From an uncultured archaeon (lineage in GTDB: Archaea > Thermoproteota > EX4484-205 > JAAOZP01), in the NCBI GenBank assembly GCA_938045545.1, contig CALIBN010000001.1, forward strand, positions 1-41,802: a stretch of DNA of 41,802 nt, in the 5' to 3' direction. A program made the translations under genes and the position numbers. Shown here piece after piece: positions 1-41,802 of this stretch. The notes beneath the pieces were generated by a model. That model ran no database searches, was not told the DNA's origin, and saw nothing but the letters and a program-made list of their open reading frames with translations. Each line of letters opens with the position of its first letter. The stretch's first letter is position 1.

Positions 1-1
1 A

Positions 2-136
2 ACAGACGGGCAGTATAAGACATTCCGACGATACTCGGATGGCACACTGATGGAATACGGATGCCACTCGGCCGCCTTTTTATATGTAGAAAGAGCGTTG
101 CAACGAAGTAGAACATTTCTACCCCCCAAACGTTAA
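2..136 (+). other. Open fragment reaching the left edge, possible gene 3' end
   Basis: A stop-free frame of 44 codons runs from the left edge to a TAA at 134-136. Its translation (begins TDGQYKTFRRYSDGTLMEYG) has a plausible globular composition but I do not recognise a family. It could be the C-terminus of a gene that begins outside the window, or part of a decayed gene together with the short frame that follows at 148-294. Confidence 0.25.
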
Positions 137-147
137 AAATAGGGCAA

Positions 148-294
148 ATGGCGATGCTGGGACACATAGCAAGGCTGTTTTCCACCGCAATCATTGGACT
201 ACAGTACTCGAGCGATGTTGAAAAGATTGCTGATACGATACACCTAAGCGAGGAGCAGAGGCTGAAGCCACAGAAGGATGGGGAGAGGCGATAA
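148..294 (+). other. Short ORF of 48 codons, possible gene remnant
   Basis: ATG at 148 opens a 48-residue frame (MAMLGHIARLFSTAIIGLQY at its start, charged tail ending KPQKDGERR). It begins 11 nt after the stop of the preceding fragment, so the two may be pieces of one decayed gene broken by a frameshift. No domain recognised. The remaining sequence to about 530 shows no credible gene on either strand. Confidence 0.2.
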
Positions 295-531
295 CACTGC
301 TGCCGAGAATGAGAACAGCAATACCTATTAGACTTATACTACGAGTATAGCTGATTACATCGTGCGCTACACGCTTAAGAGTTGCCCTTGCGTAGTCCGA
401 GGTTCTTAGCCTTAATGGTATTTTCGGCTAACGTGAGCGGTTCGCCCAAGCATAAGACGCATTCATCCCATATTTAAAACCTTCGACGATTCGTTCCACG
501 ATAAAAACCGTAGGTTTTCTTGTCGAATTTC

Positions 532-546
532 TTATAAAAATTTAAA
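532..546 (+). promoter_or_regulatory. TATA box of endonuclease III gene
   Basis: The A/T run TTATAAAAATTTAAA sits 26-40 nt upstream of the TTG at 572. This is the archaeal TATA spacing expected for transcription starting at or just before the start codon. It supports TTG 572 as the real, essentially leaderless start. Confidence 0.6.
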
Positions 547-571
547 GAGCAGTAGCCCCTCTGAAAAAACG

Positions 572-1255
572 TTGAAGAAAATAGACGGTGAAATCATTCT
601 GAAGAAGCTGGGTGAAGCCATAAGGCTCGACGAAGAAAGCTTCCCACTGTTGTCTAGCAGAAGCGTTTTTGAAATGCTTGTCGCCACGGTTCTCTCACAG
701 AACACTAATGATAAAAACACGGCTAGAACAGTGAGGAGGCTTAGGGACACGATCGGCATAACGCCGGATAGTATTTCTAAGGCTGGGCTGCGCGATTTGA
801 AGTCAGCAATAAGATCCTCAGGCCTCTACAACGTTAAGGCCAGAGTTTTGAAGAAGCTCGCCGGAATCGTCGTTAAGAATTATGGTGGCAATATTGAGAA
901 AGTTTTGGAGAAGCCTCTGGAGGAGGCTAGGAGGGAGTTGATGAGCCTACCGGGTGTCGGTCCTAAAACTGCTGACGTAATACTTCTCTTCGCAGGCGGT
1001 AAAAAGACCTTCCCAATAGATACCCATGTTTTCCGAGTGTCCTGCAGGCTGGGTTTAATAGGGTTGAGAGACGGTTATGAGGAGGCTCGTGAAAAACTGA
1101 TGAAAACATTTCCACCAGACTCCTACTTGAAGGCGCACCTCCTGCTCATAGAGCATGGGAGAAAAACCTGCGGAGCCAGGAAACCGTTATGCTGGAGCTG
1201 CGTTCTTCTAGAACACTGCTTCTTCGGACAGGATTTATTGAAAGGGGGAACGTGA
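572..1255 (+). CDS. nth: Endonuclease III (HhH-GPD DNA glycosylase/AP lyase)
   Basis: Base-excision repair enzyme that removes oxidised pyrimidines and cleaves at the abasic site. The 227-residue protein has the full family architecture. The helix-hairpin-helix LPGVGPKTADVILLFAGG carries the catalytic Lys. The GPD-type Asp follows in PIDTHVFRVSCRLGL. The C-terminus has the [4Fe-4S] cluster spacing C-x6-C-x2-C-x5-C (CGARKPLCWSCVLLEHC). Length matches bacterial and archaeal EndoIII. The TTG at 572 is chosen because a TATA box lies directly upstream and no ATG is available nearby. It is convergent with the methyltransferase gene, with 17 nt between their stops. A second HhH glycosylase (Ogg2) lies 6 kb away. 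Confidence 0.93.
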   Translation: MKKIDGEIILKKLGEAIRLDEESFPLLSSRSVFEMLVATVLSQNTNDKNTARTVRRLRDTIGITPDSISKAGLRDLKSAIRSSGLYNVKARVLKKLAGIVVKNYGGNIEKVLEKPLEEARRELMSLPGVGPKTADVILLFAGGKKTFPIDTHVFRVSCRLGLIGLRDGYEEAREKLMKTFPPDSYLKAHLLLIEHGRKTCGARKPLCWSCVLLEHCFFGQDLLKGGT

Positions 1256-1272
1256 AAAAACTTAATCTTGTT

Positions 1273-1803
1273 TTACTTTCTAAAATGCGCGTTGCAATCC
1301 GGTATTATGTAAAGATATATTTTGTGCCATGAGAGTTCAGCGACTTTTTGAGGCACCCAGCCTTTGAAGGTGAACTCGTGGCTAACAATCCTTGTCCCAG
1401 GCTTAAGCTCAGCCTCAAGCTTAGGCTTAATCTTCTCATTAGCGGTCGTCGTCAGGAAAAGGGTCAGGACAGTGGCTTCAGAAAGGTTAGCTTTCAACAG
1501 GTCCTCGTTGTAGACGATTATCCTTTTCGACAACCCCTCTCTCTCGATCGTTTTTACAAGCTCCTCGTAAAGATCCTTCCTTATCTCGTATCCAACAGCC
1601 TTCCTCGCGCCGAACTTTTTAACAGCAGTAATAAGCATCCTACCGTCCCCGCAGCCAAGGTCGTAAACAACATCCCTAGGTGTCACGCAGGCCAGCTCAA
1701 GCATCTTTTCGACGACCTCAGGCGGCGAAGGCACGTACGGGACTGTTATCTCCATGTTTTCACCGAGTTCGTCGAGGAAAGAAATAAACTTATCGCCAGC
1801 CAT
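1273..1803 (-). CDS. Class I SAM-dependent methyltransferase, Dot1/aKMT-like
   Basis: A 176-residue Rossmann-fold methyltransferase. Motif I is DVVYDLGCGDGRMLI (residues about 45-60), followed by the acidic motif II in AVGYEIRKDL. The N-terminal VPYVPSPPEVVEKMLELA and the C-terminal VSHEFTFKGWVPQKV resemble the small archaeal protein-lysine methyltransferase aKMT, a Dot1-like single-domain enzyme of about 160 residues known from Sulfolobus. That enzyme methylates many cellular proteins, including chromatin proteins. The substrate here cannot be read from sequence. ATG at 1803 lies 2 nt after the DUF72 stop, so the two are co-transcribed. Confidence 0.72.
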   Translation of the reverse strand: MAGDKFISFLDELGENMEITVPYVPSPPEVVEKMLELACVTPRDVVYDLGCGDGRMLITAVKKFGARKAVGYEIRKDLYEELVKTIEREGLSKRIIVYNEDLLKANLSEATVLTLFLTTTANEKIKPKLEAELKPGTRIVSHEFTFKGWVPQKVAELSWHKIYLYIIPDCNAHFRK

Positions 1804-1805
1804 TT

Positions 1806-2528
1806 TTAATCCCAGCTTTTCTCGAGCATATTCCTGATCATGCGAGCATTACTCAGCATGAAGTGGTCATTATTCAGAAATATAAATATTCTCTTAGGCT
1901 TCGAAGCCAACACTTTGAGGATAACCTCCTCCAGCTCCTCAACCGTGTAATTATGAGAATACCATGATGAACGGCCGTGCATCCTGAGATAGACTGTGCC
2001 CGTAGTGTTGAAGACATGCCTAGGCAGGTCCGGCGAGTCCACTGAGACTATTGTGAGACCCCTGCTGCTGGCCCACTCCTCCCATTCCCCGTTGAACCAC
2101 TTACTGTTCCTCCATTCCATCGCAGCCTTCTCTGCGACCCCGGTCTTGGCGAAAAACCTTTCAATGTTCCTGACGGTGTTTTGACTAGGCTCGACAAACG
2201 GGGGGAGTTGAAAAAGATAGTAGTCCATGCTACCTTCTAACGGTTTGAAAAGGCTGGCGAACCTGTTGAAAACGCTAACCGCCTTGGAGCCCATACGGTA
2301 AACGTGAGTAACCATACGGTTGACCTTCACCACCCATCTGAAGCCTCGGGGCGTCTTCCTGGACCACGAGTAAACCTGGCTGCTAAACGGGAACCTGTAG
2401 AAGCTGGCGTTAAGCTCAACACTATTCAGGCCAGAGTTGTTAACATACCAGTCAAAATCACCAGCAACATTCCAGCTATAACTCCACCCACTCGTCCCGA
2501 CATAAACTTCAACCCGTTTATCTTTCAT
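1806..2528 (-). CDS. DUF72 (YecE-like) TIM-barrel protein
   Basis: A 240-residue DUF72 protein. The family N-terminus VYVGTSGWSYSW is present, followed by LNSVELNASFYRFP and FRWVVKVNRMVTH, then FQLPPFVEPS and an aromatic WRNSKWF. C-terminally YLRMHGRSSWYSHNYTVEEL and IFIFLNNDHFMLSNA are also typical. DUF72 proteins fold as TIM barrels; their biochemical role is not established. It is the first gene of a two-gene unit with the aKMT-like methyltransferase (2 nt spacing). Length agrees with the family. Confidence 0.88.
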   Translation of the reverse strand: MKDKRVEVYVGTSGWSYSWNVAGDFDWYVNNSGLNSVELNASFYRFPFSSQVYSWSRKTPRGFRWVVKVNRMVTHVYRMGSKAVSVFNRFASLFKPLEGSMDYYLFQLPPFVEPSQNTVRNIERFFAKTGVAEKAAMEWRNSKWFNGEWEEWASSRGLTIVSVDSPDLPRHVFNTTGTVYLRMHGRSSWYSHNYTVEELEEVILKVLASKPKRIFIFLNNDHFMLSNARMIRNMLEKSWD

Positions 2529-2624
2529 TAACGCTTCGTTTAAACACCATCGTACTTTTTAACGTTAACTGAGTTTCAAAGATCATTGGAGTTGCGATTG
2601 GAAAGGAAAAACGAATTAAAAAAG

Positions 2625-3272
2625 CTATTCTGCTCTTTTCTTAGACTTGTTCTTCTTCCTCCTTCCTTTCGCTAAACCCATCCTCCTATAGAACTCTCCT
2701 TCGGCCTTAGGATCCTTCCGCATTCTATAAGCGAGAATGATGGCTTCGACCCTCGTTTTTATCTCCTCCATTTTCTGTTCGTCGGCCATATCTTTGCCAT
2801 CAAAAACAGAACAGAAATAGGTGTACTCATCCGGGGGCATGCTCTCGGGAAAGTAGTGGACGATTTTAACTCCCGTTTTTGCTGCAACGATCTTCGCAAT
2901 CTCATCATCCCAGTAAAACCCAGCTATAAGTTCTCTGAACGTATTCTCATATTTCTTCCAGTTGTTCCTATCCTTCAGCTCCTCGATTATCCTGTCTACA
3001 AGATCAAGATCCGAGATGTTGTAACCCTCGGTTAGGGAATAGTAGGGGGACTCTACCGTGCCCGACTCTACCCATATATTCCCTTCTATGTCCTCCTCAA
3101 CGCAGGAGCAACCGAGAGGAGATGACGTATGTACTGCCCACCTTAAGTCCTTTCCCTCCGGAGAAGGCCAATGAGTTTCGCTCTTATCCACCATAAAGTG
3201 AGTATGGATCTCGCCCTTGAAGCGCTCCTCTAAGTATTCTCTAACCTTCTCAGGGAAATCGGGGCTTTCCAT
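2625..3272 (-). CDS. Hypothetical protein, partner of the acidic nuclease-like protein
   Basis: A 215-residue soluble protein with no family I recognise. It has a CSC motif with acidic flanks (LGCSCVEEDIEG), an aromatic-rich middle (ELIAGFYWDDEIAKIVAAKT), HYFPESMPPDEYTYFCSVF, and a strongly basic tail GRRKKNKSKKRAE that could bind nucleic acid or the acidic neighbour. It starts 19 nt downstream of the 843-residue gene on the same strand, so the two form one transcription unit. Charge complementarity with the Glu-rich neighbour suggests a physical complex; this is inference. Confidence 0.7.
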   Translation of the reverse strand: MESPDFPEKVREYLEERFKGEIHTHFMVDKSETHWPSPEGKDLRWAVHTSSPLGCSCVEEDIEGNIWVESGTVESPYYSLTEGYNISDLDLVDRIIEELKDRNNWKKYENTFRELIAGFYWDDEIAKIVAAKTGVKIVHYFPESMPPDEYTYFCSVFDGKDMADEQKMEEIKTRVEAIILAYRMRKDPKAEGEFYRRMGLAKGRRKKNKSKKRAE

Positions 3273-3291
3273 CGTAAATCACCTGTGAGAT

Positions 3292-5823
3292 TTAGATATA
3301 AGTTTTCTCATCATTGACGACGAACGGATTTGGTATGTATTTAATATCAAACATCTTAATCCCCTTACCGGTGGCAAGTGCCTCGTAAGGATCGAAATAG
3401 CTGACGACCGCAAACCCATGTTTGACATCACTATACTTTCCATGTTTGTATTCTCCAGAGAAATAATAGTTAATAAGCTTCTTTTTTGCTGCTTCCATCT
3501 GAGAATCAAATCTCTCGGGTTTAATCGTACTTTTGGCCTCGATTATTGCGATGACCTTCCCCTTATGTTTTACGGGCCAATCAGGACCTTTACTCTTTAG
3601 ATCTTCGAAATCGAGTTCGCCTTCAGGAATTCCAAGCGTATTCGAAACATATTTTCGTATTTCCTCCATCTTTTCATCCCTAATCAGATACTCTCCTGCT
3701 CTTCCTACCGCGTCTGCAATTACTTGATCAGGTACATTTTCACGCATCCTTTCTCTTAGAGTTAAAAGTGCTCCGTCCGTATCCCTAGCTTCAATAACAG
3801 TGTACGATGTTATCTTCTTAGCTCCCTGGGGAATTTTGACTGCTAATTCTCTGTTTGAGCAGTAGGTTTGATCTCCGTTGTCGAACTCTATACGCAGGTA
3901 GGCCCTTCCGGTTCCAATATCGTTCCTCAGCTTCTCCACATTATCGTATCCATGTTTCTTTCTAAGCTCATGAAGAATGTGTGTTTTCCCCTTTCCCTTT
4001 ATTTCTATGGATGTCTCATATTTCACATTATTCTTCAATTCCTCAAAGCGTAGCGGATACATTATAACGCGATCCTTAATACACCGGTATGTAATCATCA
4101 ACAGGTTCGCTTCGATCTCCAAGTACTTGATTAAACGCATTTTTCCCGAAGTGCTTACTAGGTCAATAGTCTCATCTTGAAAGAGCCTGAGCCGAAGTTT
4201 GGAACTGGGATGGCTTTTTATAGATTTGAGCTGTGTAGTTATAGTTACACAAAGCCCATGCCTTGTATCAATCTTATTCGGATCTAGCTTCCATTCAACT
4301 GTTTCTATATTGATTTCTTTTCCATCGATCATGAGCTTATTGGCTACAGGATCAAAGTAAAGTTGATGTCCAAGTAATTCGAAGTGCTTTGGGAAGTGCT
4401 TTGTCTTATCATATTTGTATATCTTCAGCTTTTTTATTTTTTTCCTCGCCAAATCCTTGCATATACTAAGACTCTTAGCTTTCCTTTTTATACCTGTTAA
4501 CCATTCAAAAACTTTTCCATCGCCTCTGACCGCTTGTACCCAGTAAAGCCCCCGATCTAGTTCTTCTCCTTGAAGCCATATTATAGTTTCTCCAGCTGTG
4601 ATGTTCTCAAATTCTTTCTCTGGTCGTTCCTCTCCCACAACTACCACATCGGGCGATTCTTCCGGTGACTCTTCTTCCTCCTCTAATACTTCCTCCTCTC
4701 TGACCTCTTCCTCAACTAACTCCTCAGCCCTCTCCCTGACGACTTCCTTACTAACCTCCTCCTCTTCCCCGACTTCCTCAACTAGTTCTTCAGTTCCCTC
4801 AACAAGCTCTTCAACGGGTTCCTCGACTTCCTCTTCTGCTTCGGTTTCTTCAACAACTTCCACGCTAACCTCTTCCTCTTCTGCCTCTTTTTCAGCAACT
4901 CCCTCAACTAGTCCTTCAACTCCTTCTTTGACAAGCTCTTCAACCTTCTCTTCGATGACTTCCTCAACCTCCTCGGCAAGCTCTTTAACTGGTTCTTCAC
5001 TTCTTTCTTCGACCGGTTTAACCCCTTCTTCTAGCTTCTCTTCCTCAACTTCCTCAGACTCTTCTAAGCTCTCAATGACCTCTTCGAGGGACTCTTCCTC
5101 CCCCATTAGTTCTTTGAATTTTTCCTCTGGGATCTCGAGCTCTTCCGCGGGCTCTTCGTATTCCTCAGGCTTTTCGTATTCCACGGGTTTTTGAGAGAGT
5201 TCCTCGATCCGCTCCTCTATCTCCCTAGATTCCGCCGATTCCGCGGCTTCCTCGAGTAACCTCTCGAGGGGGTCTTCGGACTCCGCCTCCACTTCTATCT
5301 TCCTCGCGATGGACTCGAAAAGCGCCTCCCTATATAGTTCCTCCTGCCTCTTCTCCTCTTCGCTCAGCTCCTCCTCTAAATTCTCCAGTTTCTCCTCCCT
5401 CTGGAGGGATCCCTCGGCCAGTGCTTCGATCCCCTCTATCAATTCTCTGAGGTGATCCTCAGTCTCTAACTCCTCGATCTCTTCCTCCTCTTTCTTTCCC
5501 TTCCCAGACCTCTGCAGGAGCACGAGTCCATCAGATGTTACTATCTGATGCTCTTCTTCCATATGTTCCTTAATTTCCCGCTTCTCATCCTCCGACAAAT
5601 TTCCCTCCATCATCATTAGGGAGGAATCCTCATACTCCCTATTGGCTTCATTGATCTCATTCTCAGACTCTTCTTCTTGCTCCTCCCACTCCTTCATGGC
5701 CTCCTCTAAGTAGCGTTCTAATTCCTCCCTCCAGTTCTCGCTCTTGAGGATGCGCTCTTCCCACTCCTCCTCGTATCTCTCCAGCCTCCTCACGTAGTTC
5801 AGCTCAGCGCTAAACTGGCCCAA
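3292..5823 (-). CDS. Glu-rich protein with C-terminal PD-(D/E)XK nuclease-like domain
   Basis: An 843-residue protein in three parts. Residues 1 to about 425 are extremely rich in Glu, first helical and coiled-coil-like (RRLERYEEEWEERILKSENW), then low-complexity E/V/P segments such as EEVEEPVEELVEGTEELVEE. Residues about 425-700 form an unrecognised mixed alpha/beta region with many basic residues. Residues about 705-843 resemble a PD-(D/E)XK nuclease: RAGEYLI, then GPDWPVKHKGKVIAIIEAKS with Asp748, Glu762 and Lys764 at the expected D-x(n)-E-x-K spacing. A TTG at 5823 is used as start; no in-frame ATG precedes residue 40. Co-directional with the gene at 2625-3272. Whether it is a defence, repair or host-regulatory nuclease is unknown. 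Confidence 0.75.
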   Translation of the reverse strand: MGQFSAELNYVRRLERYEEEWEERILKSENWREELERYLEEAMKEWEEQEEESENEINEANREYEDSSLMMMEGNLSEDEKREIKEHMEEEHQIVTSDGLVLLQRSGKGKKEEEEIEELETEDHLRELIEGIEALAEGSLQREEKLENLEEELSEEEKRQEELYREALFESIARKIEVEAESEDPLERLLEEAAESAESREIEERIEELSQKPVEYEKPEEYEEPAEELEIPEEKFKELMGEEESLEEVIESLEESEEVEEEKLEEGVKPVEERSEEPVKELAEEVEEVIEEKVEELVKEGVEGLVEGVAEKEAEEEEVSVEVVEETEAEEEVEEPVEELVEGTEELVEEVGEEEEVSKEVVRERAEELVEEEVREEEVLEEEEESPEESPDVVVVGEERPEKEFENITAGETIIWLQGEELDRGLYWVQAVRGDGKVFEWLTGIKRKAKSLSICKDLARKKIKKLKIYKYDKTKHFPKHFELLGHQLYFDPVANKLMIDGKEINIETVEWKLDPNKIDTRHGLCVTITTQLKSIKSHPSSKLRLRLFQDETIDLVSTSGKMRLIKYLEIEANLLMITYRCIKDRVIMYPLRFEELKNNVKYETSIEIKGKGKTHILHELRKKHGYDNVEKLRNDIGTGRAYLRIEFDNGDQTYCSNRELAVKIPQGAKKITSYTVIEARDTDGALLTLRERMRENVPDQVIADAVGRAGEYLIRDEKMEEIRKYVSNTLGIPEGELDFEDLKSKGPDWPVKHKGKVIAIIEAKSTIKPERFDSQMEAAKKKLINYYFSGEYKHGKYSDVKHGFAVVSYFDPYEALATGKGIKMFDIKYIPNPFVVNDEKTYI

Positions 5824-5827
5824 TTCC

Positions 5828-5947
5828 CTACATCCCCTTCACCAACTTCATCGATCCATCTCCCCCGATCATTAGTATATCGGCTATGTCGGGCGAGAGG
5901 CCCATTTTCCTCTCCTCAGGAGTTATAGCCAGCCAGGCGCCAACATC
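5828..5947 (-). other. Open reading fragment between nnr and the acidic nuclease gene
   Basis: On the minus strand one frame stays open from the end of nnr to a TAG at 5828-5830, reading DVGAWLAITPEERKMGLSPD then ADILMIGGDGSMKLVKGM. The composition looks like real protein, but the frame has no ATG/GTG/TTG before its middle. A strong purine-rich site (AAGGAGGAG) ending nnr precedes an ATG in a different frame that stops after seven codons. A decayed or frameshifted small gene is the simplest explanation. Confidence 0.25.
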
Positions 5948-7487
5948 ACTCCTCCTTGTCGAACATTTTCATCACACCCGGTATTTTCTCAACAAGGTCT
6001 GAGGCGGTTATGTGGAAGCCTTTTTCCTCAACAGCCTTCAAGCCAGCCTCCCCATGAACATAGGCTGCTGCAGCAGCTGAGGTAAACCCGCTGTTACCCC
6101 AGGCTAGGAAGGTTGTGATGATGCCTGAAAGCACGTCCCCAGTGCCGCCGACCGCTAAACCGGGTGTAGCATGCTTGTTCACCTTAATGTTTGATCCGTC
6201 GGTGATGACTGTTTCAAAGCCTTTGAGCAGAAGTGTGAAACCATGTTTACTGGAGAGCTCGACAAGCCTGCTTGCGTTTTCAAACCACCTGGCTCCAAGC
6301 TCGGCTTCAAAAACGTGTTTAAACTCTCCACGGTGAGGAGTAGCCACAACCCCTTTCAGTAGGTCTGGGAATGCTTTGAAAGCTTTGAAACCGTCCGCGT
6401 CAACAACAACCGGCAGCAGCCTGTTCCTAGCTTCGCTGACGATCATCCTGACTGCTTCCACGGTATCCTCGTGGAGGCCTAGGCCCGGGCCCAGAACCAT
6501 GGAGTCAGCCTTATCCATAAGCTTTGATAAGAGAGGTATTGCCTCCGCGTCAAGATGCTCCCCGGGAGTTGCGTAGACCACAAGGTCTGGAGACATTGCT
6601 CTGACGGAGGCTGCAACCGGCTTGGGCGTAACAACCATCGCTAGGCCAGCTCCGACTCTTAGCGCAGACAATGCTGCTAAAGCAGGTGCCCCAGAGAAGG
6701 TTTCGCTCCCGCCTACTACGAGAACATAGCCGTAGTCCCTTTTGTGCGAGTCTCTCCTCCTAGTTTTCACAACCCTCTTAACGTCGCCCGGCCCAGTGTA
6801 GAGCTCAGCCTCGAGAGGTATGCCTATATCCGCCACCTCAACCTGCCCGGAGAAAGGAGAGCCCTCTAGAAAATCCTTAGCCTTGTGGAACGTCAGAGTG
6901 TAGGACGCTTTAACAGCCAGAGTCTTTTCAACGCTCCCGGGGCCAAGCCCCGTTGGAACATCTACAGCGAAAACAGTTTTGCCGGAGGAGTTTACTTCTC
7001 TAACTATGGAGGCGAAAGGCTCTTTTAAAAACCCCTTAATTCCTGTGCCAAGCATAGCATCCACAACGAAGTCGCATTTAGATAAAAGCTCCTTGACAAC
7101 CCGTGTCTCGGAGGAGTCTGCAACAAAGAATTTCTCGACATCATCCATTTGAAGCAGGAGCAGCCAGTTTACCCTAGCCTCCTCGCTCCTGATTTCATGA
7201 GGCCGACCTACAAGAACCACCACTACCCTAGCACCCATGTTCCTAAGGTGCCTGGCTGCAACAAACCCGTCGCCACCGTTATTCCCAATCCCGCATAGGA
7301 AGAGAAACGTTTTACCCCTGACGTCCATCTTCGAAGATATGAAGCGCGCGGTGGCTGAGCCAGCGTTCTCCATCATGCAAAGCCTGCTGAAACCCAGTGT
7401 TTCGGCATTTTCCTCTATAGCAGCCATATAGTCGCTCGTCACGACCATCGGCAAGAGTTGCTTTACTGTCTTAAGCCAGTCCTCCAT
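5946..7487 (-). CDS. nnr: Bifunctional NAD(P)H-hydrate epimerase / ADP-dependent dehydratase
   Basis: Repairs damaged NADHX/NADPHX: the N-terminal YjeF domain epimerises R/S hydrates and the C-terminal ribokinase-like domain dehydrates the S form using ADP. The N domain shows FLCGIGNNGGDGFVAARHL and VVDAMLGTGIKG with FAVDVPTGLGPGSVE. The C domain shows VLVVGGSETFSGAPALAAL, VLGPGLGLHED, PVVVDADGF, VVATPHRGEF and the catalytic HATPGLAVGGTGDVLSGII. At 513 residues it matches the fused archaeal/bacterial type. It is divergent from ogg2 with only 39 nt between starts, so their promoters overlap. Confidence 0.95.
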   Translation of the reverse strand: MEDWLKTVKQLLPMVVTSDYMAAIEENAETLGFSRLCMMENAGSATARFISSKMDVRGKTFLFLCGIGNNGGDGFVAARHLRNMGARVVVVLVGRPHEIRSEEARVNWLLLLQMDDVEKFFVADSSETRVVKELLSKCDFVVDAMLGTGIKGFLKEPFASIVREVNSSGKTVFAVDVPTGLGPGSVEKTLAVKASYTLTFHKAKDFLEGSPFSGQVEVADIGIPLEAELYTGPGDVKRVVKTRRRDSHKRDYGYVLVVGGSETFSGAPALAALSALRVGAGLAMVVTPKPVAASVRAMSPDLVVYATPGEHLDAEAIPLLSKLMDKADSMVLGPGLGLHEDTVEAVRMIVSEARNRLLPVVVDADGFKAFKAFPDLLKGVVATPHRGEFKHVFEAELGARWFENASRLVELSSKHGFTLLLKGFETVITDGSNIKVNKHATPGLAVGGTGDVLSGIITTFLAWGNSGFTSAAAAAYVHGEAGLKAVEEKGFHITASDLVEKIPGVMKMFDKEE

Positions 7488-7526
7488 CTTAAAGTACTGT
7501 TTGAAGAAGCCTTATAAGAATATTCT

Positions 7527-8183
7527 ATGGCAGGCTTAGCTGGAACAGTGAGGCGTACGAGGCTCCTCAGAGACCTGGGGAAGATCTTATCGGACGATAA
7601 GGTTAGGAGAACAGTTTTGAGAAGGCTTAGACAATTCGAGGAGGCGAGAGCCAGCAGGAAGAGGGTTTTCAGCGAGCTCTGCTTCTGCATTCTAACAGCC
7701 AACTGTTCCGCGGAGGGAGGGCTTAGGGTTCAGGGGGAAATCGGGGAGGGCTTCTTGAAACTTAGCAGAATCGAGCTGAGCAGGAGGCTCAAGAGCCTAG
7801 GCTACAGGTATCCCAATACTAGGGCGAAGTACATCGTTAAAGCTAGGAAACACTGTGAAGAGGTTTGGAGAATCGTTAACGAGGATGATGATCCTACAAG
7901 GGTGAGAAGATGGCTTGCAGACAACGTGCCCGGGATAGGCTTTAAGGAGGCAAGCCACTTCTTGAGAAACATAGGCTTCAAGAACCTTGCCATAATAGAC
8001 AAGCATGTTCTGAGGGTTCTCCACAAGTACGGCTACGTAAGAAGCATCCCCCAGACCCTTTCCAGAGCCAGATACCTAGAGATCGAGAAGATCCTTTCGA
8101 AAATAGCTGGTGAGCTAAAAATTTCGCTAGCGGAGCTCGACCTCTACCTTTGGTACATGGATACGGGAAGAATACTGAAATAA
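7527..8183 (+). CDS. ogg2: 8-oxoguanine DNA glycosylase/AP lyase, archaeal Ogg2 family
   Basis: Removes 8-oxoguanine from DNA and nicks the abasic site. The 218-residue protein has the small Ogg2 layout: helix-hairpin-helix VPGIGFKEASHFLRNIG with the catalytic Lys, then the essential Asp in LAIIDKHVLRVL. The C-terminal signature ELDLYLWYMDTGRILK is characteristic of Ogg2 and ends in the Lys that contacts the lesion-containing strand in family structures. An alternative of a general EndoIII is unlikely because there is no Fe-S cysteine motif. Starts with ATG at 7527, divergent from nnr. Confidence 0.92.
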   Translation: MAGLAGTVRRTRLLRDLGKILSDDKVRRTVLRRLRQFEEARASRKRVFSELCFCILTANCSAEGGLRVQGEIGEGFLKLSRIELSRRLKSLGYRYPNTRAKYIVKARKHCEEVWRIVNEDDDPTRVRRWLADNVPGIGFKEASHFLRNIGFKNLAIIDKHVLRVLHKYGYVRSIPQTLSRARYLEIEKILSKIAGELKISLAELDLYLWYMDTGRILK

Positions 8184-8252
8184 AAACGGGATTATAACAC
8201 TGTGATAAGCCTGAAACAGTGGGGGAAGGCTCGCACACGGTTACAGCAAAAG

Positions 8253-9485
8253 CTAAACGAGTTCAACAATGTACTCTCTGCCACGCTTGATTTTCCTGAT
8301 CAGCCCTTTCCTCTGAAGCTCGTTTAAAACTATTGAGGTCTTAGACTTTGAAAACTTAGCAGCATCCTTAATCTGGGACTGCGTCAGCCTCCCGCCAGCC
8401 TCCCTTAGAAGCTTTATCACGAGATCCTCGTCTGAAAGCGTCTGCATATCCGGAGGCTTCAGCCTCCCCCCGCGGGAACGGCGAAACAGTATTATTGCTA
8501 AAAGCACCGCCGGCGGAACCAGCAAAGCCAGGAAAAACACCGGGGGCAGGCTCTCAGCCTGGGTCTCGCTCCCGCTCTCCTCGTAAACCGAGAGTTGTAT
8601 GGGTTGCGGCTCCTGGCTGAACCTGTATGGCGAGTCGGAAGGCAGGCGCAGCGAAACCCTCCATTCCCCAGCGATATTCATGTTAAAAAAGTCCGAAAAA
8701 ACCCCGTTTTCCCTGACGGTCACTTCCCTAACTGTTTCAGAGCCTTGGGGATTCAGATATATGATCCTGAGAGTGAGGCCGGGGGTCGGTGGGCTGATCC
8801 TGCCCTGAATGCTTAGCATAGAATTCTTCTTAACCCTGCTGCTTTCCGGAGAGAATTCCTCAACCCTTATAGTTCTGCTTTGAAATATTAGTCTAGGCTC
8901 CCCGTCTGAGAAATCCAGCTTGCCCACCCATGCTACTCTTAAAACATCTTCGTTCGACGGCTTTGGGCTCGCAAGCTTAAGGAAATACTCTTGGTCCAGC
9001 TCAGAGTAGTCTATCTCCAGCCTTTCATCAGCAAAAAGGTAAAACCCTCCTTCAAACACGTCTCCAACCTCAATCCTGTCTGAAGTCTTAAGGCTGAAGT
9101 TAACCCATTTGAACCTGTACTGGATAACCCCCAGCTGCTTCAATATTCCCGTCACATCGATCTTGAGGCTGAAGTTCTCTGCAGCCATAGGTCTCCCGGT
9201 TAAGGATGCTGCTCTGCTAACGATGCTGCTTATTGTTGATTCGAAGCCTGAGAGAAGAGTATTCCTATCAGCATTATCCTTAAAAAAAATGAAGCTGTCA
9301 AGATCCTCCTGGGAACCGAGTGCGGTTGAGAGTTCAACAACCCATGTGGCGGAAGAATCCTTGTGGAGAGTTATCCTGTAGGTTGTTTGAAACTCGAACT
9401 CACCCTCAACCAGTGGAACCAGTTTAAAAAAGCAGACTAGGATGAATGCCAGTAGTGCACCCGCAACGGCTTTTTTAAGCGTCAT
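8253..9485 (-). CDS. Membrane-anchored protein with C-terminal winged-helix domain
   Basis: About 410 residues. A signal or anchor segment (KAVAGALLAFILVCFFKLVP) is followed by about 290 residues of beta-rich extracytoplasmic sequence, a transmembrane helix (LPPVFFLALLVPPAVLLAII), an RRSRG stop-transfer and a cytoplasmic MarR/ArsR-like winged helix (LTQSQIKDAAKFSKSKTSIV, then LNELQRKGLIRKIKRG). This topology fits an archaeal membrane-bound one-component sensor/regulator. A TTG at 9527 would give 14 extra residues. I prefer ATG 9485 because a TATA-like CTTTTATAC lies about 27-35 nt upstream, making it leaderless. Confidence 0.75.
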   Translation of the reverse strand: MTLKKAVAGALLAFILVCFFKLVPLVEGEFEFQTTYRITLHKDSSATWVVELSTALGSQEDLDSFIFFKDNADRNTLLSGFESTISSIVSRAASLTGRPMAAENFSLKIDVTGILKQLGVIQYRFKWVNFSLKTSDRIEVGDVFEGGFYLFADERLEIDYSELDQEYFLKLASPKPSNEDVLRVAWVGKLDFSDGEPRLIFQSRTIRVEEFSPESSRVKKNSMLSIQGRISPPTPGLTLRIIYLNPQGSETVREVTVRENGVFSDFFNMNIAGEWRVSLRLPSDSPYRFSQEPQPIQLSVYEESGSETQAESLPPVFFLALLVPPAVLLAIILFRRSRGGRLKPPDMQTLSDEDLVIKLLREAGGRLTQSQIKDAAKFSKSKTSIVLNELQRKGLIRKIKRGREYIVELV

Positions 9486-9570
9486 ATTTGGAAAAATAGG
9501 CGTGAGAAGAAGTATAAAAGCTTGCAAACAGACTACTTTTTACAAACAGATTTTAAAGGTTGCTTTCCAA

Positions 9571-10203
9571 CTATTTATTCTTACCCTTTCCTTTAGCCTG
9601 CTTCTGCTCCTCGACCCTAGCCTTTATCTCAGCCTTCTTCTCCTCTTGAAGAGCCTTCATCGCATCCCTGAACCTATGATTAGCTTCCACGATCCTTCTA
9701 GCCAGATCCTTATTGTTCTCAGGAATATCCTCCTGCAACGCTTTCAAAGCCTCTTTCTCAACCCCCTCCAGCTGTCTCAACCGGGTTCTAATCTCAAGCC
9801 TCAGTCTGTTCATCTCCATTATGAATTCTCCCTGAGTTATTTCCCCGTTCCTCAGCCTCTCCTCCAGCCTAGTCATCTCCTCCTCCATCAATCTTACAGT
9901 CTCCATTACTTGTACCTGTTCAATATCCAGCTCGGAAAGCCGTTCCTCCCATGTTTGGCAGAGCCTCATTTTCCTTTCGAGCCTGATTTTCAGAAGTGCC
10001 TCCTTATGCTGTTGAACAAGCTCCTCTATCTGTGCTGACAGGCTTTTACCCAAGTAGGGGAGTAGGGTTTCATTCTCACCAGTATCCTCGTCGCCAGCAA
10101 CCCATGATACGAATAGTGCTGAAACCCAGGTTATGGCAAGCACTGCCAATGCTAATGTGAGCATTATTCTCCAACGTTTCACCTGCTTCTTGCTCCCGTT
10201 CAT
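9571..10203 (-). CDS. Single-pass membrane protein with long coiled coil
   Basis: About 210 residues: a basic N-terminus (KKQVKRWR), one membrane helix (MLTLALAVLAITWVSALFV), a short acidic linker, then about 140 residues of uninterrupted charged helix (LDIEQVQVMETVRLMEEEMT and so on) and a Lys-rich tail KQAKGKGKNK. I recognise no family. The frame can be extended to a TTG at 10224, but ATG 10203 has a GGTGG purine motif just upstream. It lies 85 nt upstream of the membrane winged-helix gene in the same direction, so the two may be linked functionally. Confidence 0.65.
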   Translation of the reverse strand: MNGSKKQVKRWRIMLTLALAVLAITWVSALFVSWVAGDEDTGENETLLPYLGKSLSAQIEELVQQHKEALLKIRLERKMRLCQTWEERLSELDIEQVQVMETVRLMEEEMTRLEERLRNGEITQGEFIMEMNRLRLEIRTRLRQLEGVEKEALKALQEDIPENNKDLARRIVEANHRFRDAMKALQEEKKAEIKARVEEQKQAKGKGKNK

Positions 10204-10418
10204 TTCCACCGGTATATCAGTCAATAGGGCCTCTATTAAGCGTTTTTCAGTTTCTTTATCTAAAAATCTTCGGAAAACGGTTCATTTCAGTTGAAAATAG
10301 TTCATAAAAGTTTCCAGCTCTGTTAGAGCTTGGAAAAATTCTTTATTTTAAAAAATTGCCCGATTCTCATTCCTGACTGCAAAAATATTAGGTCAGAGGC
10401 TTAAAAGGCTTATGATCT

Positions 10419-11399
10419 CTACGCTCCGCCATAAAGCTGCTTGTGGAGCTCCAGCAGTGATCTAACCCTCTTAACGACATTAGGATGGGTACTAAGGATT
10501 TCAACCAGACTCTCAGCGGCCGAGACCTCTCTAGAGGCGAACTCCTCGAGAGAGCGAACATCATACATTCCCCTAAAGGCCCTGGCCCCTGCCTGAGACT
10601 CAGGATCAGCTATGAGGAGAGCTCTGAAGGAGGAGTAGCTGCTCATCGACGCCTTAACATTCTTAGGTGCCCTAGCGTTCATGTCGGATATTTTAACTAG
10701 AGCGCTTGCAAGGCTCAGAGGCCCGCCGGACGAGACCGTGGAGCCATGGTAGTCAGCGTAGTACTCCCTGCTTCTGCTGAAGCCCAGTATGAGTAGGGTT
10801 AGAACATAGTATATCATCATGCCGAGCATCCCTATGAGTAGGAGAGCCCCGCCGTTTCCCCTGTCCCTCCGTGAGCCGGAATAGATGCCGGAATAGTAAA
10901 GCGACATTGCAACCCAGTAGACTAGGGCTGGGAGCACGGATAGGAACATCATTATCTGCACATCCCTGTGTTTTAGGTGGCCGAGCTCATGTCCCAGGAC
11001 AGCTTCAACTTCGGAAACGCTCAGACTGTTTAGAAGCCCTCTGGTGACAGCCACCCTGGGGCCGGTTAACGGGCTGCCGTAGGCGAAAGCGTTTGGCAAC
11101 GGGATTTCCGAAACCATTATTTTCGGAGCCTTCTTAAAACCGCTTTTCTCAGCGAGCATTCTTACGCTCTCCTCAAGCCATGGGAGCTCACCCTGATTCA
11201 ACGGTCTAACCCGGTAGGCGGCGTCAATAATATAGGGGCCGATTAACCACTGGAACAGGTTTAGCCCGATCACGATTGGGAGAAGCATAAGCAGGTCCAC
11301 GCCGATCATAAGAAGGATGAGGGCTACGAAGCCCGTGGTTATAGCGATAACTATCATCATCGTGGCAATCATGTTCAACCTGAGTTTCCAGAGTTGCAT
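10419..11399 (-). CDS. htpX: HtpX-like M48 family membrane metalloprotease
   Basis: A 326-residue integral-membrane zinc protease for membrane-protein quality control. Two N-terminal hydrophobic helices (MIATMMIVIAITTGFVALIL and LLMLLPIVIGLNLF) precede the gluzincin motif VEAVLGHELGHLKHRD (HExxH). Two further membrane helices follow (FLSVLPALVYWVAMSLYYSG; ALLLIGMLGMMIYYVLTLLI). The third zinc ligand is in SREYYADYHGS, the expected E-x3-D. Length and order match HtpX. A strong Shine-Dalgarno site precedes the ATG, unusual in this mostly leaderless neighbourhood. Confidence 0.9.
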   Translation of the reverse strand: MQLWKLRLNMIATMMIVIAITTGFVALILLMIGVDLLMLLPIVIGLNLFQWLIGPYIIDAAYRVRPLNQGELPWLEESVRMLAEKSGFKKAPKIMVSEIPLPNAFAYGSPLTGPRVAVTRGLLNSLSVSEVEAVLGHELGHLKHRDVQIMMFLSVLPALVYWVAMSLYYSGIYSGSRRDRGNGGALLLIGMLGMMIYYVLTLLILGFSRSREYYADYHGSTVSSGGPLSLASALVKISDMNARAPKNVKASMSSYSSFRALLIADPESQAGARAFRGMYDVRSLEEFASREVSAAESLVEILSTHPNVVKRVRSLLELHKQLYGGA

Positions 11400-11404
11400 T
11401 AAAC

Positions 11405-11413
11405 ATCACCTCC
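11405..11413 (-). promoter_or_regulatory. Strong Shine-Dalgarno site of htpX
   Basis: On the minus strand GGAGGTGAT lies 5 nt before the ATG at 11399, an almost perfect anti-16S complement. A TATA-like ACTTATATCC at about 11436-11445 would place the transcript start near 11413, giving a short leader that contains this site. Confidence 0.7.
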
Positions 11414-11513
11414 TCTTGCCTACTTTCCGGCGGGGGGATATAAGTTTTACGTGAAACCCTTTGCCACTTTAAGCCTCCGGCAAGCTTATTAACCTAAATT
11501 GCGTTGGTACTGC

Positions 11514-12875
11514 ATGCCTGTTTGCCCTATTGACACAGGTAGATACGGCTCCCCGGAGATAAGAAGGATCTTCGAGGAGGAGAACAGGTTGCAGACGATG
11601 CTCAACGTGGAAGCAGCCCTGGCTGAAGCGCTGGCTGAGGTCGGAGAGATACCGGTTGAGGCGGCTTCAACCATAAGGAGCAAGGCTTCTTCGAAAATCG
11701 TCACGGTGGAGAAGGTTAAGGAGAGGGAGAGGGTTACGAGGCACGACATAGCAGCCATGGTTGAGGTTCTTTCAGAGGAGTGCGGGGAACACGGCGAGTA
11801 TGCTCACTGGGGGGTTACGAGCAACGACATAACTGACACGGCTTTAGCGTTGCAGCTTAAAGACGCTTTAAACATAATCAGGAAGAGGCTTGGAATTCTT
11901 ATAGAAAAGCTCTGCGAAAAGTCTGAGGAGTACGCTGGGCTAGTTATGCCTGGCAGGACGCACGGTCAGCACGCTGTTCCCATAACGTTCGGGTTCAAGC
12001 TCGCTGTGCATGCTGCTGAGCTTGCCAGGAGTTACGAGAGGATGCTTCAGCTCTCTAAGAGGGTTCTGGTTGGGAAAATAAGCGGCGCGGTGGGCACTAT
12101 GGCGGCACTCGGACCCAAGGCTCTTATGATAGAGGAGAAGACTCTGCGTAAGCTAGGCTTAGAACCGGTTGAAATAGCGACGCAGGTTGTCTGCAGAGAC
12201 AGGCTTGCAGAGCTTGTCTGCTGGGCGGCGCTGCTGGGCTCAAGCCTAGACAGGCTTGCCGTCGAAATAAGGAACCTCCAGAGGACGGAGATAATGGAGG
12301 CTGCGGAGGGCTTCGGCGAGGAGCAGCGTGGAAGCAGCACGATGCCCCAGAAACAGAACCCTGTTGACAGCGAGAAAGTATCCGGCTTGGCTAAGGTCCT
12401 CAGGGGGCTCGTAGTGCCTGCTTTAGAAAACATCCCGCTCTGGCATGAGAGAGACCTCTCCAACTCCAGCGGCGAGAGATTCATCATTCCACTATCCATG
12501 ACGATACTCGACGAGATGCTCATAACCATGCAGAATGTTTTGACTAACCTGAGGGTCTACCCTGAACACATGGCTAGGAACCTAGCAATAACCCGAGGCA
12601 GGATAATGAGTGAAGCCGTCATGATGAAGCTTGCCAGGAGAGGCATGGGGAGAAAGAGGGCTTACGATCTCATGAGAACACTCTCGAGGAAGGCATTTAT
12701 TGAGAACAGGAGCCTGCTTGAAGTATTGAAGGAAAGCCCTGAGGTTGCGAAGTACATGAGTTTCGAGGAGTTGAAGGAGGTCATTGAGCCTAAGAATTAT
12801 CTCGGCAAGAATTTGGAATTGATAAACAGGGCGATTTCCTACGCGAGGTCAAGGCTTGAGAAAGACGCTATTTAG
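11514..12875 (+). CDS. purB: Adenylosuccinate lyase
   Basis: Cleaves adenylosuccinate to AMP and SAICAR to AICAR in purine synthesis. The 453-residue protein starts MPVCPIDTGRYGSPEIRRIF, typical of archaeal/Thermotoga-type PurB. The fumarase/ASL superfamily signature GSSTMPQKQNPVDSEK is intact. The catalytic-His region is present in MPGRTHGQHAVPITFG, and HWGVTSNDITDTA is also conserved. A TTG at 11499 would add five residues. I choose ATG 11514 because a CTTATTA box about 27 nt upstream predicts a leaderless transcript there. Divergent from htpX. Confidence 0.94.
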   Translation: MPVCPIDTGRYGSPEIRRIFEEENRLQTMLNVEAALAEALAEVGEIPVEAASTIRSKASSKIVTVEKVKERERVTRHDIAAMVEVLSEECGEHGEYAHWGVTSNDITDTALALQLKDALNIIRKRLGILIEKLCEKSEEYAGLVMPGRTHGQHAVPITFGFKLAVHAAELARSYERMLQLSKRVLVGKISGAVGTMAALGPKALMIEEKTLRKLGLEPVEIATQVVCRDRLAELVCWAALLGSSLDRLAVEIRNLQRTEIMEAAEGFGEEQRGSSTMPQKQNPVDSEKVSGLAKVLRGLVVPALENIPLWHERDLSNSSGERFIIPLSMTILDEMLITMQNVLTNLRVYPEHMARNLAITRGRIMSEAVMMKLARRGMGRKRAYDLMRTLSRKAFIENRSLLEVLKESPEVAKYMSFEELKEVIEPKNYLGKNLELINRAISYARSRLEKDAI

Positions 12876-12895
12876 CGGAAGGTGCTTAGAAGGAG

Positions 12896-13513
12896 TTGAG
12901 CATAAGCCACGATAATCTGGTAGAATCCATCAGAAGGGAGGCTGAAAAACACTATTCTGATGATCCCTCTCACGATTGGCTTCATGCTGAAAGAGTCTGC
13001 AAGATGTGTATGAGAATCTGCGAGAAAGAGGGTGGGGATCCGCAGGTTCTTGTCGCGGCAGCACTTCTCCACGATGTTGGGATAAGATACGAGTTGGAGC
13101 AGGGTATTGACCATTCTGAGAAGGGCGCTGAAATCGCTGGGGAAATTCTTTCTCGAATAGGCTTCCAAAGCGAGAAGATAGGCACGGTTCTTGAGGCGAT
13201 TAGAGAGCACAGGTTTAGAAAAGGAGTTAAGTCGGTCAGCATAGAATCCAGGATTCTCCAGGATGCTGACCGATTAGACGCGATGGGCGCTATAGGTGTA
13301 GCTAGGACTTTCTCCCACGGTGGCAGAAGGCGAATTCCGATGTATTCAAATAGCAGGACCACCGGCTCAACGGTCGATCATTTCTACGAAAAGCTTCTCA
13401 AGCTTAAAAATAGTCTAAATACTGAAACGGCGAGGAGAATCGCGGAGGAAAGGCACGCGTTTATGGAAGCTTTTCTATCAAGGTTCTTGAAGGAGATTGA
13501 GGGAGAAGCATAG
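12896..13513 (+). CDS. HD-domain phosphohydrolase (YedJ-like)
   Basis: A 205-residue metal-dependent HD hydrolase. Metal ligands are visible in order: HDWLHAERV (first His), ALLHDVGIRY (the HD pair), AIREHRF, and ILQDADRLDAMGAIGVARTF (the last Asp). This pattern is that of the COG1418/YedJ-type single-domain HD proteins, which probably act on nucleotides; the substrate is not known. The start is TTG 12896 with AAGGAG immediately upstream, 20 nt after purB, so it is likely co-transcribed with purB. Confidence 0.85.
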   Translation: MSISHDNLVESIRREAEKHYSDDPSHDWLHAERVCKMCMRICEKEGGDPQVLVAAALLHDVGIRYELEQGIDHSEKGAEIAGEILSRIGFQSEKIGTVLEAIREHRFRKGVKSVSIESRILQDADRLDAMGAIGVARTFSHGGRRRIPMYSNSRTTGSTVDHFYEKLLKLKNSLNTETARRIAEERHAFMEAFLSRFLKEIEGEA

Positions 13514-13631
13514 GTCCCCCTTGTCCAGATGCTTAGATAGCCTCGCCCAATTTTCGTCGGTTTACCTTGTATACAGCAACGTCGCGCGCGCTGTCGACTA
13601 TTTGAACGCCTCTGGAAAATCCTAGCGCACG

Positions 13632-13718
13632 CTAGATCCGAGGGGATTTTGAAAGAATAGCTGAGAGCAGGGCCACGGTTAGAATGAGGGCTACGCATCC
13701 AATCATTAGCTGGAACAT
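13632..13718 (-). CDS. Candidate 28-residue membrane peptide
   Basis: Within the 418-nt gap between the HD hydrolase and GPN GTPase genes, the minus strand encodes MFQLMIGCVALILTVALLSA followed by ILSKSPRI and TAG. It is one clean hydrophobic helix with a basic end. A TATTTAAT box at about 13731-13739 lies close upstream. Its spacing fits the internal ATG at 13706 (24 residues) better than the ATG at 13718. The rest of the gap shows no gene. Small and unproven. Confidence 0.35.
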   Translation of the reverse strand: MFQLMIGCVALILTVALLSAILSKSPRI

Positions 13719-13931
13719 CTGAAGCTAAGGATTAAATAAGCGTTCCTTCCCACCCACTCGCTAAGCAATGAATTAGAGTTTTAAACACCTTTCCGTAGGG
13801 ATTTTATCTAATTCTCCTACTTAGAGATGGACGAGCGCTTGGCGGATCCTCGGCGACGGTACCGCGCGCACTATTTTATGGCTGGTAGAGAATGTTTTTC
13901 AAGCGTCCTGCACTTAACGTATTAGAGACCT

Positions 13932-14687
13932 TTGCCGATACAGGTAGTCTTCATAGGGCCAGCGGGGTCGGGCAAGACGACGCTTGTCAAAGCGTATGGA
14001 GACTGGCTTTCCAAGAGTGGAAGGAAGGCTTCCTTCATAAATCTCGATCCCGGTGTTGAGGAAACCCTGTATTCACCATCATTCGACATAAGGGCTTTCT
14101 TCACGGTTGAGGAGATAATGAGGAGGGAGTCGCTCGGACCCAACGGGGCTATGATAAGGGCAATGGATATTCTGGCTGAGAGAAGCTTGGAGCTCGCGTC
14201 CCAGATAAGTATGCTGGAGGAGGACTACAGGCTTATAGACACTCCCGGCCAAAGCGAGCTTTTCGTTTTCAGAGGCGCCGGGCCGGAGATAATGAGGGGA
14301 CTCTCCGCAGTAGCTAGGACGATAGCGGTCTTCCTGATAGACGGCCAGCTTATATGTTCTCCAAGCGACCTTATAGCAGTTTTCTCACTTGCAGCGGCTT
14401 GCAGGCTTAGGCTTAACGTGCCCTTTGTCCACGTGGTAACGAAGACAGATGTTTTAAGCAGGAGCGACCTTGAAAAACTGATGCAGGAGCCGGAGTACTT
14501 GGAGGAGAGGATTGTTGAAGAAGAGGCCGGGCTCCTACAAGAATACGTTCTGGAGCACTCTAAGATAGTTCAACCTTTTCTCAGAAGGCAGAGGACGGTT
14601 ATGGTTTCAGCCATATCCGGAGCCGGGCTGGACCTGATGGATTCTCTTATACATGACGCTACGTGCGAGTGTGGAGATCTTCGCTAA
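13932..14687 (+). CDS. GPN-loop GTPase
   Basis: A 251-residue P-loop GTPase of the archaeal/eukaryotic GPN family, which in eukaryotes assists RNA polymerase assembly; the archaeal role is less clear. Motifs in order: Walker A GPAGSGKTTLVKAYG (residues about 8-22), the family-defining GPN insert in ESLGPNGAMIRAMD, Walker B/G3 DTPGQSELFVFR, G4 VVTKTDVL and G5 SAISGAG. Length matches the family. It starts with TTG at 13932. Its 3' end overlaps the convergent gene at 14659 by 29 nt. Confidence 0.93.
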   Translation: MPIQVVFIGPAGSGKTTLVKAYGDWLSKSGRKASFINLDPGVEETLYSPSFDIRAFFTVEEIMRRESLGPNGAMIRAMDILAERSLELASQISMLEEDYRLIDTPGQSELFVFRGAGPEIMRGLSAVARTIAVFLIDGQLICSPSDLIAVFSLAAACRLRLNVPFVHVVTKTDVLSRSDLEKLMQEPEYLEERIVEEEAGLLQEYVLEHSKIVQPFLRRQRTVMVSAISGAGLDLMDSLIHDATCECGDLR

Positions 14688-15063
14688 GCCTCTTCTGATA
14701 TATTTTAGCCAGCTCCTCGAAATACTCTCCAGAAGCGATGGTGTCTTCAATAAGCTTCATCACCAAGTATACCTCGGTGAAGAAAACAGTATCATCCGTC
14801 AAGAGAGCCCTATTCTTCAACTCTCTCACCCTGTGTACAACGCTTAAACCGGCATCCATCAGCGTGAATATGAGAACCGTGTGCTTCAACTCTTTAAGCT
14901 GGTCCCTGAAGCACTCCGCCAGGAAAATAAGCCTGTTGCCAAGACTATTCATATCGTCGAGATTCATGTTCAAACCATCGTCGATACACTTCTTCATAGA
15001 AACGTTTATTGGAGACAAGGATCCCTGGATCTCGGAAAGAACCCTTCTCAAGCCTTCCGTCAA
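14659..15063 (-). CDS. Hypothetical all-helical protein
   Basis: A 134-residue predicted soluble, mostly helical protein starting with TTG at 15063. It has Leu/Ile-rich amphipathic helices (LGNRLIFLAECFRDQLKELK; FTEVYLVMKLIEDTIASGEY) reminiscent of PhoU-like helical bundles, but I assign no family. It is antisense-convergent to the GPN GTPase and overlaps its last 29 nt. It is divergent from tldD with an 88-nt gap. The opposite strand is also open here, so coding is not certain, though the residue composition favours this strand. Confidence 0.5.
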   Translation of the reverse strand: MTEGLRRVLSEIQGSLSPINVSMKKCIDDGLNMNLDDMNSLGNRLIFLAECFRDQLKELKHTVLIFTLMDAGLSVVHRVRELKNRALLTDDTVFFTEVYLVMKLIEDTIASGEYFEELAKIYQKRLSEDLHTRT

Positions 15064-15151
15064 ACCTTGCAGTAATATTTGGCTTTAAGCCCTAGATTAA
15101 TTTTTCCCCGGAGGTTAAGAGAGGTTTATAAGTCTCTTTAACAGTTTAGGG

Positions 15152-16594
15152 ATGGAGAAAATGAACGATATTGTTGAACTCTTGAAAAAGGTTCTTGACT
15201 ATGCTATTGCAACAGGCGCCTCCTATGCTGAAGCCAGGTTCCATAGCGATTCCCATAGCGGAGTATCCCTGAGGAATGGAGGGGTGGAAGGCGTTATGGC
15301 GGGCTACGAGGTGGGAATGGGGATCAGGGTTCTGGTTAACGGCGGACTGGGCTTCGCCTCCACCAACACGCTCAAACCGGAAACCGTCACCAGGGTTGTG
15401 AATAAAGCGGTTAAAATGGCGCGAGCATCCTCACACCTTAAGACAAGCAGGATATGTTTCTCTGAAGAGGAAGCTTACTCGGTTGACTGGAGGGTCTCTG
15501 AGAAAAAGAAGCTTGAAGACTGGTCTTTAAGCAGCAAGATCGACTTCCTGAAAAACCTGGATAAGACGGTGATAAGCCAGGGAGTTAATGTCTCCTCGAG
15601 GTACATAGGGTATTCTGAGATGAGGACTGAAAGAGTTTACGCGAACACTGAGGGTGCATTGGTCTCAGCGGCGGTTCCCCGGCCCTCTTTTTTCGCACTG
15701 ATAACCGTGACCGACCCCTCTAAGGGGATTATTCAGAGAACCTTGCAATTCGGAGGATCAGGCGGCTTGGAGGTTGTGGAGTCTTGGAGGCTTGAAGAGA
15801 AGCTGGGTGCTGAGGTCAAGACTCTTCATAAGATGCTTACGGAATCCGTTAAGGCTCCGGAGGGAGTTATGGATGTTGTGGTCGGTAGCGAGGTTGCGGG
15901 AATAATTTCCCACGAGGCTTCGGGACACCCTGGCGAGGCGGATAGGATACTTGGAAGAGAGGGTGCTCAGGCTGGCGAATCATACTTGAAAGCAGGCGAC
16001 TTGAACAGGACAATAGGAAGCGAGGCGGTTAACGTGGTTGACGACCCGACTATACCAGGGTCATACGGGTTCTATCTTTTCGACGACGAGGGCGTTAAAG
16101 CTAGGAGGAAATACTTGATCGAGGAGGGTAAAATATGCGAGTTCCTTCTAAACAGGGAGACAGCCGCGAAACTTGGAGTTAAGAGTAATGGTTCCGCAAG
16201 GGCTTCAAGATACAGCGTGGAGCCGATTGTTAGAATGTCCAACACCTTCATACTACCAGGCGACCATAGTTTTGAAGAGCTTTTAAGCGGTGTCGCTAAA
16301 GGTGTTTACGTGAAGAGCTTCATGGAGTGGAATATTGACGACAAGAGGTGGAACCAGAGGTATGTGGGGCTGGAAACATACATGATTGAAGACGGCAGGA
16401 TAACTACGCCTGTGAGAAACCCTGTGATAGAGATAACTACTGAGAAGCTTTTCTCAAGCGTGGACGCTGTTGGGAAGGATTTAGATTTCGTCGCGGCGAC
16501 CTGCGGCAAGGGAGACCCTATGCAGGGCATGCCAGTATACATGGGTGGGCCGAGCCTTAGGATGAGAAACATAATGATAAGGGGGATTGGTTGA
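15152..16594 (+). CDS. tldD: TldD-family metalloprotease subunit
   Basis: The 480-residue active subunit of the TldD/TldE heterodimeric zinc protease, known in bacteria for microcin/CcdA processing and in archaea as a peptide hydrolase. The metal-binding HExxxH motif is intact in AGIISHEASGHPGEADRIL. The family core VDDPTIPGSYGFYLFDDEG is also present, as is the C-terminal FVAATCGKGDPMQGMPVYMG. ATG 15152 has a GTTTATAAG box about 25 nt upstream, consistent with a leaderless message. The tldE gene overlaps its stop codon. Confidence 0.94.
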   Translation: MEKMNDIVELLKKVLDYAIATGASYAEARFHSDSHSGVSLRNGGVEGVMAGYEVGMGIRVLVNGGLGFASTNTLKPETVTRVVNKAVKMARASSHLKTSRICFSEEEAYSVDWRVSEKKKLEDWSLSSKIDFLKNLDKTVISQGVNVSSRYIGYSEMRTERVYANTEGALVSAAVPRPSFFALITVTDPSKGIIQRTLQFGGSGGLEVVESWRLEEKLGAEVKTLHKMLTESVKAPEGVMDVVVGSEVAGIISHEASGHPGEADRILGREGAQAGESYLKAGDLNRTIGSEAVNVVDDPTIPGSYGFYLFDDEGVKARRKYLIEEGKICEFLLNRETAAKLGVKSNGSARASRYSVEPIVRMSNTFILPGDHSFEELLSGVAKGVYVKSFMEWNIDDKRWNQRYVGLETYMIEDGRITTPVRNPVIEITTEKLFSSVDAVGKDLDFVAATCGKGDPMQGMPVYMGGPSLRMRNIMIRGIG

Positions 16595-17925
16595 AAATGG
16601 TTGAGCTGCACGAGAAGGCTTTGAAAATGCTTGCCGACAGGGGTGTCGACGAGGCTATAGTGATCCTGTACGAGACTGAGGAAAGCTCCGTGAGGTATGC
16701 TAACAACGAGCCTACTGTGGCTCTTTCAGAGAACATCAGCACCCTGACTATATACAGCAGCATTAAAGAGAGGTGTTTCATAGGGAGTTTTGAAAACGTG
16801 ACCGAGGACTTTCTGGAGAAGATTGTAGACGACGTTATAACCCTTACTAAAAACACTCCTCCAACACCTTTCTACGCGCCTCTTCCAAGAGGATTCTTCA
16901 ACTATAGGGTTGGGAAAAGAGTGGAGAGGAGGATTAGACAGCTTGACGAGCAGCTGGTCTCCCATGTTTCCGAAGCCGTTAATGCGAGTAGAGAGGCTGG
17001 AGCGGGGAGGAGCGCAGGAATCATTTATTCGAGCCACATGGTTGAGAAACTCGCATCGTCAACCGGCTTAAGCCTTCAAGAAGAGTTCGCATCCCTGACG
17101 CTTAACCACCGCGCGTTCGCCAGCCCGGAGGCAACAGGGCAGTGGGTCTCGTGCTCAACAAGCCTAGAAAGCTTCAACCCTTGTGAAGCAGGAAGGAAGG
17201 CGGGGGAAATAGCTGTGATGAGCCTCAACCCGGTTCTCATCGAGGAGGGAGCTTACGATGTTTACATGGGGCCCCTAATATTTGCAAACATGATGAGCGA
17301 GGTCGCTGACTTCGCCTCAGGCTTCCTCGTCCAGATAGAAATGAGCTTCATGACGGGCAAGATAGGTGAGAAAATTGGCTCTGAGAAACTAACCATCCGT
17401 GACGATCCCACGATGCCCGGCGGGCTTGGGGAAAAAGTTTTCGACGACGAGGGCATGCCGACTCAGAGAACAACCATTATCGAAAATGGTGTCCTCAGAA
17501 ACTACCTGCACAACAGCAGGACGGCGAAGATCGCGGGAGCCTCATCAACCGGAAACGCTGGAATAATAAGACCCCATCCGTGGAACATCGTGGTTGAACC
17601 CGGAAACACTAAGGAGGAAGACATGTTGCAGAAACTGGGAAAAGGACTATACCTGACGAATTCATGGTATACTAGATATCAAAACTACAGGACTGGAGAC
17701 TTCTCGACCGTCATTAGAGATGGAGCATTCTATGTAGAGGATGGGGAGATTAAGCATCCTGTTAAAGGAAGCAGGATAAGTGACAATCTTCAAAGAATTA
17801 TCTCAAACATTGAAGAAATCTCGGACAGGCTTTATCCTATAAAATGGTGGGAAGTGACCACTCCTACATATGTTCCGACAGCAATCATCAGGAACGTTAG
17901 GATAACGAAGGCCTTCGGTTATTAG
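16591..17925 (+). CDS. tldE: TldE/PmbA-family protease partner subunit
   Basis: The 444-residue non-catalytic partner of TldD. It has the TldD/PmbA fold (IRDDPTMPGGLGEKVFDDEG, NYLHNSRTAKIAGASSTGNA) but the HExxxH of TldD is replaced by LIFANMMSEVADFASG, as expected for TldE. The frame can begin at TTG 16591, overlapping the tldD TGA as TTGA, or at ATG 16597. Either gives translational coupling with tldD. Confidence 0.92.
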   Translation: MKMVELHEKALKMLADRGVDEAIVILYETEESSVRYANNEPTVALSENISTLTIYSSIKERCFIGSFENVTEDFLEKIVDDVITLTKNTPPTPFYAPLPRGFFNYRVGKRVERRIRQLDEQLVSHVSEAVNASREAGAGRSAGIIYSSHMVEKLASSTGLSLQEEFASLTLNHRAFASPEATGQWVSCSTSLESFNPCEAGRKAGEIAVMSLNPVLIEEGAYDVYMGPLIFANMMSEVADFASGFLVQIEMSFMTGKIGEKIGSEKLTIRDDPTMPGGLGEKVFDDEGMPTQRTTIIENGVLRNYLHNSRTAKIAGASSTGNAGIIRPHPWNIVVEPGNTKEEDMLQKLGKGLYLTNSWYTRYQNYRTGDFSTVIRDGAFYVEDGEIKHPVKGSRISDNLQRIISNIEEISDRLYPIKWWEVTTPTYVPTAIIRNVRITKAFGY

Positions 17926-17949
17926 TTTAGACCGCAACGCCTTCGAGAC

Positions 17950-18366
17950 CTATTTCCATTTTCTCGCGAATTTTTTCTGTATGGCCCATAAGCTCCATCT
18001 TCTTCCTTCCAGCTCCCGCCTTCTCTCCTTTGGTGGGACCACGCGTGTAAGGAACCTGTGAACACCTTCATTCCTAACTCTTTTAATGTTCTCTTTCCCG
18101 GGATCGTAAAACGAAACTAAGATGGCTCTTATACCGAACTTGTCCCACCCAAGCCTTATTGGCTTCTCCAACCGGATCTCAGGTATAAGGCGAGGCAATT
18201 CTATAGTAGGAGGCATTATGCTTTCAAGACTCAAAAAGGGAGGTAAGCTCGCGAAGCCTGTCGCCTTTGGCGGCGAGTAGGATCGGGATTTAACGCGGAC
18301 TGAAGTATACATGCAGGTCTTGCAACTTACTGTGAGATCCTTCACCCCAAGCCTTTGGAAATGCAT
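17950..18366 (-). CDS. Hypothetical ORF, uncertain
   Basis: A 138-codon frame, convergent with tldE (24 nt between stops). The N-terminal half (CKTCMYTSVRVKSRSYSPPK) is low in features; the C-terminal half is basic and looks protein-like (LGWDKFGIRAILVSFYDPGK; RRELEGRRWSLWAIQKKFAR). I recognise no family. No clean TATA box at leaderless spacing is visible before the ATG at 18366. It may be a gene or a decayed remnant. Confidence 0.35.
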   Translation of the reverse strand: MHFQRLGVKDLTVSCKTCMYTSVRVKSRSYSPPKATGFASLPPFLSLESIMPPTIELPRLIPEIRLEKPIRLGWDKFGIRAILVSFYDPGKENIKRVRNEGVHRFLTRVVPPKERRRELEGRRWSLWAIQKKFARKWK

Positions 18367-18519
18367 AAGTTAACTAGGCAGGCATCGCTTCTCGATGGAG
18401 TGCAGCAGCCGCAAAGTTGATATAGTTCACAATCCTTGCATGGCCTCCAGCATCGCTGAACTTATCAGTTTACACTAGTATAGGGAAACTGAGATGTTTA
18501 AAAACCCTCGCGTATTAGC

Positions 18520-19650
18520 CTAGATTAAGCCGGCGATTATCGCGATGCCCACTGTCAAAAGCAGGATGCCGGCTAGAAGCCTCATGTATCTTCTGTTCTC
18601 AATCCTCCAAGCATCTATCTCGACTATGCTTCTGCCAAAGTATACTATTAGGAGTATTACTATGAGTGGGAAGATGAATATCAAGTTATAAAGGAAGAGT
18701 AGGAGGAATACTTCAAGCGTCAAGCCTATTTTAGAAAGCAGGTATAGTATTGTTATGTATATTCCGCCTGTGCACGGGAGTTCAACCATTGAGACAGCCA
18801 TGCCGACTAAGAGTCCTGCGCCAACGCTCATTGTTTCTGAATACTTTCCTAGGATTCTGCTTAAGGCTCCTGGTTGCTCAAGGCTGAAGCCTTTACCATA
18901 GTAGAAGAACTCTTTAAACTCTAGGATGCTGAACAGGATGGCTGCTGAGCCAACTATGTAGCGTAAAATGCTTCTAAACAAAGCTATGCTAATTACGTAC
19001 AGCAGGCCTATTCCTGCAGCCAGGTAGGATGCCATTACGCCTGTGATGAAGGCTCCGCAAGTGGTCAGCATTTTTCTTGATGAGCCTGCTTGAAGAGAGT
19101 ATGTGATGAGTAGAACTATAGTTGCGAATGCGCATGGGTTCAACGAGTCTATGAAGGCTGCGAGGACTACGCTGACTAGTGAAGGCAGAGGGACAATTGG
19201 CGGATGCTGCTCAATAAAAGCCATTATTATTTCTCCAGCCTTATCGCGATATTCACGGCCATGGCTGTACTCAAGCATCAATTTCTCAAGGTTTTTAGTG
19301 ACCTCTTCCTCTCCGATCAGGCATGCGTCCCCTATGAAGACCGTCGGAACCTCGCGAGACTCCTCCGGTACGTTGAAGCCTTCGGCAAGAGCCACGAATA
19401 GCTCTATATTCGTATCGTTATTCGAGATTTCGAACCTTTTGAAAACCACGGCCGGATAACTTGCCTTAATCCTGCTAATATAATCCTCAACCCTTGCGCA
19501 ATGCTCACAACCCTCTGCGACAAAATAGTAAACAGTTATGGCTTGCTGTTCAGCGACAAGAACAATAAGAGGAGTGACGAGTATAAGAAAAGTTAAAACA
19601 AAAATGAGAAACCCAGGAAAACTGTTTGAGGATAATCGCTTCAATCTCAA
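18520..19650 (-). CDS. Glutaredoxin-like domain fused to CcdA/DsbD-type membrane thiol transporter
   Basis: A 376-residue fusion. A signal-anchor (FLIFVLTFLILVTPLIVLVA) leads to an extracytoplasmic thioredoxin-fold domain with active site CEHC in YYFVAEGCEHCARVEDYI and the cis-Pro segment EVPTVFIGD. From about residue 155 a six-helix CcdA-like domain follows, with its two redox cysteines in SLNPCAFATIVLL and VELPCTGGIYITIL. CcdA/DsbD proteins carry electrons across the membrane to periplasmic thiols. The fused thiol domain is likely the direct electron acceptor. It starts with TTG 19650, 8 nt after the upstream exported-protein gene, so that protein is a candidate client. Confidence 0.88.
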   Translation of the reverse strand: MRLKRLSSNSFPGFLIFVLTFLILVTPLIVLVAEQQAITVYYFVAEGCEHCARVEDYISRIKASYPAVVFKRFEISNNDTNIELFVALAEGFNVPEESREVPTVFIGDACLIGEEEVTKNLEKLMLEYSHGREYRDKAGEIIMAFIEQHPPIVPLPSLVSVVLAAFIDSLNPCAFATIVLLITYSLQAGSSRKMLTTCGAFITGVMASYLAAGIGLLYVISIALFRSILRYIVGSAAILFSILEFKEFFYYGKGFSLEQPGALSRILGKYSETMSVGAGLLVGMAVSMVELPCTGGIYITILYLLSKIGLTLEVFLLLFLYNLIFIFPLIVILLIVYFGRSIVEIDAWRIENRRYMRLLAGILLLTVGIAIIAGLI

Positions 19651-19657
19651 GTCCCCT

Positions 19658-20545
19658 TTATTTCAACAGGAAAGTTATTGTAACGTTAAGGTTCAAACTA
19701 TTGTATTTGATTATGCACGTCAGATAGTTAAGCCCGGTTTCAACCCCATAGCATGGAGAGCATGGAACATCTATGATGAAAGATTTTGAATTAAAACCTT
19801 TTGCAACGTGAATTCTCAAGACCCCTGAGGGGTCAATCCACTTATTTCTCACCACATAACCCCTATAACGGCTCTTAAAGCCGAATATTTCAATATCGAC
19901 ATCTCCGAGATTCTTACTGCTAAGCAGGATGATTGTAAAATTGACGTCGCCGTTTGACAATTGATACTCATCCCTATCTGTGAAAACCGAGAGGATTAGT
20001 GTCAGATCATCTTTAGAATAATAGCTGGTAGCATAGGAGTTTAGCTTCGAGAGATACTTATTAGCATTCTCAACGCTTCCCAGAATCTCTAAACATGTTT
20101 CAGCTAAGCTACGGTTTACAAGCCAGTAGGAGAAGAATTCCGAAACACTCTGGTTATAACTGTTAACGTCAGCCATGTAGTTGTACTTATTGTCGAATAA
20201 TAGCGCACTATCGTAATCAGTCATGTTAACATGCTCCATTAGAGAAGATATTCTTTCGAACCTCTGTTGCTCACGTAAATACTGAGAGTAGTCTAAACTA
20301 TTGTTTAGCAGCCAGTGTGAAAAAAAGCTTAAGACACTCTGGTTATATTTCCCATCAGAAGCCAGGTAACTGTATTTTTCGTCGAAGATGGATGCCTTAA
20401 CGTAATCAGTCGTGTTAGCGTATTTCATGAGTGAAGAAATTCTCTCTGACCGTGAACGCTGCTCAGCGTAGTATTTATAACCGAAATAGCCAGCTATAAT
20501 CAATATGATTACAATTATCAACGTGATTCCGATTACATGCCGCAT
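19658..20545 (-). CDS. Membrane-anchored extracytoplasmic protein with internal tandem repeat
   Basis: A 295-residue protein with one N-terminal membrane helix (IGITLIIVIILIIAGYFGYK). Two consecutive copies of a motif of about 60 residues follow: ERISSLMKYANTTDYVKASI to FFSHWLLNNSL, and ERISSLMEHVNMTDYDSALL to FFSYWLVNRSL. The C-terminal 130 residues are beta-rich, with a CSPC pair (IDVPCSPCYGVE) that could form a disulfide. N-x-S/T sites are frequent, as in archaeal secreted proteins. It lies 8 nt upstream of the glutaredoxin-CcdA gene, which may act on the CSPC cysteines. No family recognised. Confidence 0.75.
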   Translation of the reverse strand: MRHVIGITLIIVIILIIAGYFGYKYYAEQRSRSERISSLMKYANTTDYVKASIFDEKYSYLASDGKYNQSVLSFFSHWLLNNSLDYSQYLREQQRFERISSLMEHVNMTDYDSALLFDNKYNYMADVNSYNQSVSEFFSYWLVNRSLAETCLEILGSVENANKYLSKLNSYATSYYSKDDLTLILSVFTDRDEYQLSNGDVNFTIILLSSKNLGDVDIEIFGFKSRYRGYVVRNKWIDPSGVLRIHVAKGFNSKSFIIDVPCSPCYGVETGLNYLTCIIKYNSLNLNVTITFLLK

Positions 20546-20661
20546 TCCTTTCCTAGAAATTTCTACCGCGAATTATAAACTTTTCGAATACCGCATTGAA
20601 ATAATTAATTTAATTGCTGAATCAAGCGGTTCTCATGCATCTAAATCCTATTCCCGTCAAG

Positions 20662-20669
20662 TTTAAATA
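20662..20669 (+). promoter_or_regulatory. TATA box upstream of ECF S-component gene
   Basis: TTTAAATA, centred about 32 nt upstream of the ATG at 20698. The same box with the same flanks recurs at 21298-21305 before the next gene. Confidence 0.65.
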
Positions 20670-20673
20670 GTAG

Positions 20674-20690
20674 TTGGATAAATTATCCAA
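20674..20690. promoter_or_regulatory. Palindromic operator 1
   Basis: TTGGATAAATTATCCAA is a perfect 8-bp inverted repeat around a single central A. It lies between the TATA box and the expected transcription start, an ideal position for a repressor to block transcription initiation. A copy with one half-site change sits before the next gene. Confidence 0.7.
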
Positions 20691-20697
20691 ATCTGTA

Positions 20698-21258
20698 ATG
20701 GCCTATGTTCAACCAAGGCTTCTGGCGAAAAGGGTTGCCTCACTAGCCGTATTAGCAGCCCTAGCAATCTCCTCAAACTATGTTCTGATAAGCTTGCCAA
20801 ATGTCAAGCTTATGGATGCGATAGTTTTCGCATCAAGCATGGCTATGGGTTTAAAGTTTGGAGCAGGGCTCGCAATACTCATATGGATGGTTTACGGAAC
20901 TCTGAATCCATATGGGCTTAATCTTCCAACGCTGATAGTTGTCACGCTCAGTGAAATGGTGTACGTATTGTTCTCTAGAATACCTGCAGCCCTAGGATTC
21001 ACGGCAACTAAAGCAAGCATCCGAGATTCTCTAGTTCTGGCTTCAATAGGTCTGTTTTCAACGCTAATATACGATCTTGCAACGAACGCTTTCGTGGGGT
21101 ATTTGTTCTACGGGTCTGTTCTAATGGGGCTAATCACAATGAACTTCCCCATCCCCATGGGTATTTTTCATGAGCTTTCTAACGCATTGTTCTTTCCGAT
21201 CGCTGTGCCATTAATATATAGGGTTTTAAAAAACGAGGCTGCTACTGTAAAACTCTAA
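20698..21258 (+). CDS. ECF-type transporter substrate-binding (S) component-like membrane protein
   Basis: About 186 residues with five to six hydrophobic helices (VASLAVLAALAISSNYVLIS; IVFASSMAMGLKFGAGLAIL; SLVLASIGLFSTLIYDLATN; GIFHELSNALFFPIAVPLIY). The pattern of helices, the Gly/Ala-rich loop and the final amphipathic end are those of ECF transporter S components for vitamins. The neighbour encodes a DUF4430 (transcobalamin C-domain-like) protein, pointing to cobalamin or a related corrinoid as a possible substrate; this is inference. No ECF ATPase is nearby. A TTG at 20674 lies inside the operator; ATG 20698 is the credible start. Confidence 0.7.
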   Translation: MAYVQPRLLAKRVASLAVLAALAISSNYVLISLPNVKLMDAIVFASSMAMGLKFGAGLAILIWMVYGTLNPYGLNLPTLIVVTLSEMVYVLFSRIPAALGFTATKASIRDSLVLASIGLFSTLIYDLATNAFVGYLFYGSVLMGLITMNFPIPMGIFHELSNALFFPIAVPLIYRVLKNEAATVKL

Positions 21259-21297
21259 GCCGCTAGGAATAAATTAGGTATTTGGTCATAGTAAAAG

Positions 21298-21305
21298 TTT
21301 AAATA
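21298..21305 (+). promoter_or_regulatory. TATA box upstream of DUF4430 gene
   Basis: TTTAAATA within a block that nearly duplicates the promoter of the preceding gene. Confidence 0.65.
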
Positions 21306-21309
21306 GTCG

Positions 21310-21326
21310 TTGGATAAATTGTCCAA
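21310..21326. promoter_or_regulatory. Palindromic operator 2
   Basis: TTGGATAAATTGTCCAA matches operator 1 at 16 of 17 positions and pairs 7 of 8 bases between arms. It occupies the same place relative to its TATA box as operator 1, so the two genes are probably controlled by the same DNA-binding protein. Confidence 0.7.
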
Positions 21327-21330
21327 CTCA

Positions 21331-21337
21331 AGGTGAT
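21331..21337 (+). promoter_or_regulatory. Shine-Dalgarno site of DUF4430 gene
   Basis: AGGTGAT ends 4 nt before ATG 21342 and decides that start over the in-frame GTG at 21333. Confidence 0.6.
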
Positions 21338-21341
21338 CATA

Positions 21342-21836
21342 ATGTCTAAAGAGCCATCACACCACAGAAGGCTCCTCATAGTCACAGTTCTAATCTTCAC
21401 AGCAACACTTGTCGGAGAAACACTCTACCTAGCCGGTCTTATAAGACAGCTAGACACGCTTAAGGAGGAAATAAACGCCCTAGCCAGGAGTGTTGAGCCA
21501 ATCACCCTAAGAGTAAGTCTCCTCGTGAAGTATGACGGCACTGAGAGGTGGTTTAACAATACTCTTGTGCCCGTCGGCTGGACCTTATTCAACTTAACCC
21601 TTTACGCTCTGGGGGGAAACGTGGATTATCAAGCATATCCTTTCGGCGTGTTCGTCACAGGGATAGGGGGCGTGAACCAGCATGGGAACCATTATTGGTT
21701 CTGGTATAGGTGGGATCCGGAGACGCGTGACTGGGTTCTAGGAGAAACAGGTGCAGACGCGTATGTTCTCAAGCATGGCGATGTCTTAGCATGGTACTTG
21801 GTGGACACCAGCAGTTGGCCCCCGGCTAAGCCTTAA
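21342..21836 (+). CDS. Membrane-anchored DUF4430 (transcobalamin-like) protein
   Basis: About 164 residues: one N-terminal membrane anchor (LLIVTVLIFTATLVGETLYL), a short helix, then a DUF4430 domain recognisable from VSLLVKYDGTERWFNNTLVP, GVFVTGIGGVNQHGNHYWFW, YRWDPETRDWVLGETGADAY and VLKHGDVLAWYLVD. DUF4430 is related to the C-terminal domain of intrinsic factor/transcobalamin. It is often encoded beside ECF transporters, which suggests an extracytoplasmic ligand-capturing lipoprotein-like partner for the S component upstream. The ligand is not determinable here. Confidence 0.82.
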   Translation: MSKEPSHHRRLLIVTVLIFTATLVGETLYLAGLIRQLDTLKEEINALARSVEPITLRVSLLVKYDGTERWFNNTLVPVGWTLFNLTLYALGGNVDYQAYPFGVFVTGIGGVNQHGNHYWFWYRWDPETRDWVLGETGADAYVLKHGDVLAWYLVDTSSWPPAKP

Positions 21837-21870
21837 CGTTTTTCTACAGGCTCTGCAAGTCTATAACTAG

Positions 21871-22485
21871 TTGTCCGTGCTGGAGTATTTGAAAAGGCTT
21901 GTCCAAGAGTGCGAGAAGCACCCAAAGGACTACACGCCCGGCCACGTACTGCTGACCATTCTCCAAATAGGAGAGGGAACTGTTTCACGGGCTAAGCTTC
22001 AAAGGCTGCTTGGCCTAGGTGAGGGCTCTGTCAAAAGCATGGTTAAATGCATGAAGAAATACGGTTTAATCTCCACCTCAGCCAGCGGCAGCAGGTTAAC
22101 CGGCAGGGGGATCGGGATTCTTAAACGCGTAAGGCTTCACGTTCCAGAGCTGAGTAAAACCGTTTTAGACTACTTATCTGTTGGAAGGGTAAACTATATG
22201 GCCGTCTTAAGAGGCATCGGGCCTCTTGACGCTTTAAAGACAAGGGATATGGCGGTTAGACTTGGGGGGAGTGGAGCGGTGCTTCTAACCCTGAAGGAAG
22301 GGGGTTTTAGAATACCCTATGTTACGGAGGACCTTAGAAGCTTCTCGGTGAAAGACCATGAGGAGCTGAGCAAACTGAGCCTTAAAGATAACGATTTCAT
22401 ACTTATCGTGGGCGGGGAGGATGAACGCTCAGCCCTGGGAGCCCTAGGGTCAATACTTCTGGAGCTGTTCATGCGTCAAGCTTAA
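21871..22485 (+). CDS. Winged-helix regulator, DUF4443-like
   Basis: A 204-residue protein. The N-terminal winged helix is visible in HVLLTILQIGEGTVSRAKLQ, RLLGLGEGSVKSMVKCMKKY and SGSRLTGRGIGILKRV. The C-terminal domain (GPLDALKTRDMAVRLGGSGA; ILIVGGEDERSALGALGSIL) looks like a small-molecule sensing module of the archaeal DUF4443 type, recalled from memory rather than searched. It lies between the ECF/DUF4430 genes and the F420 operon and is the obvious candidate to bind the paired palindromes, but could equally regulate the genes downstream. It starts at TTG 21871 or GTG 21877. Confidence 0.68.
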   Translation: MSVLEYLKRLVQECEKHPKDYTPGHVLLTILQIGEGTVSRAKLQRLLGLGEGSVKSMVKCMKKYGLISTSASGSRLTGRGIGILKRVRLHVPELSKTVLDYLSVGRVNYMAVLRGIGPLDALKTRDMAVRLGGSGAVLLTLKEGGFRIPYVTEDLRSFSVKDHEELSKLSLKDNDFILIVGGEDERSALGALGSILLELFMRQA

Positions 22486-22512
22486 ATCCTAGCGTGAAAC
22501 ATTGACAGCAGG

Positions 22513-23355
22513 TTGACAATAGCCGTTTTAACGCATAAGCCACACTCATACTCATCCATACGCCTGATGGAGGAAGCGGGTAAGCTTGGTGTCGATTGCC
22601 AGCTGGTCTCGTTCAGCGAAACCGCGCTTATTTTGAAAGAAGGCATCGTAAAGCTGAAGGTATTTCACGATAAGGGTGTTAGAAAGATTTTCTCAAGGCC
22701 TAAAACCCTGTTAAGACCCATCCTGCTGTACGCACTCTCATTAACCAGGATTCTCGAGGAAGAAGGATTCTACGTGGTTAACCCGTTTAAAGGATTCATG
22801 AATACTTTAGACAAGATGATCACCTACAGGAACCTTTGCATGAGAAAACTTCCAGTGCCGGATTCCATACTCACGCCTTCGCGGGAAAGCGTTAGAGAGA
22901 CGCCGCCGCCCTTCTTCTTGAAGCCGATATACGGCTCAAGGGGCAGGGGGGTCAAGCTTGTTGAAAGCGTGAACGTCATCTCTAGTCTTGAAGCCCACGG
23001 GGCTTGGGTGATTCAAGCCCCAGTTAGGGATGCGGATTGGGACCTGAGGATGCTCGTCTTAAATGGGCATGTGCTAGCAGCAATGAAAAGAGTTTCAAAC
23101 AAGCCTGTTACAAACATATCTCAAGGAGGGTTGGGGGAAGCCTTCAAAGGGGACGAGGAGGTGATGGAGCTCGCGGTCAATGCTACCGAGGCTTTAAGCT
23201 GTGTTTTCGCGGGTGTCGACATATCTTTCAAGAACGGCGAAGCTTTTATACTCGACGTTAACCCTCAACCAGATTTCATGGGTGTGGAGGAAGCGACTGG
23301 GGTGAACGTGGCCCGAGAAATAATCCGCCACATGCTTTTCAAGGCAGGGGAATAG
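22513..23355 (+). CDS. RimK-like ATP-grasp ligase, candidate F420 glutamate ligase
   Basis: A 280-residue ATP-grasp enzyme. Features include FFLKPIYGSRGRGVKLVES (ATP-binding Lys and Gly-rich loop), VIQAPVRDADWDLRMLVLNG, and the metal-binding end FAGVDISFKNGEAFILDVNP. This is the RimK/LysX/CofF/MptN group, which adds amino acids to carboxyl groups. It sits 2 nt upstream of a nucleotidyltransferase gene and then cofE. A role such as CofF (alpha-glutamyl capping of F420) is therefore the best inference; another glutamate or amino-acid ligase is possible. TTG 22513 start, 27 nt after the regulator. Confidence 0.78.
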   Translation: MTIAVLTHKPHSYSSIRLMEEAGKLGVDCQLVSFSETALILKEGIVKLKVFHDKGVRKIFSRPKTLLRPILLYALSLTRILEEEGFYVVNPFKGFMNTLDKMITYRNLCMRKLPVPDSILTPSRESVRETPPPFFLKPIYGSRGRGVKLVESVNVISSLEAHGAWVIQAPVRDADWDLRMLVLNGHVLAAMKRVSNKPVTNISQGGLGEAFKGDEEVMELAVNATEALSCVFAGVDISFKNGEAFILDVNPQPDFMGVEEATGVNVAREIIRHMLFKAGE

Positions 23356-23357
23356 TC

Positions 23358-23978
23358 TTGAGGACTACTGGCATAGTTATTGCGCTTGGGCACGAGAGGG
23401 AGGGCTTTGTGGAGCTGAGCCAGCTTGAGGGATTCCCCGTTTTCCTTCACGTCGTCAGGAACATTGGGGAGGTAGCTGAGGAAGTAGCCTTGGCGGTGGC
23501 TAGGGATTCTCAGAATGTGTTTGCCGAGGCTGCTTCCCAATACGGCTTTGGAGAATGCAGCATTCTAGGTTTAAACCATACTGGAGACATGTTTAGCACT
23601 GTTAAAGAATGCTTGGAGAAGGTTTCAGGCGAAGTGGTTGTCACCGCCCCGGCTAACGCTCCCCTCATACCTGTGGACATACTTGCCTTGTTAGCGGAGC
23701 TTTGTGAGAAAAGGGATGCCGTGCTGGTTAGGGATGTGAAGGGGGGAGTAGACTGGCTTCTATCAGCCTACAACAGGCGGAGTTTCATGAATATTGTCGA
23801 AACAAGGAGGCCGACTGGCTTCGAAGAACTTGTGGACGGGCTTAGGAGAGTCATGTACATAGCTCACTCCGGTTTGAAAGACATAGACCCCATGCTTTTC
23901 ACGAACATAAGGGTAACCCGTGCCTCAGACATACCTTTCATAGAGAAGCTCCTAAAGGGGGCGAAAAGGGGGCGTTGA
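23358..23978 (+). CDS. MobA/CofC-like nucleotidyltransferase with altered P-loop-like motif
   Basis: A 206-residue GT-A-fold nucleotidyltransferase-like protein. The middle VVVTAPANAPLIPVDILALL corresponds to the metal-binding segment of MobA/CobY/CofC proteins, and the C-terminus (GLKDIDPMLFTNIRVTRASD) resembles their closing segment. The usual N-terminal LAGGxSxRMGxxK is replaced by IALGHEREGFVELSQLEG, so the nucleotide-binding loop is atypical. Position between the ATP-grasp gene and cofE suggests a role like CofC (guanylyl transfer to phospholactate in F420 synthesis). CobY or a non-catalytic function cannot be excluded. TTG start, 2 nt after the previous stop. Confidence 0.65.
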   Translation: MRTTGIVIALGHEREGFVELSQLEGFPVFLHVVRNIGEVAEEVALAVARDSQNVFAEAASQYGFGECSILGLNHTGDMFSTVKECLEKVSGEVVVTAPANAPLIPVDILALLAELCEKRDAVLVRDVKGGVDWLLSAYNRRSFMNIVETRRPTGFEELVDGLRRVMYIAHSGLKDIDPMLFTNIRVTRASDIPFIEKLLKGAKRGR

Positions 23979-23979
23979 G

Positions 23980-24726
23980 ATGATCAGGATATTCGGAATA
24001 AAGTATGACGGCTTCATTAAAAAAGGCGATAACCTTGCTAAGATAACAATAGAGTCTCTCAGGAGGACAGGCGTGGAGGTTGAGAACAGGGATGTGGTGA
24101 CGCTCACGCATGTCGCGGTTTCAAAGGCGATGGGCTATACGATTAGGCTTAGCGACGTTAAGCCAACCCCGTTGGCAATAGCTCTTGCAGACAGGCTTCA
24201 CAAGCCGCCGGAAGAGGTGGAAATAATACTTAGAGAAAGCAGAGAAATAGTGAGGCTTTCAGGAGGGCGCATAATAACTAGGAATAGGGGTGGTTTAATC
24301 TGTGCCAATTCCGGAATAGATTTTTCGAATGTGGACGGTGGCTTAAGCATGGCTTTTCAGCCAAGGAACTCGGATAGGATTGCTAGGAAGATAAGGAGAC
24401 AGTTTCTCGACGAGAATGTTGATGTGGGAGTAATAATCACTGATTCCTTTGAGAGACCCTTCAGAACGGGACAGGTCAACATGGCGATAGGATGCTCAGG
24501 AGTAGCCCCTATTAAGGACCTTAGGGGTAAAACAGACCTATTCGGATATGTTTTAAGGTTTAAGCGGATGGCGATAGTCGACGAGCTTGCTGCTGCGAGC
24601 GAGCTGGTGACGGGAAGCTCTTCGGAAGGCTTCATAGGAGCCTTAATAAAAGGATACCAGTATGAATTCTCAGATGAAGGCGTTAAAAGCATTCTGAGAA
24701 ATAGGAAAACCGACTTATTCCTTTGA
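23980..24726 (+). CDS. cofE: Coenzyme F420-0:L-glutamate ligase
   Basis: A 248-residue CofE, which adds gamma-linked glutamates to F420-0 using GTP. Conserved segments include DVVTLTHVAVSKAMGYTIRL, the signature ICANSGIDFSNVDGG, and VGVIITDSFERPFRTGQVNM followed by AIGCSGVAPIKDLRG. Length matches archaeal CofE. ATG 23980 begins 1 nt after the preceding stop, so the three-gene F420 operon is translationally tight. The stop codon abuts the hairpin of an insertion-sequence end. Confidence 0.94.
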   Translation: MIRIFGIKYDGFIKKGDNLAKITIESLRRTGVEVENRDVVTLTHVAVSKAMGYTIRLSDVKPTPLAIALADRLHKPPEEVEIILRESREIVRLSGGRIITRNRGGLICANSGIDFSNVDGGLSMAFQPRNSDRIARKIRRQFLDENVDVGVIITDSFERPFRTGQVNMAIGCSGVAPIKDLRGKTDLFGYVLRFKRMAIVDELAAASELVTGSSSEGFIGALIKGYQYEFSDEGVKSILRNRKTDLFL

Positions 24727-25080
24727 CACCCCCACGGCTAAAGCGGTGGGATTCCCGGCTCGTCGGCCTGGGGCTTCACCCTGCCGGGTTCAGGGCGGTG
24801 TCAACCCAGCCCCTGCCATCCGCATGTAGCGAATGGCCCGCCTCATTATTTCGTAGCTAGTTGTAGCCGGCGTTATGAATAGAACTGAGATGCTCTCCAA
24901 AGGCTCCTCGTTTCCGCTCCTCCGCAGCCCCAATTCATATCGGGCAATGGGTGGAATAATTATTCCGATCGTACTCAGATGACTCAGGCCGTTCTCGGAT
25001 GGGTCTCGGACGTTTAAGGGCGATTCATCCCCGAACCTGAAGGACATGGGCTTTCTCGCCGAATATGTTAAGATCTTTAA
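24727..25080 (-). mobile_element. Orphan IS200/IS605 (TnpB-type) element remnant with right-end hairpins
   Basis: The sequence directly after cofE contains CCCACGGCTAAAGCGGTGGG (24731-24750), a hairpin with a 5-bp CCCAC/GTGGG stem and a GC/GC inner pair. A second stem CCCGGC/GCCGGG follows at 24754-24759 and 24783-24788. This arrangement is the familiar right end of IS605/IS1341-type tnpB elements, where it forms the 3' part of the guide RNA. The element would read on the minus strand, with its end at the cofE stop. Minus-strand codons at 24790-25047 are open for 85 residues but I cannot recognise tnpB in them, so the gene is lost or badly decayed. The rest of the gap is otherwise featureless. 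Confidence 0.55.
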
Positions 25081-25125
25081 ACCCGTGAAGAAACTGTTAA
25101 TAACCCTTAAACCATATGTCTAAAC

Positions 25126-25821
25126 ATGGTTGAAGGAGCTCCGGTTATGCATGAAGGAGAGCTCGTCGGGTTTGTTAAGAAAGAGTATGAAACAGCTAGG
25201 CTGATAGAAGTCATTCTGACGCGCGAGCCTGAGAAACAGATAGATCTTAGGGCTCTCAAGGAGGCGTTAAGAAGGCTCCCAAAGCCGCATAAGACTCTTC
25301 CCCCAGAAGCCGCTGAACTACTGGATGAGGATTCAATACTGGTCAGCAGTGCTCTAGCCAACCTGGTAGCACTACCCTTCACCAAACCGGTTATGAAAAC
25401 CCTGGTCCCGTTAGAGATGTTTAAGCCAGTATCCGGAACCCGATACATCCTTCAGATAGATGTCCCCGGTCAGGACTTAACTCCCGGGGTCGAAGACAGG
25501 CTTGCAGGCATACCTGGATTGGCTGGCGAATGGTTCGCAGGCAAGGTTGAGGGGGTGATAATCAGGAGGAGGAATGTCCCCATAGAAGTGCCGGTCAGAA
25601 CCGGGGTGATGGTTCCGCATGTCGAAGGAGCGGGCGAGTGCCTCACCATCTTTGACTTAAACAATGGTTTAAAAACGTTTAAAACGCTTGCTGACGCGAA
25701 CATCCCGATGATGTACGGCGACGTAATTCTCGTAGACGGGGTTCTGGATGAGAAGAAGCTTATTTTAAGAGCGAGACTAGTCTTCCTGATAAGGTCTAGA
25801 GAGATGTGGGTTTTCGACTAA
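25126..25821 (+). CDS. Conserved-looking archaeal hypothetical protein
   Basis: A 231-residue soluble protein, no family recognised. The N-terminal half is helical (LIEVILTREPEKQIDLRALK). The C-terminal half is beta-rich with IIRRRNVPIEVPVRTGVMVP, HVEGAGECLTIFDLNNGLKT and MYGDVILVDGVLDEKKLILR, which could be a small-molecule or RNA-binding barrel. ATG 25126 has a GTTAATAA box about 27 nt upstream (leaderless). The last 4 nt overlap the convergent nuclease gene. Confidence 0.7.
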   Translation: MVEGAPVMHEGELVGFVKKEYETARLIEVILTREPEKQIDLRALKEALRRLPKPHKTLPPEAAELLDEDSILVSSALANLVALPFTKPVMKTLVPLEMFKPVSGTRYILQIDVPGQDLTPGVEDRLAGIPGLAGEWFAGKVEGVIIRRRNVPIEVPVRTGVMVPHVEGAGECLTIFDLNNGLKTFKTLADANIPMMYGDVILVDGVLDEKKLILRARLVFLIRSREMWVFD

Positions 25822-26459
25822 GAAACCGATTTAACCACGCTCGTAACGTTTTCAGGGTTTTCAGAGAAACTCCCTATCTTCCAAAAAGGCAGTATTAAGC
25901 AGCCGTCTAAAACCCTTTCCTCAGAGCCTAGGAAAGTAATCACCACCGGGTAAACAGCCTTCCTAATATTCCTCTTTTCCGCCAGATATTGGGAGAGAAG
26001 CCTGGTCCTTTCAAACTGGAGCCTGCAGGCTGAACGAATATTATAGTTCCTCCTGACCCATTGCTTGCAATCTATTGAGACAAGCATTCTCGGCGTCTCA
26101 ACAAGGATGTCTATCTCCCTAACAGTCTTTTTAAAGCTGAACCTGAAATGCTCCAAGACTCTGAATCCCTTGGCCCTGAACACTTCGGCGATAATTCTTT
26201 CAAAACCTCTCCAGTTAACTGATTTGAAAACATTCTCTAGGCTGACTCCTGACTCGACTGCGTGTTTAATAAGCATTAGGAATCCTTCCGGAAGAACTTT
26301 AACCCCTCTGCTCAGCTCAACGGCCCCGCCTTCCCGGGAGAGCAGCTTTAAACAGCAAGCGTATTCTGAAGCTTCCTTCCTGCTTACCAGCGGCCCCTTT
26401 TCCAGAAGCCTCTTTAAAAGCCTGAGAAACAGTGTTTCGCCATCCTCCTCCGGCAACAT
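25818..26459 (-). CDS. Mrr/PD-(D/E)XK-type nuclease-like protein
   Basis: A 213-residue protein. The core VNWRGFERIIAEVFRAKGFR is the typical first helix of Mrr-like endonucleases. It is followed by the catalytic strands REIDILVETPRMLVSIDCKQ, in which Asp (EID), the acidic residue before Cys (D-C-K) and Lys form a PD-(D/E)XK triad with Asp replacing the usual Glu. The N-terminal 90 residues are helical. No methyltransferase partner is nearby, so a DNA repair or general nuclease role is as likely as restriction. It shares a bidirectional promoter with the exported-protein gene. Confidence 0.75.
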   Translation of the reverse strand: MLPEEDGETLFLRLLKRLLEKGPLVSRKEASEYACCLKLLSREGGAVELSRGVKVLPEGFLMLIKHAVESGVSLENVFKSVNWRGFERIIAEVFRAKGFRVLEHFRFSFKKTVREIDILVETPRMLVSIDCKQWVRRNYNIRSACRLQFERTRLLSQYLAEKRNIRKAVYPVVITFLGSEERVLDGCLILPFWKIGSFSENPENVTSVVKSVS

Positions 26460-26483
26460 GCTGAAGCATCGGGTGAGGAAGAA

Positions 26484-26492
26484 TTATATTTA
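26484..26492. promoter_or_regulatory. Shared bidirectional TATA element
   Basis: TTATATTTA lies about 24 nt upstream of the GTG at 26512 on the plus strand. On the minus strand the complementary A/T block is about 27-29 nt upstream of the ATG at 26459. Both genes would then be leaderless and fire from one A/T-rich core. Confidence 0.55.
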
Positions 26493-26511
26493 TGGTTTGA
26501 AGCGTAGAACC

Positions 26512-27012
26512 GTGTTGAACGCTGCCTGGGCGCTGATGCTAATGGTCCTGCTGACGCCCCTCTGGACGGAGGGGAGCAATGGGGAAGTGAACATCACCGT
26601 AGTGTTGAAAGTCATCCCCTTCGACCCCATTGGGAGGCCTGATTTCAAGGTTTACGTAAACGGTTCTTCAAACCCATTCGGAGTGGAGCTTAAAGTAAGC
26701 CCTTCAGAACCCCTGGTTTTTAAAGTCCCCAAGGGCAGCTACCTGCGGATAAGCGGAGAGCTGGAGATAGCTGGCGACTATGGTTTCTGGTACCGGCTTG
26801 ACAGCGTTAACGGTACTGGTCGCTCAATAGAGTTTAAAGCCGACCGTGACACCGCCGTCTATTTAAACTATACGACTAACCACCTGCTTACATCACCCTA
26901 CTTCATAGCTGTCTACTTGCTGCTAGCACTGCTCTTCATCAGGAGACTCATTACATCGCCAAAACAGATAAAACATTTAAAAAGCAGTGGTAATGACACA
27001 TTACGGAAATGA
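26512..27012 (+). CDS. Exported protein with C-terminal membrane anchor
   Basis: About 166 residues. A signal peptide (LNAAWALMLMVLLTPLWTEG) is followed by a beta-rich extracytoplasmic domain with N-glycosylation-type sites (NITVV, NGSSNPFG, NGTGRS, NYTTN), then a C-terminal membrane helix (SPYFIAVYLLLALLFIRRLI) and a basic tail. No family recognised. The frame is open much further upstream, but an ATG at 26458 would overlap the divergent nuclease start codon. GTG 26512 sits at leaderless distance from a TATA box and begins a proper signal peptide. The next gene overlaps by 4 nt (ATGA). Confidence 0.65.
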   Translation: MLNAAWALMLMVLLTPLWTEGSNGEVNITVVLKVIPFDPIGRPDFKVYVNGSSNPFGVELKVSPSEPLVFKVPKGSYLRISGELEIAGDYGFWYRLDSVNGTGRSIEFKADRDTAVYLNYTTNHLLTSPYFIAVYLLLALLFIRRLITSPKQIKHLKSSGNDTLRK

Positions 27013-27557
27013 GCAAGAGTAAACCAATTATTCTGATTGCTGGAGAGCTCGGGGCTGGTTGCACAGAGGTTGGGGAGCTTGTTTCCAGAAAGCTCGGCGG
27101 CATAGAGGTTTACAACACTGAGAGATTTATAAGAAGCCTAGTTTCCTCCCCGCACTTAAGCTTCCAGACGCTTGTGGCAAAATCCATTTCAGGAGAGATA
27201 GAGATAGAGAAGGTTTTGCAGAGCATGGTTCTAGACGTGGCTAATAACGGTCCAGCGATAATAGAAGGAAGGAGCGCTTTCTTTGCATTGACGCGCGAAG
27301 TTGATTTGAAAGTCTTCCTTTATAGTGATTTCGACGGGAGGTTGAAGCATATAGCGGAGAAAAGGAGGACCGAAGATTTGAAGCAGATAGAGGAGGATAT
27401 TAAGGCTTCAGACATGGATAGGAGCAGCCTTGTTGAAAGGCTTTACCACAGGAATTGGAGAGACCCCTTATTGTACGACATTATGATAAACACCTCAAAG
27501 GTGCCTTATGAAGAAGTTGCTTCATTCATAATCGAGGCTCTGAAGCTTAAGTATTAA
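27009..27557 (+). CDS. Cytidylate-kinase-like P-loop protein
   Basis: A 182-residue nucleoside-monophosphate-kinase-like protein. The nucleotide-binding loop reads AGELGAGCTEVGELVSRKLG, resembling the cytidylate-kinase-like family in which the Walker A Lys is absent or displaced. AIIEGRSAFFAL and VDLKVFLYSDFDGRLKHIAE followed by KRRTEDLKQIEEDIKASDMD match the CMK core and LID. RDPLLYDIMINTSKVPYEEV is the classic C-terminal CMK segment. Substrate is uncertain because of the altered loop. It overlaps the preceding gene by 4 nt. Confidence 0.75.
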   Translation: MSKSKPIILIAGELGAGCTEVGELVSRKLGGIEVYNTERFIRSLVSSPHLSFQTLVAKSISGEIEIEKVLQSMVLDVANNGPAIIEGRSAFFALTREVDLKVFLYSDFDGRLKHIAEKRRTEDLKQIEEDIKASDMDRSSLVERLYHRNWRDPLLYDIMINTSKVPYEEVASFIIEALKLKY

Positions 27558-27588
27558 CCATAATGGGACTCATGCTAAACGTTAAAGA

Positions 27589-27597
27589 TTTATATAT
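27589..27597 (+). promoter_or_regulatory. TATA box of the Lys/Ala/Pro-rich mini-protein
   Basis: TTTATATAT centred 27 nt upstream of ATG 27620, an ideal leaderless arrangement and the strongest TATA consensus in this part of the window. Confidence 0.65.
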
Positions 27598-27619
27598 GAC
27601 TTAGCGGGAAATATTAACC

Positions 27620-27772
27620 ATGAGCGGAGCTAGTACTGGTGGAGAAGCTAAGCCTGCACAGCCCGCACCCACGCCTGCGCCAGCACCCGCGCCTGCGAAG
27701 CCTCCGGCTAAGAAGGCTAAGAAGCCGGCTAAGAAAGCAAAGGCAAAGAAGGCAAAGAAAACCAAGAAATAA
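27620..27772 (+). CDS. Histone-H1-tail-like Lys/Ala/Pro-rich protein (50 aa)
   Basis: A 50-residue protein: a short polar start (MSGASTGGEAKPAQPAPTPA), a Pro/Ala linker, then KKAKKPAKKAKAKKAKKTKK, a highly basic H1-like tail. It is predicted disordered and strongly nucleic-acid binding. Its own strong TATA box at exact leaderless spacing suggests high, independent expression, as expected for a chromatin or ribosome-associated factor. It has no globular domain, so it could also be a protein-binding tail. I recognise no named family. The longer open frame on the opposite strand is an artefact of the Ala/Lys codons. Confidence 0.7.
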   Translation: MSGASTGGEAKPAQPAPTPAPAPAPAKPPAKKAKKPAKKAKAKKAKKTKK

Positions 27773-27815
27773 GGGCTAAAGCACGTGCTAAAACAAATTC
27801 CTTTTTTTCGCATGC

Positions 27816-28451
27816 TTAACATATTAACTGGACGATGTCCTTAAGACTGTTTACGACGAACATGGCTCCATGAGCATCCGGCACGGGGGCGCCGGGTTTA
27901 ACGCATAAGACGGATATTTTAACGGCCTTAAACATGCTTTTATCGTGCACAGTGTCCCCGACGGCAGCGGCCTCGTTCAACGGAATAGAGTATTTTTCAC
28001 ACACCCTTCTTAAAACATCCATCTTCCTGGAGGGATCCACGTTGATTTCTATGATGCCTGTGAAAAGGCCTTTCCAGTCGAAAACCATCCTGTTTGAGAT
28101 GCATTCATCCGCAGCAAGCATTCTACACACTCTTTCAGCAAGCACATCCAGGCCGCTTGAGACAATTACTCTTAAAATCCCCTTGCTCCCAAGCTGGTTA
28201 AAGACCATGCTGGCCTCCGGCTTCACCCTAACGCTGGAGAAAACCCGTTCGAAAAAAGACCTGGGCAGCCCCTTAGGCCATAGGCTGACGTCATGTTTAA
28301 CGAACTCCTCATAGTTTATTTCCCCCCTAGAAAATTTTTCAAGCGCCCTCCTAGCAAGATTGTCAGTCCCTAAAAACCTGTGGACGATACGCCAACTGCT
28401 CTCCTCCTCCACGAGCGTCCCATCCATGTCGAAGAAAACTATTCTAACCAT
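27816..28451 (-). CDS. HAD-superfamily phosphatase, phosphoserine-phosphatase-like
   Basis: A 211-residue haloacid-dehalogenase-fold hydrolase. Motif I VFFDMDGTLVEEE (nucleophile Asp and acid/base Asp), motif II in LRVIVSSGLDVLAERV, and motif III/IV in AAAVGDTVHDKSMFKAVKIS are all present. A helical cap lies between motif I and II, as in SerB-type enzymes, but specificity for phosphoserine is not certain. Its start overlaps the end of the SpoIIM-like gene by 13 nt, indicating co-transcription. Confidence 0.85.
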   Translation of the reverse strand: MVRIVFFDMDGTLVEEESSWRIVHRFLGTDNLARRALEKFSRGEINYEEFVKHDVSLWPKGLPRSFFERVFSSVRVKPEASMVFNQLGSKGILRVIVSSGLDVLAERVCRMLAADECISNRMVFDWKGLFTGIIEINVDPSRKMDVLRRVCEKYSIPLNEAAAVGDTVHDKSMFKAVKISVLCVKPGAPVPDAHGAMFVVNSLKDIVQLIC

Positions 28452-29011
28452 TCTGCCAAGCTCATCGTTTCAACGAGTGCTGCAGCAAGCAGCAGGCTGC
28501 CGACTATTAGAAGAGTTGACAAGTATCCTTTAAGCTCCCTGTTAAACCTTTTCTCAACCACGGCAAAGAGACCGGCTAACCCTTGGGCGGAAGCCAAGCC
28601 GTACGCTAGGAATTCAAGTATACCGGCTGGCGTGGAGAGAAGCCGGACGGCAACCGAGAGCGAGTCCAAGTTGTTTATAGTCGAGATTGCTGAAACAGCT
28701 ACCCCGGTGGTTGACGAGGAGACTATGCTGAAACCAAACCCTACCACTGGTATCATCATTACGATGCTTAGGGCAAGATTATGCGCAAAAACATCCAGCA
28801 GCCCTTTGAAGCTCATGCTTCCTGAAACTGCGGTGTATATTTCCTCGGCGAAAGATTTCTCCAAGGGGATTGAAGAGGAGATTAGGAAAACAGTTGAAAA
28901 AAGGAAAACCGTAATCGGGAAAAGACCCCATTTCGTGTGGAGAAACGGGGGGAACCCCCCAATGTCTCGACTACCCTTATGGCTGACGCTTAGTTTTTCA
29001 ACAGCACCCAA
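28439..29011 (-). CDS. SpoIIM/DUF95-family membrane protein
   Basis: A 190-residue integral membrane protein with about five helices (LFPITVFLFSTVFLISSSIP; VFAHNLALSIVMMIPVVGFG; LEFLAYGLASAQGLAGLFAV; YLSTLLIVGSLLLAAALVET). The HNLALSI...GFG and PAGILEFLAYGLA segments are characteristic of the SpoIIM (stage II sporulation M) family. That family is widespread in archaea with unknown function. TTG 29011 start is supported by a TATATTTTAG box about 27 nt upstream. Overlaps the HAD phosphatase gene. Confidence 0.85.
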   Translation of the reverse strand: MGAVEKLSVSHKGSRDIGGFPPFLHTKWGLFPITVFLFSTVFLISSSIPLEKSFAEEIYTAVSGSMSFKGLLDVFAHNLALSIVMMIPVVGFGFSIVSSSTTGVAVSAISTINNLDSLSVAVRLLSTPAGILEFLAYGLASAQGLAGLFAVVEKRFNRELKGYLSTLLIVGSLLLAAALVETMSLAEWLE

Positions 29012-29073
29012 ACTTGGGGAACCCTCAACAGCCTAAAATATAAGGTTTACTGAACGTTTTTCATGCTTGTTGC

Positions 29074-29081
29074 TTTAAATA
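29074..29081 (+). promoter_or_regulatory. TATA box of the Nudix hydrolase gene
   Basis: TTTAAATA centred 27 nt upstream of ATG 29105, consistent with a leaderless transcript carrying the Nudix and NadE genes. Confidence 0.65.
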
Positions 29082-29104
29082 GCTCAGCTTCACCCAGTTA
29101 GGGC

Positions 29105-29674
29105 ATGGGCGATGAAGACATTGTTAGGGCAGAGGCTCTCTACAGTGGAAGCGTAGTATCGCTTCTCAGGTACCATGTTTCACTAGGGGGCCGAAGGCTT
29201 GTGAGAGAAGTTGTCGAACACCCTGGTGCTGTTGCAGTAATACCTGTCAGCGACGAGGGCGGAATCATCATGGTTAAGCAGTATAGGCTTCCCGCCGGAA
29301 AGAGCCTCTTGGAAATACCAGCTGGGACGAGTAGGGTCGGCGAGGATGAGGAGGAGTGCGCCCGCAGGGAGCTTCTCGAGGAAACAGGGTACAGGGCGCG
29401 AATCCTGAGAAAAGTCTTAAGCTTCTACCCTGCGCCAGGATACTCCACTGAGAAAATAACGTTGTTTTTAGCGGAAGACTTGGAGAAGGCGGGGCAGAGG
29501 CTTGAGGAAGACGAGGCCATAGAGGTTGTTGAGAAACCCTTGGAGGAGGCTTTTGAGATGCTTAGGAACGGTTTGATTGAGGATGCTAAGACGATTATCG
29601 GGTTATGCTGGCTGAGCAGTTTAAAGCAGCCGGATGCGTTGGATAAGGCTGGAGACCAATACCCATATATTTGA
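29105..29674 (+). CDS. Nudix hydrolase, ADP-ribose pyrophosphatase-like
   Basis: A 189-residue Nudix enzyme. The Nudix box G-x5-E-x7-REUxEExGU is perfect, ending CARRELLEETGYRA. The upstream GGIIMVKQYRLPAGKSLLEI and downstream FYPAPGYSTEKITLFLAEDL are typical of ADP-ribose pyrophosphatases, which convert ADP-ribose to AMP and ribose 5-phosphate. Placement immediately before nadE links it to NAD turnover: one gene makes NAD, the other clears its breakdown product. Confidence 0.9.
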   Translation: MGDEDIVRAEALYSGSVVSLLRYHVSLGGRRLVREVVEHPGAVAVIPVSDEGGIIMVKQYRLPAGKSLLEIPAGTSRVGEDEEECARRELLEETGYRARILRKVLSFYPAPGYSTEKITLFLAEDLEKAGQRLEEDEAIEVVEKPLEEAFEMLRNGLIEDAKTIIGLCWLSSLKQPDALDKAGDQYPYI

Positions 29675-29693
29675 GCATTATAAGACGATTTTT

Positions 29694-30521
29694 ATGAACA
29701 GGGGAAACATGGTTTTGCCGAGGCTGGATTACGCTAGGGTCGCGAACTACATAGCGGCGAGGCTTAGACAGTATTTCGAGGACTCCGGAAGGAGGGCAGG
29801 TGTGATAGGGTTATCCGGGGGGGTGGACAGCAGTGTAGTAGCATACTTGACGACGATGGCTCTGGGGAGGGACAGGACAAGGCTTTACATCCTGCCTTCA
29901 AGCGTCACGCCCAACGAGGACATGGAGGACGCTGTGAGCGTCATCGAGAAGCTTGGAATACCCGGTGGGAACTGGAGGATAATAAGCATAGATGAGATCG
30001 TTGAAGCCTTTGAGAGAAAGCTTGGGCAAATGAGCAGGGTTGCGAGGGGAAACATAATGGCGAGAACTAGGATGACAATACTCTACCATGAGGCTGCTGT
30101 GAACAATGGGCTTGTTATAGGGTCAGGGGATAAGAGTGAATACCTCTCCGGGTATTTTACGAAACATGGCGACGGGGGGGCTGATGTCCTTCCAATAGTA
30201 GGACTATATAAGACGCATGTGCGGCAGCTCGCGGAGTATTTGAAAATCCCTGAGAGAATACGGATTAAGCCGCCTTCACCAGCCTTATGGCCAGGACAGA
30301 CGGCTGAGGAGGAGCTAGGAGTAGATTATACGACCCTGGACACAGTGCTCTACCTGAGGTTTGACAAGAAGCTTAGCGAGGAAACGATAAACAGGGTTTC
30401 AGGGATACCTTTGGAAACCGTGGGAAAGATCCTTGAAAGAGTGAGGCTTACAAGGCATAAGAGGCGGTTGCCGAAAAGGTTCGCGATAGACTATGAGGAA
30501 ATGAGTGTTAAAACGTTTTAA
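29694..30521 (+). CDS. nadE: NAD+ synthetase (ammonia-dependent type)
   Basis: Converts nicotinic acid adenine dinucleotide to NAD+. About 275 residues, without the glutaminase domain of longer NadE. The PP-loop GVIGLSGGVDSSVVAYL is intact. ARTRMTILYHEAAVNNGLVI followed by GSGDKSEYLSGYFTKHGDGG and IRIKPPSPALWPGQTAEEEL are characteristic. The frame is open upstream into the Nudix gene; ATG 29694 is the first plausible start, and ATG 29709 (MVLPRLDY) with GGGGA just upstream is an alternative. Confidence 0.94.
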   Translation: MNRGNMVLPRLDYARVANYIAARLRQYFEDSGRRAGVIGLSGGVDSSVVAYLTTMALGRDRTRLYILPSSVTPNEDMEDAVSVIEKLGIPGGNWRIISIDEIVEAFERKLGQMSRVARGNIMARTRMTILYHEAAVNNGLVIGSGDKSEYLSGYFTKHGDGGADVLPIVGLYKTHVRQLAEYLKIPERIRIKPPSPALWPGQTAEEELGVDYTTLDTVLYLRFDKKLSEETINRVSGIPLETVGKILERVRLTRHKRRLPKRFAIDYEEMSVKTF

Positions 30522-30563
30522 ACACCATTTCCGTGTGAGACGGTTAAACAATAAGGAATATTA

Positions 30564-31232
30564 ATGAGAGTGTGGAAAACAGGATGGTTGAACAGTCTAG
30601 TGGAAATAACCTTGACCTCCTTCGTTGTTGCCCTCTCAGGAGCCTTAGCTCCAGGCCCTCTTATGGTCACAGCAGTGAGAGAATCCACGAGCAACAGGAG
30701 TAGTAAACCAGGATTACTCCTTTCCCTTGGACATGCTTTGGCTGAAGCACCCGTCACAGTAATACTGGTTTACGGGCTGCTTAGCGTTGACAAGAGTATC
30801 TTCCCCTACCTGAGCCTTATAGGCGGAGTTTTCCTTGTTGCAACAGGAATCCTAGCGGTCATTAGGCCTGGCCGGAAGAACGTTGACGAGGGGAAGACAA
30901 TCGGGACACGCGGTTTCTTAAAGCTCATTATGCTCGGCGTCGCAGTGTCCTTTTCAAACCCCTACTGGACCACCTGGTGGGTTACAATAGGCGCCGCCTA
31001 TGTTACTAAGGCGCTTACAGTGGGGGGCTTAGGAGCCCTCTTTTTCTATCTGAGCCATGAAACGGGGGACCTGCTGGTCCTAGGCTTAATATCGAAAGCA
31101 GCGGCCAGCGGTGCAGACAGTATTGGTGAAAAAGGATTCAGAATCCTAATGATAGTTTGCAATCTTGCAATAATAGTGATAGGAGTATACTTTATTCTCG
31201 AGGGTGTAGAAGCCCTATCTTCAGCAGCATAG
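30564..31232 (+). CDS. LysE/RhtB-family exporter
   Basis: A 222-residue membrane protein of the LysE amino-acid/small-metabolite exporter superfamily. The N-terminal hallmark LSGALAPGPLMVTAVRES is followed by helices GLLLSLGHALAEAPVTVILV and YLSLIGGVFLVATGILAVI. After a cytoplasmic loop comes AVSFSNPYWTTWWVTIGAAY, the conserved SNPY/W motif, and two final helices. The substrate cannot be inferred. ATG 30564, 42 nt after nadE, same strand. Confidence 0.87.
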   Translation: MRVWKTGWLNSLVEITLTSFVVALSGALAPGPLMVTAVRESTSNRSSKPGLLLSLGHALAEAPVTVILVYGLLSVDKSIFPYLSLIGGVFLVATGILAVIRPGRKNVDEGKTIGTRGFLKLIMLGVAVSFSNPYWTTWWVTIGAAYVTKALTVGGLGALFFYLSHETGDLLVLGLISKAAASGADSIGEKGFRILMIVCNLAIIVIGVYFILEGVEALSSAA

Positions 31233-31337
31233 TAGAAGCATTTCTGTTAAAACTGCTCATCCGAGTAGGCGCCTCCAGTCAAACGGGTTAGAAAGAGCCT
31301 TAATCCGTGTAGCTGATTGTTTTACAGCTGGAAGAGA

Positions 31338-34232
31338 ATGTTTTTCAACCGTCGCGTGTTTAATGCACTCGTGGAAAGCCCTTCCAGCGAGACGGTTGTT
31401 TCGATGCTTGCGGAACCAGTAGCCAGGCTGGTGGTGGAGAAAGGACTTATCCCACTCACAGAGCCTCAGCTAATGGCCATACCTAGGATACTCGCAGGAG
31501 AGAACGTTTTGATAGTGGCGCCAACCGGAATAGGTAAGACTGAGGCGGCAATACTCCCGGTGCTCAGCCTTATGCTCGAGGACAGGGCCAACGTTAAGAC
31601 GGGTATTTTCCTAATCTACATTACTCCGCTGAGGGCTTTAAACAGGGATCTTGTAGGCAGGATCAGCTGGTGGGCCAGCAGGCTTGACTTCAAGCTCTCC
31701 GTCAGGCATGGCGACACCCCGTCCTCTGAGAGGCGGACGCAATCATTAAGCCCTCCTCATATTCTCGTAACCACTCCGGAAACATTCCAAATACTACTAA
31801 TAGGGTCTAGGCTGAGGAGCCATCTTAAAACCGTCAGATGGGTTGTGGTCGACGAGCTTCATGAGCTAGCCTCAGACAAGAGGGGCAGCCAGCTCTCGCT
31901 AGCCTTGGAGAGGCTTAAAAGAATCGCGGGTGAGAGAATACAGATAATAGGCCTGTCAGCAACGATAGGTGAGCCGGAGCTCCTGGCCCGCTTCATGGTG
32001 GGTTCAGGAGGAGACTTTAAAGTTGTTTCAACACCTGTTCCTCGAGACATGGAGATAGGCATGATTCTCCCAGATGTTGCGGAGGACGACTATGTTACAG
32101 CCGAAAAGCTTTTGACAACGCCTGAAGTATCCGCGAGGCTTCGAGTCATAATGGGGGTTCTCAGGGAGAGGCAGGCTGTTCTCCTCTTCACCAATACTAG
32201 GGCGACTGCTGAAGCGTTGTCTAACAAGCTGCTCGTGATGAACCTTCCGACACCGGTTTCAATCCACCACGGTTCACTGGGTGTTCAGGCCCGGGTTAAG
32301 GCTGAAGAAGGCTTGAAGGAAGGGGAGTTGAGAGGCCTAGTATGCACCTCCAGCCTTGAACTCGGGATAGATGTCGGGCTAGTCGACTTCGTTGTGCAAT
32401 ACGGCTCTCCGAGACAGGCCTCTAGGCTGGTTCAGAGGATAGGGAGGAGTGGCCATAGGATCGGCTTGACGCCCAGGGGGCTGATTATATGCATGGATGA
32501 GGATGATGCTGTTGAATCCATGGTTATAAGGAGAAGAGCATTAAACAATGTTTACGAGCCTGTTTCACCCCCTGAAGAACCATTCGACGTACTGGCGCAT
32601 CAGATCGTCGGAATGCTTCTTGAGAAACCCAGGCTAACCATAGAGGAGATCCTGAAACTGGTTCGAGGAAGCACCCCATACGCTAGGCTTTCAAGAGAAT
32701 CCTTGAAACGGGTTCTGGAATTCCTTTCGTCACAATACCCGAGGTTACTGGCCTTAGACGAGTATAGCGACGCGGTTAGAGCGGGGAGGAAAAGCGGGCT
32801 GATAAGGTTCTTCTTCGAACATGTTTCAAGCATTCCTGAGATCAAACAGTACCCTGTTGTGAATGAAGAGGACAACATGATTATAGGGAACCTGGATGAG
32901 GAGTTCGTGGCGGAGAAGGGGCTTCCAGGCACCAAGTTCGTAATGGGCGGCCTAGTTTGGTCAATAATCCAGGTTTACGAGGGCAGGGTTATTGTGAAGA
33001 GGGCTGAGGACCCGCTTGGAGCAGTACCCTTCTGGACCGGCGAAGAAATACCCGTGGTCTATGAAACAGCCATGGAGGTGGGTGCTTTAAGAAGGATGGT
33101 TGAGGAGAAGTATTCCGAGGGCCTGGGTTTGAAGGAGATTGCCGGAGCCATTTCGCAAAGCTATGGGGTTGACGAGGATCTCGCGTTTAAAACCGTTAAG
33201 CCGATCGTGGAGTGTCTTAAAAGAAACATCCCTGTTGGAACAGACCGGAGGATAGTTTTCGAAAGATGGAGGGACTACACCGTCATACACGTCTGCCTGG
33301 GAGATCTGGGGAACAGGGCCCTGTCAAGAGTCGTCGGCCACATCGTGCTTTCAGAAATAGGCTTAACCGTCCCGGTGAGCAGAGACCCTTACAGGGTTAT
33401 GGTTGAGCGAGCAATCTCACCCTCAATCATACTTGAGAGGATTAAGAGTCTTAGCGAGAAGGATATTGAGAGAATACTGCTTGAAAACATTGAGACTGTC
33501 GGATTGTTCAAAAGAAGGTTTCTGCACGTCGCCAGGAGGATGGGGATAATAGAGAAGGATGCTGACTTAACCTCCATAAGGCTTGAAACCTTGATAAGGA
33601 GTAGTAGAGGCACCGTGGTTTACGATGAGGCTGTTAAAGAGCTTTTGTCTAAAGATTATGAGACAAGACCTCTTGCACAGCTTTTAAGAGACCTGTCCTC
33701 AGGGAGAGTGGAAGCAGTGGTCTACGAGAACCTTGGCGATCCCTCCCCCTTGGCTCAGCCGATTCTAAGACAGGCCGAGAGGCATCTCGATATTTATACG
33801 CCTGAGAACGTTGAGAAGATAGTTTTAATGTATGCTTCAGCGAGGCTGAGAAACACTTCTTTAGAGCTTGTCTGCAGCGAATGCGGCCTTACGCATGGCA
33901 CCGTTAAACCCTTGGAATACGTCCCGGGAGCGAGGTGCAGCAGGTGCGGCGGCAGGCTTGGAGTGAACCCTACCCCCGGCTTAAGGATTAGGCGTGGAAA
34001 ATCCAAGAGGATGAAGGCTGTTTTCAAGAGGATCGCTAAGACGGCGGAGCTGCTTGAAAAGTATGGTAGTGATGCTGCCCTAGCCTTTGCTGGAAGAGGA
34101 TTAAGTCTGAAGACTGTCGAAAAAATATTGTTGAGGAGGAACATGACTGGAGAAGACCTTTTGAAGATGATTGTAGATGCGGAGAGAAGAAGGCTTCAGG
34201 CGAATGAGAAAGAGTCGAGCGCCCGGGATTAA
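31338..34232 (+). CDS. Lhr-type superfamily 2 helicase
   Basis: A large archaeal DEAD/H helicase, about 964 residues. Motifs: Q-motif region LTEPQLMAIPRILAGENVLI, Walker A APTGIGKTEAAILPVL, Ib TTPETFQILLIG, II VVDELHELASDKRGSQ, III LSATIGEPELL, and VI RLVQRIGRSGHRIG. A winged-helix and Lhr-specific core follow. Near the C-terminus a CSEC...CSRC pair (residues about 850-885) forms a zinc ribbon, and a Lys/Arg-rich segment (RIRRGKSKRMKAVFKR) follows it. Lhr proteins unwind DNA forks and RNA:DNA hybrids in repair. TTG 31317 could add seven residues; ATG 31338 is preferred. Confidence 0.88.
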   Translation: MFFNRRVFNALVESPSSETVVSMLAEPVARLVVEKGLIPLTEPQLMAIPRILAGENVLIVAPTGIGKTEAAILPVLSLMLEDRANVKTGIFLIYITPLRALNRDLVGRISWWASRLDFKLSVRHGDTPSSERRTQSLSPPHILVTTPETFQILLIGSRLRSHLKTVRWVVVDELHELASDKRGSQLSLALERLKRIAGERIQIIGLSATIGEPELLARFMVGSGGDFKVVSTPVPRDMEIGMILPDVAEDDYVTAEKLLTTPEVSARLRVIMGVLRERQAVLLFTNTRATAEALSNKLLVMNLPTPVSIHHGSLGVQARVKAEEGLKEGELRGLVCTSSLELGIDVGLVDFVVQYGSPRQASRLVQRIGRSGHRIGLTPRGLIICMDEDDAVESMVIRRRALNNVYEPVSPPEEPFDVLAHQIVGMLLEKPRLTIEEILKLVRGSTPYARLSRESLKRVLEFLSSQYPRLLALDEYSDAVRAGRKSGLIRFFFEHVSSIPEIKQYPVVNEEDNMIIGNLDEEFVAEKGLPGTKFVMGGLVWSIIQVYEGRVIVKRAEDPLGAVPFWTGEEIPVVYETAMEVGALRRMVEEKYSEGLGLKEIAGAISQSYGVDEDLAFKTVKPIVECLKRNIPVGTDRRIVFERWRDYTVIHVCLGDLGNRALSRVVGHIVLSEIGLTVPVSRDPYRVMVERAISPSIILERIKSLSEKDIERILLENIETVGLFKRRFLHVARRMGIIEKDADLTSIRLETLIRSSRGTVVYDEAVKELLSKDYETRPLAQLLRDLSSGRVEAVVYENLGDPSPLAQPILRQAERHLDIYTPENVEKIVLMYASARLRNTSLELVCSECGLTHGTVKPLEYVPGARCSRCGGRLGVNPTPGLRIRRGKSKRMKAVFKRIAKTAELLEKYGSDAALAFAGRGLSLKTVEKILLRRNMTGEDLLKMIVDAERRRLQANEKESSARD

Positions 34233-34248
34233 GATAAACATACCTGTT

Positions 34249-35229
34249 CTACTTTTGACTCCAAGGATATTCCCATCCGTGCACAAAGGCATGCTCTTTA
34301 AGCTCAACCAACGTGTCTTCAGAAAGCAACTTGCCATCAGAGGCCTTACAGTTCTCCTCAACATGCAACGCCTTGCGCATCCCAGGAATTACAGTTGAAA
34401 CTGCCGGATGGCTTAAGCAGAATTTAAGGGCAAGGATAGCTAGAGTAGGCGCATCCTCATTAAGAAAGCGCTCAAGTTCCTTTATCCTTCTCGTCGCTTC
34501 CCTAATCCTGCTGGGCGTTAACCATTCCGACCTCCAGTCTCCTTCCGCAAATTTGTAGTTCTCGTCAATCTTCCCAGTTAAAAGACCCTCTTCGAAGGGA
34601 ACCCTGACTATTATACCCACGTTCTTGTCCAACGCTGCTGGCAGAAGCCTCTCCGCAGGTCTCTGCTCGAAGATGTTATATATGACTTGAACAGTATCTA
34701 TCTTTCCGGACTTGATCAAGTTCACTGGCCCGTAAGGATCCCAGTCATTTGCCGACACCCCGAAGGCTTTTATCATGCCCTGCTCCTTCAAGTAGACTGC
34801 AGCCTCCTGCCAATCCTTTTCGCCAGTATACTGGTCTGTCCAAGCATGAAGCTGCTGAACATCCACATAGTCTGTTCCAAGGTTCTTGAGACTCTTCTCC
34901 GTGCATCGTATTATCCACTCTGATGGAAACGTTTCCGATATAGGCTCGTTTAGCAAAACTGGCCACCTATAGGTCTTAGGAGGAACCTTTGTTGCGATCA
35001 CCACGTTTTCTCTAATCTTGCGTACCGCCTTTCCTATCAGCTTTTCACTGTGGCCATCCCCATAGACCAACGCAGTATCAAAGAAATTTACACCAAGATC
35101 GATTGCCCTTTTTAGTGCGAGAAAAGCCGATTCGTCATCCTTCGGTCCCCACCCGCCGCCTATTCCCCACCCGCCAAACCCTATCTCGCTTACCTCGATC
35201 CCTGTCCTTCCGAGTTTTCTGTACTTCAA
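34249..35229 (-). CDS. Aldo/keto reductase
   Basis: A 326-residue NAD(P)H-dependent oxidoreductase with a TIM barrel. The N-terminus MKYRKLGRTGIEVSEIGFGG, the catalytic Asp/Tyr in NFFDTALVYGDGHSEKLIGK, Lys in VVIATKVPP, and His in VDVQQLHAW make the tetrad complete. The C-terminal coenzyme site is represented by LALKFCLSHPAVSTVIPGMR. It is of the general COG0667 type; substrate unknown. It is preceded on the same strand by a broken sugar-phosphate isomerase gene, hinting that both once served sugar metabolism. Convergent with the Lhr helicase (16 nt between stops). Confidence 0.9.
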   Translation of the reverse strand: MKYRKLGRTGIEVSEIGFGGWGIGGGWGPKDDESAFLALKRAIDLGVNFFDTALVYGDGHSEKLIGKAVRKIRENVVIATKVPPKTYRWPVLLNEPISETFPSEWIIRCTEKSLKNLGTDYVDVQQLHAWTDQYTGEKDWQEAAVYLKEQGMIKAFGVSANDWDPYGPVNLIKSGKIDTVQVIYNIFEQRPAERLLPAALDKNVGIIVRVPFEEGLLTGKIDENYKFAEGDWRSEWLTPSRIREATRRIKELERFLNEDAPTLAILALKFCLSHPAVSTVIPGMRKALHVEENCKASDGKLLSEDTLVELKEHAFVHGWEYPWSQK

Positions 35230-35279
35230 ACTTGAACGCCAATATTTTTTATGGATTTCTGGCGATATAAATTTATGTT

Positions 35280-35840
35280 TTAAACCAGACTGCCTCTCCC
35301 TAATCCCAGATTTTCAGAGTAGCTGCACAGAAACTCCAGGTTCATCCTGCAGGCTACCAGAGGATTGTCAGTAGGCTGGGTTTCCAGTATTATCCATCAT
35401 GAAGCCTACGTTCTTCAATGCCTCAGGGACGGAAAGCATGTCCATCCTGCTTTCTCCCAGGTGGATGCCCCTAGGATCCTTCATATGTACTCGGCTTATG
35501 CACCATTAAGAATAATATCTATAACCGGGTTTAGGTTTGCATGCACCGCGTTTACCGGGGTCATAATAGGCCTTCACCACCGGGGACCCGATTTCATCGA
35601 CAATCGAGGAGAATTATGTCCCAGATCTCGCAAACGGCTAGCCAACGTTCTACAGCGCATATAAGGTGCTTAGACTCTCAACCGCGTGCGCACAAGTCAT
35701 CATCCCTTGGACTCATCTCATCCTAGCCTCCTCCAGTTTCACATCTTCGACTGAGATTAACGGGATTAACAGGTTTCCAGCTTCTAGCTCAGATGCAATC
35801 TCTGCAGCCTGCTCAGTCACCTGTCAAGCCCAATCCTTTT
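35280..35840 (-). pseudogene. Decayed sugar-phosphate isomerase/epimerase (xylose-isomerase-like barrel)
   Basis: On the minus strand, family segments appear in changing frames. TEQAAEIASELEAGNLLIPL ends in a stop. VDEIGSPVVKAYYDPG is followed after a one-base shift by NAVHANLNPVIDIILNGA and a stop. Another shift gives VHMKDPRGIHLGESRMDMLS then VPEALKNVGFMMDNTGNPAY and a stop. A final shift gives TDNPLVACRMNLEFLCSYSE ending at TAA 35280-35282. These match the C-terminal half of AP-endonuclease-2/xylose-isomerase-like sugar-phosphate isomerases. At least three frameshifts make it non-functional. The N-terminal part is not recognisable. The rest of the 820-nt gap (35841-36051) holds no gene I can support. 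Confidence 0.8.
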
Positions 35841-36051
35841 TTTCTTCGCTGCTTGCGAAACTGAGGCGCCAATAAGTGTGAAGACAAATGGAGATAATAG
35901 CTACTCTAGAGGCTTGGGAGAGGCTCTCAACTCGCGCCTTCCTTCTTCATTTCAAAGCTCGGTTTAAAGCATTCATGCTTAAAAAGTCTGAATGATTTTA
36001 AAGCATTCTTTCGCCAACTGCTTGCAACAGGCTTTTGACAAACACACGGTG

Positions 36052-36603
36052 TCAAGCGCTTAAAATGTAATGTACAAATTTCTCAACGTCAAGCTCAGCA
36101 AAAGTCCTCCAGCCTAACACAAGGTTGCTCCCGTCCTCAGCAATATAGCCTCTTTTAACATACCTGGATAAGTTCAACCTTACCCGCCACTCGGGAAACT
36201 TTTTCCTAAGAATCTCCTCAACCTCCTTAACTGGAGCCGAGCCTTTTCTAGAGATTATTGTAGATATCACTACAGCCAGGCCGGCTATCTCGTCTATAGA
36301 CCAGCCCATGGTTTTTGCAGCAGTCAGGCTGAGCTCATCCCTAAGCGTCACGTAGAATCTTGCCGTTGAAAGCCTGCCCTCATCCTCGCTCATGCTAAGC
36401 TCCCTACCGTCGTCTGAAACAATCTTTATCGTGAGGCCCAGGTCCTGGAGGCGCGTGTTTAGAAACTTTATTATTGAAAGGTAGCCTGGCCCAAGGTTCT
36501 TCTTCAGCTCCCAGCCCTTGACGCCTGGAATCCTATGGCTTTTGAATAACAATAGTTGGACGGCACGCGCAACCCTGCTCCTAATCCTCTCCTCCTGCTC
36601 CAA
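36052..36603 (-). CDS. Tandem winged-helix protein resembling Nse3/MAGE (KITE family candidate)
   Basis: A 183-residue protein. The layout follows the MAGE homology domain of Nse3: an N-terminal helix with VARAVQLLLFKSHRIPGVKG, a region predicting helix-strand (IIKFLNTRLQDLGLTIKIVS), a central hydrophobic helix (EIAGLAVVISTIISRKGSAP), a second winged helix (VEEILRKKFPEWRVRLNLSR), and a C-terminal LVLGWRTFAELDVEKFVHYI. The last recalls the WGPRA-x-AE ending of MAGE domains. KITE proteins (ScpB, MukE, Nse1, Nse3) bind the kleisin of SMC complexes, and a kleisin-like gene lies 13 nt upstream. Homology was judged by eye and is not proven. Confidence 0.6.
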   Translation of the reverse strand: MEQEERIRSRVARAVQLLLFKSHRIPGVKGWELKKNLGPGYLSIIKFLNTRLQDLGLTIKIVSDDGRELSMSEDEGRLSTARFYVTLRDELSLTAAKTMGWSIDEIAGLAVVISTIISRKGSAPVKEVEEILRKKFPEWRVRLNLSRYVKRGYIAEDGSNLVLGWRTFAELDVEKFVHYILSA

Positions 36604-36616
36604 CCTTTAACACTCC

Positions 36617-37330
36617 CTAGATCGGCAGGGCCACAGAATGCTTGCCAATGTTCTTAGGGCTCGACCTGAATATCCAGACCCTGTTCTTCAAGGGATCTTG
36701 AACAACCCCCACTAGCCCCCTCATCATGAGAAAACTCAACACTAGCGCTCTAAACACCTTCCTGTCCTCACCCTCCTTACCGACGAAATCATAATAGTCG
36801 ATCATTCCGCGTCCAATCTCGCTGAGAAGCTTCTCCATCTCCCTCTCTAAGTCAGCCTCCTCCATCGGAAGTATTTCAGCAAGCGTGTTAAGCGTCCCCG
36901 CCTCAGGAGCCTCTCCGCCTCCAGGCAGGCTGTATTCCCTGAGGTTAGCCCAGTAGCCGTAGGCTAAACGCATGCACCCCAGGGTGGCCTGCTCGTTCTC
37001 AGCAACAGGCCTGAAAGCCTTTAGGAACGATTCTGCAAGCCTCTCCCTGTCCAGGCCCATTAGCCTAACCTCCATTAGAAACGGGTCCAAGTATAGCCTG
37101 CTAGCCCTCTTCTTAACATCCTCCTGCTGGAGAGCAATAACGTAGATTATTTTAAGCAGCGCAGCCATGTTCATAACCAGCGTCTTCTCATCCATCTCAG
37201 ACAAGCCTTCTCTGAGCCTCCTAAGACTCTCCTTAACGTCCACGACGAAAGGATCAATATTCTTCTCAATAACCTCGTCGCACAGACGGGTAATCCTCTC
37301 GACCAGCTCAGCGTATCTGCTTGACGACAT
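36617..37330 (-). CDS. Kleisin-like (ScpA/Nse4-type) protein
   Basis: A 237-residue protein. The N-terminal part VIEKNIDPFVVDVKESLRRL, then MDEKTLVMNMAALLKIIYVI and RLYLDPFLMEV, matches the ScpA pattern (a DPW/F-x-VDV segment followed by a helix that packs on SMC). The C-terminal RKVFRALVLSFLMMRGLVGV plus VQDPLKNRVWIF looks like the kleisin winged helix that binds the SMC head. The middle (residues about 100-170) is acidic and less regular. It heads a two-gene operon with the KITE-like gene, the same order as bacterial scpA-scpB. An Nse4-like assignment is possible but unproven. Confidence 0.6.
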   Translation of the reverse strand: MSSSRYAELVERITRLCDEVIEKNIDPFVVDVKESLRRLREGLSEMDEKTLVMNMAALLKIIYVIALQQEDVKKRASRLYLDPFLMEVRLMGLDRERLAESFLKAFRPVAENEQATLGCMRLAYGYWANLREYSLPGGGEAPEAGTLNTLAEILPMEEADLEREMEKLLSEIGRGMIDYYDFVGKEGEDRKVFRALVLSFLMMRGLVGVVQDPLKNRVWIFRSSPKNIGKHSVALPI

Positions 37331-37697
37331 TCATTTCAACCTGCTTTCCAGAGCACTGAGACAACCAAAAGAAGGGATATAAGTGTTAATTCTTAGACTA
37401 CTTACCATTCCAAATCAATATCTAGACCCATGTGACAAGCCTGTTTAATCTCTCTGTGGCGAACATATATCACGCTTTAAAATTTTTTCCTAAGATTTTA
37501 CTTTTAACCATCTTTTCATGCTTTTGTCTAAAATCGCTATTATTCAAGGCGATGTAGAATTAGACGATAAACGAACTAGACACTTTTATGGCTAAGAAAC
37601 GAGTTTTCCCCATAATTCGCCATTATAAGATTACAGCGAGTAAACTTTTGCCTTGACAAATTCTTTAATTAACAAAACATCATCCAAAGGATTGAAA
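37331..37697. other. A/T-rich divergent intergenic region
   Basis: About 370 nt between the divergent kleisin-like and V4R genes, markedly A/T-rich around 37480-37640. It contains the promoters of both but I see no ORF, RNA gene or clear repeat. The TATA box of the V4R gene is at its right end. Confidence 0.4.
37664..37671 (+). promoter_or_regulatory. TATA box of the V4R gene
   Basis: TTTAATTA, centred about 30 nt upstream of ATG 37698. It supports that start over the in-frame TTG at 37653. Confidence 0.55.
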
Positions 37698-38552
37698 ATG
37701 GAGGATTGTAAAGCCGTAGGGGAGGAGCTTGAGGAGCTCACATACCAGCCTCAGCCGAGTGAATACTTCAACCCTTTAGACCTAGGGAGGATGGTGGTTC
37801 TCGACGCGGGCCAGAAATGGTATGGTGTTGTTCTGGAGACCATTATTGAGAAGGGTGTTGTCAGGAGGCTTGCCGAGATCGCTGAGCAGGCAGGAATCAT
37901 AATAAGGTTCATCCAGTTTTCCAACGTTGAGCCGCACGATAGTCTTGCTAAGGCGATCGCTTTCCTAGACTTCTCGAGCACGAGCGTCACTCCGGAGGAG
38001 GCTTTGAGGCTCGTCAGGAAACAGCCTTTCGTAAGAAGCGCCCACCTCATAGTTCCGAGTTACGAAGGATTACTCTTCGACAATTATTTCTTCCCGCTCG
38101 TCGTTGGAAAGAGGAGGGCTGTAATCTTCAGGAGGAGGGTCTACGAATCCCTTTTCAAAGGAGTTAGGGAGAAGTTTGGAACAGCGGGGGAGGCAATGCT
38201 ATACTACCAGGGCTTTTGCGTGGGGCACAGGACGTGCCAAGCGTACAGGGAGGAAACAGGCATAGAGGATCCTGAGACACTAGTCGGGCTCGGCAAGGCC
38301 TACTTTAGAATAGTGGGCTTCGGGATAATTGATGTCGCGAGGATAAGCGTTGAAAAAGGAGAAGCACAGGTACGCGTATATGAAAGCTTCGAGTGTGAAA
38401 CCGGCAAGGGTAGCGAAACACCCTACGGCCACTTTATAAGGGGGATTCTAGCAGGATTCTTCACAAACATATTTCAGAAGGAGGCGAAAGCCGTCGAAAC
38501 AAAATGCATAGCGAAAGGAGACCCATACTGCGAGTACATAATAAAAACATAG
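37698..38552 (+). CDS. V4R-domain protein with N-terminal regulatory domain
   Basis: About 284 residues. The N-terminal 110 residues look like an ACT-type ligand-binding fold (AEIAEQAGIIIRFIQFSNVE). The C-terminal V4R domain shows GEAMLYYQGFCVGHRTCQAY, GFGIIDVARISVEKGEAQVR, YESFECETGKGSETPYGHFI, RGILAGFFTNIFQKEAKAVE and TKCIAKGDPYCEYII, the V4R cysteine signature. V4R domains bind small hydrophobic ligands and are structurally related to Bet3/TRAPP. There is no DNA-binding domain, so it probably senses a ligand and acts through another protein. It lies between the kleisin/KITE pair and the SMC-like gene. Confidence 0.82.
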   Translation: MEDCKAVGEELEELTYQPQPSEYFNPLDLGRMVVLDAGQKWYGVVLETIIEKGVVRRLAEIAEQAGIIIRFIQFSNVEPHDSLAKAIAFLDFSSTSVTPEEALRLVRKQPFVRSAHLIVPSYEGLLFDNYFFPLVVGKRRAVIFRRRVYESLFKGVREKFGTAGEAMLYYQGFCVGHRTCQAYREETGIEDPETLVGLGKAYFRIVGFGIIDVARISVEKGEAQVRVYESFECETGKGSETPYGHFIRGILAGFFTNIFQKEAKAVETKCIAKGDPYCEYIIKT

Positions 38553-38670
38553 TTGAAAACCTATTTTTCAGAAACCTGTTTCCAAACCATGATTAACCTT
38601 GGCTTCCAGCCAGTATGGAGCTTAGCATCGCGAGGACAATAACGAGCGTCAAAATATGCTTAAAGGAGTC

Positions 38671-39081
38671 TCACGGCTTCCGCTTCCTGTAAACCACGCC
38701 AAATCCCTTAACGCCCTGGAAAGACGTTCCCAGCGAGATGCTCGTCGGCGTTATGCCCATGTTTAGAATAACCGCCACCACCACGCCATGGTTCTCCTCC
38801 TGTGGTCCAGGGTTTCGCCGAGTTTCGGCAGCTCATCCTCGAAACTGCTTATTGGAAGATAATATATGCCCCAGAGTTTACCATCATACTTCTCGTATTG
38901 CGACTGAATCGCGGGAGGAGTCTTCCCACCTATGACTTTCTCGTAGAGTTTGTCAATGGCCTCTTTCCTACTCAGACCCTCCTCCATCAACCTCGCATCT
39001 CCTGTCCACCATATTCTTGTTTCCATATGCGCGAGTATACAGCTTGTAAAGCTTGGAAAGCTTGGCCTCAGCCACCCCCAT
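38671..39081 (-). pseudogene. Frameshifted hypothetical gene
   Basis: Three frames together give one continuous protein-like sequence on the minus strand. ATG 39081 starts MGVAEAKLSKLYKLYTRAYG, which passes after a shift near 39020 into ARLMEEGLSRKEAIDKLYEK and GKLWGIYYLPISSFEDELPK. After a second shift near 38780 it continues VVVAVILNMGITPTSISLGT to RKRKP and a TGA at 38671-38673. Beyond that stop the same frame reads a hydrophobic segment (HILTLVIVLAMLSSILAG) to 38593. I recognise no family. Two frameshifts plus a possible nonsense codon indicate a dead gene, unless the shifts are assembly errors. Confidence 0.5.
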
Positions 39082-39446
39082 ACTTACGTTTCCAGTAAAA
39101 AACTTCTAAATCTCAAATGGTGAAAAAGTTATTTCACCAGCAACGTTGGAAAAACGTTTAACGTGAAGAACCGCGTTTTAACCTAGTATGAAAACTCTCC
39201 TATCTCCAGCCACAGCAGCACGTCAAACATGAGGAATCCAAGCTTTTAACCGGCGGAGGCTATGCAAAACCCTTAGCGCATGGTAAAGAAAACTAAGTTC
39301 TGAATATACTAAAGAAAAAATAGGTTATTGCTTTATGAAGTTTGAGCATCTTTTTCTATAATAGCAACGGTATTAAAAAACATGGTTTTGACTAGTAAGG
39401 GCGATGCAAAAATCTTATTTAAGCCCTTGAAACCTCTAGAACACCG
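39082..39446. other. A/T-rich gap upstream of the SMC-like gene
   Basis: About 365 nt with no supported gene on either strand. It becomes strongly A/T-rich from about 39290 and ends in the SMC-like gene's promoter. The 38553-38670 stretch on the far side of the pseudogene also holds nothing beyond the hydrophobic read-through described there. Confidence 0.4.
39414..39423 (+). promoter_or_regulatory. TATA box of the SMC-like gene
   Basis: CTTATTTAAG, centred 28 nt upstream of GTG 39447, fixes that GTG as a leaderless start. Confidence 0.65.
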
Positions 39447-41222
39447 GTGGAAACTACAGCGCAGGAAAAAAGTCTTCGATTGAAAGAAGTGATTTTAGAG
39501 CAATTCATGAGTTACCGTTACGCTAGGATACCCATCTACCCTAAGCTTAACCTTATTCTCGGGCCAAACGGGTCCGGGAAGTCGTCAATCCTCCTCGGCG
39601 TGTCCGTGGGCCTCGGCCAGTCTCGGAGCGGCAGGGCTGAGAAGCTTAGCGACCTAATAAGGAACGGGGAGGATATTGCTAGGGTTACTCTGGTATTCGA
39701 CAATTCTCCCGGGCAAGATGGTAAAAGGCCTGTCCCATTCATAAGGTCCGACGAGCTTATTATAACCAGGTATCTGAGGAGGGACGGCGAGTACTGGAGC
39801 CAGATCAATTATAATCCCGCTACGAAAATGGAGATCGACGAGATTCTCTCCCTATTCGGCATAGACCCTTCCAACATGCTGATAATAATGCACCAATACA
39901 TGATTGAAGAGTTCGCCATGCTCGACCCTTCTGAGAAGCTCAGGCTCGTCGAGGGTGCTGTCGGCCTGTCCGGGCTGAGGGATAACATTAAGGCTTCTCA
40001 GGAGAGGCTCAGCAGGATTGTCAGCGAGGAGAAGTCTGTCGAGGCTCTTTTAAACGAGGCTCGTGAAACGCTTGGAATGTGGAGGGCCGAGTACGAGAAG
40101 CTTGTTAAAAAGAGGGAGCTTCAAACTCTCCACGCTGAGTTGAACAGGCTTCTAAAATGGAGCATATACAATCAGCTTAACGCTGAGAAGACCAGGCTTG
40201 AGGAGAACGTTTCTAAGCTTGAGGCAAGGATGGCTGAGGGCAACCGGATAGTCTCCGGGACTGTGGAGAAATACGAGAAGGTCTGGAGCAGGCTGAACAA
40301 GGCGAGGATGAAGCTTAAGAGGGTTTTCTTCAAAGCCTCTGAAAAAGGGTTTGACGACAGCCTCATCGACGAATACAGCAAGCTGGACGAGGAGATAACC
40401 AAGCTGATTAGGAGCTACGTGAAGCTCAACGTTAAGGCCGAGGTCTTGAAATATAGGATCAGGGAGCTCGAAAGGGAGCGCCGCAGAATCCGAGAAAGGA
40501 TTAAGACCGTTGAAGAAAGGGTTAGGGAAGCCAAGGAGCAACTTGAAGGAGAAGCGCCAAAGGAGGTTGAACCCCCTGACGTCTTGGAGAAGAGGATTAA
40601 CGACTGCATTATTCAAATAGCGTCGCTCGGCACAGTCAGCGAGAACGCTGAGGAACTCTACAAAAACTATCTCAACGTTTACAGCGACCTTGAGCAGAAG
40701 GTTAAGATTATAGTTGAAAACAGGAGGGCTGCTGAAAACGAGCTTAAAGACAGGATAGAAATATGGAGAAAGAAGATCGTTGAAACAATAAGCAGGATTA
40801 ACGAGGGCTTCAGGAGAAACATGGAGGTGATGGGCGGCATAGGCGAGTTAAGACTGGCAAACCTAGAGGACATTGAAAACGCGGGCCTAATGATCTTCGT
40901 GAGCTTCGGCGGCAGTACCCTGACAGAGTTTAACGCATACACGCAGAGCGGCGGGGAGAGAAGTGCTACAGTCGTGTCATTCCTAATGGCCCTCCAATCA
41001 CTAGTCAAGTCGAGCATCCGGGGGCTCGATGAACTTGATGTGCATATGGATTCTATTAATAGAATTAAATTTTTCAAAATATTATCAGAAGCTGCGGAGA
41101 AAAATCCTGGAGTAGCATATCTATGCATCACTCCTGGAACTCCACCGCCAGTTAAGGATGCTCATGTAATAGTTGTTCAGAAAGTCCAAGACGAATCAAG
41201 AATATTGGAAGTCAAACAGTAA
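39447..41222 (+). CDS. Short SMC-family ATPase, SMC5/6-like signature
   Basis: A 591-residue ABC-type chromosome-organising ATPase. Residues 17-60: ILEQFMSYRYARIPIYPKLN then Walker A LILGPNGSGKSS (residues 39-47). A Q-loop-like IIMHQYMIEEFAML follows near residue 150. Residues about 170-480 are charged coiled coil (LETFSSK-type heptads on both arms) with no obvious hinge domain or CxxC zinc hook. The C-terminal head has QSGGERSATVVSFLMALQSL (residues 500-519) and Walker B IRGLDELDVHMDSINR (Asp528, Glu529). The MALQSL and LDELDVHMDxINR wording resembles SMC5/SMC6 strongly. Half the usual SMC length. Coalescin (ClsN) and arcadin-4, short crenarchaeal SMC-like proteins, are the main alternatives. 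Confidence 0.85.
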   Translation: METTAQEKSLRLKEVILEQFMSYRYARIPIYPKLNLILGPNGSGKSSILLGVSVGLGQSRSGRAEKLSDLIRNGEDIARVTLVFDNSPGQDGKRPVPFIRSDELIITRYLRRDGEYWSQINYNPATKMEIDEILSLFGIDPSNMLIIMHQYMIEEFAMLDPSEKLRLVEGAVGLSGLRDNIKASQERLSRIVSEEKSVEALLNEARETLGMWRAEYEKLVKKRELQTLHAELNRLLKWSIYNQLNAEKTRLEENVSKLEARMAEGNRIVSGTVEKYEKVWSRLNKARMKLKRVFFKASEKGFDDSLIDEYSKLDEEITKLIRSYVKLNVKAEVLKYRIRELERERRRIRERIKTVEERVREAKEQLEGEAPKEVEPPDVLEKRINDCIIQIASLGTVSENAEELYKNYLNVYSDLEQKVKIIVENRRAAENELKDRIEIWRKKIVETISRINEGFRRNMEVMGGIGELRLANLEDIENAGLMIFVSFGGSTLTEFNAYTQSGGERSATVVSFLMALQSLVKSSIRGLDELDVHMDSINRIKFFKILSEAAEKNPGVAYLCITPGTPPPVKDAHVIVVQKVQDESRILEVKQ

Positions 41223-41248
41223 AACGCCTGCTATGTCTCCTAGCCTCT

Positions 41249-41417
41249 GGACAACTTCCTTCTCGGTAGAATCTCGAGTATTGGGTACATACTCTTGAAG
41301 ATTCAAGGGCAGACGAGGAGCCTCTTAGCGCGTGCGCTTGGAGTCCAGAACCTTCCTGAAGGTTCTGAGGCCCTCGGCTTTCTAGTGTTAAGGATGGATA
41401 AGAAGCTGTATTGCTGA
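41249..41417 (+). other. Open frame without start codon, possible gene remnant
   Basis: Between the SMC-like gene and the next small gene, a plus-strand frame of about 55 codons reads LDNFLLGRISSIGYILLKIQ, then LLARALGVQNLPEGSEALGF, ending at TGA 41415-41417. It is protein-like but has no good start, so it may be a fragment of a lost gene. Confidence 0.2.
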
Positions 41418-41448
41418 AGATATTGTAATTAGTCTTGGTGGAAACGTG

Positions 41449-41673
41449 ATGAAGAAAACAGAGAGAACATACTTGACGGATTTGTCGATAGTCAAGGGAT
41501 CCTATAGTGTGGCTTTACAGGCGGATGTCACATTCACCTCACCCAGGCCATACTTGCAAATGAAGGTTAAGACCATCGGGGGATTAGATCTGATCTATAG
41601 ATTTGAGTATGATCAAAAAGCTGTAACGGTTGGTTGCAATCCCTTCATAGAAATAAAGGAGAAGTTGCATTAA
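41449..41673 (+). CDS. Small hypothetical protein
   Basis: A 74-residue basic protein (MKKTERTYLTDLSIVKGSYS; VTFTSPRPYLQMKVKTIGGL), beta-rich, no family recognised. ATG 41449 is preferred to the adjacent in-frame GTG 41446, but neither has a clear signal. It is probably co-transcribed with the gene that runs off the right edge, starting 5 nt after its stop. Confidence 0.5.
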   Translation: MKKTERTYLTDLSIVKGSYSVALQADVTFTSPRPYLQMKVKTIGGLDLIYRFEYDQKAVTVGCNPFIEIKEKLH

Positions 41674-41678
41674 GTAAT

Positions 41679-41802
41679 GTGGTAAAATTCATGATCCTAC
41701 CGGATGTTAAATGTCTTGGAGATATTGCCTATATTAAGGGGGATGCTTTTAATGAAGTTGTAGGTTTAGCAAACGAGCTCCCAGAAAGATTTGAAGATTT
41801 TA
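41679..41802 (+). CDS. Partial hypothetical protein at the right edge
   Basis: GTG 41679 opens a frame (MVKFMILPDVKCLGDIAYIK, then GDAFNEVVGLANELPERFED) that stays open to the window end. Forty-one residues are visible, too few to assign a family. The 5-nt distance from the previous stop indicates an operon. Confidence 0.5.
   Translation, partial: MVKFMILPDVKCLGDIAYIKGDAFNEVVGLANELPERFEDF

What the first reader, a model, noticed from the sequence alone, without database searches (positions are those of the whole stretch)
36052..41222. A complete parts list for a minimal SMC5/6-like complex: SMC ATPase, kleisin and KITE protein
Within 5.2 kb the window encodes a short SMC-family ATPase (39447-41222), a kleisin-like protein (36617-37330) and a tandem winged-helix protein resembling Nse3/MAGE (36052-36603). 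SMC complexes of the SMC5/6, Smc-ScpAB and MukBEF types all consist of exactly these three classes. The ATPase carries an SMC5/6-flavoured C-terminal signature, and the KITE candidate resembles Nse3 rather than ScpB. If real, it would be an archaeal relative of SMC5/6 in a reduced form, useful for the origin of the eukaryotic complex. Seen: motifs and gene order. Known: family composition of SMC complexes. Inferred: that the three work together.
Basis: partly seen in the sequence, partly recalled or inferred. Interest (0 to 1): 0.88.

Follow-up and report, generated by a model that had tools for sequence, protein, structure and literature searches.

The report
Hinge-free archaeal SMC5/6-like DNA clamp
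This archaeon carries the genes for a stripped-down relative of SMC5/6, the complex that guards chromosomes in eukaryotic cells: a short SMC ATPase with Nse4-like and Nse3-like partners, predicted to lack the usual hinge and likely to work as an ATP-driven DNA clamp, which would help to show where the eukaryotic machine came from.

Summary
The window, from an archaeon of the same genus as named Brockarchaeota MAGs, encodes a 591-aa SMC-type ATPase (39447-41222 +), a 237-aa kleisin (36617-37330 -) and a 183-aa KITE protein (36052-36603 -). Homologues recur together: kleisin and KITE co-occur in 154 of 159 Thermoproteota genomes that have either, with the SMC in 151 of the 154, usually as one SMC-kleisin-KITE operon, which this genus has partly broken up. 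All three proteins point independently to SMC5/6. The SMC family profile ranks SMC5 and SMC6 above every other solved SMC; a canonical archaeal SMC profile does the reverse. Kleisin relatives match Nse4_C, KITE relatives match MAGE/Nse3, and the KITE model's nine best PDB matches come from SMC5/6, Nse or MAGE entries. The surprise is the arm: about 290 residues between the two head halves, no hinge match, and a model showing a plain helical hairpin. Best reading: a homodimeric, hinge-free, ATP-gated DNA clamp, probably in DNA repair (function inferred). The archaeal SMC5/6-related ATPase is in print; a 2024 preprint that I could not read may already describe its partners.

The parts
39447..41222 (+). 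SMC5/6-type ATPase, 591 aa, predicted hinge-free
   Evidence: Pfam SMC_N 8.9e-30; best PDB sequence match SMC5 E 3.4e-26; family profile A3 has SMC5/SMC6 as its top 10 PDB sequences; AlphaFold2 pLDDT 86.6
39561..39584 (+). Walker A GPNGSGKS (residues 39-46)
   Evidence: sequence; G39, P40, N41, G42, G44, K45, S46 invariant in 18 homologues
39969..40829 (+). coiled-coil arm, residues 175-461: helix 175-300, turn, helices 304-364, 377-393, 401-461; no hinge domain
   Evidence: AlphaFold2 model; SMC_hinge PF06470 found in this genome only in the canonical SMC
40347..40355 (+). tip turn of the arm, residues 301-303, where a hinge would sit
   Evidence: AlphaFold2 secondary structure (block mean pLDDT 77-79 there)
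40941..40961 (+). ABC signature TQSGGER (residues 499-505)
   Evidence: same letters in the SMC5 chain aligned
41028..41051 (+). Walker B/D-loop DELDVHMD (residues 528-535)
   Evidence: the SMC6 chain has DEFDVFMD; 8 of 13 canonical SMCs of this phylum have DEVDAHLD
36617..37330 (-). Nse4-type kleisin, 237 aa
   Evidence: Nse4_C PF08743 in 19 of 24 homologues, best 1.6e-7; profile A2 hits EID3 E 2.7e-5 and Nse4 1.7e-3. The window copy itself has no direct Pfam hit
36650..36805 (-). predicted C-terminal winged-helix domain of the kleisin (about residues 176-227), the Nse4_C-like part
   Evidence: profile A2 match to EID3/Nse4 C-termini; Y179, A195, S199, F200, G205 invariant in 43 sequences
36052..36603 (-). 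KITE protein, Nse3/MAGE-type, 183 aa, predicted tandem winged helix
   Evidence: AlphaFold2 pLDDT 88.6; Foldseek best 7dg2_C (Nse1-Nse3-Nse4 complex) E 3.7e-5; MAGE PF01454 in 6 of 24 homologues, best 2e-5. The window copy itself has no Pfam hit
31317..34232 (+). Lhr-type DEAD/DEAH helicase; syntenic neighbour, not a subunit
   Evidence: Pfam DEAD, Helicase_C, WH_Lhr, DEAD_assoc; its family is the next gene after KITE in 17 of 36 surveyed loci

Best explanation
The window encodes the SMC ATPase, the Nse4-type kleisin and the Nse3/MAGE-type KITE of an archaeal relative of SMC5/6, and the three are predicted to form a hinge-free, likely homodimeric complex that would clamp DNA against its ATP-engaged heads. 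Shown: the three gene families, their co-occurrence and operon, the SMC5/6-ward sequence affinity of each family, intact ATPase motifs, and no match to the SMC_hinge family. Predicted: the KITE fold and the arm as a plain helical hairpin whose first strand is 126 residues (about 19 nm at 0.15 nm per residue). Inferred: two copies of the one SMC engage on ATP; the kleisin binds one head by its C-terminal winged helix and the other neck by its N-terminal helices; the KITE (one copy or a dimer) closes the top of the DNA clamp, as Nse3 does in SMC5/6 of yeast. Without a hinge the long arm compartment cannot be closed, so the machine would be an ATP-gated clamp, more likely serving DNA repair or recombination than long-range loop extrusion. 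Hinge loss is probably secondary, because canonical archaeal SMC and eukaryotic SMC5/6 both have one.
Against: No interaction was tested. The window's own kleisin and KITE have no Pfam hit at E up to 1 and no meaningful PDB sequence hit, and are not among the genomes found with Nse4_C or MAGE; identity rests on homologues, profiles and the KITE model. Most Nse4_C hits lie below Pfam's cut-off (29 of 39), as do 2 of 3 MAGE hits. With a second, less diverse kleisin profile (A6) Nse4 comes only at E 0.042, behind calmodulin chance hits from 0.017. KITE profiles A1 and A4 find no Nse3 among PDB sequences. In one search designed pentatricopeptide chains score like EID3 (3.6e-5), a repeat artefact. 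The KITE's best Foldseek match has only TM 0.58 and rmsd 5.6 over the whole length; the tight matches (rmsd about 2) cover only the second winged helix, a common fold. Structure alone does not prefer SMC5/6 for the SMC: the model is closest to Pyrococcus Smc constructs. In this genus the SMC has been separated from kleisin-KITE. Eukaryotic SMC5/6 is a heterodimer with two KITEs; only one SMC and one KITE of this type were found in the genome.
Confidence: 0.7

Rival explanations
1. The complex is real and SMC5/6-like, but the arms do dimerise at the tip (through the short turn, the coils, or an unknown partner), so that it forms a closed ring and extrudes loops like other SMC complexes.
For: Several homologues carry roughly 40-90 more residues near the tip (alignment; lengths 579-682 aa). 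A conserved gene of about 230 aa and unknown fold (C4) lies near the operon in 18 of 43 surveyed loci and is present in 7 of 7 genomes tested, G000 included.
Against: No hinge family match in the window's SMC; CxxC (zinc-hook motif, recalled) in 0 of 120 homologues; three-residue turn in the model.
Confidence: 0.25
2. It is an anti-phage defence machine of the Wadjet or Lamassu kind (SMC-like ATPase with kleisin/KITE partners), not a housekeeping chromosome complex.
Against: Kleisin and KITE match no PADLOC model. The gene families that recur in at least 4 of 43 surveyed loci are, besides the trio, only an Lhr-type helicase, C4 and one other; neighbours were not scanned against PADLOC. The kleisin occurs in 79 of 163 sampled genera, broader than one expects of a patchy defence island.
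Confidence: 0.08
3. It is a variant canonical Smc-ScpAB complex whose likeness to SMC5/6 is superficial.
For: The SMC model is closest to Pyrococcus Smc constructs; ScpA chains appear weakly with profile A2 (0.019 to 0.25).
Against: Mirror-image profile ranking; Nse4_C and MAGE rather than ScpA and ScpB families; window SMC far below the canonical SMC cut-off (189.5 bits against 729.4); the genome has a separate canonical SMC with hinge, although that one too is below the cut-off (472.3 bits).
Confidence: 0.05

Closest known systems
Eukaryotic SMC5/6 core: Smc5, Smc6, Nse4, Nse1, Nse3
   Same: SMC head and joint sequence, Nse4-type kleisin C-terminus, MAGE/Nse3-type KITE; the SMC combines TQSGGER as in SMC5 with DE.DV.MD as in SMC6
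   Different: One SMC and one KITE of this type found instead of two each; SMC of 591 residues against 1,093 for SMC5; no hinge found; Nse2, Nse5 and Nse6 were not looked for
[quoted passage not shown]
   Same: Archaeal SMC grouping with SMC5 and SMC6; probably the same class of ATPase
   Different: I could not obtain their sequences to test identity; the passages I read say nothing on kleisin, KITE or absence of a hinge in it
Archaea-specific SMC-related proteins (coalescin, Sph)
   Same: Archaeal SMC-like ATPases; the NCBIfam model is 593 positions long
   Different: NCBIfam ASRP model gives 35.3 bits against a cut-off of 300
Bacterial Smc-ScpAB and archaeal Smc-ScpA
   Same: SMC, kleisin and KITE classes
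   Different: Families ScpA and ScpB not matched; archaeal Smc-ScpA is reported to work without a KITE (PMC7055376, abstract and passages)
SMCL-1 of C. elegans
   Same: SMC-type head without a hinge
   Different: SMCL-1 also lacks coils and hydrolysis residues and regulates condensin (PMC5373644, passages); here ATPase motifs are intact and kleisin and KITE are present

Membership tests
SMC5/6 complex | SMC ATPase closer to SMC5/SMC6 than to SMC1-4 or Smc | tested here: met
   Reciprocal profile ranking; no tree with eukaryotic SMC1-6 was built, and structure comparison does not discriminate
SMC5/6 complex | Nse4-type kleisin | tested here: met
   Nse4_C in 19 of 24 homologues; 39 of 39 genome-scan hits in this gene, 0 of 14 controls. 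The window copy itself has no direct hit
SMC5/6 complex | Nse3/MAGE-type KITE | tested here: met
   Foldseek and VIA rankings; MAGE in 6 of 24 homologues. The window copy itself has no direct hit
SMC5/6 complex | second KITE with RING (Nse1) | tested here: inconclusive
   Only one KITE match in the genome; a divergent Nse1 could escape the model; no RING search was run
SMC5/6 complex | SMC5-SMC6 heterodimer | tested here: not met
   One SMC of this type in the genome at E <= 1e-30; assembly 92% complete
SMC5/6 complex | hinge domain joining two SMCs | tested here: not met
   PF06470 hits only the canonical SMC of this genome; model shows a hairpin
SMC5/6 complex | Nse2 SUMO ligase | not tested
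   no search run
SMC5/6 complex | physical assembly and DNA clamping | not testable with these tools
   needs biochemistry; no complex model was run
Smc-ScpAB | ScpA-family kleisin and ScpB-family KITE | tested here: not met
   Neither family among the matches of 24 kleisins or 24 KITEs at E <= 1; no ScpA in the genome, where the control rings in 9 of 14 genomes
ASRP (coalescin/Sph) | NCBIfam NF045487 cut-off | tested here: not met
   35.3 bits, cut-off 300
Arcadin-4 | NCBIfam NF053563 cut-off | tested here: not met
   28.8 bits, cut-off 860
Canonical prokaryotic SMC | TIGR02169 cut-off | tested here: not met
   189.5 bits, cut-off 729.4; the genome's own canonical SMC, interrupted by an intein, also stays below it with 472.3 bits, so the cut-off alone is a weak test
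Wadjet/Lamassu defence | defence partner proteins beside the ATPase | tested here: inconclusive
   ATPase matches mad3, LmuB and JetC generically; kleisin and KITE match nothing; neighbours in 43 loci were clustered, not scanned against PADLOC

The most novel reading that the evidence does not exclude
Many Thermoproteota run a complete SMC5/6 clamp module, an SMC homodimer plus Nse4 and Nse3 prototypes, that has thrown away the hinge: a natural SMC machine reduced to its DNA-clamping head half. It would show that the kleisin-KITE clamp of SMC5/6 is older than eukaryotes, that Smc5 and Smc6 arose by duplication from one homodimeric subunit carrying features of both, and that an SMC complex can do useful work without ring closure at a hinge and so without canonical loop extrusion.
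Probability: 0.45. Interest if true: 0.9.

Novelty: new variant of a known kind. Interest (0 to 1): 0.74.

Why it matters
If true, the Nse3-Nse4 part of SMC5/6 has living archaeal counterparts encoded next to an SMC5/6-type ATPase, which makes the origin of the complex testable by reconstitution of three small proteins. A hinge-free SMC complex would also separate, in nature, the DNA-clamp function of SMC machines from the hinge-dependent ring and loop-extrusion functions.

Tried and rejected
Single-sequence searches of the KITE and kleisin against Pfam, NCBIfam and PDB found nothing usable; only homologue sets, profiles and the KITE model worked. KITE profiles A1 and A4 against PDB sequences gave no Nse3. 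The kleisin profile A6 (43 sequences from a narrower range) gave calmodulin chance hits ahead of Nse4; A2, more diverse, gave EID3 and Nse4 with designed-PPR artefacts beside them. Foldseek and VIA on the SMC model do not discriminate SMC5/6 from canonical SMC. The defence reading (Wadjet, Lamassu, MADS) was considered and set aside; the Smc-ScpAB reading likewise. Four C4 members gave no Pfam match near a cut-off, and the C4 profile A8 gave one PDB match, at E 0.6. A complex model was not attempted, since the tool folds single proteins; the two AlphaFold jobs went to KITE and SMC, so the kleisin fold is untested. Absence of other families from the VIA lists is not used as evidence. Literature: archaeal Nse partners and hinge-less SMCs were searched. 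Nothing in the listings or in the passages that I opened describes an archaeal Nse3 or Nse4, but most listed papers I saw only as listings, and the library holds no bioRxiv preprints. The preprint van Hooff et al. 2024 (10.1101/2024.01.07.573240), seen only as a title in reference lists, may already do so; Yoshinaga and Inagaki 2021 (10.1093/gbe/evab256) was not held either. I did not rerun the literature search for the hinge loss under other wordings than those.
Full report
What is there. G000, the genome of the window (2.03 Mb, 51 contigs), shares its genus with G003, whose contig C1 has the same length (52,711 bases) as JAFNIQ010000006.1, a named Candidatus Brockarchaeota MAG; the six named loci found with the SMC are 79-97% identical to it, four of them labelled Brockarchaeota. 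The kleisin and KITE genes are 13 bases apart on the minus strand. The SMC gene is divergent from them, with a V4R-domain gene (37653-38552) between.

Are they real genes that belong together? In 61 related genomes KITE and kleisin are each found in 34. In 398 Thermoproteota genomes the kleisin profile hits 157 (one of them only at 5.3e-4), the KITE profile 156 and the SMC profile, at E <= 1e-30, 163 (the weakest few, around 1e-32 to 1e-34, are probably canonical SMCs). Comparing the sets, kleisin and KITE are both present in 154 of the 159 genomes with either, and the SMC in 151 of those 154. Coordinates were listed for 150 matches of each search: kleisin-to-KITE adjacent and co-oriented in 142 of 146; SMC directly upstream and co-oriented in 129 of 141; all three in a row in 126 of 139. 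Of the 12 exceptions for the SMC, 7 have kleisin and SMC on different contigs (G045, G156, G162, G168, G358, G363 and G005; some may be assembly breaks, but both G005 contigs are long) and 5 are rearrangements on one contig (G000, G003, G004, G085, G193). In the congeners G002 and G007 the common order is intact. The genes form a conserved operon that this sublineage has split while keeping all three parts.

The SMC. Alone it scores best against SMC5 in the PDB (3.4e-26). Profile A3 (18 homologues) has SMC5 and SMC6 chains as its first ten sequences of 86, 2.6e-60 to 1.2e-50, before a Pyrococcus Smc (5xei) at 4.5e-47. A profile of ten canonical SMCs from the same phylum (A7) does the reverse: Smc and SMC1-4 first, SMC5 at 1.7e-30, SMC6 at 4.1e-19. 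In bits, SMC5 chain 7ylm_A gets 208 from A3 and 99 from A7, while Smc 5xei gets 164 and 556. The active-site motifs mix SMC5 and SMC6 traits: TQSGGER as in SMC5, DE.DV.MD as in SMC6; 8 of 13 canonical SMCs of the phylum read DEVDAHLD there. It passes no NCBIfam cut-off for canonical SMC, ASRP, arcadin-4 or Rad50; the genome's own canonical SMC, split by an intein, also misses the canonical cut-off, so the profile ranking is the better test. Species of the PDB chains and the status of EID3 as an NSE4 paralogue are recalled, not given by the calls.

The kleisin. Pfam Nse4_C matches 19 of 24 homologues (best 1.6e-7) and ScpA none. Profile A2 finds EID3 at 2.7e-5 and Nse4 at 1.7e-3, with weaker ScpA hits and an artefact of designed repeats; profile A6 is much weaker, Nse4 at 0.042 behind calmodulins. 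As a blind test, a six-frame scan of 250 genomes with Nse4_C gave 39 genomes at E <= 0.001, 10 of them over Pfam's cut-off, and none of 14 control genomes. All 39 places fall inside the kleisin gene as located (checked). The window's own kleisin is not among the 39; it is related to them through the A2 family.

Surroundings. In 43 surveyed loci (40 picked for spread and fetched, the window, and two) the recurrent neighbours are an Lhr-type helicase family (22 loci), a family of about 230 aa and unknown fold, C4 (18 loci), and one other (4 loci). By this ORF-based survey the helicase is the first gene after KITE in 17 of 36 loci with enough flank, within three genes in 20. In the window it is 31317-34232, two genes or ORFs further on. 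C4 is in 7 of 7 genomes tested; in G000 it sits on C23, the contig of the canonical SMC. One locus (L174) has a topoisomerase IB between C4 and the SMC. The helicase synteny is the only hint of a repair role here; it is circumstantial.

How it would work. In yeast SMC5/6 the engaged heads hold DNA from below, Nse3 secures it from above and Nse4 is the scaffold (PMC9191643, abstract and passages). Heads, kleisin and one KITE of that clamp have counterparts here; the hinge-distal part is missing. The simplest reading is an ATP-gated clamp made by an SMC homodimer, a kleisin and a KITE. This is inference. The alternative that the arm tips meet in some other way is open.

What is known. PMC9389158 (parts 1 and 2 of 4 read) cites an 'SMC5/6-related' archaeal SMC clade, joined with SMC5 and SMC6 at 100% bootstrap and 0.99 posterior. 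[quoted passage not shown] PMC7055376 (abstract and passages) argues that archaeal Smc-ScpA works without a KITE. So the class of the ATPase is known; the operon with Nse4-like and Nse3-like partners and the missing hinge did not turn up in the searches listed under Tried and rejected. A 2024 preprint on the prokaryotic roots of SMC complexes could not be read and may cover the partners. I therefore call it a new variant of a known kind.

Limits. No interaction data, no complex model, no kleisin model, no eukaryote-wide tree, no Asgard survey; identity of the window's own kleisin and KITE comes through their families. On checking, the confidence of the best explanation was lowered from 0.72 to 0.70, because most single-family hits lie below Pfam's cut-offs.

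Noticed in passing
G000:C23:26000-33500 (L187:1728-5645 -): The genome's canonical SMC (1306-aa frame, with hinge) carries an intein-splicing domain (Pfam 1.5e-12) that begins right after the Walker A lysine; the partial canonical SMC on L006 shows the same kind of insertion at that site.
   Followed up: partly
G000 whole genome: No ScpA-family kleisin found for the canonical SMC, although the same search rings in 9 of 14 control genomes; it may lack or have a diverged kleisin, or the assembly (92% complete) may miss it.
   Followed up: no
L005:9159-9911 and 17 other loci; G000:C23:43478-44170: C4, a conserved family of about 230 aa with no Pfam or PDB match, recurrently beside the SMC5/6-like operon and often divergent from the SMC; candidate accessory factor.
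   Followed up: partly
window 31317-34232: Lhr-type helicase family kept next to the KITE gene in 17 of 36 surveyed loci, convergent in the cases read, so probably not co-transcribed.
   Followed up: partly
L174:2394-3935: Eukaryotic-type topoisomerase IB (Topoisom_I 2.8e-67) directly upstream of the operon, on the opposite strand, in one genome.
   Followed up: no
window 35230-36051 and 38553-39446: Two stretches of about 0.8-0.9 kb without convincing genes on either side of the kleisin-KITE and V4R genes; possible scars of the rearrangement that split the operon.
   Followed up: no
G015:C6:604486-604857 and G059:C1:248167-248502: Weak second matches to the KITE (E 4.4e-5 and 3.2e-4) inside frames of about 650 residues; possibly another tandem winged-helix protein.
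   Followed up: no
window 37653-38552: V4R-domain protein (Pfam 1.8e-15) between the divergent SMC and kleisin; no recurrent link to the operon seen.
   Followed up: no
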